This document shows, in pieces, positions 1 to 64,000 of a stretch of 64,000 nucleotides of DNA. The stretch is taken from contig NZ_CP084469.1 of assembly GCF_020405205.1 (NCBI RefSeq), positions 3,224,001 to 3,288,000 on the forward strand, given 5' to 3'. The notes below the pieces were generated by a model. It searched no databases, was not told the origin of the DNA, and was given only the letters and a program-made list of their open reading frames with translations. How positions within the stretch are numbered: the first letter of the stretch is position 1; each line of letters begins with the position of its first letter. The stretch comes from Natrinema salinisoli (GTDB taxonomy: Archaea > Halobacteriota > Halobacteria > Halobacteriales > Natrialbaceae). A program made the translations under genes and the position numbers.

Positions 1-1
1 C

Positions 2-1477
2 GAAGTGATCGGCGAGGTCACCGACGACCTCGCAGTCGCCCCCGAAGAGTACGGCGGCGAGGAACAGAACGAACTCTGGGGCGACGCGTATCTCGACATC
101 ACGACCCGACAGGACATTCAGAAACACTGGATTCGCGTCGAGGACGTCCCCGAGATGTGGGACCGCTACGACGAGGTCGGCCTGACGACGGTCCAGGGCT
201 GCGGTGACTCCGCCCGGAACGTCCTGGGCTGCCCCGCGGCCGGACTCGACGACCACGAGTGTTTCAACGCACAGCCGGTCATCGACGCCGTCTCGGACTT
301 CTTCACCGAGAACCGCGAGTACGCCAACCTCCCGCGGAAGTTCAAGATCACGATCACCGGCTGCGCCCACGACTGCGCGCAGTCCCAGATCAACGACGTC
401 GGACTCGTCCCCGCAAAGAAGGAAATCGACGGGGAGCACTACTACGGCTTCCACGCCCGCGTCGGCGGCGGCCTCTCCGACGGCCCGCGAATGGGATCGG
501 AGCTCGACGTCTTCATTCAGCCCGAAGACGCCGTCGAGTTCTGCCGCGCCGTCGCACAGACGTTCAAGGAGCTCGGCGACCGCAACAACCGCGGCGTCTG
601 CCGCATGCGCTACCTCGTCGAGCAGATGGGTCCCGAGAAGTTCGAGGAAGCGATCCGCGACCGCAGCACCGTCGACCTGCTCGAGGCCGGTGAGAACCTG
701 ACGGTCGGCTACCAGGGCGACCACGTCGGCGTCCACGAGCAGAAACAGGACGGCCTCAACTACGTCGGCTTCAACGTCATCGCGGGCCGAATGGGCGGCG
801 ATGAGTTCGCCGCTGCAGCCCGCGCCGCCGAGAAGTACGGGACCGAGGACGCCTCCGTGCGCCTCGCGACCGACCAGAACTTCCTGATCACGCACATTCC
901 CGACGAGAACGTCGACGACCTCCTCGCGGAGCCGTTCGCCCAGGAGTACAGCCCCGATCCGGGGCCGTTCTCGCGGGGCGCGGTCGGCTGTACGGGCAAC
1001 GAGTTCTGTAACTACGCCATCATCGAGACGAAGAAACGCACCAAGCGCTGGGCCCGCGAGCTCGACGAGCGCATCGACGTGCCCGACGACATCGGCGCCA
1101 TCCGGATGCACATGTCCGGCTGCTCGGCCTCCTGTGCCCAACCTCAGATCGCAGACATCGGGTTCCGTGGTGAGACGGTCAAACTCGAGGACGAGAACAG
1201 TACCAACGCGGAAGGCGACAACATCGTCGAAGGGATGGACTTCGGTCTGGGCGGCTCGCTGGGTGCCGACAACGAGTTCCTCGACTGGGTCGAGAGCGCC
1301 GTACCCGCCGACTCCGTGATCCCGGCCCTCGAGCAGCTGTTCGAGGCCTACTCCGCGGACCGTGATGAGGGCGAGAAGTTCTACGAGTGGTGCCGCGGCG
1401 TCGACAACGGCGAACTCCGGTCGATCATGCAAGAGGCGGACGCACCGGTTGCACGAGGTGTCGCCCATGGGGACTGA
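2..1477 (+). CDS. Nitrite/sulfite reductase, siroheme-4Fe4S type (5' end outside window)
   Basis: About 491 residues are visible; the frame is open at the window edge, so the true start lies upstream. The protein would reduce sulfite or nitrite by six electrons in the cytoplasm. The siroheme-[4Fe-4S] signature is present: C-X5-C (GCTGNEFC, codons at 989-1009) and C-X3-C (GCSASC, 1121-1135). A related pair of cysteine motifs lies in the first half (GCGDSARNVLGC and GCAHDC), fitting the internal duplication of this family. The gene overlaps the following F420-type oxidoreductase by 11 bases, so the two are probably co-translated and the partner is the likely electron donor. Whether the substrate is sulfite or nitrite cannot be decided from the sequence. 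Confidence 0.9.
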   Translation, partial: EVIGEVTDDLAVAPEEYGGEEQNELWGDAYLDITTRQDIQKHWIRVEDVPEMWDRYDEVGLTTVQGCGDSARNVLGCPAAGLDDHECFNAQPVIDAVSDFFTENREYANLPRKFKITITGCAHDCAQSQINDVGLVPAKKEIDGEHYYGFHARVGGGLSDGPRMGSELDVFIQPEDAVEFCRAVAQTFKELGDRNNRGVCRMRYLVEQMGPEKFEEAIRDRSTVDLLEAGENLTVGYQGDHVGVHEQKQDGLNYVGFNVIAGRMGGDEFAAAARAAEKYGTEDASVRLATDQNFLITHIPDENVDDLLAEPFAQEYSPDPGPFSRGAVGCTGNEFCNYAIIETKKRTKRWARELDERIDVPDDIGAIRMHMSGCSASCAQPQIADIGFRGETVKLEDENSTNAEGDNIVEGMDFGLGGSLGADNEFLDWVESAVPADSVIPALEQLFEAYSADRDEGEKFYEWCRGVDNGELRSIMQEADAPVARGVAHGD

Positions 1478-3149
1478 TAGCGAGGACGAACGCAGTGAGT
1501 CCTCGGATGAGCGAGCGGGAGCGAAGCGACACGCGAGCCGCGAGGACGAGCAGCGCTTCCCCCACGTTCCGGCCTCGGACGACGATGACGACGCCGTCAT
1601 CGTCCCCGACGCCGAGGGTGGCGCATCCCGGTCCCGAGAGAACACGGATCACGCTCGAGAGGGTGCCATCGCCACGGACGGCGGTAACGATGCCGCCGAA
1701 GCCAGCGGCGAGAGCTGCTCGCCGAACACCTGCACCTGCGGCGAGAAAACGGCTGCCGACACCGATGCCGAGTCCGAAACGCCGCCCGTCGCGACCGACG
1801 GCGCCGGCGTCGCCAACGTCGACGAGATGGGCGAACTCGGCGACCTCGAGTTCACCGAGCCAGCGGAGAACGTCAGCCAGGACGTCGACAACGGCTCGCC
1901 CGACACGCGCGTCGGGATTCCGGACGGCGTCGACCTCGAGACGCCCGATTACTCGATCCGGTCGCAGATGAACGACATCGAGACGCCTGACGAGAAGACC
2001 TGGTTCATGGAGCTGGACGAGGCCGTCATAGACGAGGGTCGTTGTATCCAGTGTGGGACCTGCGTCGCCGCCTGCCCATCGGACTCGATCGGCATCGGTG
2101 ACGACGGCCTGCCGGAACTGGTCAAGATGTGTACCGGCTGTTCGATGTGTTGGGACTTCTGTCCCCGCGGCGGCCTGCGCTACGAGCGCCAGTGGAAGAT
2201 CACCGGCGGCGAGGACAACGTCAAGGGCGCGGGCGACCCGATCACGGAGTTCTCCGCGAAGGTCGAAGACGACTGGACCGACAAAGCGCAGGACGGCGGC
2301 GTCGTCACCGGCGTCCTCGCGACCCTCCTCGAGGAGGGCGAGATCGACGGTGCGCTCGTCGCGACCGAGAGCGAGGAGGACGCCTGGAAGGCCGAGAGCT
2401 TCCTCGCGACGACGACCGAGGAGCTCATCGAGAACGCCGGCACCGTCTACAACCAGACGATGGCGCTTGGCAACCTCGACCTCGAGCAGTGGAAGCACAA
2501 GCTCCCCGACAAGTCCTGGGACGAACTCAGCCTCGCGGTCGTCGGGACGCCCTGCGAGATCGAGGGCCTCCGCGCCCTGCAGGACTTCGAGTGGGACTAC
2601 CAGGCCCAGGACGAGGGCCTCCGCGCGGTCGACTACAGGATCGCGCTGATGTGTACGAAGAACTTCAACTACCGGAAGCTCATGGGCGAGCAACTGGAGG
2701 AGAAGCGGGACATCGCGCCCGAGGAGATCGGCAAGATGGACGTCCTCAACGGCAAGATGATGGTCTACGACCACGACGGCGAGATGATCGTCGAGGAGGA
2801 CATCGAGAACTTCCACGACGCCGCCCTCAAGGGCTGCGACGAGTGTGCCGACTTCACCGGCTTCTGTTCGGACATCACCGTCGGCTCCGTCGGCTCGAGC
2901 GACGAGTACTCCAGCGTCATCATCCGCACCGAACAGGGGATGAAGGCGTGGGAACTGACCGAGCCGAACCTCGACTACCACGACCTCGAGGACAAGAGCG
3001 CGGTCGGCAAGCTCCAGGGCTGGGACAAGAAGAAGGCCTTCGAGAGCCTCGAGCGGCCCTTCGACCCCGACGCCCCGCGGTTCATCGAGTACAAGGACCA
3101 CGCCGAGAACTACGGCACCGAGCTGAACCCGCACGACTTCGGTCACTGA
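1467..3149 (+). CDS. Coenzyme F420 dehydrogenase beta subunit-like (FrhB) protein with two 4Fe-4S motifs
   Basis: A 560-residue protein starting at the ATG inside the end of the reductase gene. The first 150 residues are acidic, low complexity, with a small cysteine cluster (NTCTCG). Two ferredoxin motifs follow: C193-X2-C196-X2-C199-X3-C203 (CIQCGTCVAAC) and C222-X2-C225-X2-C228-X3-C232 (CTGCSMCWDFC). The rest is an FrhB N/C-type domain with further conserved cysteines (VGTPCEIEG, GCDECADFTGFC). FrhB-like proteins oxidise reduced F420 through FAD and pass electrons to iron-sulfur clusters. Placement directly on the reductase suggests that it feeds electrons to the siroheme enzyme, giving a two-gene version of methanogen Fsr. 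That role is inferred. Confidence 0.85.
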   Translation: MGTDSEDERSESSDERAGAKRHASREDEQRFPHVPASDDDDDAVIVPDAEGGASRSRENTDHAREGAIATDGGNDAAEASGESCSPNTCTCGEKTAADTDAESETPPVATDGAGVANVDEMGELGDLEFTEPAENVSQDVDNGSPDTRVGIPDGVDLETPDYSIRSQMNDIETPDEKTWFMELDEAVIDEGRCIQCGTCVAACPSDSIGIGDDGLPELVKMCTGCSMCWDFCPRGGLRYERQWKITGGEDNVKGAGDPITEFSAKVEDDWTDKAQDGGVVTGVLATLLEEGEIDGALVATESEEDAWKAESFLATTTEELIENAGTVYNQTMALGNLDLEQWKHKLPDKSWDELSLAVVGTPCEIEGLRALQDFEWDYQAQDEGLRAVDYRIALMCTKNFNYRKLMGEQLEEKRDIAPEEIGKMDVLNGKMMVYDHDGEMIVEEDIENFHDAALKGCDECADFTGFCSDITVGSVGSSDEYSSVIIRTEQGMKAWELTEPNLDYHDLEDKSAVGKLQGWDKKKAFESLERPFDPDAPRFIEYKDHAENYGTELNPHDFGH

Positions 3150-3583
3150 GGGGGTTCGGGCTCGAGCCAGTTTCTCTGTCGTTATTCTGCCGTTTTTCTC
3201 AAGCTAATCAGTCAGTCACTAGCGGTGGCGCACGCTGTGCCGCGGTGAGGAGTGCGAGGCCGAACGAAGTGAGGCCTCGGAACTGCGAACGGCGACGGGA
3301 GGAGCCGTGAGCCATCGACGAACCGCGGCTCGAAGCCGTGCGAGGGATGAGTGAGCGACCGAAGGGAGGGAACGAATCGGCTGGGGAGGGCGTGGCGATT
3401 CCCTGCTTCCAGCACGAGTAGGTCAGCTTTAGCAGTTCTTCACGTTCTAACGGCCATTATCGAGGAATTCACTGATGCTCGCAACGCCCATCACTGAATA
3501 ATCATCCTCAACATATTCATTAGTTATAAGTATAGTTGTGACAATATTCAAACGAAAGCTAGTCTTCAAACGCGCGAGCGGAG
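3150..3583. other. Intergenic stretch with GAAGTGAG-type repeat motifs
   Basis: No convincing gene. Between about 3230 and 3400 the sequence consists of short motifs of the type GAACGAAGTGAGGCCTCGG and GAGTGAGCGACCGAAG, which recur elsewhere in the window (near 1500, 22490 and 22660). An AT-rich box at 3523-3537 (tagttataagtatag) could start a transcript running into the hairpins that follow. Confidence 0.5.
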
Positions 3584-3660
3584 GGGGCGTCCTCACGAAA
3601 CGCCCCGGGTGCCCTAAACACCCGAGACTGGCTTTCAATCCCAGCGAGGGATTTGAAAGC
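3584..3660 (+). ncRNA. Three consecutive stem-loops; candidate structured RNA or 5' leader
   Basis: Three hairpins lie end to end. Hairpin 1 pairs GGGGCGT (3584-3590) with ACGCCCC (3600-3606). Hairpin 2 pairs CGGGTG (3606-3611) with CACCCG (3619-3624). Hairpin 3 pairs GCTTTCAATCCC (3631-3642) with GGGATTTGAAAGC (3648-3660), with one bulged T. An AT-rich promoter-like box lies about 50 nt upstream. A TATA-like box (gatataaa, 3683-3690) follows, so this could also be a short independent transcript. No known RNA family was recognised. Confidence 0.35.
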
Positions 3661-3776
3661 ATGATTGCGTACATCCTATCGGGATATAAACGTCCCGAAC
3701 GACAGTGGAATCAACTCCAACGACCAGCGACAGCACTCGATCGAACGGCCTGCCAACGGCGACCTCGGAGGGCACG

Positions 3777-4010
3777 ATGAGCGACGAGCGCACGCCTGCT
3801 GAACCCTCGAGCGAGCAACCCACTCAAACCCGCGACACGCCGTACTCGATCGAGCGGGCGAGGGAGCGCTTCGACACCGCGCTCCCCGACTGCCCCCTCT
3901 GTGGCACCCCCATCTGGGCCGTCTCGGTCATCGGCCCGCTCGAGGCCAGCGCCTCCCCCTGCGGCTGTACGGTCACGCCGGGGCTCCTCGAGAACGACTA
4001 CGAGTACTGA
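3777..4010 (+). CDS. Small zinc-ribbon-like protein, function unknown
   Basis: A 77-residue acidic protein. Four cysteines in two groups (LPDCPLCGTP and ASPCGCTV) suggest a single zinc-binding site. The ATG at 3777 is preferred because GGAGGG (3767-3772) lies just upstream as a ribosome binding site. An in-frame GTG at 3705 would add 24 residues of low-complexity sequence and sits near a TATA-like box at 3683-3690. No enzymatic motif is visible. Confidence 0.6.
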   Translation: MSDERTPAEPSSEQPTQTRDTPYSIERARERFDTALPDCPLCGTPIWAVSVIGPLEASASPCGCTVTPGLLENDYEY

Positions 4011-4313
4011 CTCGGGGTCGAACTCCATCCCACAGGCTCGAGCGCCAGCGCTCGAGTCTCGACAGCAAGCCGATCACTCGACGGTGCACCGTCGGATCGC
4101 ATCCCACGACACACCACTCGGATCCACCAGCGGCGACCGCCGCTATCGACGGTTGCTGTCGGGCGGTCGGCCCGTAATCGGGCTCGAGAAGGGTAGCAAA
4201 TGGCGGACGACGAGATTCGGAGTTTGGCTGTCACACCGAGATGACCGCCGGCGAGACGGCCGATTACCGATGGCACCGATACGTCTATTACGCTCTGTTA
4301 CATCTTGTTACGT
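4011..4313. other. Intergenic stretch without recognisable gene
   Basis: Nothing supported by motif or codon pattern. The last 40 bases (ctctgttacatcttgtta) carry the AT-rich promoter of the following two-gene operon. Confidence 0.4.
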
Positions 4314-4691
4314 ATGCCCGTCGACTTCGAGAACTACCGCCCGACCGACCTCCCCGAGGAGGAGACGAACGGACGGCAAATCCTCGAGTTCCTCGCATCG
4401 AATCCCGAGACGGGGTATCGTGCCGGCGAACTCGCGGCGGAGCTCGAGATCCCCCGCGGGAGCGTCGGAACGACGCTGAGTCGTCTCGAGAGTCGGGGAC
4501 TCGTTCGCCACAAGGGCGAATACTGGGCGATCGATCCGGACGCGTACGATGCCCACACGGCGAGTCTCATCGGACTGGAAACCGTCGCCGAGCAGTTCGA
4601 AGGCGACTACTACGACGAAAATCCGGACTGGGATGCGGGACTCCCCGACCTCAGCGAGCAGGAAGCCGACGGGTCGGTGGAGGACGAGTAA
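4314..4691 (+). CDS. Winged-helix DNA-binding protein, probable antitoxin/regulator of the adjacent MazF-like gene
   Basis: A 125-residue protein with a winged helix-turn-helix at about residues 20-65: a helical segment (ILEFLASNPETGYRAGELAAEL), then recognition helix and wing (VGTTLSRLESRGLVRHKGEYWAI). The C-terminal 50 residues are acidic and have no known fold, as expected for a toxin-neutralising tail. The stop codon overlaps the start of the MazF-like gene by one base (TAATG), implying strict translational coupling. The ATG at 4314 lies close behind an AT-rich box, so the transcript is probably leaderless. The antitoxin role is inferred from position. Confidence 0.7.
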   Translation: MPVDFENYRPTDLPEEETNGRQILEFLASNPETGYRAGELAAELEIPRGSVGTTLSRLESRGLVRHKGEYWAIDPDAYDAHTASLIGLETVAEQFEGDYYDENPDWDAGLPDLSEQEADGSVEDE

Positions 4692-5011
4692 TGTACGAGC
4701 GCGATGTCGTCGTCGTTGCGGCCGATCCGTTCGGCAACACGCCGCGCCGGCCGTATCTGATCGTTAGCAACGCGGCGCATCCGTTCGCCGGCCGGCAGTA
4801 CATCGCGCTCGGAATCACGACGAAAGAGTACGTTGCGAGCATCCCGCTCGAGGGCGCGTTCGAAACCGGATCCCTGGATCGCGAATCGTTCGTCTCTCCC
4901 TGGGCCGTCGTCTCGTTGCAGGATATCGACGTGGATCGAGCGATCGCTCGAGTAAGTACTGAATTGACCGATACCGCGGTCGACCAAATGACGCAATACG
5001 TCTTCGATTGA
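4691..5011 (+). CDS. PemK/MazF-like toxin family protein
   Basis: A 106-residue protein, the normal size for MazF/PemK endoribonucleases, which cleave RNA at specific short sequences. Visible features are the N-terminal strand (ERDVVVVAADPFG), the conserved RRPYLIVS motif at about residues 18-25 and the later SFVSPWAVVSLQDID segment, which matches the catalytic-strand region of the family. It begins on the last base of the preceding winged-helix gene. The usual antitoxin partners (AbrB-like or RHH) are absent; the wHTH protein takes that place. Confidence 0.75.
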   Translation: MYERDVVVVAADPFGNTPRRPYLIVSNAAHPFAGRQYIALGITTKEYVASIPLEGAFETGSLDRESFVSPWAVVSLQDIDVDRAIARVSTELTDTAVDQMTQYVFD

Positions 5012-5080
5012 CGGCTGTCGGACGAACACGGCGAGTTACTGACGACTCGCCCGGTCTGATACTGATCAATTGGTGCCGAC

Positions 5081-6040
5081 TCAGATCACCGCGCCGGACT
5101 GCAAGACAGCGATCAGTACGGTGAGTACCGGAATCGCCAGCAGGGTCGTCAGGAACACGCACGTCGAGACGTACTCGGAGACGAGGATCCCGTCGGTCCG
5201 GGCGCTGCCGGCGAACTCGATGGTGAGGATCAGCGGCGTCACGGCGGCGGGCATCGCGGTCTCGAGGACGAACACGCGCGCGACGGTCTGATTCTCGAAG
5301 CCGACGAGGAGCGCGACCCCGAGGCCGACGAGCGGGGCGACGCCCATCTTGAGCGCGGTTGCGGGCCAGGCTCGAGAGACGGCCGAGGCGGTGTCGGCAC
5401 GCGCGAGTTGAATACCGAGAATGAGCAGCATGAGCGGGATCGAGGCGTCGCCGACGAGCTGGAGCGTCTCCATCGCGGCGGTGTCAGCAGGGGGGACGAT
5501 GTCCACCGCTCGAGCGAGCAGCGCCGCGATAACGGCGTAGACGAGGGGGATGTAGAACACGCGCCGGACGCCCTCGAGGCCGGCGGAGCCGCTGCTCCGG
5601 GAGGCGACGTAGACGCCGACGGTGTACATCAGCACGGACTGGACCGAGAGGAAGAGCACGGCCGTCTGTCTGCCGACCTCGCCGAACGCGAAGTCGGAGA
5701 CGGGGATTCCCAGATTTCCGGAGTTACAGAAGATCGCGACGAGGACGAGCGCGCTCAGTGCGGGTTCCTCCTCGCCGACGGCGCGGCCGGCGAGTTCGGC
5801 GATCGCCCACATGATCCCGGTGAAGGCGACGATCCCGATCGTTACCCGGAGGAGCGTCGCCGCCTCGAGTTCGGTGACGGCGAGGCTGTGAAAGACCAGC
5901 GCCGGTGCCAGCACGTAGACGACGGCAGTGTTCAGCGGCTCCGGATCGATCTCTTTGACGGTCGCCAACACGTAGCCGACCGCCGCGATGGCGACGATCG
6001 GCCCGACCGCGGAGCCGAAAATCCCGACGAGGTTCGCCAT
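5081..6040 (-). CDS. AEC family (auxin efflux carrier-like) transporter
   Basis: A 319-residue membrane protein with about ten hydrophobic segments arranged as two halves, matching the AEC/bile-acid-sodium symporter fold. Characteristic sequence is GNSGNLGIPV at about residue 110, the conserved asparagine/proline break of this family, and the C-terminal METAMPAAVTP motif (as LETAMPAAVTP). Such carriers move organic anions across the cytoplasmic membrane; the substrate cannot be told from sequence. It is a single gene convergent with the MazF operon. Confidence 0.85.
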   Translation of the reverse strand: MANLVGIFGSAVGPIVAIAAVGYVLATVKEIDPEPLNTAVVYVLAPALVFHSLAVTELEAATLLRVTIGIVAFTGIMWAIAELAGRAVGEEEPALSALVLVAIFCNSGNLGIPVSDFAFGEVGRQTAVLFLSVQSVLMYTVGVYVASRSSGSAGLEGVRRVFYIPLVYAVIAALLARAVDIVPPADTAAMETLQLVGDASIPLMLLILGIQLARADTASAVSRAWPATALKMGVAPLVGLGVALLVGFENQTVARVFVLETAMPAAVTPLILTIEFAGSARTDGILVSEYVSTCVFLTTLLAIPVLTVLIAVLQSGAVI

Positions 6041-6283
6041 CGATCAGCGGTCACCCTCGTCTCGGTGCGGTCGACTCGGAATAGTCCGCGCTTGCGCGGC
6101 AGTAACGGAGTGCATTCGCAGCCAGCTACTTCCTGCACCTGATATGGGACTTGCGATCGGGGCGAACTGACTCCGGGTTCTCGGTACCGAGAGATGTGCC
6201 CCAAAGAACTGCGATGCTTCTCGCGTCTCGAAGCGGTTCCGGACCGACAGCGCGGGATGGGCCGGCCCGCGTGTCCGGCCCGT

Positions 6284-6502
6284 TCAGACACCCGCTCGCG
6301 ACCACTCCTCCTCGTCCACGCTCCGTTCGAATCGTGCGCCCTGCCCGCACTCGGGACAGCCAAACTGCTGGAACTCGAGCTCGCTTCCGATGAGCGGGAT
6401 CGTTGTTTCGGTCCCTGCTCCCCTGCGCTCCATCTCGATTCCGCACCGCGAACACGTCGGCGTCTCCGGGATGGATTCGTTCTCGAGGAACATCGCGCTC
6501 AT
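6284..6502 (-). CDS. Small zinc-ribbon protein, function unknown
   Basis: A 72-residue protein with a rubredoxin-like zinc ribbon: CSRCG near the N-terminus and CPECG near residue 55, separated by a short beta-rich segment (TTIPLIGSELEFQQFGC). Two in-frame ATGs are possible, 6502 and 6493. A longer frame to 6628 adds residues without conserved character. Related small zinc ribbons are abundant in haloarchaea; no role can be assigned. Confidence 0.6.
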   Translation of the reverse strand: MSAMFLENESIPETPTCSRCGIEMERRGAGTETTIPLIGSELEFQQFGCPECGQGARFERSVDEEEWSRAGV

Positions 6503-6776
6503 CTTCTGTTGAATGCTAACAATCACCCCGACTAAATCGTTTGCGCCGGTCGCTCGATTCCGGAGTTCCACGTGCGGCTGCCCGCTCGATTTCTCGACTC
6601 GAGCCCGCCGATGCAGTCCCGTAATCATCGATTGGCGTTTAATGTGACTCTGGTCACAAGGTGAAGATACGACGGAGGAACGGTCCGCTTCTCGAGGCAG
6701 TTCGCATCGACCAGCACTGCAGCCGATGTCGACGTCGCTTCAGCGGACTTATTTCGAGCGCGTCGCAACCGTGACC

Positions 6777-7388
6777 ATGGCATCCGACGTGCGGATTCGA
6801 GTCGCGACCGCGGACGACGCGGTCACGATCCGCGACATCTACGCACCCTTCTGCGAGTCGACGGCAGTTACTTTCGAGGAGACCCCGCCCACAGAGAGCG
6901 AGATGGCCGACAGGATCGCGTCGACCCTCGAGACGCATCCGTGGCTCGTCTGCGAGCTCGCCGGCGACGTCGTCGGCTACGCCTACGCGGGGCCGCTGCG
7001 AAAGCGGCGGGCCTACGAGTGGGTCGTCGAACTGTCGGTCTACGTCGCCGACTCGGCTCGCGGGATGGGCGTCGGACGGGCCCTGTACGAATCGCTGTTC
7101 GCCGTCCTCGAGCGGCAGGGAATCCGCGACGGCTACGCCGTGACGACGGTGCCGAACCCCGAGACGGAGCGGTTCCACGAACGCATGGGATTCGATCGAC
7201 TGGTCGATTTCCCCGGAATCGGCTACACGCAAGGCGAGTGGCAGGACGTGGCCTGGTGGCGGCGATCGCTCGCAGAGAAATCGGAGACCGAGACACCCGA
7301 TCGGCCGCGCCCGTTCTCGGCAGTTCGCGAGGACGCCGACTGGGAGTCGCTGGTCCGGGCGGGCGAGGACTTGCTCGAGTCGCGCTGA
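6777..7388 (+). CDS. GNAT family N-acetyltransferase (phosphinothricin-acetyltransferase-like)
   Basis: A 203-residue cytoplasmic acetyl-CoA-dependent acyltransferase. The GNAT fold shows the start IRVATADDAVTIRDIYAPF, the strand ELSVYVADSARGMGVGRAL with the acetyl-CoA-binding R-G-M-G-V-G loop at about residues 97-102, and the RFHERMGF motif near the end of the domain. The pattern YAPFCESTAVTFEE at the N-terminus is typical of the PAT subgroup. About 40 extra C-terminal residues are acidic. A TATA-like box (ttattt, 6749-6754) lies about 27 nt before the ATG at 6777, supporting a leaderless start there. Confidence 0.88.
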   Translation: MASDVRIRVATADDAVTIRDIYAPFCESTAVTFEETPPTESEMADRIASTLETHPWLVCELAGDVVGYAYAGPLRKRRAYEWVVELSVYVADSARGMGVGRALYESLFAVLERQGIRDGYAVTTVPNPETERFHERMGFDRLVDFPGIGYTQGEWQDVAWWRRSLAEKSETETPDRPRPFSAVREDADWESLVRAGEDLLESR

Positions 7389-7392
7389 CGGA

Positions 7393-8082
7393 TTACGCTT
7401 CCAGTCGATCCGCCAACTCCTCCAGGCCCTCGGTGATCAGGTCGGGTTCCGGGCCGAAGGGCTCCCACGGGGTCCCCTTCCGGTCGAGCCAGACCCCCTG
7501 CATGCCGGCGTGGATCGCGCCCTGCACGTCGAACCAGAGCGCCGAGACGTGGACCAGTTCGTCGATCGGCGTTCCCGTTCGCCCCGCGGCGTGGCGGTAG
7601 AGGTCCGCGTCCGGTTTGAACGTCCCGAGCTCGTCCGCGCTGATCGTATCCACGACGAGATCCCCGATTTCGGCGTGTTCGACCATCGACTCGAGCATCT
7701 CGGGATTGCCGTTCGAGAGGACGTACGTGTCGTACCCGGCCTCGTGTAATCGCTCGATACTTTCCCGGACGTCGTCGAAGACCTCGAGTTCGTGGTAGAC
7801 CTCGAGGATCTCCTCGCGCTCGTCGGCGGGGAGGTCGATCCCGTGTGCCGCGAGGGCGTAGGCGAGCGCGTCCCGGTTGATCTCGTAGAACGTCTCGTAC
7901 TCCTCGAGGTGGTTGGCGACGAGCGTGTACTGCATCGACCGCTCCCGCCAGGTCTGAGAGATCGGATCCGGATCGTCGATATCCGCGTGGTCCGCGAGCG
8001 CGGCCACGGTCGCATCGACGTCGACGAGCGTGCTGTAGGAGTCGAACGTAACCGTCGTAACGCGGTCGGGATCGAAGGCCAT
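7393..8082 (-). CDS. Haloacid dehalogenase type II-like hydrolase
   Basis: A 229-residue HAD-superfamily protein. Motif I is degenerate-looking but correctly placed (VTFDSYSTLVD, nucleophile Asp at residue 14), motif II is YVLSNGN with the conserved serine, and the C-terminal half has the type II dehalogenase segment HVSALWFDVQGAIHAGMQGVWLDR. Type II enzymes hydrolyse 2-haloacids; many haloarchaeal members are probably generic phosphatases. It is convergent with the acetyltransferase, with 4 bases between the stops. Confidence 0.85.
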   Translation of the reverse strand: MAFDPDRVTTVTFDSYSTLVDVDATVAALADHADIDDPDPISQTWRERSMQYTLVANHLEEYETFYEINRDALAYALAAHGIDLPADEREEILEVYHELEVFDDVRESIERLHEAGYDTYVLSNGNPEMLESMVEHAEIGDLVVDTISADELGTFKPDADLYRHAAGRTGTPIDELVHVSALWFDVQGAIHAGMQGVWLDRKGTPWEPFGPEPDLITEGLEELADRLEA

Positions 8083-8205
8083 GGGATACCTACGGAGGGG
8101 AGGGCCAAGAACGTCGGCCGTTCTATTCACTTCGAGGACGATCGAACGCGTCCCTACGCGATCTCGATCGATGTCACTTAGTGTGACCACCCCCTGATAT
8201 CTGCC

Positions 8206-8871
8206 GTGAATATCTCGAGTTGGCAGACCTACCTCGTCACGCAGGCGTCGCTGTCGGGCGAGCAGTCGACAGTGGAGGTCGTCCGCGCGGCCATCGACAG
8301 CGGGATCGACGTCGTACAGCTCCGCGAGAAGGAAACGAGCGCTCGATCGCGGCACGAACTCGGCCTCGAGCTGCGCGAGCTCACGGCCGACGCAGGTGTC
8401 GACCTGATCGTCAACGATCGGGTCGATATCGCGCGGGCGATCGACGCCGACGGCGTCCACGTCGGCCAGTCGGATCTGCCGGTCGCGGTCGCGCGCGACC
8501 TGCTCGGGCCGGACGCGATCGTCGGCTGTTCGACGTCGACGGTCGCGGACGCCCGGGAAGCAGAAGCCGACGGGGCGGACTACCTGGGCGTCGGGGCCGT
8601 CTACGGAACCTCCTCGAAGGACGTCGACGAGGACAAGGACGGGATCGGTCCGGAACGAGTCGCCGCGATCGCGGACGCGGTCTCGATTCCGGTCGTCGGT
8701 ATCGGCGGGATTACGGCTGACAACGCCGGCCCGGTCGTCGAGGCGGGTGCGACTGGCGTCGCCGTGATCAGCGAGATTACGGGGGCCCCGAATCCGCGAG
8801 CGGCGACCGAATCGCTTGCGGCCGCCGTCGAAACGACGAAGGGAATCGGGAACGGAGGAGGAGGAGCATGA
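8206..8871 (+). CDS. thiE: Thiamine-phosphate synthase
   Basis: A 221-residue TIM-barrel enzyme joining HMP-pyrophosphate and thiazole phosphate to give thiamine phosphate. Conserved family segments are visible: VVQLREK near residue 40, LIVNDRVDIA near 70, ADGVHVGQSDLP with the substrate-binding loop, YLGVGAVYGTSSK near 130, and VVGIGGI near 165. It starts with GTG. The stop overlaps the ATG of thiM (ATGA), so the two salvage/synthesis genes form an operon. Confidence 0.95.
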   Translation: MNISSWQTYLVTQASLSGEQSTVEVVRAAIDSGIDVVQLREKETSARSRHELGLELRELTADAGVDLIVNDRVDIARAIDADGVHVGQSDLPVAVARDLLGPDAIVGCSTSTVADAREAEADGADYLGVGAVYGTSSKDVDEDKDGIGPERVAAIADAVSIPVVGIGGITADNAGPVVEAGATGVAVISEITGAPNPRAATESLAAAVETTKGIGNGGGGA

Positions 8872-9698
8872 GCGTGACTGATATCGCCGCCGACGACCTC
8901 GCGGATTCGGTCCGGACGGTCCGGGAGACGGAACCGCTCGTCCAGCACCTGACCAACACGGTGACGATCAACGACGTAGCGAACCTGACCCTCCACTGGG
9001 GCGGGCTGCCGGTGATGGCCGACTCCTTCGGGGACGCCGGCGAGATGGCCGAACTCGCCCGCGCGGTCGTGATCAACATCGGGCAGGTGCCCGACGGCCG
9101 CGTCGAGGCCATGCACGAGGCCGGCCGGAAGGCGAACCGGCGCGGGATCCCGGTCGTCCTCGATCCCGTCGGCGTTGGCTCGACGCCCTCGCGCGAGGCC
9201 GTCGTCGAGAGCCTCCTCTCGGAGGTCGAGTTCGCCGCGATCAAGGGCAACTACGGCGAGATCAGCGCGCTCGCGGGCGTCGAGGCGGAGGTAAAGGGCG
9301 TCGAGTCCATCGGCGATTACGAGGACATCGAGAAGACGGCTCGGTCCGTCGCCGAATCGACCGGCGCGGTCGTCGTCGCCTCCGGCGTGGAAGACGTCGT
9401 CGCCGACGCCGACGGCGCGGTTCGGCTCACCGCCGGCCACGAGATGCTCGGCGAGGTCGTCGGCACCGGCTGTATGCTCGGCGCGACGATCGCCACGTTC
9501 TGCGGCGCGCTCGAGGACGCCCGCGAAGCCGCCGTCCACGGCACGCTCGCGTTCGGCATCGCCGGCGAACGGGCCGCCGACCTCGAGTATGCCGGTCCGG
9601 GAAGCTATCGGACGAACTTCCGCGATGCCGTCTACGGCGTCACCGGTGACGCCGTCGCTGATCTCGCGCTCGCGGATCGGATCGAACGGGCTCTCTGA
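8868..9698 (+). CDS. thiM: Hydroxyethylthiazole kinase
   Basis: A 276-residue ribokinase-like enzyme that phosphorylates hydroxyethylthiazole, feeding thiE. Family signatures are VQHLTNTVTINDVAN at the N-terminus, PVVLDPVGVGSTPSR for the substrate/ATP site, IKGNYGEISAL, and the C-terminal GTGCMLGA that carries the catalytic cysteine/anion hole. Translation starts inside the end of thiE, with a purine-rich GGAGGAGGAG run just upstream that can act as a ribosome binding site. Confidence 0.95.
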   Translation: MSVTDIAADDLADSVRTVRETEPLVQHLTNTVTINDVANLTLHWGGLPVMADSFGDAGEMAELARAVVINIGQVPDGRVEAMHEAGRKANRRGIPVVLDPVGVGSTPSREAVVESLLSEVEFAAIKGNYGEISALAGVEAEVKGVESIGDYEDIEKTARSVAESTGAVVVASGVEDVVADADGAVRLTAGHEMLGEVVGTGCMLGATIATFCGALEDAREAAVHGTLAFGIAGERAADLEYAGPGSYRTNFRDAVYGVTGDAVADLALADRIERAL

Positions 9699-9801
9699 AC
9701 CCGGCCCCGACAGCACCAGAGCGCGACTCGCTCTCCGCAGTGCTTCCAGCGATCGGGAACGTACTGAAACCGTTTTAATACCTCCGGGTGAACTGTTCCC
9801 T

Positions 9802-10074
9802 ATGACTCGAGACGAACTCGAGAACGCGGCCGAGTCGCTCGCGGACGCGGCAGCGGCCGCTGACGACGACGAGGCACGGGACCGACTGCAAAACCAGGCG
9901 ACGAAGTTCGAGGACTACGCCACGGCGGATCGCGGTCCGGACCACGGACAGCTCGCACGCCACGAACACATCCTGCACGACATCGCGGACGAGGAAGGCG
10001 GCGACGTCGCGGACCACGTCGACGACGCCCTCGAGGCGATCACCGAGTTCCGGTCGACGCTCGAGGGCGTCTAG
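9802..10074 (+). CDS. Small helical haloarchaeal protein, unknown function
   Basis: A 90-residue highly acidic protein predicted to be almost entirely helical (starts MTRDELENAAESLADAAAAA). It matches a haloarchaea-specific family of short conserved hypotheticals in composition and length. A TATA-like box (gttttaatac, 9771-9780) lies about 27 nt before the ATG, so the transcript is leaderless. No catalytic or metal-binding motif is visible apart from two histidines (ARHEHILHD). Confidence 0.7.
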   Translation: MTRDELENAAESLADAAAAADDDEARDRLQNQATKFEDYATADRGPDHGQLARHEHILHDIADEEGGDVADHVDDALEAITEFRSTLEGV

Positions 10075-10487
10075 GGCTTCCGAAGCGAGTTCCGTTTCGA
10101 AAATACCGATTTTCCGCAGTCTGCGGAGCGATCCCGATTGGTTGTTCCGGCAACCCGTTTTCTACCGGGCAGCCTCGAGCAGCCCCTCACTGAACACTGT
10201 CCCCTCGAATCTCCGCTCGGGGGAAGACGCTTCGAGCGGAGCCGTTCAGTCAGTACGCAGTCCTATCGAAGAGGATGAATAGAACGACAGCTGACGCGGC
10301 TCCGACCTCGTCCCGACAGCGGGGCAGTCCGCTGATTTGCCCGCGACAGAATTATGGATAATTCACACGGCGACCGTTCGGAGTGGGTCGATCACCGATT
10401 CACTGCGTGGCGTACCAGTCACTCACAATTTGACACCAAGAAAATATTACGAAATGCTTTATTCGGAATGATGTGGTGCCTCAGCGT
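10075..10487. other. Intergenic stretch with one perfect hairpin
   Basis: No gene seen. CTCCGCTCG (10211-10219) pairs perfectly with CGAGCGGAG (10233-10241) around a 13-nt loop, about 140 nt after the preceding stop. It could be a terminator-associated hairpin or the remains of a repeat. The last 40 bases hold the promoter (ctttatt, 10458-10464) of the next gene. Confidence 0.5.
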
Positions 10488-10724
10488 ATGCGGAGCCAAG
10501 AACTCATCCACTTTCATGCGCTCTTACTCGAGGTGCGTGCGGAACTCGAAGACGGCGGCGACGTTCCGCCCGACGCGTTTGCTGCCTACGATGCGCAACC
10601 GGTTCGGCCGTCTCACGTTCACCGGCGGAAGGAAGCACACGAGAAAGGAATCGATCTCCTACTCCAGGGGATCGACCGATCCATTCGAACGCTCCCGCCA
10701 CCGGAACCCGCACCGCGACCGTAA
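10488..10724 (+). CDS. UPF0058 family small protein
   Basis: A 78-residue protein with the family pattern: QELIHFHALLLEVRAELE at the start, AYDAQPVRPSHVHRRKEAH in the middle and a terminal helix (GIDLLLQGID). Conserved histidines (HFH, HVH) suggest metal binding; the family has no established function. The ATG at 10488 lies about 27 nt after a TATA-like ctttatt box, favouring it over the ATG at 10473. Confidence 0.75.
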   Translation: MRSQELIHFHALLLEVRAELEDGGDVPPDAFAAYDAQPVRPSHVHRRKEAHEKGIDLLLQGIDRSIRTLPPPEPAPRP

Positions 10725-10941
10725 CCGCCCCACTTCGATAGCATGAGCGCTTCTTTCGAGGACGCGTCGACGCAGCGTCGCGTGAGCACCGTCGTGATAG
10801 AGAACCCGAATTCGCCCAACGAGTGCGTTCTCTATCCGTCCGATGCGACCGACGAGGAGCTGGAAACGACGTGGGTTCCCGCCGAAGAAGGTGATTACAC
10901 CCGTCTGTTGGATCGTCGGTAGGGTTGTCGGGCCGCGTTCC

Positions 10942-11577
10942 TCAACAGACCGGCTTCGGGTTCGCACCCATCCCCTCGAGCGTCTCGACGTACTCGTCGT
11001 AGGCGGCCTGAATCGCGCCGTTTGCGGCCTCCTCGGCGCGGTCCCAGTCCTCCTCGCTCTCGCAGACCGACGTGAGGAGGGACTTCGCACGCTCGAGCTG
11101 GTCGTCCAGGTCCTCGCCGAAGCCGCGGAACAGGCTTGCGGTCTGGGGGTCGGCGTCACCGACGAAGTAGCCCACGACCTGATCCTTCGAGCGCTGGCTC
11201 GCGAGGATGCGGCCGACGAGCGCGCCGACGCGGGAGACGGTGTCCTCGCGGTCGCGCAGGTACTCGTGGAGCTGCGGGACGTCACTCGGCTCGAACTCGT
11301 CGTCGGCGAGTTTGTCGGCGACGGTCTCGTAGTGATCTTCTTCCTCCGCTGCCGTGGCTTCGAAGGCCTCGCGGGCCTCGCCGTCCGCCTCGTCGTCGGC
11401 CCACTCGAGGAACGTCTGCCAGGCGGCGTACTCGGCGTCGGCGGTCGCCTCGAGGACGGGTTCGGTGTCGATCTCCCCGCCGGTGTCGGCGTACAGCGAC
11501 TTCGAGGAGCCGAGTCGCGAGAGTGCGGTCTGATTCCCTTCACTGACAGTCTCGACGAACGCGTCCGGATCGGTCAT
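10942..11577 (-). CDS. Rubrerythrin-like (ferritin-like diiron) protein
   Basis: A 211-residue, mainly helical acidic protein. Segments EATADAEYAAWQTFLEWA and FEATAAEEEDHYETVADKL have the E...E-x-x-H spacing of ferritin-like diiron proteins. A later helix (LRDREDTVSRVGALVGRILASQRSKDQVVGYF) fits the second half of the bundle. It lacks a C-terminal rubredoxin domain. Members are thought to handle peroxide or iron in the cytoplasm. The ATG at 11577 is chosen because everything upstream is arginine-rich and unlike protein. Confidence 0.75.
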   Translation of the reverse strand: MTDPDAFVETVSEGNQTALSRLGSSKSLYADTGGEIDTEPVLEATADAEYAAWQTFLEWADDEADGEAREAFEATAAEEEDHYETVADKLADDEFEPSDVPQLHEYLRDREDTVSRVGALVGRILASQRSKDQVVGYFVGDADPQTASLFRGFGEDLDDQLERAKSLLTSVCESEEDWDRAEEAANGAIQAAYDEYVETLEGMGANPKPVC

Positions 11578-11920
11578 AGAGTGGCCTTCGGGCGGCCCCG
11601 AGTTAGGTTTGTCGCGACGGCGCTCTCGGCGGCGTCCCCGAACCCGCCGTCTCGGTCGGCCCCGATTGCGCCGGCGAGCGTCGCCTCGAGTCGTCTCTCC
11701 GCGGGTAATCGGCCGGCCTCTCTCGAACTCGAGACGGCCGTCTTTCCGTGAGTACAACGGAAAGGTGGGGGAGAGATACGTCTCGGGTACGAGTAACGCC
11801 GTTACCTGCTGACTCACTCCGCTGTCTCACCGTCCGGTCACTTCCGAAGAGAAAAACCGCAAGTCCCGCAACTGCTTTCGACCACTCACGAACGAGCGAG
11901 GCTCGTTCGAGGGATGACGC
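11578..11920. other. Intergenic stretch without recognisable gene
   Basis: Nothing supported. It separates two minus-strand genes and contains the upstream region of the rubrerythrin-like gene; open frames here are arginine-rich and have no conserved motif. Confidence 0.4.
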
Positions 11921-12784
11921 TTACTCGCCGCTGCCGGTTTCGATCGGCGCGTTGACGAGGTTGCCCCACTCCGTCCAGGAGCCGTCGTAGTTGACGGTGT
12001 CGTCGTAGCCGAGCAGTTCGTGCAGCGCGAACCACGCGACGGACGATCGCTCGCCGATGCGGCAGTAGGCGACGGTCGTCTCGTCGCCGTCGATGTCTTC
12101 CTCGGCGTAGAGCTCCTCGAGCTCGTCGTAGTCCTTGAAGGTGCCGTCGTCGTTGGTCACGGCGGCCCACGAGATGTTCTTCGCGCCGGGGATGTGGCCG
12201 CCGCGCTGGGCGGTCTCCTGCAGGCCGGAGGGAGCGAGGATCTCGCCGGAGAACTCCTCGGGCGAGCGAACGTCGACCAGCGGGACGCCCCGCTCGATCG
12301 CGTTCTCGACGTCCTCTCGGTACGCGCGGATGCTCTCGCGCGGACCGGCGGCGTCGTACTCGGTTTCCGAGAAGTCGGGCGTCTCGTCCGTGGTCGGGTA
12401 GTCGTTGTCGAGCCAGTATTCGCGGCCGCCGTCGAGCAGATAGACCTCGTCGTGACCGTAGTACTTGAACTGCCAGTAGGTGTAGGCAGCGAACCAGTTG
12501 GAGTTGTCACCGTAGAGGACGACCGTGTCGTCCTCGCTGATGCCGTGGCTCCCGAGGAGGTCCTCGAAGTCCTCCTTGTCGAGGATGTCTCGCTGCGTCT
12601 GGTCCTGGAGCTGCGTCTCCCAGTTGAACCCGATCGCGCCGGGGGCGTGTTCCTCTTCGTAGGCTTCCGTGTCGACGTCGACCTCGACCAGTCGGAGGTC
12701 GGAGTCGTCGTCCTGGAAGTCGTCGAGTCGGTCAGCGACCCAGTCGGCCGTGACGAGTACGTCGTTGGCGTAGTCGTTTGCCAT
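11921..12784 (-). CDS. Thiosulfate sulfurtransferase (tandem rhodanese)
   Basis: A 287-residue two-domain rhodanese. The N-terminal inactive domain (VLVTADWVADRL... VVLYGDNSNWFAAYTYW) is followed by an active domain whose loop contains the cysteine (VAYCRIGERSS), which carries the persulfide. The enzyme moves sulfane sulfur from thiosulfate to an acceptor. The ATG at 12784 gives the typical MANDYANDVLV start. It is divergent from a second rhodanese gene at 13063, with 278 bases between, so both probably share a promoter region. Confidence 0.92.
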   Translation of the reverse strand: MANDYANDVLVTADWVADRLDDFQDDDSDLRLVEVDVDTEAYEEEHAPGAIGFNWETQLQDQTQRDILDKEDFEDLLGSHGISEDDTVVLYGDNSNWFAAYTYWQFKYYGHDEVYLLDGGREYWLDNDYPTTDETPDFSETEYDAAGPRESIRAYREDVENAIERGVPLVDVRSPEEFSGEILAPSGLQETAQRGGHIPGAKNISWAAVTNDDGTFKDYDELEELYAEEDIDGDETTVAYCRIGERSSVAWFALHELLGYDDTVNYDGSWTEWGNLVNAPIETGSGE

Positions 12785-13062
12785 ACCCGTTCCTACAATG
12801 GCGACACACAAAGGGACTTCTTAACCGGTCAATTCGGACACCGATCGACTCTGGCGGAAATATTTGCCTCCTCCGGCGGCACCGATCCTCGACATCGTTC
12901 GGAGAGAGGCCCTATTCGCCACATTCGCGGGGAGTTCAATATATAGGAATCTCCATAGGTCAGATTCTCCACCAAAAACAAGCAAGAGTTGCCACTGTCC
13001 CGGTACTCCATGCGCGACCGAAATCGGTGCGTACTCGAGTCCTCGTTCCGAACGGCGACGTA

Positions 13063-13869
13063 ATGGACGAATCCGTCGTCGTCTCCCCCGACTGGCTCGC
13101 ATCGCGTCTGGACGATCCGCAGGTCCGTCTCGTCGACGTCAGGGACGCCTGGGAGTTCGACGGGATCGGTCACCTCCCCGGCGCAGTGAACGTTCCCTTC
13201 GACAGCTACCGCGACGAGAGCGACGTCGACCGCGGTACCCTACCTGGTGCCGAGGCGTTCGCGGACCTGCTCGGCGAGGTGGGAATTACCCCCGACGACA
13301 CGATCGTCGCCTACGACGACACCCACGGCGTCTTCGCCGCTCGCTTCGTGCTCACCGCGCTCGAGTACGGCCACGACGACGTGCGTCTGCTCGACGGCGA
13401 CTACAGCGCCTGGAATCGAGAGTACGAGACGACCGGCGAGACGCCCGAGGTCGAGCCGACGACCTACGAAGCCGATCCGCTCGCGCCCGAGGAGAGCCCG
13501 CTCGTGGGCTACGACGCCGTCGCGGACGCGCTCGATCGCGACGCCGTCTTCGTCGACACGCGGGAGCAGGACGAGTTCGAGGAGGGCCGCCTGCCCGGCG
13601 CGGTCCGCTTCGACTGGCGCGAGGTCGTCGACGACGAGACGCGGCGGCTGAAACCCGAGGCCGAACTCGAGGCGCTGCTCGCCGACCACGGCATCACGCC
13701 GGATCGGGAAATCGTCCTCTACTGTAACACGGCTCGCCGAATTAGCCACACCTACGTCGTGCTCAAAGCGCTCGGCTACGAGAACGTCCGCTTCTACGAA
13801 GGGAGCCTCACGGAATGGCTCGCCAACGACGGTGAGATCGAAGCCGGGCCTGCCGGAACGGATCACTGA
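13063..13869 (+). CDS. Sulfurtransferase (tandem rhodanese)
   Basis: A 268-residue two-domain rhodanese, paralogous to the gene on the other side of the intergenic region. Domain 1 reads VVVSPDWLASRL...DTIVAYDDTHGVFAAR (no cysteine in the loop), domain 2 ends in the active loop VLYCNTARRISH with the catalytic cysteine. The active loop differs in charge from that of its neighbour (CRIGER versus CNTARR), so substrate preference may differ (thiosulfate versus mercaptopyruvate). The start is the ATG at 13063; longer frames upstream are not protein-like. Confidence 0.9.
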   Translation: MDESVVVSPDWLASRLDDPQVRLVDVRDAWEFDGIGHLPGAVNVPFDSYRDESDVDRGTLPGAEAFADLLGEVGITPDDTIVAYDDTHGVFAARFVLTALEYGHDDVRLLDGDYSAWNREYETTGETPEVEPTTYEADPLAPEESPLVGYDAVADALDRDAVFVDTREQDEFEEGRLPGAVRFDWREVVDDETRRLKPEAELEALLADHGITPDREIVLYCNTARRISHTYVVLKALGYENVRFYEGSLTEWLANDGEIEAGPAGTDH

Positions 13870-13892
13870 GACAGCCGCCGTCAGTGGCGGCC

Positions 13893-15470
13893 CTACGATT
13901 GCGCGGGTTCGACGGCCGGGAGCGCGAATTCGAACGTCGCCCCGTCGCTCTGTTCGGACTCGAGCCAGATCTCGCCGCCGTGGCGCTCGACGATACGTCG
14001 ACAGAGCGCGAGTCCGATCCCCGTCCCGGCGTGTTCCTCGTGGCTGTGGAGTCGTTGAAACACCTCGAAAATCCGCTCCTCGTCCGCGGGATCGATTCCG
14101 ATTCCCTCGTCGCTGACCGAGACGATCCAGTCGCTGCCGTCCCGTCGAACGCCCACGTGGATCTGCGGCGGCTCGTCGCCGCAGTACTCGAGCGCGTTGG
14201 AGAGCACGTTCTGGAGCAGCTGCCGTAACTGGTCGGCGTCACCCCTGACCCGAGGTAACGACTCGCTGGAGAGCGCCGCGTCGGTCTCCTCGAGTCTCAG
14301 TTCCAGATCGCTTCGCACGTCCGCGAGCACGGCGTTCAGGTCGACGGGTTCGAAGGGATCCCCCTGCGTTTCGACCTGCGAGTACGCGAGGAGGCCGTCG
14401 ATCATCGCCCGCATTCGGTCGGCGCCGTCGACGGCGTAGTCGATGAATTCCCGGCCGTCAGCGTCGAGTTCGTCCGCGTATCGCTCTTCGACGAGCGAGA
14501 GGTAACTCGAGACCATCCGCAGGGGCTCCTTGAGGTCGTGGGAGGCGGCGTGGGCGAACTGTTCTAACCGTTCGTTCGACGCCTCGAGTTCCCGTTCGGA
14601 TCGTTGCTGCTCGAGTTCGGCGCTCACCCAGTTACCGAGCAGTTCGACGAACGTGACCTCCCAGTCGGAGAACTCCGCTGCGCGCGCTTCCATATCGTAG
14701 AAGCAGAAGGTGCCGTACACCTCGTCGCCGACGGTGACGGGCGTCCCGAGATAACAGGAGATTCCCCACTCGGCGTTCCCGTCGCGGTCGGCCAACTCCG
14801 GCGCGTCCGCGTCGACATCCTCGAGGACGAGCGTCCGTTCAGTGGTGACGACGTGTTCGCAGTTCGTCGCCGATAGTGCGGTAGTGTCGCCCGCCTCGAG
14901 GTCGGCGTCGGCCGGCGCGTCGACGGCCTCGAAGATGTACTCGTCGGTATCTTCGCGGACGCGGGACAGCGTCGCGTAGTCCGTTCCGATCGTCTCCCGA
15001 ACGACCGCGAGGAGCGAATCGACCTGCTCGGTGAACGACAGCTCGGGGTCCGCGATGACCTCGTAGGCGTTCTGAAGCGCGGTCTCGCGCGCTCGAAGCC
15101 GTTCCGTTCGTCCGACGCACTCGGTGTCGACGCGGACGGAGACCGTCACCCCCGTCTCGGAGGGATACGCGCGACCCTCGAGGCGGGCATCGAGCGACTC
15201 GGGTATCGTCTCGAACGTGACCGGCTCCTGGGATGCCATCGCACGCTCGTACTCGGGACGGATCGCCGACCCGACCGCGTCGGGGACTCCGTCCCAGATG
15301 ACCGTCCCGAGCAACTCCGCCTCGGACCGCTCGAGCAGCCCTTCGGCTCGCTCGTTGCAAAAGGTGAACCGCCACTCCTCGTCGAGCGCGAAGACGGCAT
15401 CGGAGATGCGCCCGTAAGCCCTTGCAGCATCACCGTCGTGCTGCTCGGATGGGTTCGATTGCTCGGGCAT
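13893..15470 (-). CDS. Sensor histidine kinase with PAS and GAF domains
   Basis: A 525-residue soluble kinase. Order: PAS domain at residues 15-120 (RISDAVFALDEEWRFTFCNERAE), GAF domain at about 135-290 (EQVDSLLAVVRETIGTDYATLSRV ... ISCYLGTPVTVGDEVYGTFCF), short coiled coil, HisKA with the phospho-acceptor in AHAASHDLKEPLRM, then HATPase with N box (LLQNVLSNALEY), G1 (VSDEGIGI) and G2 (GTGIGLAL). There is no transmembrane segment, so it senses cytoplasmic signals, possibly redox or light through GAF. No response regulator gene lies next to it. Confidence 0.92.
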   Translation of the reverse strand: MPEQSNPSEQHDGDAARAYGRISDAVFALDEEWRFTFCNERAEGLLERSEAELLGTVIWDGVPDAVGSAIRPEYERAMASQEPVTFETIPESLDARLEGRAYPSETGVTVSVRVDTECVGRTERLRARETALQNAYEVIADPELSFTEQVDSLLAVVRETIGTDYATLSRVREDTDEYIFEAVDAPADADLEAGDTTALSATNCEHVVTTERTLVLEDVDADAPELADRDGNAEWGISCYLGTPVTVGDEVYGTFCFYDMEARAAEFSDWEVTFVELLGNWVSAELEQQRSERELEASNERLEQFAHAASHDLKEPLRMVSSYLSLVEERYADELDADGREFIDYAVDGADRMRAMIDGLLAYSQVETQGDPFEPVDLNAVLADVRSDLELRLEETDAALSSESLPRVRGDADQLRQLLQNVLSNALEYCGDEPPQIHVGVRRDGSDWIVSVSDEGIGIDPADEERIFEVFQRLHSHEEHAGTGIGLALCRRIVERHGGEIWLESEQSDGATFEFALPAVEPAQS

Positions 15471-15501
15471 GTACTCCGTCGAGGGTTCTGTAACGGATAA
15501 G

Positions 15502-16959
15502 CTATCCGTTGCTCACGTCCCGCCAGTCCGGAGCCGTCGAATACGTCGCGTCCGAAAGTTCGTCGAACGTCGCGTAGACCACCTCGTTCAGCGCGGGGTG
15601 AATGTGGACGGGCTCGGCGACGTCGTCGACGGTACCACCGCCGCTGTCCATCGCCACGACCACCTCGTGAATCAGCGTCGCAGCCTGGGGACCGACGACG
15701 TGGCAGCCCAGGATCTCGCCGTCCGGCGCGGCGATGGCCTTCACGAACCCGTCGTCGGCCTCGAGGATCATCCCCAGCGGCGCGGCGTCGTAGGGGACGG
15801 TTGCGGTCTCGTGGTCACGTCCCTCGTCCGCGAGGTCGTCCTCCGTTCGACCAACGCTTGCGACCCGCGGCTCGGTGAAGATCGCGTGGGGCATCGCGCC
15901 GTAGTCGACCGCCTGGGTTGCGTCATCGAGCACGTTTCTCGTCACGATGCGCGCTTCGTAGTCGGCCGTGTGCTTGAACGGTTGCTCGCCGAGGATGTCG
16001 CCCAGCGCCCAGACGCCGTCGACGGTCGTCTCGAGCGTGTCGTCGGTTTCGACGTAGCCCTGCTCGTCCGCTTCGATCGCCGTCTCCTCGAGGGCGAGCG
16101 TGTCCGTGTTCGGCCGCCGGCCGGTCGCGAGCAGGAGGTCGTCGGCGGTGAGTTCGACTGCGTCGCCGTCCCCATCACCGTCGCCGCCGTCACCGTCGCT
16201 CGGCTTCGCGGTGACGGCGACCGTCTCGTCGTCCTGACTCACCTCGGCCGCCTCGTAGCCGGTGTAGACGTCGCAGTAGGTCTTCATCGACTCCGTCACG
16301 ACCGCGCTGACATCGTCGTCCTCCCGGGGAACCAATCGGTCGCTGCGACCGACGATCGACACCTCGGTCCCGAGCGCGCCGAAGAAATAGCCCAGTTCGA
16401 CACCGATGTACCCGCCGCCGACGATCACGAGCTCGTCGGGCCGGTCCTCGAGGAAGAGCGCGTCGTCGCTCGTGAGGAACTCGACGTCGTCGAGGCCCTC
16501 GATCGGCGGGACCATCGGTCGGCCGCCGACCGCGATGACGACGGTTTCGGCGCCGATCTCCCGCGTATCGGTCGATTCGTCGTTCGGTACGACCTCGACC
16601 GTTCGATCGTCGACGAACCGTCCCTCACCGCGGTAGAGGGTGACGTGCTCGCTGTCTTCCAGACTGGATTCCTGGTTCCCCGCCTTCTCGTAGACCGTGT
16701 CGTGAATCGAGGCCGTGATCTCGCCGTAGTCGACGTCGTCCACCTGTGCGGCGACGCCGAACGCTTCCGCCCCTCGAACGTCTTCGACGACGTCCGCTCG
16801 GTGGATGAGCGCCTTCGAGGGAACGCAGCCGCGAGTGATACACGCGCCGCCGAGCGGCCCGGGTTCGACGACGGCCGCCTCGAGTCCCTGCTGGGCCGCC
16901 GCGGTCGCGACTTGACTGCCCGATCCGCCGCCGAGGACGACGATGTCGTACTCCTCCAT
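15502..16959 (-). CDS. Pyridine nucleotide-disulfide oxidoreductase (dihydrolipoyl dehydrogenase / thiol-disulfide reductase type)
   Basis: A 485-residue class I flavoprotein disulfide reductase. FAD site YDIVVLGGGSGS, redox-active disulfide CITRGC in GGACITRGCVPSK, NAD(P) site VIVGGGYIGVELG, second FAD motif GVWALGDI, and the C-terminal catalytic dyad HIHPALNE. A Gly/Asp-rich insertion (DGDGGDGDGDGD) sits at about residue 265. Haloarchaeal members include dihydrolipoyl dehydrogenases and the bis-gamma-glutamylcystine reductase that looks like mercuric reductase; the neighbourhood lacks 2-oxoacid dehydrogenase genes, so a thiol reductase role is plausible. The ATG at 16959 is preferred to a GTG at 16974. 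Confidence 0.85.
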   Translation of the reverse strand: MEEYDIVVLGGGSGSQVATAAAQQGLEAAVVEPGPLGGACITRGCVPSKALIHRADVVEDVRGAEAFGVAAQVDDVDYGEITASIHDTVYEKAGNQESSLEDSEHVTLYRGEGRFVDDRTVEVVPNDESTDTREIGAETVVIAVGGRPMVPPIEGLDDVEFLTSDDALFLEDRPDELVIVGGGYIGVELGYFFGALGTEVSIVGRSDRLVPREDDDVSAVVTESMKTYCDVYTGYEAAEVSQDDETVAVTAKPSDGDGGDGDGDGDAVELTADDLLLATGRRPNTDTLALEETAIEADEQGYVETDDTLETTVDGVWALGDILGEQPFKHTADYEARIVTRNVLDDATQAVDYGAMPHAIFTEPRVASVGRTEDDLADEGRDHETATVPYDAAPLGMILEADDGFVKAIAAPDGEILGCHVVGPQAATLIHEVVVAMDSGGGTVDDVAEPVHIHPALNEVVYATFDELSDATYSTAPDWRDVSNG

Positions 16960-17059
16960 GCCGGCGTCGACCACGGACAGCCGCGTAAAATGGGAGCCTG
17001 CTATACGAATGGCGCTGCCTGCCGCCCCGATTCGCTCGACTACAGTGAGTCGTATCTAC

Positions 17060-17281
17060 CTATAGCCAGTCGTCGCCCGGATCGTCCGACGTCGCCTCCG
17101 TGTACGTCTTGACCGCTTCAGCGAGGTTCTCGAGGGCCTCTTCGGGCGTCTGTCCCTGACTCGAGACGCCGGTCTCCTCGTCGTCGGCGATGTGCAGGCC
17201 GTGGTCGTTGACTCGCATGGTCACGTCCGCGTCCTCGAGTCCTTCGTAGTCGGAGGGGTCGACGTCTGCGTCGGAACTCAT
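17060..17281 (-). CDS. HicB-like small protein, no HicA partner
   Basis: A 73-residue protein with the HicB partial-RNaseH-like pattern: VTMRVNDHGLHIADDEETGVSSQGQTPEEALENLAEAV (strands followed by the TPEEALENL helix). HicB proteins usually neutralise the HicA RNase. No dsRBD-like HicA gene lies beside it, so it is an orphan, as is common for haloarchaeal members. The ATG at 17281 removes 28 weakly coding residues. Confidence 0.7.
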   Translation of the reverse strand: MSSDADVDPSDYEGLEDADVTMRVNDHGLHIADDEETGVSSQGQTPEEALENLAEAVKTYTEATSDDPGDDWL

Positions 17282-17460
17282 GGACACGAGTTGTCGCGCT
17301 CGAGTGAAATACGCATCGACGCCGCTCGAGTCGTTGTGATGGTGGCGACCGAGTGCGGGTCCCAATCACGGGACTAGGCCGATCCGCTAGCGGTCGAATC
17401 GGATCTATCGTGTCGGCCGTAGAAAAAGCCTTTAACGCCGCCGTCTCGTATACCCAGCAA

Positions 17461-18855
17461 ATGGTACTCGACGATCTCGGGAGTTCTCTGCGGGGCACCC
17501 TCGACAAGCTCCGCGGGAAGTCGCGACTCAGCGAGGAAGACATCGAGGAGATCGTCAAGGAGATCCAGCGATCGCTGCTCTCCGCCGACGTCGACGTCTC
17601 GCTCGTGATGGAGCTGTCGGACAATATCAAGGAGCGCGCCCTCGAGGAGGAACCCCCCGCCGGCACCCCGGCGCGGGACTTCGTCCTTCGCATCGTCTAC
17701 GAGGAACTGGTCGACCTCATCGGCGAGTCGACCGAGCTGCCGCTCGAGGAACAGACCATCCTGCTTGCCGGGCTTCAGGGGTCGGGTAAAACGACCTCCG
17801 CGGCGAAGATGGCCTGGTGGTTCTCCACGAAGGGCCTGCGCCCGGCGGTCATCCAGACCGACACCTTCCGACCCGGCGCGTACGATCAGGCCGAGGAGAT
17901 GGCCGAGCGCGCGGAGGTCGACTTCTACGGCGATCCGGACAGCGAGGATCCGGTCGAAATCGCCCGCAAGGGACTCGAGGAGACGAGCGACGCCGACGTC
18001 CACATCGTGGACACGGCGGGTCGCCACGCGCTTGAGGACGACCTGATCGACGAGATCGAGCAGATCGAGGGCGTCGTCGAGCCCGACACGTCCCTGCTCG
18101 TCCTCGACGCGGCGATCGGGCAGGGCGCGAAGGACCAGGCCCAGCAGTTCGACGAGTCTATCGGGATCGACGGCGTCGTCATCACGAAGCTCGACGGAAC
18201 GGCGAAGGGTGGCGGTGCACTGACCGCTGTCGACCAGACCGACTCCTCGATCGCCTTCCTCGGGACCGGCGAGGAGGTCCAGGACGTCGAGCGCTTCGAG
18301 CCCGACGGCTTCATCTCGCGGCTGCTCGGCATGGGCGATCTCAGTCAGCTCGCCGAGCGCGTCGAGCGCGCGATGGAGCAGACCGAGATCGAAGAAGAGG
18401 ACTGGGACCCCGAGGACATGCTCCAGGGCCAGTTTACGCTCAACGACATGCAAAAGCAGATGGAGGCCATGAACAACATGGGCCCCCTCGATCAGGTGAT
18501 GGACATGATCCCCGGCCTCGGCGGCGGGATCAAGGACCAGCTGCCCGACGACGCGATGGACGTCACCCAGGAGCGGATGCGGACGTTCACGGTGATCATG
18601 GACTCGATGACCGAGGCCGAGAAGGAGTACCCCAAGGCGATCGGCGCGAGCCAGATCGAACGCATCGCCCGCGGCTCGGGAACCGAGGAAGAACAGGTTC
18701 GCGAGCTGCTCCAGCAGTACAAGATGATGGAGCGCACGATGAAGCAGTTCCAGGGCATGGGCTCCGAACAGGAGATGCAACGCATGATGCAGCAGATGCA
18801 ACAGGGCGGCGGTGGCGGTGGCGGCGGCATGGGCGGGATGGGACCGTTCGGCTAA
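17461..18855 (+). CDS. srp54: Signal recognition particle 54 kDa protein
   Basis: A 464-residue GTPase that binds 7S RNA and signal peptides and delivers nascent chains to FtsY. The N domain (residues 1-90) is followed by the G domain with G1 GLQGSGKTT, the DTAGR motif and [11 protein letters not shown], then the methionine-rich M domain (residues ~300-440: [20 protein letters not shown] and [12 protein letters not shown]). The tail is glycine- and methionine-rich (Gly run then MGGMGPFG). The ATG at 17461 gives [19 protein letters not shown], the standard archaeal start. Confidence 0.97.
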
Positions 18856-18986
18856 TACCGTCGAGCAGTACGATCCGCCGAGCAGCCGTTTCGGAACCGC
18901 GACGGGTTTTCGATCGATATTTCAACTCATCCGAAAATCTCCGTGCCACTACGTTAATACGTCTCTAGACGTATCCTCGAGTACGA

Positions 18987-19991
18987 ATGAACCGTCGACA
19001 GTATCTCGCCCGGACCGGCGCGGCCGGGACGAGTGTCGGACTACTTACGGGACTCGCCGGCTGTATCGACGACCTCAGTGGGTCGTCCGACACGAACGAC
19101 GGCACCGACGACGAAGCCGGCAGTCGGGCCGGCGAACGAGCGCTCGACCGCGCCGCCGGCGACCTGAACAAAGCCGCGCAGGCGCTGAACGAGGTCGGTG
19201 GCCTCGAGGACCCCGACGCCGTCGAATTCGACCCCGAAGCGCCGCGATCGCATCTCGCGGACGCTCGGGAGCACCTCGAGACTGCGGCGACCGAACTGCC
19301 CGAGGACCGACAGGGGGATATCGACACGCTCCGGTCCTACGCCGACGCCCTCGAGGGACTCGTCGACGTGACTGCCACCGTAACCGACGGGGGAATCGCC
19401 GACGATATCGACGCCGTCACCGCGGCGATCGAATCCGAAGGGGATCTCGAGAGCGCGAGCGAGACCGTCGACGACCGCTACGCCGAAATCTCCGACGCCC
19501 ACGAGCGCTGGGAGGAAGCGAACGCGACGATTGGGGATCTGGACGCCGACACGCTCGAGGAACTGACCGGTGTTTCGGTCGCCGAACTCGAGGCGGGAGC
19601 GGCCGCGCTCGGAACCGTCGTGGCGTCGCTCGAAACCCTCGCCGGGGCGTACGCGGGGACGTTGGATCTCGAGGACGGGTACGGTGCACTCGAGCGCGGC
19701 CGGAAGCACTCGGAGAAGCGGGAGTACGATGCCGCACAGACCGAGTTCGAGACGGCCGAGTCGACGTTTTCGAACTCCCAGGCGGAACTCGACACCGGCA
19801 TGGCTGATGCCCCCGAGGGACTCGCCGGCTACTTCGAGACGGCCGAGTGTCAGAATCGGCACCTGGCGTCGGCGGCGGAATCGTTCGCGGCGGCGGCAGC
19901 GGACGCGTCGGACGGGAATCTGTCCGCAGCTGCCGCCCATCGGGACGAGGCCGAGGCCGCCCTCGACAGGGTCGGGGACTGCACGGCCTGA
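18987..19991 (+). CDS. Secreted Tat lipoprotein, helical, unknown function
   Basis: A 334-residue protein with a twin-arginine signal (NRRQYLARTGAAG) and a lipobox ending LAGC at residue ~28, so the mature protein is anchored outside the membrane by a lipid on that cysteine. The mature part is acidic and almost entirely alpha-helical with repeated Ala/Glu/Leu heptads (DRAAGDLNKAAQALNEV, FETAESTFSNSQAELDTGM), suggesting a coiled-coil bundle. No enzymatic motif. A TATA-like stretch (cgttaatacg, 18953-18962) lies about 27 nt upstream of the ATG. Confidence 0.8.
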   Translation: MNRRQYLARTGAAGTSVGLLTGLAGCIDDLSGSSDTNDGTDDEAGSRAGERALDRAAGDLNKAAQALNEVGGLEDPDAVEFDPEAPRSHLADAREHLETAATELPEDRQGDIDTLRSYADALEGLVDVTATVTDGGIADDIDAVTAAIESEGDLESASETVDDRYAEISDAHERWEEANATIGDLDADTLEELTGVSVAELEAGAAALGTVVASLETLAGAYAGTLDLEDGYGALERGRKHSEKREYDAAQTEFETAESTFSNSQAELDTGMADAPEGLAGYFETAECQNRHLASAAESFAAAAADASDGNLSAAAAHRDEAEAALDRVGDCTA

Positions 19992-20022
19992 TTTCGGCTA
20001 CTGCCCGGTCTGCGTGTCTCGG

Positions 20023-21003
20023 CTACTGCGTCGTCGCTGCGTCGGTTTCGCGGGCGGCTATCGGCGGGAGATCGTCGACGAGCACGACGGCGTCACCTTC
20101 GAGTACGATCGCGTCGTCGCCGTCGAATACGGTCGCTTCGACCCGGTACTTCGCCCGGCCGAGGTCCTCGACGATCTCGCAGACGGCGGTTACGTGCTCG
20201 CCGATCGAGAGCGGTGCGCGGAAGCTACTCTCCTGCGAGAGGTAGATCGTCAATCCCGGCAATCGAGCGAGCGCCGCACTGATCAGTCCGTTCGCGAGGA
20301 CGCCGTGGACGATTCGCTCGCCGAAGCGGGTTTCGGCGGCGTACGCCGCGTCGAGGTGGACCCGGTTGGTGTCGCCGGTTACCTCGGCGAATGCCTCGAC
20401 GTCGTCGTCGGAGATCGTCTTCGAGAACTGGGCGACGTCGCCCACCGAAACGGTCGACTCGTCCGCGCCGCGGTAGTCGAAGTCCCAGTCGTCGCGTTCG
20501 TACAGCGTGTCCGACCGGACGCGCCTGCGAGGGTGCCGCTGGCGCGACTCGCTGGCGCGATGGGCGAGCTGTGGCACGTAGTACGTGAGCTCGGTCGTCG
20601 TGACGATGCCGACCAGTTCGCCGGCGTCGTCCCCCTCGATCGGAGTCGGGTCGTCGTCCCCGCCGGTCGCTGCCTCGTCGCTCGAGACGACCGGCAGGTG
20701 CTCGATGTCCGTCGTTCGAAGCAGATCCACGGCGTCGACGATCGATGCGGTCGGTTCGATCGCCGTCAGCGGCGTCGACATGACGTCGCGCACCGCGACG
20801 TGACCCAGATGCGACCGCTCGCAGAGCTGGGTAGCGAAGTCGCCCTCGGTGAGAATGCCGACCGGCTCGCCGTCCCGCTCGACGATCACCGAACTGACGC
20901 TCTCGGCGCGCAACAGCGTCGCCGCTTCGGTCACGGTCGCGTCGGGCGAGGCGGTGACGACGTCCTCGACCATGATCTCGGCGACGGGTATGGTGTCGTG
21001 CAT
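20023..21003 (-). CDS. CBS-domain / MaoC-like dehydratase fusion protein
   Basis: A 326-residue fusion. Residues 1-150 are a CBS pair (AEIMVEDVVTASPDATVTEAATLL and VRDVMSTPLTAIEPTASIVDAV), a nucleotide-sensing module. Residues 185-310 are a hot-dog fold of the MaoC type (FSKTISDDDVEAFAEVTGDTNRVHLD, then ERIVHGVLANGLISAALA, including the catalytic D/H hydratase motif). An adenosine-nucleotide sensor fused to an enoyl-CoA hydratase-like domain suggests energy-state control of acyl-CoA metabolism. The ATG at 21003 is preferred to a GTG at 21018. Confidence 0.82.
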   Translation of the reverse strand: MHDTIPVAEIMVEDVVTASPDATVTEAATLLRAESVSSVIVERDGEPVGILTEGDFATQLCERSHLGHVAVRDVMSTPLTAIEPTASIVDAVDLLRTTDIEHLPVVSSDEAATGGDDDPTPIEGDDAGELVGIVTTTELTYYVPQLAHRASESRQRHPRRRVRSDTLYERDDWDFDYRGADESTVSVGDVAQFSKTISDDDVEAFAEVTGDTNRVHLDAAYAAETRFGERIVHGVLANGLISAALARLPGLTIYLSQESSFRAPLSIGEHVTAVCEIVEDLGRAKYRVEATVFDGDDAIVLEGDAVVLVDDLPPIAARETDAATTQ

Positions 21004-21093
21004 TTGACCACCATTCACCGTCGATCCCTATCAGTGTCCAATGACTGACGCTACCACACACCACGAACGACGGTGCCGCGAATCGCCGTCGAA

Positions 21094-21507
21094 TCAGGCG
21101 TCGACCGGCCGCCCGTCCTCCGTCGGCGGCGCGATGTGATCGACGTACTCCTCGAGGGTCGGCTCCTCGACCCGAACGCGAACCGCGATCTCGCCGAGCT
21201 CGTCCGGTTTCCCGACCGAGAAATTGACGTAGTCCTCGAAGGCCGCCTGTTTCTTCAGCGCGAAGGTGAACGTGTCACCCTCGCGGTTGGCGAAGAACTC
21301 GCCCCGGGCGGTGTCGAGGATCTCCTGCCGGTGGAGCAGGTCCGAAAAGTGATCGAGCGTGTGGGTTTCGCCCCGAACTTCGCCGAACTCCTCCTCGAGG
21401 TCGGCGTTGGGGAAGACGTTGGCGACGGCGTCGACGACGCGACTCGTGACTTCGGTGTCGTAGACCGGTGCCGTGATCTCGACGTCGACGCGGTAAATCT
21501 CGCTCAT
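21094..21507 (-). CDS. UPF0201 family RNA-binding domain protein
   Basis: A 137-residue protein matching UPF0201 (DUF54): YRVDVEITAPVYDTEVTSRVVDAVANVFPNADLE at the start, then HTLDHFSDLLHRQEILDTARGEF. The fold resembles the ribosomal L5-type RNA-binding domain. Its ATG overlaps the stop of the UPF0200 kinase gene (ATGA). The conserved coupling to UPF0200 suggests that they act together, but no activity is established. Confidence 0.85.
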   Translation of the reverse strand: MSEIYRVDVEITAPVYDTEVTSRVVDAVANVFPNADLEEEFGEVRGETHTLDHFSDLLHRQEILDTARGEFFANREGDTFTFALKKQAAFEDYVNFSVGKPDELGEIAVRVRVEEPTLEEYVDHIAPPTEDGRPVDA

Positions 21508-22088
21508 GGGTCGGCTTCGGCCTCGGCGTGTTTCCCGTCGTCGGTTCCGGTCCGGACGATCGATCGGATCCGCTCGTGGAACGCCTCGAGCGAGTCGGTG
21601 TTCTCCACGACGACGTCGGCCCGATCCATCGCGTCGTCCATCCCGAAGCCCCGTTCGCGCTCGTCGCGGGCGGCTAGCCCCTCACCGCCGTCCGCCTCGC
21701 CGGCATCTCGGCCGCGCTCGTCGACCCGCTCGGCCCTGACTTCGAACGGTGCCTCGATACTGATCAGCGTGAACGCGTCGCCGAACCGCTCCTCGAAGGC
21801 GTCGACCTCGACGTCCGAGCGGATGCCGTCGACCAGCACCGTGTCGTGGGCCTCGAGTCGGTCTTCGATCATCGGGAGCGACCGCTCGGCGATCGCCGCC
21901 GGGCCGTTCTCCTCGCGCAGCGCCTGCGCGACCGTCCCGTGGTCCTTCGCGGGGTCGAGCCCGCGATCGGCCGTCTCCTGGCGGACGACGTCGCCCATCG
22001 TTACCACCGGGATCCCGTCCTCGCGTGCGATGGTGGCGGCCTCGCCCTTGCCGCTCCCGGGGAGTCCCACCGTTCCGATGACGTGCAT
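21504..22088 (-). CDS. UPF0200 family nucleoside/dephospho-CoA kinase-like protein
   Basis: A 194-residue P-loop kinase. The Walker A motif is GLPGSGKGEAA at residues 7-17; VTMGDVVR and VLVDGIRS are typical of AAA-type nucleotide kinases related to dephospho-CoA kinase and adenylate kinase. The ATG at 22088 places the P-loop at the usual distance from the N-terminus. It is the first gene of the UPF0200-UPF0201 operon. The substrate is unknown. Confidence 0.85.
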   Translation of the reverse strand: MHVIGTVGLPGSGKGEAATIAREDGIPVVTMGDVVRQETADRGLDPAKDHGTVAQALREENGPAAIAERSLPMIEDRLEAHDTVLVDGIRSDVEVDAFEERFGDAFTLISIEAPFEVRAERVDERGRDAGEADGGEGLAARDERERGFGMDDAMDRADVVVENTDSLEAFHERIRSIVRTGTDDGKHAEAEADP

Positions 22089-22406
22089 CGAGCACACGTA
22101 CCGGCGAGACGTGCATAAACGCTGTGTTCGGCGCTCGAGTCGCGGGCGGCTCCGAGACACCGCTCCTTGCTCTCGGCTTCGGACGCCCCGCCGGAGCCCT
22201 CTCCGTTCGTTTCGGGAGGTACGGATGGGAATCACCGCTTCTAGTAACGTGACGGGAGTCTATCGCGTCCTCGTCCGGCCGCGTCACTCGACGTTTCGCC
22301 GACCGGCGATCTGGGTACCGGTCGGGAACTCCTATCGCCTTTCTACGGCCCGATGAAAACCGAAATCCACACCGCTTATCAGGGTCCACCGCGGATTCGG
22401 ACTCGA
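22089..22406. other. Divergent intergenic region between UPF0200 and tRNA-Arg
   Basis: No gene seen. CTTATC (22375-22380) lies 27-32 nt before the tRNA and is its probable TATA element. Confidence 0.45.
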
Positions 22407-22481
22407 GGGCGCGTAGCTCAGTCCGGAAAGAGCGTCGGACTTCTAATCCGACGGTCGTGGGTTCAAATCCCATCGCGCCCG
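22407..22481 (+). tRNA. tRNA-Arg (anticodon TCT)
   Basis: A 75-nt cloverleaf without intron. Acceptor stem GGGCGCG (22407-22413) pairs with CGCGCCC (22474-22480), discriminator G22481. D stem GCTC/GAGC, anticodon stem TCGGA/TCCGA with loop CTTCTAA (anticodon TCT, reading AGA arginine codons), T arm with loop TTCAAAT. CCA is not encoded. Its 3' end is repeated downstream (see repeats). Confidence 0.97.
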
Positions 22482-22709
22482 TACAGCGAACGAAGTGAGC
22501 GAACCGGCACGTGGGATTTGAATGAGACCGAGGTTCTGCGCGAAGCGCAGGTTCTCGGGCGTGGTTCAAATCCCATTGCGCCCGTGATTCTGCGACGAAC
22601 GGACGTGAGGAACAAATTACCGACAGAGATGGGTTTGAACCCTGCCAGTCACAGCGTCGAACGGAGTGAGACGATCGTCTGGCTTCGGTTCATAATCCCA
22701 TCGCGCCCG
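22457..22709 (+). repeat. Partial copies of the tRNA-Arg 3' end, direct and inverted
   Basis: The tRNA T-arm/acceptor segment (22457-22481) recurs at 22561-22584 (GTGGTTCAAATCCCATTGCG then CCCG) and at 22687-22709 (GGTTCATAATCCCATCGCG then CCCG). Inverted T-arm copies lie at 22511-22522 (GTGGGATTTGAA) and 22628-22641 (GATGGGTTTGAACC). The spacers carry the GAACGAAGTGAG-type motif. tRNA 3' ends are the usual attachment sites of archaeal integrative elements, so the direct copies look like old att sites left by insertions that have since been lost. Confidence 0.8.
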
Positions 22710-22955
22710 CTTGCTGTCGCGAACAATTCGTGAGCCACAGCACTCGATGAGATGGGGTGAATGGGGGAGCAGCGTGCTGCGACCGTGGTTCGGGTCCGGT
22801 ACGTACGCGATCGGTCACCGTTCGACGACCGTCGAGAGACCGATCGATGCGATTGGGGTGGCGTCGTCAAGTAGTCCGCCGAACGCCGGAAACGCTGCAA
22901 AAAGCGCGAAATCACGCGGCTCGAATACCGCGAGTAGCTCGTCGGTCCTCGAGGC

Positions 22956-24290
22956 TCAGTCGTCGGAGGAGAGGATAGCAACGCCGCCCTCGTGTGCGTC
23001 GGAGCCAGCGCCGTAGATCCCGCCGAGCGTGTAGTCGTCACTCGCGACTGCGGTCCAGAACGACTGGCCGTCGGGGTTGTAGACGCCCGCCGCTTTGGGA
23101 TTGGACGGATCCGTGACATCGTAGCGTCGGACGCCACCGTTGTACCAGGACGCGTGGAGGTAGTCGTCGGTGACGTCGAAGTTGTGAGCGGTTCGCAGTC
23201 CCTCGGCGTCCGGCGGGGAAATGTAGCCGACCCGTTCGACGTGCTGTTTGCCGTCGTCGTCGAGCTCCTCCGTTCTGAAGATTCGGATGCCCCCGAACGC
23301 TTCGGTCGGGGGGTTTTCCTGTACCTGTCCGGGGAACTTCTCGTCGCCGACGTACACGTACTCGCCGTCGGGCGACGGCTGTACGTAATGCGTGTTGCCC
23401 TCGCCGGCGGAGTACCGTTCGGAGGGGAACGCCGCGTCGAAGAACTCCGAGCGGCTCTCCTCGCGGGGCCGCCAGGGTCTGAGTTCCTCGTCGCCGTCGG
23501 GTGCCGCACCGAACTGGGTGACGAAGCTCGGATCGGTCGGCTCGTCGACGTCGAGGACGACGACGCCGGCGTCCCAGAACGCGTTGTAGAGGAACCCGTC
23601 CTGTTCGTAGAGGTCGTGATTCGGGTTGATACCGGCGTCCGCGTAGTCGGGGAGCGCCTCGTGGAGGTACCACGTCGCCGCGCGCTCCGGACGCCTCGGG
23701 TCTTCGACGTCGACGATTTCGACGCCGGCGTTCCCGAAGATTCGGACGCCGACGCCCGCATCGTCCTGAATCATCCGGTCTCCGCTGATCGTCATGTAGA
23801 CCGTCTCGTCGGTGAGGAAGGCGTTGTGGACACCCACCGCGTCGAGAGTGTGATAGAACGCCAGCTCCTCGGGATCCGATGGATCGCTCACGTCCACCGT
23901 CGTGATTCCCGTCCCGTCGTCGTGGGCCATGATCGCAAGATCGTCGTCGACCTTGACGTCCAGTACGCCACCGGTGGCCCCTCTGTCGTCACCGCCGATC
24001 GCTTCCGGATCGGACGCTTCGATGTCCGCGACGACGTCCGGCTCGTTCGGGTCCTCCCAGTCGACGATCGCCATTCCGCGGCCGGTCGCCACGTACGCGT
24101 ACTCGTCGTCGGCGACGACTTCCATCGCGTTCTCGACGCCGGCCGCTGCAACGAGCGTCAGGGCATCGTCGTCGCCGCCGGATCGATCACTGCCCGCACC
24201 GCTCGCACTGCCGACGGCGCTGGTTGCGAGGCCGGTCCCAGCGAGTCCTTTTACCACGGTTCGTCGTGTCGGATTCGGATTTTGTACCAT
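22956..24290 (-). CDS. Secreted LVIVD-repeat (beta-propeller) protein with Tat signal
   Basis: A 444-residue protein. Twin-arginine signal (TRRTVVKGLAGTGLATSAVG) predicts folded export. The mature part is built from LVIVD-type repeats (GMAIVDWEDPNEPDVVADI, GITTVDVSDPSDPEELAFY, GVEIVDVEDPRRPERAATW, GVVVLDVDEPTDPSFVTQF, GVRRYDVTDPSNPKAAGVY), each a propeller blade. Such proteins are extracellular; enzymatic or adhesive roles are unproven. The ATG at 24290 is fixed by the Tat motif. The gene ends 250 bases after the tRNA-like repeats. Confidence 0.85.
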   Translation of the reverse strand: MVQNPNPTRRTVVKGLAGTGLATSAVGSASGAGSDRSGGDDDALTLVAAAGVENAMEVVADDEYAYVATGRGMAIVDWEDPNEPDVVADIEASDPEAIGGDDRGATGGVLDVKVDDDLAIMAHDDGTGITTVDVSDPSDPEELAFYHTLDAVGVHNAFLTDETVYMTISGDRMIQDDAGVGVRIFGNAGVEIVDVEDPRRPERAATWYLHEALPDYADAGINPNHDLYEQDGFLYNAFWDAGVVVLDVDEPTDPSFVTQFGAAPDGDEELRPWRPREESRSEFFDAAFPSERYSAGEGNTHYVQPSPDGEYVYVGDEKFPGQVQENPPTEAFGGIRIFRTEELDDDGKQHVERVGYISPPDAEGLRTAHNFDVTDDYLHASWYNGGVRRYDVTDPSNPKAAGVYNPDGQSFWTAVASDDYTLGGIYGAGSDAHEGGVAILSSDD

Positions 24291-25629
24291 AGTATCACTT
24301 CGTACGGAATTCCGTCTACGGATACATTCACGTGCCCGACGAGACGGTCGACGAGCTGCTTCGAAGCGGTTTCCAGCAGGCCGAAACGGAGCGAATCGAT
24401 CCGGAAAGCGGCCGTCCGAACGACAGTTCGGTACGGCTCCTCGGTAGCATCGGTATCGCCATCGCGCGTTTCCCGGCCGGTCTCTCGTTCCGTTGCATGC
24501 GGACTGTATCCGTCCCCAAAATATATACATTCAAATATTAGTATACACCAACTAATGACAGTACATACTCTAGATACCATCGGGAACCGTATCGTTCTTG
24601 AGGACATCCCTGTCGGTCGAAATGCTCTCCAGCGGTTCTGAGATGGACCTCTAAACGAATCGCTGGTCCCAAACGGATGGGATGTCCGTTGGGCGTTCTC
24701 GCCTGCACGAGTAGCGTGAACGCCCCTTGGTCGACGGTCAGCAGCGACCGCACTAGGTTCTCGACCGAACGGTTCCCGCTGAAGAAATACGAAATTTACT
24801 GGTGGAAATCACCATAGCAGTTTACTTTTGTGGGTGGCGACAGAACGAAGGATGGACGGAAGATTAGCCCGTTCGCAGGCGGTGATCCCCGATCGTATCG
24901 GCGTGTTCTGCCCGAAGTGAACCCGAAAAACGGAGAAGTACGGTTTTTGCTCGGCTGGACCCGAGAGTTCGTGTAACGATCGATACGAAATACCCACCAC
25001 AATTAACGGGTGATTCGACGGCCGTCACGCACGAGTAGCTCGATAGTAGCGTCACATCGATGAGGCTCCGTTCCTGTTCGACTAACCCATAGACGAGTTA
25101 GAGGCGACTCGGAACGAATCAGTAGTCCAGAAAATGTTGAATTATCGAACAATTTCGGTACACTAATGTCGGCCACTAACGTTAAATAGAACGTCGGCAG
25201 AGCCGTCCGACGGCATCACAGGGGATACGGGGGAGGCACTGATCATCGTCACACGACAGTCTCTATCCCTGCTGCCGACACGTGTACACCCTTTCGATAC
25301 CCGACAGCAGTAGCCGCCGGTGTTTGCGCTCGACCGAATCGCCTGAGTGAATACCCCTCCGTTCGGGTCTACGTCCCGAGCAGGTGGGTCTCGGCCGCAC
25401 GCCAGCATCTCCGCGCTGTCGAATCCACTTCGGCTACGACGCCCACGGAACGCTCCCTTCGCGGAGCCGATGGCCGAACGACCTCTAGTGACGTATTGGC
25501 CCGATCACGGTTCACGTCGTCCGTTAGCGGCACGGTACGATGCTCCTCAGGGCCACTAACACTGATGTTACGTGGTGGCTCCGGGGTTGCTACCGTATTG
25601 ATACTCCTGTGGTAACACTATGTAACTAC
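24291..25629. other. 1.3-kb stretch without supported gene
   Basis: Codon use is irregular and frames are short. An AT-rich patch (24517-24550, with ATATATAC and TATTAGTATAC) interrupts otherwise GC-rich DNA. A minus-strand frame at 24538-24753 and overlapping frames at 24796-25055 have no motif I recognise. The block could be decayed insertion-sequence DNA, but no terminal repeats or transposase motif were found. The promoter of the next gene lies in the last 60 bases. Confidence 0.4.
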
Positions 25630-26238
25630 ATGAGCGACGAGACGACTGCGGACGAGACGACAGTGATCGTTGTTGGCGGCGGCCCCGCCGGACTGAGTGC
25701 GGCCCTCTTTACCGCGAAGAACGGCCTCGAGACGACCGTCTTCGATACGGACGGAACGTGGATGCACAAGGCGCACCTGTTCAATTACCTCGGAATCGGT
25801 TCGGTCGGCGGCAGCGAGTTCATGGCGACGGCCCGTCAGCAGGTCGACGACTTCGGCGTCGATCGCCGACAGGGCGAGGAAGTGACTGCGGTCAGCGAAG
25901 CCGGCGACGGCTTCGCGGTCGAGACCGAGGACGGCGAGTACGAGGCCGACTTCGTCGTCCTCGCGACGGGCGCGAACCGCGATCTCGCCGAGGATCTCGG
26001 CGTTGCGTTCGCCGAGGACGAGACCGTCGACGTCGGCGTCGAGATGGAGACCAGCGTGGCGGGCGTCTACGCGACCGGCGCGATGGTCCGCCCGGAGGAG
26101 TGGCAGGCCGCGATCGCCGTCGGCGACGGTGCCGCCGCGGGACTTAACATCCTGTCGAACGTACGTGGGGAACATTACCACGACTTCGACGTTCCCGCGG
26201 ACGCAGAGCGCGTCTTCGGCGACCTGATCTCGGAGTAA
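25630..26238 (+). CDS. Short FAD-dependent oxidoreductase (thioredoxin-reductase-like, no NADPH domain)
   Basis: A 202-residue flavoprotein. The Rossmann FAD motif is VIVVGGGPAGLSAAL at residues 11-25, the second dinucleotide-related motif is VVLATGAN near 117, and the C-terminal FAD motif is GVYATGAMVRPEEWQAAIAVGDGAAAG. Normal thioredoxin reductases have about 310 residues with an inserted NADPH domain that carries a CxxC; both are missing, so the protein is a stripped FAD domain. It may accept electrons from a partner. Start is the ATG at 25630. Confidence 0.8.
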   Translation: MSDETTADETTVIVVGGGPAGLSAALFTAKNGLETTVFDTDGTWMHKAHLFNYLGIGSVGGSEFMATARQQVDDFGVDRRQGEEVTAVSEAGDGFAVETEDGEYEADFVVLATGANRDLAEDLGVAFAEDETVDVGVEMETSVAGVYATGAMVRPEEWQAAIAVGDGAAAGLNILSNVRGEHYHDFDVPADAERVFGDLISE

Positions 26239-26278
26239 CGCGCTGCAGGATCTCACCGACCGAATTTCATCCACGACA

Positions 26279-26902
26279 ATGTCCAACGAATCACAGAATC
26301 CAGTCACGCCGGAACTGCCCGACAGCCCCGTCCACACGACGGGAACCGACCACATCACCATCTGGGGGAGCAACGAGGCCGACACGATCGAGTTCTATCA
26401 GGACCTCCTCGGCATGCCGCTGGTCCTTCGCCAGCCGAACCTCGACGACCCTTCGCAGACGCACCTGTTCTTCGACACCGGTGACGGCCGCATCCTGACC
26501 TTCTTCGTCAGCGACGACCGCCCGTCGAACCGGCGCGGTCAGCGCGGCGGAACCGGTGCCGTCCACCACCTCTGTTTCAGCGTCGACCCCGACGACTACG
26601 AGGACACGATGCAGGCGCTCGAGGACGCCGGCCACCAGTACAACGTCTTCGACCGGGGCATCTTCCACTCGATCTACACGACGGACAACAACGGCCTCGT
26701 CATCGAGCTCTCGACGGACAAGTACGAAGTACCCGACGACCGCCGCGGCGAGGTGCTCGCCAAGGCTCAGGAACTCCGCGAGGAAGACGGGGCCGAGTAC
26801 GCGAAAGACGAGCACCTCCGGGGTGCCATCGAGGCGCTGGGCCTCGAACTCATCGAGCACGACCTGCCCGAGGCCAGCACCGGCGTCGGTGGTGTCGAAT
26901 GA
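26279..26902 (+). CDS. VOC family (glyoxalase/dioxygenase-like) protein
   Basis: A 207-residue protein of the vicinal oxygen chelate superfamily. Metal-site candidates are the histidine in HTTGTDHITIWG, the histidine pair in VHHLCFSVDP and the glutamate in GLVIELSTD, the spacing of VOC enzymes. The last 45 residues are an acidic helical tail. The stop overlaps the start of the esterase gene (ATGA), so the two are co-translated. A glyoxalase or ring-cleaving reaction is possible; the substrate is unknown. Confidence 0.85.
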   Translation: MSNESQNPVTPELPDSPVHTTGTDHITIWGSNEADTIEFYQDLLGMPLVLRQPNLDDPSQTHLFFDTGDGRILTFFVSDDRPSNRRGQRGGTGAVHHLCFSVDPDDYEDTMQALEDAGHQYNVFDRGIFHSIYTTDNNGLVIELSTDKYEVPDDRRGEVLAKAQELREEDGAEYAKDEHLRGAIEALGLELIEHDLPEASTGVGGVE

Positions 26903-27552
26903 GCGCGGACGACCGCGTCGACGGCCCGCATCAGGATCAGCAACTCGTTACGGGCGGTACTGACCTCGCAAACGCCGAGGCAGCCCTCGTGCTCACTCAC
27001 GGCCGCGGGGCGACCGCTCGCGGCATGATCCAGATGGCCGCCGAGTTCCAGCAGGAGGGCGTCGCATTCCTCGCGCCGCAGGCTGCTCGCCAGACCTGGT
27101 ACCCGAACTCGTTTCTCGAACCCGTCGAACGCAACGAGCCCGGTCGGTCCTCGGGCCTGCAGGCGATCTCCGACGCGATCGACGAAGCTAACGACGCCGG
27201 CATCCCGACCGAGCGGGTCATGCTGATCGGCTTCTCGCAGGGTGCCTGTCTCGCCAGCGAGTACCTCGCCCGCAACCCGCGGCGCTACGGCGGCCTCGCC
27301 GCTTTCAGCGGCGGCCTCATCGGTGAGGAACTGGACGACGAGTATCCCGGCGATCTCGAGGGGACGCCGATCTTCCTCGGCTGTAGCGACGTCGACCCGC
27401 ACATTCCCGAGGAGCGGGTCCACGACACGGCCGACGTTTTCGAATCCATGAACGCTGACGTGACCAAGCGGCTCTACGAGGGGATGGGCCACGGCATCAA
27501 CGAGGACGAGATGCAGTACGTCTCCGGGATGGTCGCCGAGTTGGTGGACTGA
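26899..27552 (+). CDS. Alpha/beta hydrolase, phospholipase/carboxylesterase family
   Basis: A 217-residue cytoplasmic serine esterase. Oxyanion region VLTHGRGATARG, nucleophile elbow GFSQGA (serine at residue ~115), acidic residue in GCSDVDPHIP and histidine in GMGHGIN make a full catalytic triad. It overlaps the VOC gene by four bases; this VOC-esterase pair suggests a joint pathway for an aromatic or glutathione-like ester substrate, which is inference. Confidence 0.9.
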   Translation: MSADDRVDGPHQDQQLVTGGTDLANAEAALVLTHGRGATARGMIQMAAEFQQEGVAFLAPQAARQTWYPNSFLEPVERNEPGRSSGLQAISDAIDEANDAGIPTERVMLIGFSQGACLASEYLARNPRRYGGLAAFSGGLIGEELDDEYPGDLEGTPIFLGCSDVDPHIPEERVHDTADVFESMNADVTKRLYEGMGHGINEDEMQYVSGMVAELVD

Positions 27553-27571
27553 CCGCGGTCTGCGCTCCGAC

Positions 27572-27988
27572 TCAGCGCATCACCGTGACCGGGACGGGCG
27601 AACGACGGACGATCGTTTCGGCGACACTGCCGAGTAGGATACGCGAGAGCCCCGACCGGCCGTGGCTCCCGATGATGACGTGGTCGATGTCGTTGTCCTC
27701 CGCGAAGCGAACGATTTCGCGCGCGGGTTTCCCGACCGCGGTTTCGGTCCGAAAGTCGCGATCGGGATCGCTGATGATCGCCGCGATTTCCTCGGGCAGT
27801 TCGGTCGAGATCTCCTCCTCGCGGTCCCGGAGCCACTCCTGTGCGGCCATGATCCCTGCTCCCGTCGAGCCGTCCGCGGCCTCGATGACGCGCAACAGCA
27901 CGATCTCTTCGTCGGGATACGTCGTGAACGCGTGTTCGACCGCCTTCTGTGCGGGTTCCGAGCCGTCGTACGCGACGAGGATTGCCAT
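27572..27988 (-). CDS. Universal stress protein (UspA family)
   Basis: A 138-residue nucleotide-binding protein. Family start MAILVAYDGSEPAQKAVEHA and the ATP-binding pattern GSHGRSGLSRILLGSV (G-X2-G-X9-G-S) near the C-terminus are both intact, so it probably binds ATP. It is convergent with the esterase gene. The ATG at 27988 gives the standard N-terminus. Confidence 0.93.
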   Translation of the reverse strand: MAILVAYDGSEPAQKAVEHAFTTYPDEEIVLLRVIEAADGSTGAGIMAAQEWLRDREEEISTELPEEIAAIISDPDRDFRTETAVGKPAREIVRFAEDNDIDHVIIGSHGRSGLSRILLGSVAETIVRRSPVPVTVMR

Positions 27989-28085
27989 ATCCGTAACTCG
28001 TTTTTCAGAACTATAAACCCGGATAGCGATCGGGTGACCGGTTCGACCCTCTCCATATAACTGGGTAGCGGGTGATCCGAAGACG

Positions 28086-28562
28086 ATGGCCGCAACCGGT
28101 TTCAACCACGTCACGGTGTACGGTGACGACGTCACCGAACTCGTGGATTTTTACACGCGAGTGTTCGATCTCGAGCGAGTCCAGGCACCCAACCTCGGCG
28201 TCCCGGCCGCATGGCTACGCTGCGGTGACGGTCAGTTGCATATCGTCCGTCGCGACACCGATGCCCCGCGATACCACCACTTCGCGCTGACGGTAGACGA
28301 CTTCGAAGCGGTCTATCGGCTCGCTCGAGCGGACGACCTGTTCGACGAACACCTCGCTCCGGACGACGGACTCCCGATATTCGAACTTCCCGACGGGAGC
28401 GTCCAGATGTACCTTCGAGATCCGGCCGGCAATCTGATCGAGGTCGACTGGCCCACTGCTGCGACGCTCGACAATGCCGTCACGGACCAGATCGTCGACC
28501 GGAGCGACGAACATCCCCAGTCCGAAGCCCAGGCCCAGGCGGAGCTGTTCGTGGATTCGTAG
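28086..28562 (+). CDS. VOC family protein
   Basis: A 158-residue single-module VOC protein. Segments FNHVTVYGDDVTELVDFYTRVF, YHHFALTVDDFEAVY and VQMYLRDPAGNLIEVDWP hold the His/His/Glu metal positions of the superfamily. It is a smaller paralogue of the VOC protein 1.2 kb upstream. The reaction is unknown. Confidence 0.85.
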   Translation: MAATGFNHVTVYGDDVTELVDFYTRVFDLERVQAPNLGVPAAWLRCGDGQLHIVRRDTDAPRYHHFALTVDDFEAVYRLARADDLFDEHLAPDDGLPIFELPDGSVQMYLRDPAGNLIEVDWPTAATLDNAVTDQIVDRSDEHPQSEAQAQAELFVDS

Positions 28563-28566
28563 CGAA

Positions 28567-28608
28567 CTTTTTCCGCTCGGGGTGCCGCAGGCACCCCTCG
28601 CGCAAAAA
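28567..28608. terminator. Bidirectional terminator region between convergent genes
   Basis: A strong hairpin pairs GGGGTGCC (28579-28586) with GGCACCCC (28590-28597) around GCA. A T-run (28568-28572) follows the plus-strand VOC stop, and an A-run (28604-28608; T-run on the minus strand) follows the aminopeptidase stop from the other side. Archaeal termination depends on U-runs, so each gene has its own. Confidence 0.6.
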
Positions 28609-28653
28609 CTTCGATGAAAAAGACCGCTTGTTCCCGTCGGACGCTCGCGGTTA

Positions 28654-29748
28654 CTACTCCTCGAAGCCGTCTTCAAACTGGAACGTCCCGTCCCGCTGGA
28701 CGACCTCGCCGTCCACTTCGATGAACGAGTCCTCGCTCATGTCGACGATCATGTCGACGTGGACCGCGGAGTCGTTGGCCTCGTTGCCCTCGCCGACGGT
28801 GTCGTCGTAGGCGCGGCCGACGGCCATGTGGACCGTATCGCCCATCTTCTCGTCGAAGAGCATGTTGTAGGTGAACCGGTCGATATCGCGGTTCATCCCG
28901 ATGCCGAGTTCGCCCAGCCGGCGCGCACCGACGTCCGTATTCAGAACCTCCGTCAGTACTTCCTCGTTCTTCGCCGCCGAGTGGGAGACGACCTCGCCGC
29001 CCTCGAACTCGAGATACACGTCCGTGATCTCCCGGCCCTGATGGTACAGCGGCATGTCGAACAGGACCTCGCCCTCGACGCTGTCGGGCTGGGGGGCGGT
29101 GAAGACTTCTCCTCCCGGCAAATTGTGTTCGCCGTGGTCGTTGATCGTCGGATTGCCGGCGACGGACATCGTCACGTCGGTCGTGTCGCCGCTGACGATC
29201 CGGACCTCCTCGGCGGGATCCATGATCTCGACCATGTGTTCTTGATGTTCGCGCTGTTCGTCCCAGTCCTTGTTGACGGCGTCCCAGACGAAGTTCTCGT
29301 ACCCTTCCGTGCTCATCTCGGCGAGCTGGGCGTTGGCCGGTGCGGGGTACTGGGTGAGACACCAGCGCTTGGAGAGCCGTTCCTCGAGGATCGGCCGCTG
29401 GGCCTGCTGGTAGGCCGCGCTGATTTCGGGATCGACGTCGCTGGTCTGGGTGGCGTTGTCCGTGGCGCGGATGGCGATGTAGACGTCCGTGTTCTGAATG
29501 AGCGCGAGCTCGTGTTCGGGAGTGTCGAACTCCGCATCGGAGGAACGCAGATACGCCCGCTGTTGGCGCTTTCCGGTTCGCTGGCTCGTCGTGACCGGGT
29601 TCGCTCCCATATCACCGATCACTTCGTGGAGGGCGACGACAAGGTCCTCGGCGACCGGGTGGGCGTCGACGACGACGTTGTCGCCCGCCTCGAGGTCGAC
29701 CGAGTGGGTGGCGATGATCTCAGCGTGTTCGCGGATTCGGGGGTCCAT
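28654..29748 (-). CDS. M29 family aminopeptidase (AmpS/PepS-like)
   Basis: A 364-residue metallo-aminopeptidase of the thermophilic aminopeptidase family. Conserved stretches include VDLEAGDNVVVDAHPVAEDL, GGEVFTAPQPDSVEGEV, the metal-binding GELGIGMN, DEKMGDTVHMAVG with the catalytic glutamate and histidine, and AVHVDMIVDM near the C-terminus. Length is normal. It would trim peptides in the cytoplasm. Confidence 0.92.
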   Translation of the reverse strand: MDPRIREHAEIIATHSVDLEAGDNVVVDAHPVAEDLVVALHEVIGDMGANPVTTSQRTGKRQQRAYLRSSDAEFDTPEHELALIQNTDVYIAIRATDNATQTSDVDPEISAAYQQAQRPILEERLSKRWCLTQYPAPANAQLAEMSTEGYENFVWDAVNKDWDEQREHQEHMVEIMDPAEEVRIVSGDTTDVTMSVAGNPTINDHGEHNLPGGEVFTAPQPDSVEGEVLFDMPLYHQGREITDVYLEFEGGEVVSHSAAKNEEVLTEVLNTDVGARRLGELGIGMNRDIDRFTYNMLFDEKMGDTVHMAVGRAYDDTVGEGNEANDSAVHVDMIVDMSEDSFIEVDGEVVQRDGTFQFEDGFEE

Positions 29749-29832
29749 ACCTCAGTATTGGTGGGGGAGGAAAAAACGGTTCGTGATTTGGAACGTGTCG
29801 GATCGAGGTGCGACCGGATTCCCGTCGATCGC

Positions 29833-30906
29833 TCAGTCGACCACAAATTCGTACTCGTCGGTCTCCTCCGTTCCGCGGCCGTCGTTCCGAGAGTCGTCCG
29901 TGGTTTCGAGACCGTCGCTCTCGAGATGTTCCTGAAAGAACGAGACGGTCGCGGCCGTCAGGACCAGCGCGAGCGGTGCCGAACCGAGCAATGCGAGCAG
30001 GAAGCCCGCGCTACCGGCGCTCACCAGCAGGGACAGGACGAGCGAGGAGACGGCCCCGACGACGACGTGCCAGAACGCGAAGCTGAGCACCGGCCCGCCC
30101 GCGGTCGTGAGCCGAACGGACCGACGAAACGCTTCGAGAAACGCGGTATCGTCGACGACGAACAGGAACGGCACCGGATAGAAGACGTACCCGAGGACGA
30201 TGATCGCCGGAATCGCGAGCACGGCGAGCGGTGGTACGAGAACGAAAACCGGGACGACCAGTAGAAACGCGCCGAACACGACGAGATTGTACAGGACGAA
30301 CCGCGGCGCGTAGGTGACGAGACACGAGCCGATGGCGATCGGTTCACGCCGGAGTCGTCGATCGATCCCGCCGACGTACGCCGCCATCAGGATCGCCGAA
30401 ATCACGCCGTACGCGACGAGCGCGAGGCCGAGCCAGACCATCGTCTCGGCATCGACCGCTTCGAGCGGAATATCGACGGTTTCGACGGGGGTTTCGATCG
30501 TCACGTCGACGCTGCTCGAGCCGGTCGATCTCGTGGGGGTCGTCGACCCGCTCCCCGGTGCCGACTCGCCGAACGAGGGAGAACCGAACGACTCGTCGCG
30601 CGGCGATCCCGTGAACGGTTCGGGCGGCTCGGCGAACCGCCACAGGGTCACCAGCGGGCTCGGCAACAGCAACTCGAGGCTGATCGAGAACCCGCGACCG
30701 ACGGGGTCGATCGCTCGTCGAACCTTCTCGAACTCGACGAGCGCGAGGAGTAGCGGGACGGCCGCGAATCCCCCGAGATCGCCGAATCGGTCGATGACCC
30801 GGGAGACGTGGCGCGCGAACGAATTCGAGCGACCGCCGCTCGAGCCGCCGGCGGTCGTCGACGGACCGTCGTCGGTAGGCGGTCCGGTGTTGGGGGCGGG
30901 GACCAT
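29833..30906 (-). CDS. Multi-pass membrane protein, unknown function
   Basis: A 357-residue protein. After a Ser/Gly-rich cytoplasmic N-terminus there is a hydrophobic patch (LGGFAAVPLLLALVEF), a Pro/Ser/Thr-rich loop of about 70 residues, then five or six membrane helices from about residue 150 (WLGLALVAYGVISAILMAAYV, LYNLVVFGAFLLVVPVFVLV, LAVLAIPAIIVLGYVF, VVVGAVSSLVLSLLVSA). The tail is acidic. This layout fits a large haloarchaeal family of uncharacterised membrane proteins. ATG at 30906 or 30951. Confidence 0.75.
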   Translation of the reverse strand: MVPAPNTGPPTDDGPSTTAGGSSGGRSNSFARHVSRVIDRFGDLGGFAAVPLLLALVEFEKVRRAIDPVGRGFSISLELLLPSPLVTLWRFAEPPEPFTGSPRDESFGSPSFGESAPGSGSTTPTRSTGSSSVDVTIETPVETVDIPLEAVDAETMVWLGLALVAYGVISAILMAAYVGGIDRRLRREPIAIGSCLVTYAPRFVLYNLVVFGAFLLVVPVFVLVPPLAVLAIPAIIVLGYVFYPVPFLFVVDDTAFLEAFRRSVRLTTAGGPVLSFAFWHVVVGAVSSLVLSLLVSAGSAGFLLALLGSAPLALVLTAATVSFFQEHLESDGLETTDDSRNDGRGTEETDEYEFVVD

Positions 30907-31030
30907 ACGTCGCGATACAAATGACGCACCATTGAACGTTTCGCTAGTCATGACTTTCGACAGGAGTTGCACCTGCTCGAGTCACGGACCGTACCCGTGT
31001 GACAGGGCCAACAGTCCGATAGCACTCGAG

Positions 31031-32287
31031 TTAGCGACTATCCGACGGCGTCCACGCTTCGAGCGCGACGGCCAGATCCCGCCCGAACCGCCGTGCAGTC
31101 GACGGCGTCACGGGATCCGTCGCCGTTCCGACGTAGGGAACCTCGAGCGAGACGGCCGGCTCGGCACCCAGCTGCGAACAGTACCGTTGGAAGGTATGCA
31201 GCAACCCCGATTGACTGTCGAAACTGGCCAGTCCGACGCCCGGAGTCGCGTCGTAGGTGAGTGTCGGCTCGTCGGTCGACGAACGGGCCTGCGTGGTTTC
31301 TTCGAATATCGTGGCGAGCCGTCGGAGCGAATCGCTCGCGGTCGACGGCTCGGTCACGAAGAACGGCCGGTCGTTGATATCGCCGCCCCACTTGAACGGG
31401 CAGTGGAAATCGACCGCGAGCGCGAGAGACTCGAGCGATCGCAGGTCGTCGGCGATCGCCGACGTGGTCGGGTACAGCGGTGAGAGTTCGGTGATCCCGT
31501 TCGCGTCGACGTAATCCCGATTGTGGTCGTGAGGTCCGCGGTACTTTCCCTGGTCGCCGCGCTCGACGCCGTCGAGATCGCCGAACGGGTAGGCGTGGAC
31601 CCGATGGGTCTCGAGCAGCGACCCCGCCGCCTCGCTCTCGAGGAGTTCTCGGAGGACGCCCTCGAGAACGTACGAGGCCGTCGATTCGCAGGCGTGATGG
31701 CGGGCCGCGAGCGCGACGTGGTGGTCGGCGTCGGACGGCCCGAGTCGGACGACTGGGACGTCTCGGCCGCCCGCAGTCGTCGTCAGCGTCTCGAGAGACA
31801 GTCGTGCGTCCGGCTCGTATTCGAACGCGAACGCGTCGAAATCGGCGCGCTGATAGGGGAACGACAGCGCGAACTGCGTCTCCTCGCCGGCCTCGAACGC
31901 GTATCGGAACGCCGTCGCGTCGATACGGTGGTCGGCACCGAGCCAGCGCCACTCGTTCCACGCGCCGTTCCCGATCGGATCGCCGCAGGGCATCGCCGTT
32001 CGCACTGCCGGCCCGCGGGGGCCGATCACCTCGTCGCGGGGAAACTCGAACCGGAGCGTTTGGTCCACATCGCTCTCGACGTCGACGTACCAGTAGAACC
32101 ACCGCCGGGTCGAATCCCGGATCTCGGGCTCGAGTCGAATCGTGTCGCCGTCGACCTCGAGGACGCGCCCGTTGCCGCCGGGGTGCGTCGTTCGCAGCGT
32201 TACCCGACCGGCCGCCGTCTCGTGTTCCGAGCCGGTGCCTGTCTCTATCGTAGTCGTCATCTCGTCGGTCGTCCCCTCGCCGTCCAT
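31031..32287 (-). CDS. M14-like zinc carboxypeptidase family protein
   Basis: A 418-residue protein. The first 150 residues form a beta-rich domain; the second part is a zinc-carboxypeptidase fold with the metal motif H-x-x-E (RHHACES), substrate-binding HDHNRDY, third zinc histidine in VDFHCPF and the catalytic glutamate region (SLEVPY). Most related proteins cleave peptide or amide bonds; no signal peptide is seen. Start 32287 is supported by a T-rich promoter box on the minus strand at about 32310-32317, 27 nt upstream. Confidence 0.75.
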   Translation of the reverse strand: MDGEGTTDEMTTTIETGTGSEHETAAGRVTLRTTHPGGNGRVLEVDGDTIRLEPEIRDSTRRWFYWYVDVESDVDQTLRFEFPRDEVIGPRGPAVRTAMPCGDPIGNGAWNEWRWLGADHRIDATAFRYAFEAGEETQFALSFPYQRADFDAFAFEYEPDARLSLETLTTTAGGRDVPVVRLGPSDADHHVALAARHHACESTASYVLEGVLRELLESEAAGSLLETHRVHAYPFGDLDGVERGDQGKYRGPHDHNRDYVDANGITELSPLYPTTSAIADDLRSLESLALAVDFHCPFKWGGDINDRPFFVTEPSTASDSLRRLATIFEETTQARSSTDEPTLTYDATPGVGLASFDSQSGLLHTFQRYCSQLGAEPAVSLEVPYVGTATDPVTPSTARRFGRDLAVALEAWTPSDSR

Positions 32288-32390
32288 ACGAACCTATTGG
32301 AGAACGTGAAAGTAAACTCGTCCGTTCGGTCCGCACGAATCGAACCGACGGACCATCGATTATTTCCACGCTCTGGGTCTACGGCGACGT

Positions 32391-33407
32391 ATGATCGATC
32401 TGCGCTCCGACACCGTCACGACGCCCGACGACTCGATGCGCGAGGCAGCGGCCACCGCCGACGTCGGGGACGACGTCTACGGCGAGGACCCGACCGTGAA
32501 CGAACTCGAGGCCCGCGTCGCCGACCGGCTCGGGACCGAGGCGGCGCTGTACTTCCCGACGGGGACGATGGCGAACCAGACCGCGGCCCGCGTCCATACC
32601 GAACACGGACAGGAGGTCGTCGCCGATCGCCAGAGCCACGTCGTGAAGTACGAACTCGGCGGGCTGGCTCAGCACTCGGGACTACAGGTGCGGATGCTCG
32701 ATACCGATCGTGGGGTCCCCTCCCCCGAGCAGGTCGCCACAGCGGTGATCGACGAAGACCTGCATCGGCCCGGAACCGGCTTGCTCTGTCTCGAGAACAC
32801 GCACAACGCTCGCGGCGGACTCGCGATCGACTCCGGAAAAATCGACGCGGCGGCGACGGCGGCCCGCGAGCGCGACGTTCCCGTCCATCTCGACGGTGCG
32901 CGGCTGTTCAACGCCGCGACGGCGCTCGAGGTCCCGGTCACCGAACTCACGGCTCCCGTCGACTCGGTCATGGTCTCGCTCTCGAAGGGACTCGGCGCGC
33001 CCGTCGGCTCGATGCTCGCGGGCAGCGAGGCGTTCGTCGAGCGCGCACGTCGAACTCGCAAGCTGTTCGGCGGTGGAATGCGACAGGCCGGGATCATCGC
33101 GGGCCCCGCGCTCGAAGCCCTCGAGAACGTCGACGACCTCGAAACCGATCACGAGAACGCGCGCCTCCTGGCCGCTGGACTCGACGACGTCGACGGGTTC
33201 GACGTCCAGGAGCCGGAGACGAACATCGTCCTCGCGGACGTCTCCGAGACGGGACTCGAGCCGGCGGGCGTCCTCGATCGCCTCCGCGATCGAGACGTGT
33301 TGGCGACGCCCTTCGGACCGACGACGATCCGCTTCTGTACGCACCGCGATGTCGCTCGCGAGGATATCGAGCGGGCGCTCGAACGGATAGAAGCGTCGTT
33401 CGGTTGA
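32391..33407 (+). CDS. Low-specificity L-threonine aldolase
   Basis: A 338-residue PLP enzyme splitting threonine or allo-threonine to glycine and acetaldehyde. Family start MIDLRSDTVTTP, GDDVYGEDPTVNELE, the ENTHN motif, LDGARLFNAA and the PLP lysine in SLSKGLGAPVGS at about residue 200 are all present. Divergent from the carboxypeptidase gene. Confidence 0.95.
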   Translation: MIDLRSDTVTTPDDSMREAAATADVGDDVYGEDPTVNELEARVADRLGTEAALYFPTGTMANQTAARVHTEHGQEVVADRQSHVVKYELGGLAQHSGLQVRMLDTDRGVPSPEQVATAVIDEDLHRPGTGLLCLENTHNARGGLAIDSGKIDAAATAARERDVPVHLDGARLFNAATALEVPVTELTAPVDSVMVSLSKGLGAPVGSMLAGSEAFVERARRTRKLFGGGMRQAGIIAGPALEALENVDDLETDHENARLLAAGLDDVDGFDVQEPETNIVLADVSETGLEPAGVLDRLRDRDVLATPFGPTTIRFCTHRDVAREDIERALERIEASFG

Positions 33408-33428
33408 GTGTGGCTCGGGTCGTGGCGG

Positions 33429-33575
33429 CTACTGGTTGCCGCGCATGCCGTCGCGGAACTCGAGGACGGTCCGGCGGAGGAGGAGGTACGCGAAGAAGAC
33501 CAACCCGAGCAGGATCAGGACGACCGCGATGATGACGGGATCGTCCGGGAGGAGACCGGTGATGAGATCCAGCAT
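33429..33575 (-). CDS. Very small single-span membrane protein
   Basis: A 48-residue protein: short N-terminus (MLDLITGLLPDDP), one strong transmembrane helix (VIIAVVLILLGLVFFAYLL) and a basic cytoplasmic tail (RRTVLEFRDGMRGNQ). Codon use is GC3-rich like the host genes and the layout matches conserved short haloarchaeal membrane proteins. It ends 22 bases from the aldolase stop (convergent). A leader with a GNRA-loop hairpin lies upstream. Confidence 0.65.
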   Translation of the reverse strand: MLDLITGLLPDDPVIIAVVLILLGLVFFAYLLLRRTVLEFRDGMRGNQ

Positions 33576-33923
33576 ATCCGCAGCTACTCTGTCAGTGAGG
33601 TTAATCGTTTCGACCTCGATCGGCTGTATCCATGTCCGGTTTCGGTAGCTGAAACGCGAGTTTCAGCTTGCACCGGTTATAATCTCGGCCGAGTCGTAGA
33701 CCGAGATGCGCCTCGATCGTCGGCCCGTGTGCCCTCCCCGAACGTTCCGCGGGCCGCCTCCGAGATCGAGGTTACCTGCCCGGATCACCCGTCCCCGATC
33801 GCGCCGATCGCCCGTGGACCGCCGGCCTCTGACACCCTCGCGGTACCGCGGCACCCTCCCTTCGCCGGTCTCCCGTCCGAGTCCCCCGCTGGCGCTGTCC
33901 GCGAGCGCTACGGCTACGTTTGC
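33576..33923. other. Intergenic stretch with a hairpin
   Basis: No gene seen. The perfect inverted repeat AGCTGAAAC (33647-33655) / GTTTCAGCT (33660-33668) encloses GCGA, a GNRA-type tetraloop. It lies 72 nt upstream of the 48-residue membrane protein on the minus strand. Confidence 0.55.
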
Positions 33924-34445
33924 TTACTCCGTCAGAATCTCGAACGTCTCGAGGACCGTTCCGTCCGGCTCTCGAATCTCGCCCTCGAGTGTCCCCGCCC
34001 CCTCCTCCCCTGGTTCGAGTGTGGCGAACCCCGGTCGATTTCCGCGCGGGTCGGCGTGGCTCCCGGGATTCAGCAGGACGGCGTCCTCGGTCTCGACGAC
34101 CGTCGGTCGGTGGCTGTGCCCGAAGACGACGACGTCGGCGTCTCGAGACCGCCCGAACATCGCGAGGCCGGTTTCGCCGCCGTCCCGGCGATGAGTGACG
34201 GCGAACCGGGCACCGCCCGCCTCGACGACGCGGGCCGTCGGCAGCCGGTCGCGAACCGCCGCGCTGTCGGCGTTGCCGTGGACCGCGAACAGGCGGTCGC
34301 ACTCCGTTTGGAAGGCCTCGAGCGCCGTCTCGCTCGTGAAATCGCCGGCGTGAATGACGGTGTCGGCCTCGCGGGCCGCGATCAGGGCCTCGCCCTCGAG
34401 TTCGTGGCCGCCGCTGCTGTGCGTGTCGGAGAAGATCGCGATCAT
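33924..34445 (-). CDS. Metallophosphoesterase (YfcE/MJ0936 family)
   Basis: A 173-residue calcineurin-like phosphodiesterase. Metal ligands: IFSDTHS (D-x-H), HAGDFTS, HGNADS (GN-D), and GHSHRP near the C-terminus, then NPGSHADPR. Length and motif order match the small YfcE family that hydrolyses phosphodiesters in vitro with Mn/Ni. ATG 34445 gives MIAIFSDTHS. Confidence 0.92.
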   Translation of the reverse strand: MIAIFSDTHSSGGHELEGEALIAAREADTVIHAGDFTSETALEAFQTECDRLFAVHGNADSAAVRDRLPTARVVEAGGARFAVTHRRDGGETGLAMFGRSRDADVVVFGHSHRPTVVETEDAVLLNPGSHADPRGNRPGFATLEPGEEGAGTLEGEIREPDGTVLETFEILTE

Positions 34446-34586
34446 GGTCGCACTTCGCCCGTCACTGACAGGTCCCTTTCGGATGCGATCGCCACTGCGG
34501 TCGGGATACGTAGCCGACTCCAAACCGAGGCCGACCGGCTCTAGAACCGCTTACACTTTTAGGGAACCCCTTCGTAGTCGCCGCCG

Positions 34587-35531
34587 ATGGCCAGTAGCAC
34601 TTCCGTCGTTCTCGCAGCACTGTTTGCGAACGGCGCGATCGCGATTCTCAAATTCATCGGCTTCACGCTCACCGGGAGCCCCGCCATGCTGTCGGAGACG
34701 TACCACTCGATCTCGGATACGGGCAATCAGGTCTTCCTGTTGGTCGGGATCAAGTACGGTGCGCAGGAAGCGACTCGAGAACATCCCTTCGGCCACGGGA
34801 AGGCGCAGTTCTTCTACAGCTTGCTCGTGAGTATCATGCTCTTCGGCATCGCCGGCTGGGAGAGCGCTCGTCACGGTCTCAGTGCGCTGCGAGAAGGCGG
34901 GGTCCACCGCGCCAGCGAAGACGTCACGCTGCTCGGTGCGACCTTCGACCCGGTGTACGTCAACTACGCCGTGTTGATCGGCGCGATCCTCTTCGAGTCC
35001 TACGCGCTCTGGAAGGCGTATCAGGGAATCAGCCGCCAGATGGACGAGCACGACTGGGCGACCCTCCGCGAAGCGTTCAAAAAGACCAGCGACGTGACGA
35101 CGCTGACCGCGCTCACCGAGGACACGATCGCACTCGCCGGTGCGGGGATCGCGCTCTTTGGCATCTACCTCACCCGAACCACCGGAAACCCGATGTACGA
35201 CGCCGGTTCGGCCCTCATCATCGGGATCATGCTCATGGGCTTCGCCCTCGCGCTCGGCTGGCAGAACAAGCGGCTCATCCTCGGCGAGAGCCTCGCGAAA
35301 GACGACGAGGACGAGCTCCGACGGATCATCGCTGACTGGGACGGCGTTACCGAACTCGTCGACTTCCGGACCGTCTACTTCGGTGCCGAGGAATTGCTCG
35401 TCACCGCCGACGTGGCGTTCGAACCCGACCTCGACGCCGAGACGATCAACGAGCGCATCACGGAGATCGAACTCGCGCTGATGGATCACGACGATCAGAT
35501 CCAGAAGATCTACATCGAACCCGAGACGTAG
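34587..35531 (+). CDS. Cation diffusion facilitator family transporter
   Basis: A 314-residue metal efflux protein. Six membrane helices in residues 1-225; the metal-binding S-x-x-D / H-x-x-x-D positions are SISDTGN in helix 2 and ALTEDTIAL in helix 5, where the glutamate/aspartate pair suggests Mn or Fe as much as Zn. HPFGHGKAQFF is the conserved loop. The C-terminal cytoplasmic domain (LLVTADVAFEPDLDAETIN) is the CDF dimerisation domain. Confidence 0.9.
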   Translation: MASSTSVVLAALFANGAIAILKFIGFTLTGSPAMLSETYHSISDTGNQVFLLVGIKYGAQEATREHPFGHGKAQFFYSLLVSIMLFGIAGWESARHGLSALREGGVHRASEDVTLLGATFDPVYVNYAVLIGAILFESYALWKAYQGISRQMDEHDWATLREAFKKTSDVTTLTALTEDTIALAGAGIALFGIYLTRTTGNPMYDAGSALIIGIMLMGFALALGWQNKRLILGESLAKDDEDELRRIIADWDGVTELVDFRTVYFGAEELLVTADVAFEPDLDAETINERITEIELALMDHDDQIQKIYIEPET

Positions 35532-35554
35532 CCGTTTCGCCCGCGCCGATCGCT

Positions 35555-35965
35555 TTATTCTTCGCGCTCCTCGTCCGTGTCGTCGTACCCCGCCACCACC
35601 GTCGATCCCGCCGGTCGATCGTTCAACACCGCCGTCACCGTCGTCTCGTCCAAGTCCACCGTCGACTCGAGCGGCTCCCAGCCGTCCTCCGTTTCGACGG
35701 CGACCGCGACGTCGGTCGGACTCGCGCCGGGGGGCAGCTTCGAGGGATCGTAGACCAAAGCGATTCTGACCGCTTCGACCGCCTTTACGGTCTCGAGATC
35801 GACCAAGTCGACGGGATCGGCGAGCGCATCGACCGGTGGCTCACCCCCGCTCTTCGCGAGGCCGAACTCGTCGGGGACGACGCCCGCGACGAGTTCGACG
35901 CGAGCGCCCACCTGTTCGAGTGTGTACTCCGCGACGTTGTTCGAATCGTAGCCCGGAATAGCCAT
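35555..35965 (-). CDS. Hypothetical protein with a beta-sandwich-like domain
   Basis: A 136-residue acidic protein without signal peptide. The C-terminal half (VRIALVYDPSKLPPGASPTDVAVAVETEDGWEPLES) resembles the strand pattern of haloarchaeal surface-protein domains in which a value is described and then limited. No catalytic motif. It converges with the CDF gene. Start at ATG 35965. Confidence 0.55.
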   Translation of the reverse strand: MAIPGYDSNNVAEYTLEQVGARVELVAGVVPDEFGLAKSGGEPPVDALADPVDLVDLETVKAVEAVRIALVYDPSKLPPGASPTDVAVAVETEDGWEPLESTVDLDETTVTAVLNDRPAGSTVVAGYDDTDEEREE

Positions 35966-36106
35966 ACCGGAGACAGGGACGCGAGACACATGGCCCTGTA
36001 GCGCGCGTTCGCCGGCCGGTGGTATTTGGTGCCACCTCCCGACGGGTCGCGGAGCCGGCCGAATCGAGACGAATCCTTTTATCGCATCGCGAACCTATCG
36101 TCACGT

Positions 36107-38278
36107 GTGTCCGAGACAGCCGGGTACATGCGCTTTTTCCCGTACGACCAGCCGTACGAGAACCAGCGCAAGGCGATGGACCGCATCTACAACTCCCTCC
36201 ACCAGGGACGGGACGTCCTCTTCGAGGGGGCCTGCGGGACCGGCAAAACCCTCTCGTCGCTGATCCCCGCCCTCGAGATCGCTCGCGAGCAGGACAAGAC
36301 GGTCGTCATCACGACGAACGTCCACCAGCAGATGCGCCAGTTCGTCGCCGAAGCCCGCGCGATCACCCGCGAGGAGTCCATCCGGGCGGTCGTGTTCAAG
36401 GGAAAGGCCACGATGTGCCACATCGACGTCGGCTACGAGGAGTGTCAGGCCCTGCGGGACAACACTCGCGCCGTCGTCGACGCCGAACGCGACCGCGAGC
36501 AACTCGAGCGCCGACAGCGCGAACTGCTCGCGGAGAGCCAGGACGGCGACGGCTCGGCCGCCGACGCCCGCTCGGCGGTGATGGACGAACTCGAGGACAT
36601 CGAGGAGCGCCTCGAGGACCTCGAAGAGCAGAACGTCTGTGACTACTATCGCAATAATCTCACGGGAGACACGGACGACTTCTTCGGCTGGCTCTTCGAG
36701 GACGTCCGCACGCCGGACGATATTTACGAACACGCCGAACAACAGCAGTTCTGCGGCTACGAGCTCCTGAAGGAGGGGCTCGAGGGCGTCGATCTGGTCG
36801 TCTGCAACTACCACCACCTGCTGGATTCGACCATTCGAGAGCAGTTCTTCCGGTGGCTTGGCCGTGATCCCGAGGACGTAATCGCCGTCTTCGACGAAGC
36901 CCACAACGTCGAAGATGCGGCCCGCGAGCACGCGACCCGAACTTGCTCCGAGCGCACCTTCGACTCCGCGCTGGACGAGTTGGCCGACGCGGACGATCCG
37001 CGCTCGGAAGACGCCGCGAACGTCCTCTCGGCGTTCCACCGCGCGCTCGTCGAGACCTACGAGGACTCCTTCGGCTTCGGTGACCGCGAGGGAATCGGCG
37101 AGAACTGGTCCGACGTCCCCATCGCCAACGACGATCGGAAAGACGACCTCACGCTCGAGTTCCTGCAGCGGTACTCCGGCCGGGGGATCGAGGACGACCT
37201 CGAGGCCGCGATGAAACTCGGTCAGGAACTCGACGAACAGTACGAGGAAGCCTATCGCGAGGGCGAGACGGCCACGCGAACGGAGTGTCAAACCCTGCAG
37301 GCCGCCGGCTTCGTCAGCGCGTGGATGACCGAGAGCTCGGCGGAGGGACTGTATCCGGTCGTCTCGGTCACCCGGGACGCCGGCACCGACGAGATCTACG
37401 GCCGCGCGGAACTGTACTCCTGTCTGCCGCGGCAGGTGACCGGCCAGCTGTTCGACGAGGTCTACGCCACCGTCCTCATGAGCGCGACGCTGCAGCCGTT
37501 CGACGTCACCGAGAACGTCCTCGGACTCGAGGACGCGGTGACGATGGCCTACGGGTTGCAGTTTCCCGAGGCAAACCGGCGCACGTACGCCGTCGAGACG
37601 CCGCCGCTGTTCTCCTCGGATCGCGACGATCCGGCGGTTCAGGAGGACGTCACGGAGACCATCCACGACGCCGTCCGCATGACGCCCGGCAACACGCTCG
37701 CCTTTTTCCCCAACTACGGCGAGGCTGGTCGATATGCCGACCGGCTCGAGCGCCGGACCGACCGGACGGTCTATTTGGACGAGCCGGGCGTCTCCGTCGA
37801 GGAACTCCGCACGCAGTTCGTCGCGGACGACGACGCGGTGCTCTGTACGTCGCTGTGGGGGACCCTCGCGGAGGGCGTGAGTTTCGACGGCGACGACGCC
37901 AACACGGTGCTCGTCGTCGGCGTTCCCTATCCGCATCTGGACGATCGGGCGGAGGCCGTCCAGGAGGCCTACGACGTGGCCTTCGACGGCACCGACACGG
38001 GCTGGCGCTACGCCGTCGAGATTCCGACGGTTCGCAAGACCAGACAGGCCCTGGGGCGGGTCATCCGCTCACCCGACGAAGTGGGCGTCCGCGCGCTGCT
38101 CGACCGGCGGTACTCACGGGATGCGAAATCGGATCTCGGCAAGTACAGCGTCAACGGGACGTTCCCACACGAGGAACGCGAGGAACTGATCGACATCGGT
38201 CCGGACAAGCTCAAGTTCGCGATGCTCAATTTCTACGGCGGCCACGACGAGTACGACGGCGAACCGCCGGCGCCGTGA
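36107..38278 (+). CDS. XPD/Rad3-family iron-sulfur DNA helicase
   Basis: A 723-residue superfamily 2 helicase. Walker A GACGTGKTL, DEAH box FDEAHN, motif III SATLQPFD, and motif VI QALGRVIRS are intact. Four cysteines between motifs I and II (ATMCHID, YEECQA, NVCDYY, QFCGY) form the expected 4Fe-4S cluster. Such enzymes unwind DNA 5'-3' in repair. A TATA box (cttttatc, 36075-36082) lies about 27 nt before the GTG at 36107 (MSETAGYMRFFPYDQ), which is therefore the preferred leaderless start; ATG 36128 is the alternative. Confidence 0.92.
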   Translation: MSETAGYMRFFPYDQPYENQRKAMDRIYNSLHQGRDVLFEGACGTGKTLSSLIPALEIAREQDKTVVITTNVHQQMRQFVAEARAITREESIRAVVFKGKATMCHIDVGYEECQALRDNTRAVVDAERDREQLERRQRELLAESQDGDGSAADARSAVMDELEDIEERLEDLEEQNVCDYYRNNLTGDTDDFFGWLFEDVRTPDDIYEHAEQQQFCGYELLKEGLEGVDLVVCNYHHLLDSTIREQFFRWLGRDPEDVIAVFDEAHNVEDAAREHATRTCSERTFDSALDELADADDPRSEDAANVLSAFHRALVETYEDSFGFGDREGIGENWSDVPIANDDRKDDLTLEFLQRYSGRGIEDDLEAAMKLGQELDEQYEEAYREGETATRTECQTLQAAGFVSAWMTESSAEGLYPVVSVTRDAGTDEIYGRAELYSCLPRQVTGQLFDEVYATVLMSATLQPFDVTENVLGLEDAVTMAYGLQFPEANRRTYAVETPPLFSSDRDDPAVQEDVTETIHDAVRMTPGNTLAFFPNYGEAGRYADRLERRTDRTVYLDEPGVSVEELRTQFVADDDAVLCTSLWGTLAEGVSFDGDDANTVLVVGVPYPHLDDRAEAVQEAYDVAFDGTDTGWRYAVEIPTVRKTRQALGRVIRSPDEVGVRALLDRRYSRDAKSDLGKYSVNGTFPHEEREELIDIGPDKLKFAMLNFYGGHDEYDGEPPAP

Positions 38279-38320
38279 CCGACCGCCAGACTACCGGTAG
38301 GGTGCTTCGCCCGCCGGAAA

Positions 38321-38638
38321 TCAGTCGGCCGTCGAGGATTCGAGGGGCTCCCACGCGTCGTAGCCGCCGTCCATGCTCGCGACCCGCTCGGCGTCGCCGT
38401 ACTCCTCGATGAGGCGAGCGGCCTGGACCGAGGTCTGGCCGATGTAACAGTAGACGACCACGTCGTCGGCCCAGTCTCGGTCGACGACGGTCTCCTCGAG
38501 TTCCTCGATGCTGACGCGTTCGGCACCGGGGAGGTGACCCTCGGCGTAGTCCTCGTCGTCGCGGATGTCGAGCAGGTCGAACTCGTCGTCCCGGTCGATG
38601 CGTCGGCGGACCGTTTCGGGGGCGAGTTCCTCGACCAT
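38321..38638 (-). CDS. Single-domain rhodanese
   Basis: A 105-residue sulfurtransferase. LLDIRDDEDYAEGHLPGAERVSIEEL is the conserved rhodanese entry and VVYCYIGQTSVQAA the active loop with the catalytic cysteine. Its ATG overlaps the stop of the TusA-like gene by one base. Together with TusA and YeeE this makes a thiosulfate-sulfur relay. Confidence 0.92.
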   Translation of the reverse strand: MVEELAPETVRRRIDRDDEFDLLDIRDDEDYAEGHLPGAERVSIEELEETVVDRDWADDVVVYCYIGQTSVQAARLIEEYGDAERVASMDGGYDAWEPLESSTAD

Positions 38639-38931
38639 TATTGCTTCCGGAGGTAGATGCGGTAGACCGCGTCGCCGCTGCGCCACACCTGCGCGTCGGC
38701 GTCGTCGCCGACGGCCCGCGGCACGTTTTCGGTACACGGGACGTGATCGGTCTCCTGGACGAGGAGGTCGCCCGAGTCGATCTTCTGGAGCCCTTTTTTC
38801 GCCTCGACCTGCGGGTATGGGCAGACCTCGCCCATCATGTCCTGGACGAGATCGGCCTCCTCGAGGAGTTCGTCCGCTCGGTCGTCGCTCAGTTCGTCCG
38901 GCGCGTTCGTGACGTCGTCGATGGATGGCAT
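38638..38931 (-). CDS. Sulfur carrier protein TusA family
   Basis: A 97-residue protein with the TusA motif CPYPQVEAKKGL (C-P-x-P, the cysteine carries the persulfide). Residues 70-97 (HVPCTENVPRAVGDDADAQVW) hold a second cysteine. It passes sulfane sulfur between the transporter and the downstream rhodanese. Order YeeE - TusA - rhodanese on one strand implies one operon. Confidence 0.9.
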   Translation of the reverse strand: MPSIDDVTNAPDELSDDRADELLEEADLVQDMMGEVCPYPQVEAKKGLQKIDSGDLLVQETDHVPCTENVPRAVGDDADAQVWRSGDAVYRIYLRKQ

Positions 38932-38983
38932 TGTATCGTGTGTCCGTAGTCGGATCGATTTGTAGTTGGCGAACGATTCGTCT

Positions 38984-40156
38984 TCAGATAGCACAGCCGA
39001 CGTCGCGGTAGATCCAGTGGGTCATCACGTAAACGCCGGCGACGATGCCGACCGCCGCGATGAACGAGTGGATCGAGAGCTCCGCGATGCCGGAGTAGAT
39101 GTTGCCGATGTTGCAACCGGGGGCGAGCCGCGAGCCTGCCCCCATCATGAGGCCGCCCACGACGGCGTTCGGGAGGCGTCGACGCTTCGGGACCCGGACC
39201 GAAAAGTCCCCGCTCCAGAGGGCGGCGACGAACGCGCCGACGATGACGAACGCAATCATCACCATGTCGACGGTCACGCCGACGCCCTGGCCCTGAAAGA
39301 GGACCGAGCCCCAGTAGTCGAACGACGCTGCGTCGACGCCGACCTGCGAGAGGAGATACCCCGTCCAGCGCGCCTCGGGACCGGTGACGCCGACGATGGA
39401 CACTTGACTGAACCAGAGAACTGCGGCGGCGGTGATCCCGAGCGCGGCCGTCCGCGGATCCCACGGCTGCTTGCTCGAGGCGATGGGAGTGCGCCACGCG
39501 CGGACGAGGCCCCGGACGTACGCCGCCGTTCCGCGACCGAACTGCCGGAGTCCCACGACGGGCGCGAGGAGGGCGGTCGGATTGAGCTGAGCCACGTCGG
39601 CGCGCTCGCCGAACGCAGCGGCGGTCGACGACCGCCCGGTCAGCGTGGCGTAGACGAGCAGGCCGACGATCGCGACCGCGAGGGCCACGAGCCCGCCCGG
39701 AACGGACGTGAGTTCGAACAGGGTCGCCCCCGTTCCGAACGTGAGCGCCTCGAAGTACGTGCTCTCGAGCGTCGGGAACGCGACGGTGAACCCGGCGTAG
39801 CCGACGCCCATGAATAGGAGGGTGAGCCAGAACTGGAGATACCCTTCACCGGCGCGGTAGAGCGTGCCGCTGGCACAGCCGCCGGCGTAGGTCATGCCCA
39901 CGCCGAAGACGAACCCACCGAGGAGGCCGGTCAGCCCCCAATCTGGCGTCCAGAACCCCTGATAGTAGCCGAATTGATAGGCGATACCCCAGAAGACCAT
40001 CGTCAGAAGCGTCGCAGCGAGCACGCCCTTCGTGACCCGGGAGTCCTTGTACGCGAAGAAGTCCCGGAAGGCGTTCACGAAACAGAATCGCCCCTTCTGG
40101 AGGAAGGCCCCGATGGCGATTCCGACGACCGCTGCGACGAGTAGCGTTGCGACCAC
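38984..40156 (-). CDS. YeeE/YedE (TsuA-type) thiosulfate/sulfur transporter
   Basis: A 390-residue membrane protein with about nine helices in two repeats. Conserved cysteines of the family are in KGRFCFVNAF, TYAGGCASG and LAPGCNIGN; in the bacterial homologue such cysteines relay thiosulfate through the membrane. Long hydrophobic stretches (LLGGFVFGVGMTYAGG, LVALAVAIVGLLVYA) are clear. First gene of the transporter-TusA-rhodanese operon. Confidence 0.92.
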   Translation of the reverse strand: MVATLLVAAVVGIAIGAFLQKGRFCFVNAFRDFFAYKDSRVTKGVLAATLLTMVFWGIAYQFGYYQGFWTPDWGLTGLLGGFVFGVGMTYAGGCASGTLYRAGEGYLQFWLTLLFMGVGYAGFTVAFPTLESTYFEALTFGTGATLFELTSVPGGLVALAVAIVGLLVYATLTGRSSTAAAFGERADVAQLNPTALLAPVVGLRQFGRGTAAYVRGLVRAWRTPIASSKQPWDPRTAALGITAAAVLWFSQVSIVGVTGPEARWTGYLLSQVGVDAASFDYWGSVLFQGQGVGVTVDMVMIAFVIVGAFVAALWSGDFSVRVPKRRRLPNAVVGGLMMGAGSRLAPGCNIGNIYSGIAELSIHSFIAAVGIVAGVYVMTHWIYRDVGCAI

Positions 40157-40416
40157 ACCGGAGCAAGCCGCTCGGACGACTTAACGCACGGCCAGTCGGA
40201 CAGGTCTACCCTGACTATTGACGGGGATTAGATCCGAATACGGGCGATACGGGGGCCGAACGCGGCCAGTATTCGAAAAACCTCGCTGACTCTCCGCCGC
40301 AGGTAGCTGCGGTATTTGTGAGTACCGACAGAAGCGACCTTCGGTGGAGTCGGCGTCTTCGAACCCCGGGCCGATCGTCCGTGTGCTTCGTCCGTTTCTC
40401 GAGACCGGGCAGCGAG

Positions 40417-40917
40417 CTATGACGACAACGAAACCCGGCTCACCGGCAGTTCGTCCGTTCCGTCCCGAAACTCGAGTTCGCCGACCGTCCACCGGATCGG
40501 GTCGATCTCGCGGTCGGCCAGCCGCGTTGCAGTCTCGAGGTCGCCCCCGCGAGCGAGCGTCACGTGCGGGACGTAATCGTTCCCCTCGAGCCCTTCGACA
40601 GGTTCGAACGCCTCGGTGAGGTCGGCGTGAATCCGCTCGAGGCCGGGGCTTTCGACGACTAGATAGACGACCGGTGCGGAGCCCAGCGGCGGGTCCTCGA
40701 AGTAGTCGATCCCCGTGATTTCGGCCTCGACGGCTGGGGTTCCCTCGAGGGCGCGGTGGGCGCGGTGCTGGAGCTGTGCGACGTGGTCGCCCTCGCCGAG
40801 TCGCTTGAGCAGACACGAGTGGTCCTCGCGGACGGTCTCGAACCCGATCAGATCGGGGTGGAGCCGGTTCGCGAGCTGACGGACGCGGCCGGGGACCGGG
40901 ACGGTGACGCTGTACAC
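40417..40917 (-). CDS. 2'-5' RNA ligase / 2H phosphoesterase family protein
   Basis: A 166-residue protein of the 2H superfamily. The two active-site motifs are EDHSCLL (H-x-C instead of the usual H-x-T/S) and PHVTLA (intact). Family members act on 2',3'-cyclic or 2'-5' phosphodiesters in RNA. The GTG at 40917 gives MYSVTVPVPGRV, the pattern of haloarchaeal homologues; a GTG at 40965 would add 16 residues. Confidence 0.75.
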   Translation of the reverse strand: MYSVTVPVPGRVRQLANRLHPDLIGFETVREDHSCLLKRLGEGDHVAQLQHRAHRALEGTPAVEAEITGIDYFEDPPLGSAPVVYLVVESPGLERIHADLTEAFEPVEGLEGNDYVPHVTLARGGDLETATRLADREIDPIRWTVGELEFRDGTDELPVSRVSLSS

Positions 40918-40993
40918 TTCGGCCGATATTGGATCGATGTAGCTATCAGTCTGGTGGTCTCTCACGGCGGAGACGGGCCGCCAGCGGATCGTC

Positions 40994-41188
40994 TCAGAGC
41001 CGGTCGAGCAGCCAGAGGACGATCAGGACCGCGATCGCGAGCTGGACGAGTATGAAGAACGGGCCGAGCAATCCCGCGATACTGCCGAGTACCGCTTGCA
41101 CGATCTCGAGGACGAGTAAAACGGCGACCAGTCCGAGGACGATCTTCAACAGCGTTTCGACCTCGAGTTCACCGCGTGTATCGGCCAT
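40994..41188 (-). CDS. Small two-helix membrane protein
   Basis: A 64-residue protein with two transmembrane helices (TLLKIVLGLVAVLLVLEIV and PFFILVQLAIAVLIVLWLL) and a short acidic N-terminus. It resembles short conserved haloarchaeal membrane proteins; no function known. It is followed by the ligase-like gene on the same strand after 76 bases. Confidence 0.7.
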   Translation of the reverse strand: MADTRGELEVETLLKIVLGLVAVLLVLEIVQAVLGSIAGLLGPFFILVQLAIAVLIVLWLLDRL

Positions 41189-41273
41189 ACGGTCACACAC
41201 GAGTGACAGTCTGAAAAACACACCGCTCCGCGGTCGGAAAGACCTATCTGAACGGCTCTGGCATATCATAGTA

Positions 41274-42416
41274 ATGGACGTGAGGGGGCTGCGGGCCCTG
41301 ATCTGTGTGCTCGTGGTGGTCGCAACTTCGATCGCGTTCGCTCCGGCCTCGATCGCCATTGCGGATGCCGGAGCGCAGCGAGCGACGCTACAGGACGAGC
41401 CGACCAGCGACGGCGAGGACACGAATGCGACGCCGGAACTCGGCGAGGCGGATCAGATCCACACGGACGTGTTCATCGCCGAGAACGGGTCGGCAGTGGT
41501 GACCGTCGACTATCAGTTCCAGCTCACCGACGAGAACCGTTCCGCCGAGGAGTGGGAGGAATTGCAAGCGAACGTCTCCAACAATACGGACTGGTACGTC
41601 GAGGAGGAGCGACGAGGGTGGAACGAAACCCTCTCGAAAGGGGAGAACGAAACCGGACGGGATATGGCGATCTCGAACGTCTCCATCTCCACTGAGACGG
41701 ATTCCGCACCGGAGGAGATCGGCCACGTGATCGTCACCTTCGAGTGGTCCGAATTCGCGCTCGTCGAACTCAACCGGATCGAGGCCGGTGCCGCGCTCTC
41801 CGGGTTTACCCTCTCCGACGGCACGACGTTGCAACTCCGATGGCCGGAAGCGTACGCCGTCTACGAAAACGAGGGCGAGCCACAGGTCGATCCGTCGCCG
41901 GCCGACTCGTCCGAGCTCGATGGGGCCGTCACCTGGAACGGCGAGGAGACCGAATTCACGGACGACCAGCCGCGGATCGTCCTGATCGAGAACGGTGACG
42001 CGGCCACTGAACCGTCGCCGTCCGAGGACGGACCGTCGATGCCGTGGGCCATCGTCGCTCTCGCCCTCGCTCTGCTGGCCGTCGTCGGCGCAGCCGGCTG
42101 GTTGATCGGGCGGAACCGATCCGGCGACGTCGGGATCGAGGCCGAGTCCGGTACCATCCAACGGACCGACGGGTCCGTCGAAGCCGAGTCGAACGCAGCC
42201 AGCGGCCCGCCGCCCGAACTGCTGAGCAACGAGGAACGGGTTCTGCGGCTGCTCGAGAAACGCGGCGGTCGGGTCAAACAACAGGAGGTCGTGTCGGAAC
42301 TCGAGTGGACCGAGGCCAAGACGAGCCAGGTCGTCGGCGAGCTGCGCGAGAACGACGAGATCGACGTGTTCCGAATCGGGCGGGAGAACGTGCTGGCGTT
42401 GCCCGACGAGGAGTAG
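41274..42416 (+). CDS. Membrane-anchored winged-helix transcriptional regulator
   Basis: A 380-residue one-component sensor. A signal peptide (ALICVLVVVATSIAFAPASIAIA) exports a 200-residue acidic, N-glycosylation-rich (NATP, NRSA, NNTD, NETL, NVSI) beta domain. One membrane helix at about 258-280 (WAIVALALALLAVVGAAGWLIG) follows. The last 70 residues are a cytoplasmic winged helix (NEERVLRLLEKRGGRVKQQEVVSELEWTEAKTSQVVGELRE). It would pass an outside signal to DNA without phosphotransfer. It lies directly upstream of the arginine cluster but may not control it. Confidence 0.8.
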   Translation: MDVRGLRALICVLVVVATSIAFAPASIAIADAGAQRATLQDEPTSDGEDTNATPELGEADQIHTDVFIAENGSAVVTVDYQFQLTDENRSAEEWEELQANVSNNTDWYVEEERRGWNETLSKGENETGRDMAISNVSISTETDSAPEEIGHVIVTFEWSEFALVELNRIEAGAALSGFTLSDGTTLQLRWPEAYAVYENEGEPQVDPSPADSSELDGAVTWNGEETEFTDDQPRIVLIENGDAATEPSPSEDGPSMPWAIVALALALLAVVGAAGWLIGRNRSGDVGIEAESGTIQRTDGSVEAESNAASGPPPELLSNEERVLRLLEKRGGRVKQQEVVSELEWTEAKTSQVVGELRENDEIDVFRIGRENVLALPDEE

Positions 42417-42506
42417 CGTCCGCGTTCGGTTCTCCGTTCCCGCCGCGTTCTCCGCTCCGTTGCCGAATCCCCGGCTGCGGACCGCAGGGAGTGCGATGTA
42501 GCAGGA

Positions 42507-42513
42507 TTTAATA
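42507..42513 (+). promoter_or_regulatory. TATA-like box of the arginine-rich leader ORF
   Basis: TTTAATA lies about 28 nt before the leader ATG at 42538, the spacing for a leaderless haloarchaeal transcript. Confidence 0.6.
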
Positions 42514-42537
42514 CTCTGGGACAGATGTGTCCTACCA

Positions 42538-42630
42538 ATGAGCCACCCCGTCGGTACCGCGATTGCCGTTCCCGGCACCGACGGGACCGTCGCTCGGCGG
42601 CGACCGCGGCGACTCCGGCCGGGCCTCTGA
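42538..42630 (+). CDS. Arginine-rich short ORF upstream of argG; candidate leader peptide
   Basis: A 30-residue leaderless ORF. The N-terminal 18 residues are neutral (MSHPVGTAIAVPGTDGT) but residues 19-30 read ARRRPRRLRPGL: six arginine codons (four CGG, two CGA) in ten positions, the pattern of leader peptides of amino-acid operons. A stem (CGGGC 42620-42624 / GCCCG 42631-42635) holds the stop codon in its loop, and a second hairpin (CCGAAAA 42676-42682 / TTTTCGG 42690-42696) lies between leader and argG. Arginine-dependent ribosome stalling is a hypothesis; argG also has its own promoter-like box. Confidence 0.5.
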   Translation: MSHPVGTAIAVPGTDGTVARRRPRRLRPGL

Positions 42631-42741
42631 GCCCGTACTATACTACTCCCCCTGTTCCGGTTTGTTTCACCTTTCCCGAAAACCCATTATTTTCGGTTAG
42701 CAGCGCCTCTATTGCCATTTTACGGAATCTAAACCAACGTC

Positions 42742-42747
42742 CTTAAG
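42742..42747 (+). promoter_or_regulatory. Putative argG proximal promoter element
   Basis: CTTAAG about 30-35 nt before the argG ATG may act as a TATA box for a near-leaderless argG transcript. Its presence weakens, without excluding, control from the leader ORF. Confidence 0.4.
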
Positions 42748-42776
42748 TCTCTCCTGGGGTTTCACTCGAGTACGAT

Positions 42777-44009
42777 ATGACCCGCGTGGCACTTGCGTTC
42801 TCGGGCGGCTTGGACACGACCGTCTGTGTCCCGCTGCTCGAGGAGGAATACGGATACGACGACGTGATCGGCGTTACCGTCGACGTCGGCCAGCCGGCCG
42901 AGGAGTTCGACGAAGCCGAAGAAACCGCCGAGGCGCTCGGCCTGGAACACTACGTCGTCGACGCGCGAGAGGAATTCGCTCAACTCTGTCTCGAGAGCGT
43001 TCGCGCGAACGCGACCTATCAGGGCTACCCGCTGGGAACGGCGCTCGCCCGTCCGGTGATCGCGAAGGCGATCCTGGAGGTCGCGGAGGAACAGGACTGT
43101 ACGGGTATCGCCCACGGCTGTACGGGCAAGGGCAACGACCAACTGCGCTTCGAGGCCGTCTGGCGCGACTCGGATCTCGAGGTCATCGCTCCCGTGCGCG
43201 AACTCGGGCTCACCCGCGAGTGGGAGAAGGAGTACGCCGCAGAGAAGAACCTCCCCGTCGAGGGTGGCAGCGGCGGCGACTGGTCGATCGACACCAACAT
43301 CTGGAGCCGCTCGGTCGAGGGCGACGACCTCGAGGATCCCAACTATGTCCCGCCGACGGACATCTACGCGTGGACCGAGGATCCCTCGGACGAGACCGAG
43401 GAGATCGAGATCTCCTTCGAGAACGGTTACCCCGTGGCCGTCGACGGGCAGGAGTACGAGCCGGTCGAACTCATCGAGTACCTCAACGAGCTCGCCGGCA
43501 GTTACGGCGTCGGTCGCACCGACATGATGGAAGACCGCATGCTCGGGCTGAAGGTGCGCGAGAACTACGAGCACCCCGGCGCGACGACGCTGCTCAACGC
43601 TCACGAGGCCCTCGAGGGTCTCGTCCTCACGCAGGAGGAGCGTCAGTTCAAGCAACAGATCGACCAGCAGTGGTCCCAGAAGGCCTACGAGGGCCTGATC
43701 GACGCGCCGCTCGTGAGCGCGCTCGAGGCCTTCATCGACGAGACCCAGAAGCGCGTGACGGGCACCGTCACGATCCGCTTCGAGGGCGGCCAGGCACGTC
43801 CGGTCGCTCGCGACAGCAAGTTCGCGGCCTACTCCGCTGAACACGCTTCGTTCGACACCGAGACGGTCGGGAAGATCAAACAGGAAGACGCCACCGGCGT
43901 CGCGAAGTACCACGGCTTCCAGCGCCGCCTCGCGAACGAGGCGATCGCCGCGAACGCGGACGATGAAGTCGAACTCGCGACCGACGGCAGCGGGAACGAC
44001 GACGAGTAA
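42777..44009 (+). CDS. argG: Argininosuccinate synthase
   Basis: A 410-residue enzyme joining citrulline and aspartate with ATP. P-loop-like AFSGGLDTTV at residues 5-14, GCTGKGNDQLRFE at ~119, and the family segment EGGSGGDWSIDTNIWSRS near 165 identify it. First structural gene of the arginine cluster; argH starts three bases after its stop region. Confidence 0.97.
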   Translation: MTRVALAFSGGLDTTVCVPLLEEEYGYDDVIGVTVDVGQPAEEFDEAEETAEALGLEHYVVDAREEFAQLCLESVRANATYQGYPLGTALARPVIAKAILEVAEEQDCTGIAHGCTGKGNDQLRFEAVWRDSDLEVIAPVRELGLTREWEKEYAAEKNLPVEGGSGGDWSIDTNIWSRSVEGDDLEDPNYVPPTDIYAWTEDPSDETEEIEISFENGYPVAVDGQEYEPVELIEYLNELAGSYGVGRTDMMEDRMLGLKVRENYEHPGATTLLNAHEALEGLVLTQEERQFKQQIDQQWSQKAYEGLIDAPLVSALEAFIDETQKRVTGTVTIRFEGGQARPVARDSKFAAYSAEHASFDTETVGKIKQEDATGVAKYHGFQRRLANEAIAANADDEVELATDGSGNDDE

Positions 44010-44011
44010 CG

Positions 44012-45517
44012 ATGACCGAGGAGAGCGCTCACGACGATTCGCCCCGATCCGAAGCACCCCTCACCGACGGGGGAACTGACGACGAAGGGGTCGTCCGCCG
44101 GGACCGCTTCAGCGGCGGCCCCGCCCGGAGCTTCCTCTCCTCGCTCGACGCGGACGAACGCATTTTCGAGGCCGACCTCGAGGTCGACCGCGCACACACG
44201 GTCATGCTCGCCGAGCAGGATATCATCGACGACGACGTCGCCGGCCAGATCCTGACCGCGCTCGACGCGATCGAGGTCGACGGCCACGGCTCCCTGCCCG
44301 ACGGCGAGGACGTCCACGAGGCCATCGAGACGGCCGTTATCGAGGGCATCGGCCCTGACGGCGGGAAAATGCACACCGCGCGCTCGCGCAACGACGAGGT
44401 CGCGGCCTGTATCCGCTATCGCCTGCGCGAGGACGTCCTCGAGGCAATTGAGACGACGCTCGCGCTGCGCGAATCGATGGTGGACGTGGCCGAGGCGCAC
44501 GCCGAGACGATCATGCCCGGCTACACCCACCTCCAGCCCGCCCAGCCGACCACCGTGGCACACTGGGCGCTGGCCTACGAGGGCGCGGTTCGTCGCGACA
44601 CCGAACGACTGCTCGAGGCCTACGAGCGGATCAACGAGTCGCCGCTGGGCGGGGCCGCCTTCGCGGGGACGACGTTCGACATCGACCGCGAGCGCACCGC
44701 GGAATTGCTCGGCTTCGATGGAATCGTCGAGAACTCGATGGACGCCTCCTCGAGCCGGGACTTCCTGCTCGAGACGGTGCAGGCGCTGTCGACCCACGCG
44801 ACGACGCTGTCGGGGCTGGCCGAGGACGTGATCATCTTCGCGAACCGTGGCTTCGTCACCCTGGCGGACGACTACTCCTCGACGTCGTCGATCATGCCCC
44901 AGAAGAAGAACCCGGACACGCTGGAACTCGTCCGCGCGGTCGCGGGCGACGCGGCCGGCGGCGTCCAGGGGCTGACGACGACGCTGAAGGGACTGCCGCG
45001 CGCGTACAACCGCGATCTCCAGCGGGCGACGACCCACGCCTGGGAGACCGTCGACGCGGTCACCGAGGCCAGCGAGGTCGCGGCGGGGGCGGTCGCCACC
45101 GCCGACTGGAACGAAGAGACGCTGGCCGCAGAAGCCGGCGAGGGGTTCTCGACGGCGACCGGCGTCGCGGATCTGCTCGCGGCGAACGGCCTGCCGTTCC
45201 GGACGGCACACGAGTTGGTGGCGATCGCAGCCGACAACGGGGCGGACTACGACGCGCTCGAGGCCGCCGCAGGAGAGGTGCTCGGCGAGTCGCTCGAGGC
45301 GTACGTCGACCCCGAAGCCGTCGAAGACGCGCTCGATCCCGCGAACAGCGTCGCGAGCCGCGACTCGCAGGGCGGTCCCGCCCCGGAAGCGGTCGAGGCG
45401 CAGGTCGAGTCGGCCGTCGAGGCGCTCGGGGCTGATAGGAACGCACTCGCGGACGCGACCGACGCGCTCGAGACGGCACGCGAGACGCTCCGTTCGGAGG
45501 TGAACGGCTATGTCTGA
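44012..45517 (+). CDS. argH: Argininosuccinate lyase
   Basis: A 501-residue lyase releasing arginine and fumarate. Start region RDRFSGGPA, HTARSRNDEVA at ~125, GYTHLQPAQPTT and the fumarase/aspartase signature SSIMPQKKNPD with the catalytic serine are intact. The N-terminus has about 20 extra acidic residues. It follows argG after two bases. Confidence 0.97.
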   Translation: MTEESAHDDSPRSEAPLTDGGTDDEGVVRRDRFSGGPARSFLSSLDADERIFEADLEVDRAHTVMLAEQDIIDDDVAGQILTALDAIEVDGHGSLPDGEDVHEAIETAVIEGIGPDGGKMHTARSRNDEVAACIRYRLREDVLEAIETTLALRESMVDVAEAHAETIMPGYTHLQPAQPTTVAHWALAYEGAVRRDTERLLEAYERINESPLGGAAFAGTTFDIDRERTAELLGFDGIVENSMDASSSRDFLLETVQALSTHATTLSGLAEDVIIFANRGFVTLADDYSSTSSIMPQKKNPDTLELVRAVAGDAAGGVQGLTTTLKGLPRAYNRDLQRATTHAWETVDAVTEASEVAAGAVATADWNEETLAAEAGEGFSTATGVADLLAANGLPFRTAHELVAIAADNGADYDALEAAAGEVLGESLEAYVDPEAVEDALDPANSVASRDSQGGPAPEAVEAQVESAVEALGADRNALADATDALETARETLRSEVNGYV

Positions 45518-45712
45518 GCCGCTCGCTCGAGCGCGACGGACCGTCCACCTCGCGAGTTCCCGGGCCGTCGCTCGACCGACTCGACGACGGTCCCCGCGAG
45601 GGGACTACCTACCTACTTCATGATATGTCAAAATAAATGCGCGGTATTATAGCGTCTACGGGCCGTTAGTGGGTAGTGCAGTTAGTGTAATTTTGCTGTT
45701 AAGTTCGAAGGG

Positions 45713-45718
45713 TTTAAG
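45713..45718 (+). promoter_or_regulatory. TATA-like box of the lysW operon
   Basis: TTTAAG about 28-30 nt before the lysW ATG at 45746; predicts a separate leaderless transcript for lysW-lysX-argCBDE(F). Confidence 0.55.
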
Positions 45719-45745
45719 GGATCCCGGCACCCACGTGCGAGTACA

Positions 45746-45910
45746 ATGACCGAATGCGTCGAGTGTGGGGCTGAAGTGTCCCTGCGCGACGATCTGGAAG
45801 TGGGAGAGATCGTTGACTGTACGACCTGTGGAGCCGAGCTGGAAGTCGTCGACACGGAGCCGCCAGTCCTCGAGCGGGCCCCCGAGCTCGAAGAGGACTG
45901 GGGTGAGTGA
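45746..45910 (+). CDS. lysW: Amino-group carrier protein LysW
   Basis: A 54-residue carrier. A zinc ribbon (CVECG and CTTCG) is followed by an acidic tail ending in EDWGE; the terminal glutamate gamma-carboxyl is where glutamate (or aminoadipate) is attached, protecting its amino group during synthesis. It leads the group that makes ornithine: lysX ligates, argB phosphorylates, argC reduces, argD transaminates, argE releases. It is preceded by its own TATA-like box. Confidence 0.95.
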   Translation: MTECVECGAEVSLRDDLEVGEIVDCTTCGAELEVVDTEPPVLERAPELEEDWGE

Positions 45911-45998
45911 CCTTGCAGACGGGCGCGATACCGACCCGCGCTGCACACACGGCTCGCGGAGCGCGTAGCTCCGTCATCCCCAATCAGAGGTGGCTCGC

Positions 45999-46874
45999 GT
46001 GAACGTAGGCATACTCTATTCACGGATTCGCAAGGACGAGAAGCTCCTCCTCAACGAGCTTCGCGAACGCGATCACGAGATCACGAAGATCGACGTTCGG
46101 AAACAGACCTTCGACATCTCGGAAGCGCCCGCGGCGTTCGACGGCCTCGATATCGTCGTCGACCGCTGTCTCGCCACGAGCCGGAGCCTGTACGCCACGC
46201 AGTTCTTCGAGGCCTACGGCATCCCGGTCGTCAACAGCCACGAGACTGCGGACATCTGCGCCGACAAGGTGAAAAACAGCCTCGCGCTCGAGAGCGCGGG
46301 CGTCCCGACGCCGGCGACGAAAGTCGCCTTCACGAAGGAGACGGCCATGGAAGCCATTGAGGACTTCGGCTACCCGTGTGTCCTCAAACCAGTCGTCGGC
46401 TCGTGGGGCCGCCTGATGGCCAAGATCGACTCCGAGTCGGCCGCCGAGGCGATTTTAGAGCACAAGGCGACCCTCGGCCACTACGAGCACAAGGTGTTCT
46501 ACATCCAGGAGTTCGTCGAGAAGCCCGGCCGCGACATTCGCGTGCTCGCGGTCGACGGCGAGCCCATCGCCGCGATGGTCCGCTCGTCCGATCACTGGAT
46601 CACCAACGCCGCCAAAGGGGCGGAGACGGACGTCTTCGACCTCGACGACGAGGCGCTCGACCTCGTCCAGAAAGCCAGCGACGCCGTCGGCGGCGGGCTG
46701 CTCGGCGTCGACCTCATGGAAACCGGTGACTCGTATACGGTTCACGAAGTGAACCACACCGTCGAATTCAAGGCCCTCGACGAGGCCGTCGAAACCGACG
46801 TGGCCGGCACCGTCGTCGACTGGCTCGAGCAGACGGCCGAGGCGGCGGATCCGGAACTCGAGGTGACCGCCTGA
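45999..46874 (+). CDS. lysX: Glutamate/aminoadipate-LysW ligase (ArgX/LysX)
   Basis: A 291-residue ATP-grasp enzyme. LYSRIRKDEKLLLNELRERD opens the protein; the ATP-grasp core shows CVLKPVVGSWGRLMAKI and the Mg site GVDLMETGDSYTVHEVNHTVEF. The GTG at 45999 (MNVGILYSRI) lies 8 nt after the Shine-Dalgarno-like GAGGTG and matches homologues; a GTG at 45990 would add three residues. Whether it uses glutamate only or also aminoadipate is not decidable. Confidence 0.93.
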   Translation: MNVGILYSRIRKDEKLLLNELRERDHEITKIDVRKQTFDISEAPAAFDGLDIVVDRCLATSRSLYATQFFEAYGIPVVNSHETADICADKVKNSLALESAGVPTPATKVAFTKETAMEAIEDFGYPCVLKPVVGSWGRLMAKIDSESAAEAILEHKATLGHYEHKVFYIQEFVEKPGRDIRVLAVDGEPIAAMVRSSDHWITNAAKGAETDVFDLDDEALDLVQKASDAVGGGLLGVDLMETGDSYTVHEVNHTVEFKALDEAVETDVAGTVVDWLEQTAEAADPELEVTA

Positions 46875-47950
46875 TGGCGGTCGGCACCGAGACCGGTGCG
46901 GACGAAAACGCCGAGACGATCACCGCGAGCGTCATCGGTGGCAGCGGCTTTACCGGCGGCGAACTCCTGCGCCTGCTCGCCGGCCATCCGAACTTCGCGA
47001 TCACCGAGGTCACGAGCCGTTCGAAGGCCGGCAAGAGCGTGGGCTCCGTCCACCCGCCGCTTCGCGGATCGGACCTGCGCTTTACCGAACCCGAGGACCT
47101 CGAGTCCGTCGACGTCCTCTTCGCGGCGACGCCACACGGCGTTAGCATGGGGCAGATCGACGACTTTTTCGAAATTGCGGACACCGTCGTCGACCTCTCG
47201 GCGGACTTCCGCCTCGAGAGCGAGGCCCAGTACGACGAGTGGTACGACGGCCACGAGGCCCCCGAGTACCTCGAGAAGGCCGAGTACGCGCTCCCCGAAA
47301 TCAACCGCGACAATCTCGAGGGCGCGGAACTGATCGCCGGCGGCGGCTGTAACGCCACCGCGACGATCCTCGGGCTCTATCCGCTCTTCGAGCACGATAT
47401 TCTCGAGGGCGGCGAGCAGATCGTCGTCGACGTGAAAGTCGGCTCCTCGGAAGGGGGAGCCGGCGGCGGCGAGGCCTCGAGCCATCCCGAGCGCTCGGGT
47501 GTCGTGCGCCCGTACGCGCCGACCGGCCACCGTCACGAGGCCGAGATCGAGCAGTTCCTCGACACCTCGGTCGCCTTCACCTGCCACGCCGTGGATATGA
47601 TCCGCGGCGCCAGCGCGACGAACCACGTCTTCCCCTCGGGGCCCGTCTCGAAGGGCGACCTCTGGCAGGCCTATCGGGACTGCTACGAGGACGAACCGTT
47701 CGTCCGCATGGCCGCCGGCGGCTCCGGCGTGTATCGGTATCCGGAACCCAAGGCGGTCGCCGGGACCAACCTCGCCGAGGTCGGCTTCGAACTCGACCCG
47801 TCGAACAAGCGCATCGTCGTCTTCTCGGCGATCGACAACATGATGAAAGGCTCCGCGGGACAGGCGGTCCACGCCGCCAACGTCGCGCTGGGGTTAGAGG
47901 AGACGGCCGGACTCGAGTTTACGGGACTCCACCCCGTGGGGGCACCGTAA
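46874..47950 (+). CDS. argC: LysW-glutamyl/aminoadipyl phosphate reductase
   Basis: A 358-residue NADPH-dependent reductase. NADP site VIGGSGFTGGELLRL, the active cysteine in GGGCNATA at ~162 and the conserved KVGSSEGG / HAVDMIRG segments identify the ArgC/LysY family. The ATG shares one base with the lysX stop (TGATG), giving tight coupling. An internal Gly-rich loop (GGAGGGEAS) is typical of the LysW-dependent branch. Confidence 0.95.
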   Translation: MAVGTETGADENAETITASVIGGSGFTGGELLRLLAGHPNFAITEVTSRSKAGKSVGSVHPPLRGSDLRFTEPEDLESVDVLFAATPHGVSMGQIDDFFEIADTVVDLSADFRLESEAQYDEWYDGHEAPEYLEKAEYALPEINRDNLEGAELIAGGGCNATATILGLYPLFEHDILEGGEQIVVDVKVGSSEGGAGGGEASSHPERSGVVRPYAPTGHRHEAEIEQFLDTSVAFTCHAVDMIRGASATNHVFPSGPVSKGDLWQAYRDCYEDEPFVRMAAGGSGVYRYPEPKAVAGTNLAEVGFELDPSNKRIVVFSAIDNMMKGSAGQAVHAANVALGLEETAGLEFTGLHPVGAP

Positions 47951-48814
47951 ATGACGACCGTCGTCAAGATCGGCGGCGCACGCGCCGTCGATCCCGAAGG
48001 CGCGCTCGCCGACGTGGCCTCGCTCGTCGACGACGGCGAGGACGTCGTCGTCGTTCACGGCGGGTCGACCGCCGTCGACGAGACCTTGGAGGAACTCGGC
48101 GAGGAACCCACGTACGTCGAGACCCCCGGCGGCGTCGTCGGCCGATTTACCGACGAACGCACCATGGACGTGTTCAAGATGGTGATGCCGGGCAAGCTCA
48201 ACACCGATCTGGTCGAGAGCCTGCACAACGAGGGCGTGAACGCGATCGGCCTCTCCGGAACCGACGGCAAACTGCTCGAGGGCAAGCGCAAATCGGCCGT
48301 CCGCGTGAAAGAGGACGGCAAGAAGAAGATCAAGCGCGGCGACCACTCGGGGACGATCGAGTCGGTCAACGCCGACTTGCTCGAGACGGTCATCGCGGGC
48401 GGCTACACGCCCGTCGTCTCCGTCCCGGTGCTCGGGCGGGAGAAGGAAGGCGGGTACACCGCGGTCAACGCCGACGCCGACCGCGCCGCCGCAGCGGTCG
48501 CCGGTGCGCTCGGTGCCGACTTGGTCGTCCTCACGGACGTCTCGGGGATCTACGAGGACCCCGACGACGAGTCGACGAAGATCGAGTCGGCCGCGACACC
48601 CGACGAATTCGAGGGCGTCAAAGACGCTGCGGAAGGGTTCATGACGAAGAAGGTCATGGCCGCCGAGGAGGCCCTCGAGGGCGGCGCGGCGTCGGTGATC
48701 GTCGCGACGGCCAACGCCGACGAGCCGATCACGAGCGCGCTCGCGGGCGAGGGAACGACGCTCGAGCCCGGCGTGCTCGCGGACGACGAACCCGAACCGG
48801 AGGCCACAGAATGA
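47951..48814 (+). CDS. argB: LysW-glutamate/aminoadipate kinase
   Basis: A 287-residue amino acid kinase. VVKIGGA at the start, VVVVHGGS, the phosphate-binding LSGTDGKLL and VNADADRAAAAVAGALGADLVVLTDV are family motifs. A lysine-rich insertion (EDGKKKIKRG) lies at ~120. It follows argC directly. Confidence 0.95.
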   Translation: MTTVVKIGGARAVDPEGALADVASLVDDGEDVVVVHGGSTAVDETLEELGEEPTYVETPGGVVGRFTDERTMDVFKMVMPGKLNTDLVESLHNEGVNAIGLSGTDGKLLEGKRKSAVRVKEDGKKKIKRGDHSGTIESVNADLLETVIAGGYTPVVSVPVLGREKEGGYTAVNADADRAAAAVAGALGADLVVLTDVSGIYEDPDDESTKIESAATPDEFEGVKDAAEGFMTKKVMAAEEALEGGAASVIVATANADEPITSALAGEGTTLEPGVLADDEPEPEATE

Positions 48815-49959
48815 GCGATCACGACTTCGTTTCCGGCGGCAAGCCGATCGGTATCGAACGTGGCGAGGGACCGTCCCTCTACGGGACGGACGGCACGGAG
48901 TATCTCGACGTCGGCGCGAGCTACGCCTGTACGCCGTTGGGCCACTCCCATCCCGCGGTCGTCGACGCGGTACAGGAACAGGTCGGCGACCTGACGTTCG
49001 TCGACTCTTCCTACCCCGTCCAGTCGCGCGAGGACGCCTACGCGGCGCTCGTGGCCTCGACACCGGCGGGTCTGGAACAGGCCTGGTTCTGTAACTCCGG
49101 GACCGAGGCCAACGAGGCCGCGCTGAAGTTCGCCCGGTCCGCAACGGGAGCGTCGACGATCGTCGCCGCGACCCGGTCGTTCCACGGCCGGACCATGGGC
49201 TCGCTCGCAGCGACCTGGAAGGACAAGTACAAGAAGCCGTTCGAGCCGCTGGCCGGCGACGTCGAGTTCGTCCCCTACGGCGACGACGAAGAACTCGCGG
49301 CCGCCGTGGACGACGAGACCGCGGCCGTCATCCTCGAGCCGATCCAGGGCGAGGGCGGGATCAACGTCCCGCCCGCGGGCTACCTCGAGACCGCCCGCGA
49401 GGTCACTGACGAGGCCGGCGCTGCGCTGATCTTCGACGAGGTCCAGACCGGCATGGGCCGGACGGGCTCGATGTGGGCCTGCCAGAACGCGGGCGTCACG
49501 CCCGACATCCTCACGACGGCGAAGGGGCTGGGCAACGGTCTGCCCGTCGGCGCGGTCGCGGTGCGGGACTGGATCGCCGACGGTGCGGCCTCCCACAACG
49601 CCACGTTCAGCGGCGGCCCGGTCGTCACCGCGGCCGTCCACGCGACGATCTCGACGCTGGTCGAGGAGGAGTACCCCGCCCACGCCGCCGAGATGGGCGA
49701 CTATCTCACGTCCGAACTCGAGGCCGCAGTGGGCGACGACGTGCGCGAGGTCCGCGGCGAGGGCCTGCTCGTCGGGGTCGAGTTGAAACGCGGCGCGAAC
49801 CGCGTCGCCCGCGATCTGGCGATCGAGCAGCAGGTGCTGGCGCTGCCGGCCGGACGAACCGTCCTGCGACTGCTCCCGCCGCTCGTCCTCGAGCGATCGG
49901 ACGCCGATCGAGTAGTCGACGCGATCGCCGACGTCCTCGGATCGAACGACGACCCATGA
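48811..49959 (+). CDS. argD: LysW-glutamate-semialdehyde aminotransferase
   Basis: A 382-residue PLP class III aminotransferase. CNSGTEANEAALKFAR, SFHGRTMGSL, LIFDEVQTGMGRTG and the PLP lysine in TTAKGLGNGLPVG are present. It overlaps argB and argE by four bases each (ATGA), within the same operon. Confidence 0.95.
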   Translation: MSDHDFVSGGKPIGIERGEGPSLYGTDGTEYLDVGASYACTPLGHSHPAVVDAVQEQVGDLTFVDSSYPVQSREDAYAALVASTPAGLEQAWFCNSGTEANEAALKFARSATGASTIVAATRSFHGRTMGSLAATWKDKYKKPFEPLAGDVEFVPYGDDEELAAAVDDETAAVILEPIQGEGGINVPPAGYLETAREVTDEAGAALIFDEVQTGMGRTGSMWACQNAGVTPDILTTAKGLGNGLPVGAVAVRDWIADGAASHNATFSGGPVVTAAVHATISTLVEEEYPAHAAEMGDYLTSELEAAVGDDVREVRGEGLLVGVELKRGANRVARDLAIEQQVLALPAGRTVLRLLPPLVLERSDADRVVDAIADVLGSNDDP

Positions 49960-51026
49960 GCACGAACGCCGACTCCTCGAGCGACGTGTCGGCCGCGGAG
50001 GCCCGCGAGTTACTCGTCGATCTCGTCTCGATCCCATCGCCGACCGGCGAGGAACGCGAGGCGGCCAAACGCCTCGTGGACTTCTTCGAGGCCCACGACC
50101 GGGAGGTCTGGATCGACGCGGTCGGGAACGTCCGCGCGCCGGCGGACGACGCCGTGTTGTTGACCTCACACATCGATACCGTCCCGGGGGACATCCCCGT
50201 CGAAGTCGAAGAAACCGGCGACGACGAGATCCTCTGGGGCCGCGGCAGCGTCGACGCGACGGGGCCGCTCGCAGCGATGGCGGCCGCCGCCGTCCGCACC
50301 GGCGTTTCCTTCGTCGGCGTCGTCGGCGAGGAGGTCGATTCGAAAGGGTCGCGCTACCTGGTCGATGACCGAGCCGAGGCACCGGCGGCCGTCGTCAACG
50401 GCGAACCCTCCGGAGCCGACGGGATCACGCTGGGGTATCGCGGCCTGATCGCCGGTACGTACGTCGCGACCAGCGAGTCTGGGCACACCTCTCGGCCGGA
50501 CCCGAACGCGATCCAACACGCCGTCCGCTGGTGGTCGGCCGTCGAGGACCGCTTCGAAGGCGACGAGTACGAACCGGTCTTCGAACAGGTGACGACCAAG
50601 CCGGTCGATATCGAAGGCGGCGTCAGCGACGACGGCCTCTCCGTCGAGGCGACGATGGACGTCCAGTTGCGCGTCCCGCCGGCGCTCACCGTCGGCGCCG
50701 TCCGCGAAGCCGCGGAGGCCGAACTCGAGGTCGGGACCGTGACCTGGAAGGACAGGGTCCCGCCGGTGATGATGAGCTCGCGAACGGAGGTCGCACGGGC
50801 GTTTCGCGTCGCCATCCGCAAAGAAGGCGCGGACCCCCGCCTGGTGCGAAAGACCGGAACGAGCGACATGAACATCTACGCCGGGGCCTGGGACTGTCCG
50901 ATGGTCACCTACGGGCCGGGCAACTCGGACCTCGATCACGCACCGGACGAACGACTGCCGTTGTCGGAGTTCGACCAGTCAGTGTCGATCCTCGAGCGCG
51001 TCGCGCGGACGCTCAGTGAGGACTGA
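49956..51026 (+). CDS. argE: LysW-ornithine/lysine hydrolase
   Basis: A 356-residue M20 metallohydrolase that frees ornithine from LysW. LTSHIDTVPG holds the first metal histidine and aspartate, ILWGRGSVDATGPLAAM the bridging aspartate, GVVGEEVDSKGSRY the catalytic glutamate, and PGNSDLDHAPDERL the terminal metal histidine. The N-terminal 10 residues are Ser/Asp-rich. Confidence 0.95.
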   Translation: MSTNADSSSDVSAAEARELLVDLVSIPSPTGEEREAAKRLVDFFEAHDREVWIDAVGNVRAPADDAVLLTSHIDTVPGDIPVEVEETGDDEILWGRGSVDATGPLAAMAAAAVRTGVSFVGVVGEEVDSKGSRYLVDDRAEAPAAVVNGEPSGADGITLGYRGLIAGTYVATSESGHTSRPDPNAIQHAVRWWSAVEDRFEGDEYEPVFEQVTTKPVDIEGGVSDDGLSVEATMDVQLRVPPALTVGAVREAAEAELEVGTVTWKDRVPPVMMSSRTEVARAFRVAIRKEGADPRLVRKTGTSDMNIYAGAWDCPMVTYGPGNSDLDHAPDERLPLSEFDQSVSILERVARTLSED

Positions 51027-51057
51027 ACACCGCGTATTTCCAGACGAATATCATACT

Positions 51058-52038
51058 ATGACACCAGAGACGACCGATACACAGCCGAGACATTTCCTCG
51101 ACGTCGACGACCTCTCCGAGGCGGAACTGTTCGCAGTTCTCGACAGGGCCGACGAGTACAAACGCGCCGTCGAAGCCGGCGAGGACCATGCCGATCTGTC
51201 CGGTCAGACCCTGGGGATGCTCTTCCAGAAGGCGAGTACCCGTACCCGCGTCTCCTTCGAGACGGGGATGACGCAGCTCGGCGGGCACGCGATCTTCCTC
51301 GGGGAAGACGACATCCAGCTCGGGCGGGGCGAACCACTGAAAGACACCTCGCGGGCGCTGTCGCGGTACGTCGACGCGGTAATGGCTCGCGTCTTCAAAC
51401 ACGAGAACGTCGAAGTACTCGCGGAGTACTCCTCGGTGCCGATCGTCAACGGCCTCACCGACGATGCCCACCCCTGCCAGACGCTCGCGGATCTGCTGAC
51501 GATCCGCGAGCACGAGGGCGGTTTCGACGACGTCTCCGGGAGCGAAGCGACCGGAGGCTCGTCGAACGACGCGTTCGACGGTGTGTCGGCAGTCTGGATC
51601 GGCGACGGCAACAACGTTGCCCAGTCGTTCGCGCTCGGCTGTGCCCTGACCGACATCGACCTGACGGTCGCAACACCCGAGGGGTACGGGATCGACGACG
51701 AGGTCGTCGAACGCGCTCGTGACCTCGGCGGCGATCCGACGATCACGACCGATCCGGTCGAAGCGGTCACGGACGCCGATATCATCTACACCGACGTCTG
51801 GATCTCGATGGGCCAGGAGGACGAACGCGACGTCCGAATGAACGACTTCGACGGGTTCCAGGTCGGGTCGGACCTGCTCGAGCACGCCCCCGACGCGTCG
51901 GTCATGCACTGTCTGCCGGCTCATCGCGGCGAGGAGATCACCGACGAGGTCATCGAGAGCGACCGATCGATCGTCTTCGATCAAGCGGAAAATCGGCTGC
52001 ACGCCCAGAAGGCGCTGTTGAGTTGGTTGCTGGAGTAA
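51058..52038 (+). CDS. argF: Ornithine carbamoyltransferase
   Basis: A 326-residue enzyme making citrulline from ornithine and carbamoyl phosphate. Carbamoyl-phosphate loop KASTRTRVSFE, THPCQ-type DAHPCQTLADL, and the ornithine motif MHCLPAHRGEEIT identify it. A Gly/Ser insert (EGGFDDVSGSEATGGSSND) lies at about 155-175. Last gene of the arginine cluster; it is followed by a hairpin terminator. Confidence 0.97.
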   Translation: MTPETTDTQPRHFLDVDDLSEAELFAVLDRADEYKRAVEAGEDHADLSGQTLGMLFQKASTRTRVSFETGMTQLGGHAIFLGEDDIQLGRGEPLKDTSRALSRYVDAVMARVFKHENVEVLAEYSSVPIVNGLTDDAHPCQTLADLLTIREHEGGFDDVSGSEATGGSSNDAFDGVSAVWIGDGNNVAQSFALGCALTDIDLTVATPEGYGIDDEVVERARDLGGDPTITTDPVEAVTDADIIYTDVWISMGQEDERDVRMNDFDGFQVGSDLLEHAPDASVMHCLPAHRGEEITDEVIESDRSIVFDQAENRLHAQKALLSWLLE

Positions 52039-52043
52039 GTGTT

Positions 52044-52075
52044 CGATCGCGAGCGAAGCGAGCGATCGGTTTTTT
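52044..52075 (+). terminator. Hairpin and T-run after argF
   Basis: CGATCGC (52044-52050) pairs with GCGATCG (52062-52068), followed by six T (52070-52075), 6 nt after the argF stop region. The loop is a GAGCGAAGCGAG version of the recurring haloarchaeal motif. Confidence 0.7.
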
Positions 52076-52199
52076 GGTCCAGATTTTAGAAATGCGCTAT
52101 TTCTTCAGTAAATTCGATGTTGATAGTTTCCTGTCTCGAAATCGGATAGATGAACGGTCTACTGTTGTTATACCTTCGACAACGAATGCGAAGACGACG

Positions 52200-52277
52200 A
52201 TGTCGTTCAGACTGATACTCGCCACCATCCTCATGTTGCTGGGGCCGGCGGCGCTGATCGTGCTCTACGTCCTGTAA
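52200..52277 (+). CDS. 25-residue hydrophobic peptide ORF
   Basis: A 25-residue ORF (MSFRLILATILMLLGPAALIVLYVL) that is one membrane helix. A TATA-like box (gttatacc, 52165-52172) lies about 27 nt before the ATG, the same spacing as in the other leaderless genes of the window. It is separate from the argF transcript because of the terminator. Too short for homology claims. Confidence 0.45.
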   Translation: MSFRLILATILMLLGPAALIVLYVL

Positions 52278-52349
52278 AGCAGGGGTAGGGGGTATCGACT
52301 ACCGACTACGGGGCGTGTCGCCCTCCGTTTTTGTGGTCCGGACGGTGGA

Positions 52350-52817
52350 TCAGTCGAGCACTGCGTAGACCTCACCGAGAACGAGCCCGTACGCGGCGTG
52401 ACCGACGAGGCTTTCGACGGCGACGTTCGGAACGTCGGGTGCCATTCCGAACCCGACCGCGGAGAGCCAGATCGGCATGACGACGACGGCGAGGGCGAGC
52501 CAGACACCGAGCCCGTACACGAGTCCGACAGCGGCGCTCGACCCGAGACCGAGTTCGGTTCGTCCCGTCGCGACCAACAGCGCTGCGAAGACGACGCCGA
52601 GAACGGCTCCGTGCGAGACGTGAATAACCATTCCCGCGAGGCCACCTTCGAGGCCGTACTTCGCCGGGATCACCATCTCGAGCACTTCAGGCGTCTGCAT
52701 CGCCATCATCGCGCCGAACACGATCGCGCCGACGATACCGCCGACGGCTCCCGCTTGCCAGTGTTCGAGTGCCGTTTCGGTTCGTTCGGGTCGCTGGGTC
52801 ATCGTTTCTGATGCCAT
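52350..52817 (-). CDS. Membrane protein, unknown function (four helices)
   Basis: A 155-residue protein: a polar N-terminus, then helices GAVGGIVGAIVFGAMMAM, GMVIHVSHGAVLGVVFAALLVA, AVGLVYGLGVWLALAVVVMPIWL and a C-terminal LVGHAAYGLVLGEVYAVL. Histidines inside the helices (VIHVSHG, VGHAAYG) hint at metal or proton handling. It belongs to a haloarchaeal family of uncharacterised membrane proteins. A palindromic ATGGTACCAT lies next to the start. Confidence 0.75.
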   Translation of the reverse strand: MASETMTQRPERTETALEHWQAGAVGGIVGAIVFGAMMAMQTPEVLEMVIPAKYGLEGGLAGMVIHVSHGAVLGVVFAALLVATGRTELGLGSSAAVGLVYGLGVWLALAVVVMPIWLSAVGFGMAPDVPNVAVESLVGHAAYGLVLGEVYAVLD

Positions 52818-53000
52818 ATGGTACCATATCTCTCGCACTCGTGTAGCACTATCCCGGTCTGACGGCGGCCGTACACAGCCGTTTCCCGGCACTCGATTCG
52901 GTTCAGTCGGGCAGTTTTCCGATCGTTCGACGAGAGCGGTCCCGGCAGCGGCGGGTAACGACGGGAAGATTCTTTGGTCCAGCGCGTCCAGTTTCACTCG

Positions 53001-53249
53001 ATGTCGAACCCGCTCCGTGTCTCGGCCGGTGAACTCGAAATCGATGCGATCATGGCCGCGATTCAGGAGGGCCGACGTGTCGTGATTACGACGACGGCGG
53101 CGCAGACGGAGTACGAAGTGACGCTGCGATACGACGGGTCGGTGTACTACTGCGATACGCCGACGCGACTCCACCGTCACGAGAGCGAGGGCGAAATGCG
53201 GAGCTGTATCCGGAAGATGGGGTACGGAGCGGTAGTCGAGGACACGTGA
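53001..53249 (+). CDS. Small haloarchaeal protein, unknown function
   Basis: An 82-residue protein (SNPLRVSAGELEIDAIMAAIQEGRRVVI...VTLRYDGSVYYCDTPTRLHRHESEGEMRSCIRKMGYG). Two cysteines and a H-x-H could bind a metal. The family is conserved in haloarchaea without known function. Start 53001 lies about 27 nt after a promoter-like ttcttt box. Confidence 0.75.
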   Translation: MSNPLRVSAGELEIDAIMAAIQEGRRVVITTTAAQTEYEVTLRYDGSVYYCDTPTRLHRHESEGEMRSCIRKMGYGAVVEDT

Positions 53250-53314
53250 CAGCGGTGTGACTGTGGAGGTCGACTGCGGCGGGTATTTTTACGCTCTCGT
53301 CCGTACGGACTGGT

Positions 53315-53698
53315 ATGGCCGACGCCCCCCAGCACCGACTCGGGGAACTGATGGAAGAATCGAACCCGGCGTTCGAGGAGGTGATGAGTTGCGTCTTCGG
53401 TATCGAGGATCACGAGACTCGTACCTATCTCACCCTGTGTGACCAGCCCGGCAGTACGATCGAAGAGCTGGCTACCACGCTCGAGCGCGACCGGAGTACG
53501 GTCAACCGGTCGCTGTCGACGCTGCAGGAACGGGGACTCGTTCGCCGGAACCGCCGCCTGCTCGACGGCGGCGGCTACGTCTACCAGTACACCGCCATCG
53601 CCCTACCGAACGCCAAGGAGATGCTCCACGAGGCGCTCGACGCCTGGACCGCGACCGTCCACGACGTGATCGACGACTTCGACGACGGGGCACAGTAA
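53315..53698 (+). CDS. TrmB/MarR-like winged-helix regulator
   Basis: A 127-residue DNA-binding protein. Winged helix at residues ~40-95 (TRTYLTLCDQPGSTIEELATTLERDRSTVNRSLSTLQERGLVRRNRRLLDGGGYVYQY) with a long terminal helix. TATA-like tattttta (53283-53290) precedes the ATG by about 27 nt. The ligand and targets are unknown; threonine synthase follows after 57 bases. Confidence 0.85.
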   Translation: MADAPQHRLGELMEESNPAFEEVMSCVFGIEDHETRTYLTLCDQPGSTIEELATTLERDRSTVNRSLSTLQERGLVRRNRRLLDGGGYVYQYTAIALPNAKEMLHEALDAWTATVHDVIDDFDDGAQ

Positions 53699-53755
53699 GC
53701 GAGCCCACCGCCGAATCCACGTGCTTTTTGCCTCTCGCCTCCCTCTCGACTGACA

Positions 53756-55015
53756 ATGAGTCTCAGTCTCTCGGCCGACCAGCCGGAACGACCCGCCGAC
53801 GCCGACGACGGCGTCTGGCTCGAGTGCATCGAGTGCGGGGAGACGTTCGCACCCTTCGACGACGTCCGGTACACCTGCGACGAGTGTGACGGCCTGCTCG
53901 AGGTTCGCTACGCCGAGCTGCCGACGTTCGACGACTTCGAGGGACACGGCGTCTGGCGCTACGCCGACGCCTTGCCGTTCGAATCGGGCGTCTCGATACA
54001 GGAAGGCGCGACGCCGCTGTACGAGGTGCCCCGCCTCGAGGACGAGGTCGGTGTCGAGGCCCTGCGAATCAAACACGAGGGAATGAATCCGACGGGCTCG
54101 TTCAAGGACCGCGGGATGACCGTCGGCGTGCGGGTCGCGAAGGAACTCGGCGTCGGCCGACTGGCCTGTGCCTCGACGGGCAACACCAGCGCCGCACTCG
54201 CGGCCTACGGCTCTCGCGGCGGAATGCAGACGCTCGTGCTCCTCCCCGCGGGGAAAGTCGCCGCCGGCAAGATCGCGCAGGCGAGCCTCCACGGCGCACG
54301 CATTCTCGAGGTCGACGGCAACTTCGACGCCTGCCTCGACATCGTCCAGGACCTCGCGGGACAGGGCGAGGCCTACCTGTTGAACTCGCTGAACCCCTTC
54401 CGGCTCGAGGGCCAGAAGACGATCGGCCTCGAGATCCTCGAGGGCTTCCTCGCGGATTACGACACCACTCCTGACCGGATCGTGCTCCCGGTCGGCAACG
54501 CGGGCAACACGTCGGCGCTGTACAAGGCGTTCCGCGAACTCGTCCAGGCGGGGGAGCTCGCGGAAGCGGACGTGCCGAAACTGACCGGCGTCCAGGCCGA
54601 GGGCGCTGCACCGATGGTCGAGGCGATCGAGAACGGTGCCGACGAGACCCGCCGCTGGGAGGACGTCGAGACGCGCGCGACCGCGATTCGGATCGGGAAT
54701 CCGGTCAACGCACCGAAGGCGCTCCCCGGTATCCGAGAGACCGGCGGGACCGCCGTCGCGGTCTCCGACGAGGAAATCACCGAGGCCCAGCGCGACATCG
54801 CCGGCGAGGGGATCGGTGTCGAACCCGCCTCCGCCGCGTCCGTCGCCGGCCTGCGAAAACTCCGCGCCGAAGGCATCGTCGAGGACGACGAACGCGTCGC
54901 CTGCCTCACCACCGGCCATCTGCTCAAAGACCCCGACGCGGCAGCCGCCGCGGGCAGCGACCCCGAACCCGTTCCGGGCGATACGCAGGGCGTGCTCGAG
55001 CACCTCCAGGAGTAA
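53756..55015 (+). CDS. thrC: Threonine synthase
   Basis: A 419-residue PLP enzyme converting O-phosphohomoserine to threonine. An N-terminal zinc ribbon (CIECGETF and CDECDG) precedes the PLP core: lysine in GSFKDRGM at ~118, CASTGNTSAALAAYG, and the phosphate loop GNAGNTSALYKAF. The length is typical for the archaeal type with ribbon. Confidence 0.95.
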   Translation: MSLSLSADQPERPADADDGVWLECIECGETFAPFDDVRYTCDECDGLLEVRYAELPTFDDFEGHGVWRYADALPFESGVSIQEGATPLYEVPRLEDEVGVEALRIKHEGMNPTGSFKDRGMTVGVRVAKELGVGRLACASTGNTSAALAAYGSRGGMQTLVLLPAGKVAAGKIAQASLHGARILEVDGNFDACLDIVQDLAGQGEAYLLNSLNPFRLEGQKTIGLEILEGFLADYDTTPDRIVLPVGNAGNTSALYKAFRELVQAGELAEADVPKLTGVQAEGAAPMVEAIENGADETRRWEDVETRATAIRIGNPVNAPKALPGIRETGGTAVAVSDEEITEAQRDIAGEGIGVEPASAASVAGLRKLRAEGIVEDDERVACLTTGHLLKDPDAAAAAGSDPEPVPGDTQGVLEHLQE

Positions 55016-55105
55016 CGTCGGCCGGACGCACGACCCCCGTCAGACGCGTCTGACACCCGACTGACTGAGCTTTTTCCGTACCAGTGTGCTAACTCATACC
55101 GAACC

Positions 55106-55453
55106 ATGTCCGCCGAGCAACGAGGACCCACTCCGACCCGTTCCGCCGACGGACGGACGCGACTTCCCCACTCGCACGTGATTCCCGCATCGAACGACTC
55201 GACCACCGATCCGCTGGGGCGGCTCGATATCGAGCCGAAACGCCGAGCGCTGCCACTCTCATACCGGATCGAACGGCTGCAGCTCCTCGCTCGGATCGCT
55301 GCCCTCGAGCGCGCAGTAGAAACGAGCGAGAATCGCCGGCAGGCCGTTATCGATCGGTACGAACGACTCCTGGCCGACCGCGACGAGACGACCGAGTCAG
55401 CAGCAGCTACCGAGACCGCGTCACGAACGTTGTTGGCACGTCTAATCGACTGA
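55106..55453 (+). CDS. Coiled-coil protein, unknown function
   Basis: A 115-residue protein. The N-terminal 60 residues are polar; residues 65-95 (RIERLQLLARIAALERAVETSENRRQAVIDRYERLL) form a strong coiled coil. No domain recognised. Last host gene before the split tfb. Confidence 0.55.
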   Translation: MSAEQRGPTPTRSADGRTRLPHSHVIPASNDSTTDPLGRLDIEPKRRALPLSYRIERLQLLARIAALERAVETSENRRQAVIDRYERLLADRDETTESAAATETASRTLLARLID

Positions 55454-55557
55454 TACCCACCACGGTATCGCATACGACCACATTCTCCTTTCGCAACCGC
55501 TCCCTATAATTTAAATGTCAAAGGGAAGCATCCTGCTATAGGGAGTTCTAATAACCA

Positions 55558-55755
55558 ATGGCAGATACTGATTCGTCTGCGATCTGCCCCGAATGCGACG
55601 GCAGATTACGAAAGAACGGCACCGAAATCGTCTGTGAGGACTGCGGACTCGTCTCGGCCGAAGACGCGATCGATCGCGGCCCCGAATGGCGGTCGTTCGA
55701 GGACGACGATACCGATCCGCGACGGACCGGCGCACCCCTGACCCGCTCGAGACAC
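55558..55755 (+). pseudogene. tfb: Transcription initiation factor B, N-terminal part (split by the integrated element)
   Basis: Residues 1-66 of a TFB. The zinc ribbon is complete (C10-P-E-C13 and C26-E-D-C29), followed by the B-reader/linker segment (GPEWRSFEDDDTDPRRTGAPLTRSRH). Exactly at codon 66 the element begins; the frame then runs on through element sequence without TFB similarity to a stop at 55960-55962. A TATA-like stretch (tataatttaaat, 55505-55516) and a second AT box (55548-55554) lie upstream. If the element is excised the frame continues with the part at 63692. Confidence 0.92.
55721..55755 (+). repeat. attL: left copy of a 35-bp direct repeat
   Basis: Identical 35 bases to 63657-63691; covers tfb codons 55-66 (RRTGAPLTRSRH). 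Flanking bases differ on both sides, so 35 bp is the full repeat. Confidence 0.95.
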
Positions 55756-55820
55756 TCCCTTAATCGGAATCATCGGCCTCAAATGACCGCCACTCGGTCC
55801 GCAATCGATCTGCCAGCATG

Positions 55821-55847
55821 GGGTTGTGAATTGAAGGACTACAACCC
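55821..55847 (+). promoter_or_regulatory. Inverted repeat directly before the integrase start
   Basis: GGGTTGT (55821-55827) and ACAACCC (55841-55847), the latter adjoining the integrase ATG. The half-site ACAACCC occurs again at 63514-63520 near the right end. It may be a recombinase arm site or an operator for integrase. Confidence 0.4.
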
Positions 55848-56873
55848 ATGTCACACGACGAACTGGAAGAACTTGAACCTGAACAGGCACTCGAGATGTA
55901 TATTGAGTCTCAGCGCCACGAACTGCGAGAATCTACCATCAAAAGTAAGCGATCCCGCTTAGGGATGTTCGTCGACCATTGTAGAGAGAACGACATAGCG
56001 TCTCTGACGGATCTTGACGGCATTGATCTGCACGAGTATCGAATTGAACAGGCAGAGGGAATAGCTCGCCGTACGCTCGTCTCTCGGCTTTCTTCACTCC
56101 GTGTTTTCCTCAGATGGGCCGAATCAATTGGAGCTGTTGAGCAAGGATTCCACGAGAAGGTAATCGTTCCCGATGTGGACAGCAGACGTTCCAGTATGAT
56201 CAACTCAGACCGCGCTCAGACGATTTTAGAATACCTGAGACGGTACGAGTATGCCAGTCGGGATCATCTCGTCATACGCTTATTCTGGCGTACTGGGATG
56301 CGTCTCGGAGCGTTACGCGGCCTCGATCTTGATGACTACTTTCCCAGTGGAAACGACGAAACGGATGAGCCATTTCTCCAGCTGCATCACCGCCCCGACA
56401 CAGGCACTCCGTTGAAGAACGGCAAAGCAGGGGAACGGCCAGTTGGGATATCAGATGAAACACGGCTATTGATCGACGACTACCTCGAGAATAACCGAGT
56501 TGATATCACAGACAACAACGGACGGGCATCTTTACTAACGACCAAGCGAGGGAGACCAGGAATAGCAACATTCAGACGCACCGTGTACCGATACACGCGG
56601 CCCTGTGCAGTCGGTGAAGACTGTCCGCATGATCGTACGCCATCGGACTGCGAAGCAACTGAGAACACCGACAAAGCGTCTCTGTGTCCGTCAACGGTAT
56701 CACCGCATGACGTCCGACGTGGTGCGATAACCCACCTTCTCCGAAACGATGTGCCGAAACCGATTGTCTCCGATCGATGCGATGTAAGTCCTGATGTGCT
56801 TGACAAACACTATGATCAACGATCGGACCTCGAGAAAATGGAACAGCGACGGAACTATCTGGATAACCTCTAA
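55848..56873 (+). CDS. Tyrosine recombinase/integrase
   Basis: A 341-residue site-specific recombinase. Residues 10-95 form a SAM-like core-binding domain (LEMYIESQRHELRESTIKSKRSRLGMFVDHC, then RRTLVSRLSSLRVFLRWAE). The catalytic domain has the first arginine in FWRTGMRLGALRGLDLDDY (~155), the H-x-x-R box SPHDVRRGAITHLL (~295) and the tyrosine in LDKHYDQ (~325). An internal Cys-rich stretch (CAVGEDCPHDRTPSDC) lies before box II, common in haloarchaeal integrases. It adjoins attL and reads in the same direction as tfb, so the tfb promoter can drive it. Confidence 0.93.
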   Translation: MSHDELEELEPEQALEMYIESQRHELRESTIKSKRSRLGMFVDHCRENDIASLTDLDGIDLHEYRIEQAEGIARRTLVSRLSSLRVFLRWAESIGAVEQGFHEKVIVPDVDSRRSSMINSDRAQTILEYLRRYEYASRDHLVIRLFWRTGMRLGALRGLDLDDYFPSGNDETDEPFLQLHHRPDTGTPLKNGKAGERPVGISDETRLLIDDYLENNRVDITDNNGRASLLTTKRGRPGIATFRRTVYRYTRPCAVGEDCPHDRTPSDCEATENTDKASLCPSTVSPHDVRRGAITHLLRNDVPKPIVSDRCDVSPDVLDKHYDQRSDLEKMEQRRNYLDNL

Positions 56874-56986
56874 CGGAATATCTGAGTGATCTGGATGCTC
56901 TCTCCCTCACATGCGGCAAGTGCGGGTATTCCTGGGACTATAGCGGGAGTCTTTATAGAGCCAGCTGTCTGATCCAGAGAGTATAG
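56867..56986 (+). pseudogene. Remnant of a zinc-ribbon gene after the integrase
   Basis: In the +2 frame relative to integrase the DNA encodes a zinc-ribbon-like segment (LTCGKCGYSWDYSGSLYRASC) up to a stop at 56984, without a start codon and with a stop just before it (56864). It resembles the intact ribbon protein at 62096 (CEKCGYEWDYTGEL). It could be a decayed small gene or a frameshifted tail of the integrase. Confidence 0.45.
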
Positions 56987-56993
56987 AGGACCG

Positions 56994-57968
56994 CTATTGT
57001 TGACCTTCGTTTGGTATTGTTTCCTGAAATTCTAGCACTTCATCCTCTGTTTGATTCAAGCTCAAACTCTCACCTTCGATTTCCGCCTTCGAGAATACCT
57101 CCTGCAGAGTTATTCGTTCTTCCATACATCGGTTTGCAGACTCTGCCTTGGCTGTGAAAGAACATTCAACGTTCTTATCGTCAACAATTTCTAACTTCAG
57201 CTCGTGACATGGATAGTTGGTGCTTTCTAAGAATGCAGCAAATCCATTGATGCACGCTTTGAGTTCTGCTTTGTAGTCTTCAGGGTTCTTTTCTAATGAT
57301 TTGTCTGTCTGGTATTTCGCTTGAAGGGCGCCAGCCACAGGGTTATATCTGCACCGTTTCAACGAAATGTCAGACGAAGTTTTAATAAACGATCTAAAAT
57401 TATTTACGCTCTCTGAGAGTTGTGGATCAGTTTCTGGTTTGTCTTCAAACTCTTCTTCAAATTGGTGTATTGTTGGCCAAAACCTCCAAAACACCATCCT
57501 AAGTATTCCTGCGATTAACCCAAACAGAAGCAGAACACCAATAAAATCGATCTCTCCTCTATTCTTCAAAATCACATATATGCCGAATACCACGCTAGGA
57601 AGGTACAACAATAATAATACAATTGAAACTATGAGTACGGGCAGACGTGATAAGTTGACTACATCCTCTCTCTTAGCGACCGCTCTGAGATCTTTAGGAT
57701 ATTGGTCTGCTGGCGGTTCTTTCCACACGGCAGCCTGAAGTCTTTGTAGACGAGTTGTCTTATCCAAGGGATTTTCATTAGGTCCCTCCGGGCCGTACAC
57801 AGATTGGTACATACCATGCATCCAGACAGTTGATACAAGAACTGCAACAGCGATTCCCAAATAGTAGCTCTCATTTGTAATATAATACCCATATCCGATG
57901 GCGGTCGGTGGTATATACAAGGGTGTGAATTTGGAAGCTGCTATTAGGTCCGGTCCTGTGCTTGCCAT
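56994..57968 (-). CDS. Membrane protein of the element, unknown function
   Basis: A 324-residue protein with low GC. Four hydrophobic segments lie at about residues 14-30, 36-57 (YLGIAVAVLVSTVWMHGMY), 107-134 (LPVLIVSIVLLLLYLPSVVFG) and 139-162 (IDFIGVLLLFGLIAGILRMVF). Residues 165-324 form a soluble, acidic, cysteine-containing domain with no recognised fold. The architecture (membrane anchor plus cytoplasmic domain) resembles effectors in defence or signalling, but no motif supports that. Base and codon use differ from host genes. Confidence 0.7.
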   Translation of the reverse strand: MASTGPDLIAASKFTPLYIPPTAIGYGYYITNESYYLGIAVAVLVSTVWMHGMYQSVYGPEGPNENPLDKTTRLQRLQAAVWKEPPADQYPKDLRAVAKREDVVNLSRLPVLIVSIVLLLLYLPSVVFGIYVILKNRGEIDFIGVLLLFGLIAGILRMVFWRFWPTIHQFEEEFEDKPETDPQLSESVNNFRSFIKTSSDISLKRCRYNPVAGALQAKYQTDKSLEKNPEDYKAELKACINGFAAFLESTNYPCHELKLEIVDDKNVECSFTAKAESANRCMEERITLQEVFSKAEIEGESLSLNQTEDEVLEFQETIPNEGQQ

Positions 57969-58429
57969 CGTAATTACATATCTTAGAAGAAGCTCTAAAT
58001 AACCTGCTTATCTCTATTACGGTAAGAGATGTAAACACGTAATGGGGAAGGTCAAACTGAGTCAACTACCCCTGGAGAGGGAGCAAGCAAGCAACCTATA
58101 GCAAGTATATATCTAGTAGACAAGAAGGAGCGGCGAGAGTCCGACCTTCGCCAAAAGACGGCTACGAGACGCGCACAGTGGCCGTACAGCCGATTATTTC
58201 TATTCGATCCCCTCTGCCCCTCTGATTTGCTCACGTTACGTAGTGGCCAGCAACTACTTCCAGATGATTACGAGTCTGACCGGCCGTCGTGACTACTGAG
58301 GCCGTCTGATTCGGCCTTTGCGTTGTATGTATGTATATGTCTATGGGGCTTGTTTGTTAGTCGATCAAGGCGGTGCCGCGTAGGTACCCAATCCTACATT
58401 TCATGGTTCTCTAGACCCGATTATCAGAT
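57969..58429. other. Divergent regulatory region in the element
   Basis: No gene supported. It lies between two divergent membrane-protein genes and so contains both promoters; AT-rich stretches occur at 58095-58115 and 58325-58345 (repeated TATGTATGTATATG). Confidence 0.4.
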
Positions 58430-59260
58430 ATGAATATTACGGGGTTCGACCTGATGGTAATGGTCTGTATGGCAATTGCGGTGGTCAGCATGAGCTACAC
58501 GTTTCCGGCGTTGGGACTCACTGATTCATCGGTCGACGAAAACGACATCCCGGAGTTCGAGATCGAGTCGGACCGGTTTGACTTTGCGGGCCAGTTTCCA
58601 GAGAATCCGGGAACGCCGTCCCAAGGCAGCTTAGAGGTATCTGACGGGGATGGGGACCAAGTGACGTTACACGACAATGGGACGCATAGCGTCCAACTGA
58701 GTGCCGTCAATAACACCAGCAGTCCGAACCTGACGCCGCAGGTGTATCTGGGCAAGTACAACGATTCGTCGTCGAGTCCACAACTTGAGAGTGTTACGCT
58801 GGAGTATCTCGGAGACGAGGCAATCCTCGAGGCATTCGAGTACGAGCTGGAGCTCACCTGGACGTCGACGAGAAATGCAGACCAAAGCGACGAGACGGCA
58901 GTCGTTGACTATGAGATCGTTAGTCAGCCGGGAGACGAGGGCTGGCTTACGCGGGTGCCGATCATCGGCGGGATCGTCAGTAGTGGCGAGGCGATCGCCA
59001 ACGTTGTAGGCTGGATCGGATCAATCATTTGGTGGGGAGTGGCGGTCGCGTTCGAGACGATCGTGAACGTTGTGGGGCTGGTGTTCGACGTGGCGACCTA
59101 CTTCATCGGTACGTTCACCTGGATGATCACAGCGTACACTGGGATCGTCTCTGGGGCCGGTTCGTGGGCTGCGGTGTTCGTCGCGATCCCGGGCATACTC
59201 TTGTTTGCTGAACTGGCCAAGGTGGTGATGGTCCTCGTCTCACTGCTACCGACGACCTGA
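58430..59260 (+). CDS. Membrane-anchored protein with external domain (provirus-like)
   Basis: A 276-residue protein. The N-terminal helix (FDLMVMVCMAIAVVSMSYTF) anchors an acidic external domain of about 150 residues (DIPEFEIESDRFDFAGQFPENPGTPSQGSLEV and a beta-rich part with N-glycosylation sites NGTH, NNTS, NDSS). The C-terminal 80 residues are hydrophobic with three or four helices (SIIWWGVAVAFETIVNVVGLVF, AVFVAIPGILLFAELAKVVMVLV). Related sequences are familiar from haloarchaeal proviruses and plasmids, from memory only. A virion membrane or surface protein is possible. Confidence 0.75.
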   Translation: MNITGFDLMVMVCMAIAVVSMSYTFPALGLTDSSVDENDIPEFEIESDRFDFAGQFPENPGTPSQGSLEVSDGDGDQVTLHDNGTHSVQLSAVNNTSSPNLTPQVYLGKYNDSSSSPQLESVTLEYLGDEAILEAFEYELELTWTSTRNADQSDETAVVDYEIVSQPGDEGWLTRVPIIGGIVSSGEAIANVVGWIGSIIWWGVAVAFETIVNVVGLVFDVATYFIGTFTWMITAYTGIVSGAGSWAAVFVAIPGILLFAELAKVVMVLVSLLPTT

Positions 59261-60303
59261 CTCCCAGCGGTCGGCCGTCGACAAAACCCATTTCGCGAAT
59301 ATGCACACGAACCCACTCACTACCGTGTGCATACTCCACCGATCACCGGGCATCTGGACACGAATAGTATAGGAACCTCTACACTAACACCGGGATATCT
59401 GCTCATATGGCCGCTCGAGTTACCCGCAAAACACTACCTATCGGGAATCGTGTGTACGAGACATACAGCTGACCGCACCGAGCATCTGTCTAAAGAAGGT
59501 GGGGAGACTGCCGTTTACAGAAGGATAGACCGCACCGACCGCGCATCCTCGAAAGAAGTCCACACCGAATCCCTACCTACTGGAAGTATCGTGATCTGGC
59601 AGGCTTTGATGGGTGGAGCAGGAATACCTGCCAATTTCGGGTATGGGCTGCATTCACAAAATAATGGCGGTTCTACACAACTCGCTAGTTGTTCATAACC
59701 ATTCGAGAACGTCCCTACCCTTATTAACCTGAGATGCCAATAAAGGTATCAGAGATGGGTGGAGCCGTCAGGTATGACGACGTGCAATGCTCCACTGGTA
59801 AGAAACCCAACTGTGGAAACTTCCCATCCCGATCACTCCGATCGGGCCGGACACCTAAACGGACACCCCCCATTAATGAGGGACGGGAACTGTCCCGTCT
59901 TACCCTTATTAATAGGGGAAAACGGCTAGGACAACGGAATTGGAAGAATACACAGAGGGAATATACCCACACCAACAAAATATAGATAATCATACGGCCC
60001 CCCGGAGGGAAGGGAGACATAGGGTCCAACTCGTGGACCAAAAACACACGTCTCGGGTGATGTAACCCGGGAAAACGGGACGAACGGGATTTTAACCGTT
60101 CGATAGCTTTTGCTGTCCACGGTGTAGAGTTGATAGAACCGAAAGATGAGACACAGTACCCGTTTACAGACGGTTCTCACAAAGATGATGGCTGATATCC
60201 ATCCCGCGAAAGACTAGATCAGACGGCAAGCATCGGACACTCTCGCCACTTCTAATAGCAATTTATCGATGGACAGTAGTGAGTAGGGTTTCGTCATCGG
60301 GGT
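59261..60303. other. Hairpin-rich non-coding stretch of the element
   Basis: About 1 kb without convincing gene. Hairpins: GACGGGA/TCCCGTC (59882-59899, loop ACTG), GGTCCA/TGGACC (60023-60039), CGGGT/ACCCG (60054-60069) and CGAACGG/CCGTTCG (60081-60102). CCCTTATTAA occurs at 59717 and 59903, and TTATTAATAGGGG is near-palindromic. A plus-strand frame at 59327-59698 has no conserved motif. Candidate roles are origin, transfer site or structured RNA. Confidence 0.45.
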
Positions 60304-60483
60304 ATGAAAGGAAGCCAACTTACCGTCCGACTCAGCGACGAATTGATGGAAGAGATCGAGCAGGAATGCAATGACTATCAGTACGAGATTCCGAAGTCAG
60401 AAGTAGTACGAGCTGCCCTCGAGACGTACTTTTCGTATGATGGCCATTGTCCCCACTGTGGCAATCAGATCGTTGAGGATTAA
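60304..60483 (+). CDS. Ribbon-helix-helix regulator with C-terminal zinc knuckle
   Basis: A 59-residue protein. The strand SQLTVRLSDELMEEIE and helix pair KSEVVRAALETYF are the CopG/Arc-type RHH fold; the tail YDGHCPHCGNQIVED adds a C-x-x-C knuckle. It is shorter than most host RHH regulators and likely controls element genes. A TATA-like atttatcg lies about 35 nt upstream. Confidence 0.75.
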   Translation: MKGSQLTVRLSDELMEEIEQECNDYQYEIPKSEVVRAALETYFSYDGHCPHCGNQIVED

Positions 60484-60896
60484 TCAAGTGGACTCTCGAA
60501 CCTCTTTCTTCTTTCAGCCGCCAATAGTGTGCTGTAGATCACTAACAGCAAATGAGACGGTCCATTCGTTCACTCCCTCCCATCCTTCCTCCGTCAGGCC
60601 GTGCGGCCTTCCTTCGTCGGATGCGCGGTCGGTCGTTCACTTCATGTCGCTCCTCTTCCCTCACGGTTCCTTACGAATACAATCGGTTGCTGACCACTTC
60701 TTTAGATAGATGATCGGTGCGGAACCGTTCGGTCAGACCAATTAGAATACTTTGACTGCGCTCGTTACAGGTTACTAAGGATACATGGACATAAGCACCA
60801 TGTTCATATTGTTAATGTTATTCGGAGATTCCCCTATGGCCATCGGCATTGTATAAACACATATTAACACATTATATTCTATAGGTAGTGGTGTTT
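60484..60896. other. Intergenic stretch of the element without supported gene
   Basis: Nothing firm. Around 60570-60660 the DNA is a reversed version of the GAACGAAGTGAG motif (TTCGTTCACTCCC, CTTCGTCGG). The last 60 bases are AT-rich and abut the 3' end of the wHTH gene. Confidence 0.4.
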
Positions 60897-61133
60897 CTAT
60901 GATTCCTCGAGAACGCTTTCATCAACGATCTCGTAAACCCCATTCCCGATATTCCGAACAATATTATGCTCTCGGAGCCGTTTTAGCCGATTCGAGACGT
61001 ACTGTCGTGTATATCCAAGATCATCTGCTATGTTGCTGGGAACATTTCTCCCCTCCTCTAACTTCTGAAGGATCCTCTCATCAGCCTCATTAAACTCGAT
61101 ATCAGCCATTAGTGGCTGTTGTTGGGGTGCCAT
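60897..61133 (-). CDS. Winged-helix regulator of the element
   Basis: A 78-residue protein: ADERILQKLEEGRNVPSNIADDLGYTRQYVSNRLKRLREHNIVRNIGNGVYEI is a compact winged helix of the haloarchaeal mobile-element type. ATG 61133 lies about 27 nt after a minus-strand TATA-like box (aaactatac, at 61157-61165), favouring it over ATG 61109. It likely represses the adjacent divergent genes. Confidence 0.85.
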   Translation of the reverse strand: MAPQQQPLMADIEFNEADERILQKLEEGRNVPSNIADDLGYTRQYVSNRLKRLREHNIVRNIGNGVYEIVDESVLEES

Positions 61134-61314
61134 TATCAGTATTCATCGTTCTATCTCCGTATAGTTTACTCCTGTGTGTTTACTCAGAGTAAGATATATG
61201 TAGATGGCCACTAACGTATCTGATAGCACACGCTCGCCGTCTCATCTCTCGGTATGAATGAGGCGGCCGGTGCTACAACACCGACCGCGTGTGCCGCAGT
61301 GGATAGCGACAACC

Positions 61315-61722
61315 ATGTCAACCAACGAATCCCACGGTAATGAAACCGATGGATCGCCTAGAAACCAACCAGCACGGACTACAGTGCCTGTTCCGGTAAC
61401 AGTTCCCGAATCGGTCGAACACGCAGCTCGTGAACGCCACGAGAGAGCCAAGCAGCAAGAACACACTTTCGATTTGTCCGACGAACGTCTCCAGCTCGAG
61501 GACTACTTGAGGGACTACGTCGCGATCGAACCGCAGTTCCTGACCCGTGACGTTACGCATACTGAGTACGGCGAGCCTTTGACCCGCGCTCTGTACACGT
61601 GCGTCACCGAAGACCAATACGAGGCTATTGTCGACGCTGTGAACGTCTCTGAGGATGCGGCCAATGTTCAGGAATTCGTGCGTAACGCAGTGTCGAAATC
61701 TCTCTCAGAGAGCGGTCTATAG
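61315..61722 (+). CDS. Element protein, unknown function
   Basis: A 135-residue protein. The first 45 residues are polar and Thr/Pro-rich, then RERHERAKQQEHTFDLSDERLQLEDYLRDYVAI and a C-terminal helix pair (EDAANVQEFVRNAVSKSL). Short acidic proteins of this design often accompany haloarchaeal integrases. No motif recognised. Start at ATG 61315; upstream in-frame sequence is not protein-like. Confidence 0.6.
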   Translation: MSTNESHGNETDGSPRNQPARTTVPVPVTVPESVEHAARERHERAKQQEHTFDLSDERLQLEDYLRDYVAIEPQFLTRDVTHTEYGEPLTRALYTCVTEDQYEAIVDAVNVSEDAANVQEFVRNAVSKSLSESGL

Positions 61723-61734
61723 GCTCAGAAGGCT

Positions 61735-61983
61735 ATGCCAGACACAATCTGCGACCGTTGCGGGACAGAGTACGACACGGACCGCGAGACGTCACAATCG
61801 TCGTTCGACTCGATGCGCTGTCCGTCGTGTGGGAAACAGAACAGCCCACCAGTAGCTGAGACGGACGGCGGGACTCTTGAGGTTCCGGCCAACGAAAGCG
61901 TCCCTGAGACGATCAGAGACACGCTGACAACGATCGAAGGCGACGGGAAAGAGTTACACGTTCATTTCCACTTCCACGGTTGA
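61735..61983 (+). CDS. Zinc-ribbon protein with histidine-rich tail
   Basis: An 82-residue protein: CDRCGTEYD and CPSCGKQN form a zinc ribbon, followed by a linker and the unusual C-terminus HVHFHFHG. It follows the previous gene by 12 bases, so they are probably co-transcribed. The tail may bind a second metal. Confidence 0.75.
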   Translation: MPDTICDRCGTEYDTDRETSQSSFDSMRCPSCGKQNSPPVAETDGGTLEVPANESVPETIRDTLTTIEGDGKELHVHFHFHG

Positions 61984-62095
61984 ACGAGTTCGGAGTCCAA
62001 GCCGGTGTCCAGGCCCGTGTAACTCTTCCCTCTTCGGTCTGTCTAACAGTAGTATAATCCGATTTTAAGTCAATCTCTCCTAAACAACCGTTTCG

Positions 62096-62317
62096 ATGGT
62101 TGATATTGAGTGTGAGAAATGCGGTTACGAGTGGGATTATACAGGCGAGCTCATGACAACAACGTGTCCCCGGTGCAATCTGAAAACTCCCACACCACTC
62201 GATGAAGAAGTCGAATCAAACGCGGATGAATCAATTCGCGAAAGAGAAGTGAGAGCGCAAGAACGGACAGCTGATGCCCTGGAACGGATTGCGAGTGTGC
62301 TGGAGCGAGTCGAGTAA
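62096..62317 (+). CDS. Zinc-ribbon protein
   Basis: A 73-residue protein. CEKCGYEWDYTGELMTTTC then PRC makes a zinc ribbon with the aromatic WDY core; the tail is a Glu/Arg-rich helix (RAQERTADALERIASVLERVE), likely a coiled coil. It is the intact relative of the remnant after the integrase. Confidence 0.8.
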   Translation: MVDIECEKCGYEWDYTGELMTTTCPRCNLKTPTPLDEEVESNADESIREREVRAQERTADALERIASVLERVE

Positions 62318-62351
62318 ATTCTCTACATTGATGGTTTAAGTAGCCTATCTA

Positions 62352-63350
62352 TCAACGATACATTTGTCGCTCGTAGGCAGGCGGAATTACTGGAATTCCT
62401 TCTCGTAAGTACTCTTCACTAATCAAGTCGATAGGTACGCGATTGGCTTCCCTACGAACTACCTCAAGTGTGGGTTGATCGTCATCCGGAAGATCCGATG
62501 GCGATAAATCGAGCCCCTCTAATTGGATCTCATGTTCCTCGTTCTTTCTGTCCTCATACACGAGCATGATTCCAACTCGAAATCGGGATACGTCACTATT
62601 GTTGACCAACTGTGATATACAATACGAGAAAGGGAACGTAGCATCAGGAAGACTGGCTGGATGGCTCAATCCAGCAACAGTCTCATATTCGACTTCAAGT
62701 TTTTCTCCCCGGAGGGTTCCGCCGGGTTTCGCGGTCCAAGTCTCATCTCGTCCAACCCGTGATAAAGGCACGTCTCTCCCGAAAACGATTCTCCCCGGCC
62801 CCTGGATATCGGTTACAAACCTCAAACGAAGATTAGTAGCGATTGCTGTGCTTGGGTTAGAGAGCGTGAGATTGACAACGTCACCTGGGAAAGGGTGGTC
62901 ATCAGGCATTAGAAACGGCGTGTTTGACGGAGGATTGTCTCCGGTCGTGAATTTTAGCACTTCAACGACTGGTTCGAATTCAGCGCCCATAATCCCCACC
63001 TGAGTTTGCTGCAATGATTGGATGTCATTTTGTAGGCTGATTTGGTCGTTCTCTAACTTGGCCTGGAGATGTTCAGATCGCGCGATAGAGAGATAAACCC
63101 ACAAGAGACCAAGCGTGAGGAGGATATTTGTTAGGCCGCTAAACAAGCTGACACGAGAACTCTGAAGGGTAGTCAAATCTCCAGAGACCACCCAAGCAGC
63201 AAAAATCAAAGGAATCAGCACGACGACCCCTACTACTCCCCGTATGATCATTCCTCCTTCAATAATGTACTCAATAGGTCGATCCAGACCAGACATTAAA
63301 TCATACAACACTCCCACCTTATCCCAAAGCCATGAAAGTCGCTCTCCCAT
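62352..63350 (-). CDS. Membrane protein of the element with C-terminal soluble domain
   Basis: A 332-residue protein. Two hydrophobic segments (GVVGVVVLIPLIFAAWVVSG at ~38-57 and FSGLTNILLTLGLLWVYLSIA at ~70-90), a coiled-coil stretch (EHLQAKLENDQISLQNDIQSLQQTQ), then about 215 residues of beta-rich soluble domain (VVNLTLSNPSTAIATNLRLRFV and DVSRFRVGIMLVYEDR). Convergent with the zinc ribbon. Low GC like 56994-57968. Function unknown. Confidence 0.7.
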   Translation of the reverse strand: MGERLSWLWDKVGVLYDLMSGLDRPIEYIIEGGMIIRGVVGVVVLIPLIFAAWVVSGDLTTLQSSRVSLFSGLTNILLTLGLLWVYLSIARSEHLQAKLENDQISLQNDIQSLQQTQVGIMGAEFEPVVEVLKFTTGDNPPSNTPFLMPDDHPFPGDVVNLTLSNPSTAIATNLRLRFVTDIQGPGRIVFGRDVPLSRVGRDETWTAKPGGTLRGEKLEVEYETVAGLSHPASLPDATFPFSYCISQLVNNSDVSRFRVGIMLVYEDRKNEEHEIQLEGLDLSPSDLPDDDQPTLEVVRREANRVPIDLISEEYLREGIPVIPPAYERQMYR

Positions 63351-63656
63351 GCAGCCTACAACTCAGTAAATTGCCTTGAAACTACTTCAGCGATGGATCT
63401 CTAAGGGTTTGTAGATTCCAATATGAAGGGTCAACACAGAAACTCCTTTTCGGACCTGTGGTGCTATACACGATCCTAGAGAGTTAAGAGCGGTATCTGC
63501 TTTGTCGATAACTACAACCCTATGACGGCAGTGGGGGCCGTTCATCTCTCGAACGAATGGAGAGTAAATCGGTCGACGTCGAGAACGGCAGTATGGTGAA
63601 TTCGTCGGAAAGAGGCGGAACCGTAGCCGATCTCCGTCGAGAGTCTGCGGTCATAA
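63351..63656. other. Right end of the element
   Basis: Upstream region of the 62352-63350 gene. ACAACCC (63514-63520) repeats the integrase-proximal half-site. From the ATG at 63557 an open frame runs without stop into attR and continues in the TFB frame. Confidence 0.6.
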
Positions 63657-63691
63657 GACGGACCGGCGCACCCCTGACCCGCTCGAGACAC
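63657..63691 (+). repeat. attR: right copy of the 35-bp direct repeat
   Basis: Same 35 bases as 55721-55755 and the same phase relative to the tfb frame, so one copy can replace the other after excision. Confidence 0.95.
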
Positions 63692-64000
63692 GACCGGGGG
63701 CTATCGACGGAGATCGGGTACGGTTCCGACTCCGGGTACAGCGCTCGGCTCACCGGCCGAAAGCGCCGACAGATCGCCCGACTCCGCCGGGAACACAACC
63801 GCGCCCGAATCTCCTCGAAAGCCGACCGGAATCAGGTCTACGGGTTCACCGAGATCAAACGGGTTACCGCCCTGCTCTCACTGTCCGACTCCGTTCGAGA
63901 GCAGGCCTGCGCACTCTTTGAATCCGCCCAATCTGAAGGGCTCTTTCAGGGTCGATCGCTCGAGGGGTTCGCAGCCGCCGCGATCTATGCGACCTGTCGG
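63657..64000 (+). pseudogene. tfb: Transcription initiation factor B, core part (split; runs past window end)
   Basis: After the repeat the frame reads DRGLSTEIGYGSDSGYSARLTGRKRRQIARLRREHNRARISSKADRNQVYGFTEIKRVTALLSLSDSVREQACALFESAQSEGLFQGRSLEGFAAAAIYATCR, i.e. the end of the B-linker and the first cyclin-like repeat of TFB (residues 67-169 of the joined protein). The second repeat lies beyond the window. Joined to 55558-55755 it is continuous and in frame. In the integrated state the core can be translated only from an element-borne start such as ATG 63557. Confidence 0.93.

Follow-up and report, generated by a model that had tools for sequence, protein, structure and literature searches.

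The tRNA-Arg(TCT) gene of Natrinema salinisoli is followed by an array of short repeated units that combine two hairpins with an inverted and a direct copy of the tRNA 3' end, and this locus is one member of a Halobacteria-wide family of such arrays. Each unit runs from a module A hairpin through an inverted tRNA 3' end and a module B hairpin to a direct copy of the last ~20 nt of the tRNA, with a median length of 114 bp (quartiles 103-135; because the proximal unit falls inside the A segment of a distal hairpin, some bases are counted twice here and in the specificity and motif statistics below). We observed that the arrays are tRNA-specific, decay in a polar manner and fold strand-specifically, that whole units are gained, lost and reordered, and that A and B modules are swapped at tRNA-end copies. 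We tentatively interpret them as tRNA-anchored, polar, cassette-like non-coding arrays that recombine at tRNA-end sites by means of an inferred enzyme in trans, a reading to which we give slightly less than an even chance.

Results

The array downstream of tRNA-Arg(TCT)

The window is the whole 64,000-nt stretch analysed here (contig NZ_CP084469.1, positions 3,224,001 to 3,288,000). tRNA-Arg(TCT) lies at 22407-22481 on the plus strand (ARAGORN, Rfam RF00005 and genome scan), and the sequence copied in the array is its T-loop to discriminator, 22461-22481. Module A of unit 1 (22482-22503, plus strand), defined from the sequence and motif statistics, contains the GCGAACGAAGTGAGC hairpin at 22486-22500, which has tandem G.A pairs and a GAA triloop. 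GAACGAAGTGAG lies at 22488-22499, and variants of it are GAACGGAGTGAG (22659-22670) and a GA-rich stretch at 22592-22613. The inverted copy of the tRNA 3' end follows at 22504-22522 on the minus strand, as judged by sequence, folding and a shuffle score of 11/14, compared to 9 at the shuffled 95th percentile. Module B (GACCGAGGTTCTGCGC GAA GCGCAGGTTCTCGGGCG; 22523-22563, plus strand) was delimited from the sequence and by comparison with congeners, where its loop type recurs at Leu, Ser, Phe and Arg(CCT) tRNAs. The direct copy of the tRNA 3' end (22564-22584, plus strand) closes the unit with 20/21 identity, against 13/21 at the shuffled 95th percentile.

Unit 2 follows the same plan. Its module A (22585-22627, plus strand), read from the sequence, holds a partly decayed hairpin with two tandem-G.A modules at 22592-22613, and this module type is also found at the orthologous tRNA in three other genomes (G302, G202 and G304). 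An inverted T-arm copy (22628-22639, minus strand; sequence and folding), a module B (22640-22687, plus strand; sequence) with the inner hairpin GTCGAACGGAGTGAGAC at 22656-22672, and a direct tRNA 3'-end copy with one inserted base (22688-22709, plus strand; 78% identity over 23 nt) complete it. The inverted copies extend past the T-arm towards the acceptor end. The two direct and two inverted copies that the first-pass annotation described as alternating after tRNA-Arg are real, and its list missed a third, decayed unit (22710-22797, plus strand), which we recognized by its likeness to intact units of that type. This unit consists of the A hairpin CTGTCGCGAACAATTCGTGAGCCACAG, an inverted remnant (22751-22761), a B module and a direct remnant (22788-22797), and its inner GGGGGAGCAGC..GCTGCGACCGTGGTTC is the B type found at tRNA-Thr(CGT) of the same genome. 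The array is flanked by a kinase-like AAA gene (adenylate-kinase-like; 21504-22235, minus strand) on the left and an LVIVD-repeat gene (22956-24530, minus strand) on the right, neither of which is an obvious partner of it.

Each direct copy and the inverted copy to its left enclose module B in a long imperfect hairpin, and module A forms a second hairpin, placed after the tRNA or a direct copy and before the inverted copy that follows. The block folds with a z-score of -2.85 with DNA parameters and of -4.13 with RNA parameters, the latter with the tRNA included. At a tRNA-Lys gene, four identical 111-bp units adjoin the tRNA (L387), and a single strand of this four-fold repeated unit, folded as a circle, gives a dumbbell in which the tRNA end forms the stem. 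The T-arm stem and B hairpin are retained in unit 1 of the window, where the A side folds less simply, and the older unit 2 folds less cleanly than unit 1. These folding models suggest that a single strand of one unit can form a dumbbell in which the tRNA 3' end, as a duplex, makes up the stem.

Distribution and linkage to tRNA genes

In the N. salinisoli genome, 14 of the 46 tRNA genes are followed within 350 nt by a copy of the gene's own last 21 nt (at least 17/21 matching, a tRNA-Asp pair being excluded from the 14). Upstream of the 46 tRNAs we found no such copy save at tRNA-Asp, where the match is the neighbouring identical tRNA-Asp. Across the 46 downstream regions, inner modules are shared and arms are tRNA-specific (Thr, Gly, Ile, Lys, Val, Ser, His, Leu and Met). 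The pattern GGATTTGAA, 20 to 50 nt, TTCAAATCC is present in 226/292 sampled Halobacteria genomes, and a reversed control pattern gave zero matches in any row of this 292-genome scan. In a phylum sample of 294 genomes, the pattern occurs in 42/53 Halobacteria rows and 0/241 others, and a variant with TTCGAATCC arms in 35/53 and 0/241. A scan of named genomes gave 80 titles among the matches listed, all haloarchaeal except one 'Euryarchaeota archaeon'; absence of a species from these listed matches carries no meaning.

The first-pass annotation had suggested looking for the alternating pattern behind other haloarchaeal tRNAs, and there it was found. We collected 163 hairpins in 150 loci, 30 from the class scan and 120 from the named-genome scan (at least 120 matches), the latter selected with a pattern in which part of module B is fixed. 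A total of 143 hairpins follow a tRNA on its own strand at a distance of 32-366 nt, and they cover 29 tRNA species; this count sought tRNAs with a hairpin downstream on the same strand, and other placements were judged from the list of unassigned hairpins. We read the 20 unassigned hairpins singly. Five follow a tRNA end overlooked by ARAGORN (L292, L307, L367, L316 and L371), the first three of which presumably resemble intron-bearing tRNA-Trp, bringing the tRNA-adjacent total to 148/163. Another five are at the edge of their locus, and their direct copy equals or nearly equals a known tRNA tail (L266, L269, L288, L310 and L324), two lie behind a short att-like tRNA end, or att core (L339 and L358), and eight are without explanation (L066, L073, L274, L287, L315, L340, L347 and L355). 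A block far from any tRNA, which the annotation regarded as the mark of a general dispersed repeat, was sought among these hairpins, and we rejected that candidate because 148/163 adjoin tRNAs. As a separate observation, L274, L287, L315 and L355 are B hairpins with no adjoining tRNA or tRNA end, and the inverted arm of each closes with GGTCGG or a close variant, which is complementary to a tRNA-Trp-like end.

Both arms follow the local tRNA. Outside the invariant TTCAAATCC, the direct copy agrees with its own tRNA at 10.27/11 positions, compared to 5.21 (maximum 5.58) in permutations, and is perfect in 103/143 cases; the inverted arm scores 3.20 against its own tRNA, compared to 1.81 (maximum 2.08). 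The acceptor half of the inverted arm is weakly tRNA-specific (4.63 versus a permuted mean of 4.30 and maximum of 4.47). These permutations and all counts given here ignore the relatedness of the genomes. The T-loop bases of the two arms covary (T/A 94, C/G 43, C/A 10 and T/G 3, by hand count of 150 rows among the matches listed); a second count, on fetched loci, is biased by the way the loci were fetched. The B loops are identical at two different tRNA species in 3/129 cases, and 107/129 form a loose cluster that spans 28 tRNA species.

Polar decay, gain, loss and reordering of units

For the 49 tRNAs with at least two copies, the proximal copy is better kept than the distal copy in 30, equally kept in 18 and worse kept in 1, so the arrays seem to grow at the tRNA. 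Proximal growth with repeat duplication is known from CRISPR arrays and from casposon insertion at tRNA ends. A Cas1- or casposase-like insertion of ~90-bp hairpin DNA at the tRNA 3' end, with a ~20-bp target duplicated as in CRISPR growth, would give tRNA specificity and polarity automatically, and it fits the polar decay, the apparent tRNA-proximal growth and a direct copy that always suits the local tRNA. It leaves the tRNA-specific inverted arm and the reordering of existing units unexplained, and the arrays further differ from CRISPR and casposons in that the repeat is the tRNA end itself and the intervening modules are shared hairpins. We consider such a mechanism quite improbable.

Whole units and single modules vary among congeners. 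Among 29 congeners, N. salinisoli counted, the start of a unit lies beside the orthologous tRNA-Arg in 18 and no unit in 11, and one A module type is paired with differing B modules. One B module plus flank is paired with differing A modules in L210 and L211, and one A module is 1.00 identical between two congeners while its B module matches another unit. Two congeners have 2 versus 5 units in the tRNA-Ser array, and the same two have the units of the tRNA-Gly array in changed order, with conserved flanks at these compared loci (279/300 and 289/300 upstream, 127/152 and 145/149 downstream); the genomes compared are species representatives, with no strict empty/filled strain pair among them. 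Shufflon-like switching by inversion was considered and set aside: the loci read by eye show one module orientation relative to the tRNA, making frequent inversion unlikely.

The acceptor strand of tRNA-Arg(TCT) (L190-L218) has two alleles in the genus, CGCG (GCG) and CGTG (GTG), probably exchanged by integrating elements; GCG occurs with unit A in 8/8 cases and GTG with the others in 21/21. In congener G298, tRNA-Arg has the other 3' allele and no unit, and a GCG copy with a unit-C start lies on another contig. By its sequence, this arrangement is as expected if an element had exchanged the tRNA end, and the separate contigs leave proof out of reach. The allele association fails as proof of unit mobility, because GTG may arrive with large elements that displace the GCG copy, as in G298. 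The proximal and distal copies at tRNA-Arg mostly carry the same allele, whereas the distal copy would be expected to keep the old one if units brought a new tRNA end. The congener tree, built from short upstream DNA with many gaps, is poorly resolved (6/26 inner branches starred).

Large integrated elements at the same tRNA ends

tRNA 3' ends are classic landing sites of archaeal mobile DNA. In the N. salinisoli genome, a ~20-kb element parts tRNA-Ala(CGC) from its unit (G000:C1:2286146-2305962; L221 and L223), with a 15-nt tRNA end at the junction and a Phage_integrase (tyrosine recombinase) match beside the far end. At tRNA-Arg(CCT) (G000:C1:279506-296578; L222), a ~17-kb stretch that looks like another integrated element lies between the tRNA and a 13-nt copy of its end, after which the unit begins. 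These large elements leave a tRNA-end copy of 13-15 bp with no inverted arm and sit between the tRNA and the units, and the units mark the integration site but are not the ends of large elements. The units share with integrative elements the arrangement of an element between a tRNA and a direct copy of its 3' end and, at ~114 bp, are too short for an integrase of their own. The sole tyrosine recombinase match in the window is a weak Phage_integrase match at 56199-56774 (26.7 bits, 30.7 with neighbours; open frame of 347 aa), no Phage_integrase match lies within about 33 kb of the array, and the genome has 12 in all.

The direct copies could each be an old attR from large mobile elements that integrated at the tRNA and were lost, one after another. 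Such elements do use these tRNA ends, and archaeal integrated elements are described as carrying short tRNA-end repeats (PMC8371274). We find this history very improbable and rejected it as the main account of the array copies: what the elements leave is short, lacks the inverted arm and lies between tRNA and units, and the units are uniform in size with class-wide modules. Serial integration and loss, as proposed in the first-pass annotation, therefore holds insofar as whole units differ between species, and not in the sense of scars of large elements. Its view that the inverted copies do not follow from ordinary integration is borne out. Palindrome formation or template switching, which it offered instead, is insufficient as a one-off event, because the inverted copies are a regular part of the repeated unit class-wide.

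The block had no match in 50,697 phage records and one weak match in 72,556 plasmids. In a scan of viral contigs (106 stretches), none of the 18 matches listed for loci of at least 50% GC has haloarchaeal modules. GC-rich viral contigs (L115, L127, L131, L146, L148, L175 and L186) carry near-perfect palindromes, GGATTTGAACC...GGTTCAAATCCAT, with GCGGGGCAT-like flanks, which by their sequence appear to be a tRNA-end palindrome of another kind.

Other sequences were noticed near tRNAs. At tRNA-Pro(TGG), a long module that starts with TGGACCTTTTTCATCG and ends in the last ten tRNA bases, GGCGGTCCCA, adjoins the tRNA in one genome and lies behind a hairpin unit in a congener (L393 and L394); on sequence grounds we take it for a second type of cassette that differs from the units. 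A similar short sequence (GTGGTC.GCGTGACGGTCGC.CC.TGGCCGTCGG...CACTGCGG) recurs shortly after several tRNAs, namely tRNA-Met (3504226) and tRNA-Pro (3293188 and 2044338) of N. salinisoli and tRNA-Arg in L196, L200, L201, L209 and L213, and may be a small gene that closes integrated elements. Three tRNA-Ala(TGC) genes of N. salinisoli (696704, 2806034 and 3508466) share an identical 260-nt downstream sequence with no units, and presumably lie in rRNA operons.

Strand asymmetry of the hairpins

The tRNA-sense strand of the hairpins has 144 GA/GA tandem mismatches versus 2 TC/TC (17.7 kb, partly overlapping), compared to 47 and 31 in 100 kb of background DNA. There are 80 C(GNA)G triloops, compared to 17 of the complementary form, and 21 GGA/GGA versus 1. 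GNA triloops, GGA/GGA and tandem G.A pairs belong to the chemistry of DNA mini-hairpins. No RNA-like bias is seen, with 13 GNRA tetraloops versus 8 for the complement, 1 UUCG, and 45 G.T versus 39 A.C mismatches. Among units within 100 nt of a tRNA, the sense strand folds better than the antisense strand in 105/117 with DNA parameters and in 111/117 with RNA parameters. The asymmetry in motifs and folding indicates a strand-specific folded strand, and the motif counts, together with known DNA-hairpin chemistry, make DNA more likely than RNA.

The units could instead be structured RNA, transcribed as tRNA 3' trailers or small RNAs, with hairpins selected for processing, termination or competition for tRNA enzymes and with changes made by ordinary tandem duplication and deletion. 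The better folding of the sense strand with RNA parameters, the commonness of tandem G.A pairs in RNA and the position of all 143 assigned hairpins downstream of a tRNA on the same strand are consistent with it. Against it stand the mismatch and tetraloop counts above, the excess of C/A over T/G mismatches in the T-loop among the matches listed, which is opposite to wobble tolerance, and the 11/29 congeners with no unit beside tRNA-Arg. In addition, TTTT lies within 12 nt of the tRNA end in 46/143 cases, so many trailers may stop before the unit, and Rfam at gathering thresholds finds no family besides tRNA in the whole window. We regard structured RNA as an unlikely but serious reading.

Replication template switching and hairpin correction at tRNA genes might also make and homogenize inverted copies as a mutational by-product, with no enzyme and no function. 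The inverted arms do track the tRNA, and the four identical tandem units at tRNA-Lys show local amplification. This origin is improbable given the conserved B modules common to 28 tRNA species, the regular unit length, the strand-specific G.A chemistry and the confinement to one class, none of which is expected from a generic process.

Discussion

We favour cassette-like arrays that recombine at tRNA-end sites, probably via a putative tRNA-targeting recombinase. Units would insert at the tRNA end, and recombination between tRNA-end copies would delete or shuffle them. A candidate catalyst, acting in trans on tRNA 3' ends, is a tyrosine recombinase like the SNJ2-type integrases that haloarchaeal mobile elements carry. 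The sense strand may act as a folded single DNA strand, and correction of one arm inside the hairpin could keep the inverted arm matched to the tRNA. A circle carrying the end of one tRNA and inserting at another would swap the acceptor strand, so modules could pass from tRNA to tRNA only with a further step, and no account explains this spread fully.

Integron arrays, built on attI and attC, are polar at one anchor, have imperfect-palindrome sites that fold on one strand, gain, lose and reorder units, keep intI beside the anchor and carry gene cassettes. The arrays described here are likewise polar at one anchor, their units are bounded by strand-specific imperfect hairpins, and whole-unit gain, loss or reordering at one anchor is seen at two tRNA loci in two congeners. 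They differ from integrons in that the anchor is a tRNA gene, the sites are copies of the end of that tRNA, no tyrosine recombinase gene lies beside the array in the window, and the ~114-bp units have no gene noticed by eye. A bolder reading, which we think possible although rather doubtful, is that haloarchaeal tRNA genes are anchors of integron-like arrays, in which dumbbell single-stranded DNA cassettes are captured, excised and shuffled by recombinases in trans.

The tRNA-targeted elements with SNJ2-type integrases resemble the units in using the tRNA 3' end as target and having a direct copy at the far side; here, unlike the units, they measure kilobases, have 13-15 bp cores and no inverted arm, and are inserted between tRNA and units. 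Bacterial REP/RAYT palindromes are strand-specific, clustered hairpins dispersed between genes with no tRNA copy; the array hairpins are also strand-specific and clustered, but they are tied to tRNA ends and carry tRNA copies. The MITEs, PATEs and small mobile repeats of Haloquadratum are described as families of mobile copies with terminal inverted repeats or near-terminal palindromes (PMC3119063). The arrays resemble them in being short, non-coding, palindromic, haloarchaeal and mobile-looking (PMC3119063), and differ in that their termini follow the local tRNA instead of being fixed and their position is tied to tRNA 3' ends (148/163). A full-text literature search, with most subscription papers outside its coverage, found no published account of the arrays, and we rate them, on this partial coverage, as belonging to none of the known kinds tested.

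An array that is found throughout a class, is specific to its tRNA, is polar and reshuffles would amount to a cassette system of a second kind, one with no obvious enzyme of its own. For provirus annotation, the arrays are a warning that a tRNA-end copy close to a haloarchaeal tRNA is not necessarily the end of a provirus. The arrays also offer a natural genome-wide set of tRNA-specific inverted and direct site pairs for testing archaeal integrases and single-strand recombination. They would be a fossil record of recombination at each tRNA gene and, if the integron-like reading is true, the stem mimics the tRNA gene's own end and each tRNA gene can hold a private series of cassettes.

Follow-up and report, generated by a model that had tools for sequence, protein, structure and literature searches.

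In the bacterial integrative and conjugative elements ICEKp1, ICEclc and ICEEc1, the integrase gene is transcribed from the promoter of the host tRNA gene when the element is integrated and from a promoter at the 3′ end of the element when it is excised, and stem-loops attenuate its expression (PMC13023037). The integrase promoter that acts in the circular state of such elements is known as Pcirc (PMC2892462). Such swapping of promoters when an ICE integrates was demonstrated in bacteria in 2026 (PMC13023037), and we found no archaeal case of it in the literature examined.

The locus described here lies in a window of 64,000 nucleotides, which is part of a 4.19 Mb contig of Natrinema salinisoli; the genus also includes Natrinema pellirubrum (relative G015). 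An element of 7,936 bp (~7.94 kb) is located inside a tfb gene of this archaeon, and its nearest known parallel is the switching of integrase promoters between the integrated and excised states in ICEKp1 and ICEclc. As in ICEKp1, ICEclc and ICEEc1, the integrase gene adjoins the host gene just inside the junction, on the same strand and with the intact host promoter upstream. Its 5′ flank has little promoter signal, as judged here from the sequence alone, stem-loops are present in the leader, and after circularisation the opposite end of the element would come to lie upstream. Unlike those elements, this one resides in an archaeal host and breaks a protein gene, whereas the tRNA gene is left intact there, and its right-end promoter is only a candidate.

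Two other described arrangements resemble the locus in part. The recombinase-bearing elements skin in sigK and SpyCI in mutL also split a functional gene, and their excision restores the gene in a regulated manner with a demonstrated effect (PMC5025042, PMC3430984). In contrast to them, occupancy of the present site is rare and the restoration of the gene is predicted solely from the DNA. In KplE1, the start of intS is likewise adjacent to attL; a promoter has been mapped within attL there (PMC2951348), whereas none is recognisable by consensus in the attL studied here.

The split tfb gene and its integrase

The element is bounded by perfect 35-bp direct repeats, the cores of attL and attR (Table 1), and the insertion point corresponds to codons 54–66 of tfb. 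When the flanks were rejoined in silico, an uninterrupted TFB of 297 aa with a zinc ribbon and a core was obtained. The same gene, with an MCM gene beside it, is unbroken in relatives, among them further genomes of the genus and the sister species G019, whose DNA is 94% identical over 2.3 kb. Excision is predicted to restore tfb on the basis of this rejoined frame, contiguous in relatives.

The preliminary description of the window had noted that the interrupted tfb frame runs on to 55962 and overlaps the integrase start. The ORFs bear this out: the truncated frame (55558–55962, 134 aa) overlaps that of the integrase (55848–56873) on the same strand, in a different frame. The 3′ half of tfb is open as well and takes its ATG from the element; the predicted product of 276 aa would be a TFB without the zinc ribbon. 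Such an in-frame 3′ fusion was rejected as a conserved feature, as at the occupied tfb site of another genome, G248, the corresponding frame lacks a start codon ahead of the core. Codon differences from G019 are mostly synonymous, with 32 against 6 nonsynonymous ones in the 3′ half and 2 against 0 in the 5′ half. The undecayed state of the split gene fits a recent as well as a reversible insertion and does not discriminate between the two. Many further TFB genes are present in the same genome. On contig C2 (L195:1772–2041), the N-terminal part of a TFB breaks off immediately ahead of the RRTGAPL codons, near the att position; it was dismissed as a second split TFB, being a fragment only, with no integrase nearby.

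The integrase shares 43–46% identity with its counterparts in SNJ2, HHPV4 and HRPV9 and is therefore of the IntSNJ2 type. According to the archaeal integrase review (PMC8371274), this type is defined by the Phage_int_SAM and Phage_integrase domains and by at least 30% identity to the family, and the present protein has both. Its named phage and plasmid matches are all haloarchaeal, in line with the restriction of the type to haloarchaea and their elements. The likeness to betapleolipovirus SNJ2 extends to the integrase family and its domains. However, int of SNJ2 is the last gene of its cluster, behind two recombination accessory genes, whereas here no accessory ORF precedes int, which is the first gene after attL. 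The same review describes the accessory orf2/orf3 operon as optional, many integrases of this type being without it (PMC8371274). Unlike SNJ2 and the tRNA-Ala-linked homologues, the element targets tfb and the start of its integrase gene faces att; in 10 tRNA-Ala-linked homologues it is the gene end that faces the tRNA.

Table 1. Positions of the split tfb gene, the att sites and the element genes in the window.
Feature	Position	Strand	Evidence
tfb promoter, CCCTATAATTTAAAT, TATA box of the interrupted gene	55502–55516	+	PWM 7.69, coding-null P 0.012
tfb 5′ half, zinc ribbon, codons 1–66, continuing as a 134-aa frame	55558–55962	+	PF08271 E 8e-12; ORF
tfb 5′ flank pairing with left inner arm	55668–55716	+	local alignment
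attL core, 35-bp direct repeat	55721–55755	+	repeat comparison
Integrase leader	55756–55847	+	highest promoter score 2.61 at null P 0.49; T-runs of 4 or more absent
Left inner arm, inverted copy of tfb 5′ flank	55763–55810	-	~82%; 88% to G007 orthologue
Inverted repeat GGGTTGT/ACAACCC abutting the integrase ATG	55821–55847	+	
Tyrosine integrase, IntSNJ2 type, 341 aa	55848–56873	+	PF00589 and PF02899
Element ORF, no family match	56994–57968	-	
Homologue of His1 ORF26 and halovirus BLv25 ORF7	58430–59260	+	39–40% over full length
Ribbon-helix-helix (CopG-like) small protein	60304–60483	+	PF01402 E 3e-5
Winged-helix regulator candidate	60897–61133	-	HTH families E 3e-6 to 1e-4
Element ORF, no family match	61258–61722	+	
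Small zinc-ribbon-like protein	61735–61983	+	weak matches under cut-off
Element ORF, no family match	62352–63350	-	
Candidate right-end promoter, would read over attP into int in the circle	63439–63452	+	score 6.63
tfb 3′ half, in-frame with element-derived start, 276 aa	63557–64000, end ~64387 beyond the window	+	ORF
Right inner arm, inverted copy of tfb 3′ flank 63692–63732	63612–63652	-	85%, 41 nt
attR core, 35-bp direct repeat	63657–63691	+	repeat comparison

Transcription of the integrase gene

Promoters were scored with a simple BRE/TATA matrix trained on only 114 upstream regions taken from 335 kb of this genome, in which an AT peak was seen at −32 to −26, as expected. Upstream of tfb, CCCTATAATTTAAA at 55502 reached a score of 7.69, a level attained by 1.2% of coding 92-mers. 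A TATA-like hexamer lies 42–50 bases before the tfb ATG in 36 of 40 orthologues (in shuffles, the mean was 2.7 and the maximum 8). Since this hexamer is kept, we consider the tfb promoter to be real and intact.

As previously described, the integrase lies on the tfb strand and exactly 92 bases (55756–55847) separate its ATG from attL. The preliminary description had proposed that the tfb promoter transcribes the integrase in the integrated state, and had named a strong promoter within these 92 bases as evidence to the contrary. We searched for one, and none was recognisable by the BRE/TATA matrix; the best score, 2.61, is about the median of coding sequence. Neither a T-run of four nor a terminator was found on the + strand between the tfb ATG and the integrase. 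With no recognisable promoter in the stretch from attL to the ATG, read-through from tfb is most likely the source of the integrase mRNA when the element is integrated. The proposal gains from the intact and conserved tfb promoter, the lack of a terminator-like T-run and of a recognisable leader promoter, and a diverged sister element that has the same layout; it is weakened by homologues most of which have no recognisable promoter just upstream either and by two elements at the same site with a reversed integrase.

A significant promoter site within the 120 bp upstream was found for only 5 of 27 homologous integrases, although the starts of these genes were set by homology and many of them may sit within operons, as in SNJ2. 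Because most homologues have no adjacent consensus promoter, a missing one is weak evidence. The integrase may then have a weak or unconventional promoter of its own in the leader or the attL core, possibly autorepressed as in KplE1, with little contribution from the tfb promoter. The overlap of attL with an integrase promoter under negative autoregulation is reported to be widespread in prophages (PMC2951348), most IntSNJ2 homologues must be expressed in spite of having no consensus promoter, and an inverted repeat, at which the integrase could bind together with the arms, abuts the ATG. Nevertheless, we regard such a promoter as unlikely, given that the best leader site scores about the coding median and that the inverted repeat is missing in G248. 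A borderline promoter site in the integrase leader of G248, scoring 5.0 at position 8384, speaks against transcription from tfb.

We therefore lean, with slightly better than even confidence, towards a site-specific element in tfb whose integrase gene, just inside attL and without a recognisable promoter, would be transcribed from the tfb promoter, the circle relying on the right end. According to this scheme, a small provirus-like element with an IntSNJ2-type recombinase has inserted site-specifically into tfb, and the intact tfb promoter would read through attL into int. Excision would rejoin tfb and sever its promoter from int. In the circle, int would lie behind the right end of the element, which would have to provide a promoter, and stem-loops at the junction could damp int expression. 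The right-end candidate at 63439 is weak, for its coding-null P is 0.03 but its shuffle P is 0.54, and no right-end candidate exceeded the shuffles.

Since excision removes int from the tfb promoter, tfb-driven expression of the integrase would be self-limiting by geometry; the activation of tfb may cause excision. The arrangement appears to serve the element, and a benefit for the host is not indicated. It is quite improbable that excision depends on the demand of the cell for that particular TFB, with inverted repeats present only at the junctions reporting and damping the integrated state. If promoter swapping does operate at this locus, it would be tied to a gene for a basal transcription factor, and how often a mobile element excises would follow from the demand for one TFB.

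Junction structure and the inverted repeat at the integrase start

At both junctions (63612–63732 and 55668–55810), the inner arms of the element copy the tfb flanks in reverse complement, so that attL and attR form long inverted repeats, while the core itself stays forward. This mirroring had not been foreseen. In the circle, the arms would lie as a reversed tfb fragment around a forward core. The right arm of G248 is likewise mirrored, with 86% identity over 29 nt, and reaches into a decayed inverted core. Mirrored arms were rejected as a general trait of the IntSNJ2 type because none were found at the 10 tRNA-Ala-linked homologues. A search of 392 genomes for the pattern of a mirrored attR arm and core returned only this element and one seemingly unrelated match, and the same pattern gave three matches in viral contigs. 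The mirrored arms may serve as integrase sites, may be left over from an earlier insertion at this site in reverse orientation, or may have a regulatory role; as a feature of attP, these tfb-derived arms are open to direct testing.

RNA of both junctions folded better than shuffled sequences, with z −4.05 for attL and −6.94 for attR. Meanwhile, the fold of the attB RNA was as stable as that of attL, so stability alone is no block, and an attL hairpin acting as an attL-specific block was discarded. This comparison bears on another explanation of the locus, namely that the integrase is essentially silent when integrated, with the polarity of the truncated tfb and the junction structure blocking read-through, and that the insertion is a plain recent disruption without any switching. 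We consider it somewhat unlikely. The folding of attL agrees with it, as do the many other TFB genes of the genome and the occupation of just 3 of 107 orthologues by different elements, but attB is equally stable, and the integrase ORF is intact, with conserved motifs common to the G248 integrase.

The preliminary description had also pointed to the inverted repeat before the integrase ATG as a candidate control site. Its arms lie at 55821–55827 (GGGTTGT) and 55841–55847 (ACAACCC), the second touching the ATG. Perfect 7-bp inverted repeats occur within 80 nt upstream of 11 of the 114 genes, and none of the 114 has one abutting the start codon. The repeat is thus present and unusually placed, but its role as a control site is put in doubt by its absence from the sister element in G248. 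Repeats of the GGGTTGT/ACAACCC motif around attP did not exceed dinucleotide shuffles (P 0.15–0.2), and repeated ACTACAACCC was rejected as integrase arm sites for the same reason. The inverted repeat could be a translation-damping hairpin, a site for the integrase or a regulator, or a product of chance.

Occupants of the tfb site and the genes of the element

We surveyed 125 genomes of the family, 107 of which have this tfb orthologue at the threshold used. The gene is intact in 104 of the 107; the three with a frame cut short at the att site are this genome, G018 and G248. The element of G248, which belongs to another genus, is 3.2 kb long and has 32-bp core repeats; its integrase, which begins 60 bp past attL on the same strand as tfb, is 52% identical to the present one. 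The two integrases form a supported clade (98/93). In G018, of the same genus as N. salinisoli, a 2.8-kb element has its integrase on the opposite strand near attR, and its junctions share only CGCCGCT. In G169, from another family, a gap of ~8 kb separates the tfb halves, the integrase is again opposite and near attR, and the short junction core is CGCCGCT once more. This common 7-bp sequence fits a tyrosine-recombinase overlap region, in which case the crossover would fall within the A-P-L codons.

The same tfb codons are thus targeted by at least four elements (the present one and those at L109, L133 (G248) and L194) in two families; two of them carry the integrase on the same strand as tfb and two on the opposite one. 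The two same-site elements with a reversed integrase indicate that the site is a recurrent integration target rather than a host switch under conservation. Only one integrase clade, of which two members are known, has the promoter-borrowing layout; other occupants of the site do not share it. Irrespective of any switch, tfb is a recurrent haloarchaeal integration site, used by four elements in two families and two orientations; the available portion of the archaeal integrase review (PMC8371274) does not mention it. The cores of this element and of that in G248 match the tfb of their own hosts perfectly over 32–35 bp, although tfb orthologues differ at 2–12 of 36 positions, the sister species at 3.

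These data also bear on a domesticated, reversible switch resembling that of skin in sigK, in which tfb induction would drive excision and restore the TFB. The split gene encodes a transcription initiation factor and can be rejoined, and both tfb halves are open in every occupied genome examined. Against this stand the patchy occupancy, the finding that other occupants of the site are diverged or reversed and the lack of an insertion conserved within the genus, and we consider such a switch highly improbable. The 107 orthologues do not show the lineage retaining the insertion in a regulated form, as with skin and SpyCI; the three occupied ones carry different elements. As far as this occupancy shows, there is no selected host switch.

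No close DNA relatives of the whole element were found in the 392 genomes, and none in viral contigs; nor were relatives of the His1-like gene (58430–59260) found in the genomes of the family. Between 59260 and 61250, plausible genes are sparse except for the ribbon-helix-helix protein and the winged-helix regulator candidate. Apart from the integrase, the His1-like gene is the sole clear halovirus gene of the element, and its similarity to His1 ORF26 and BLv25 ORF7 suggests a spindle-virus-related provirus or a relic of one.
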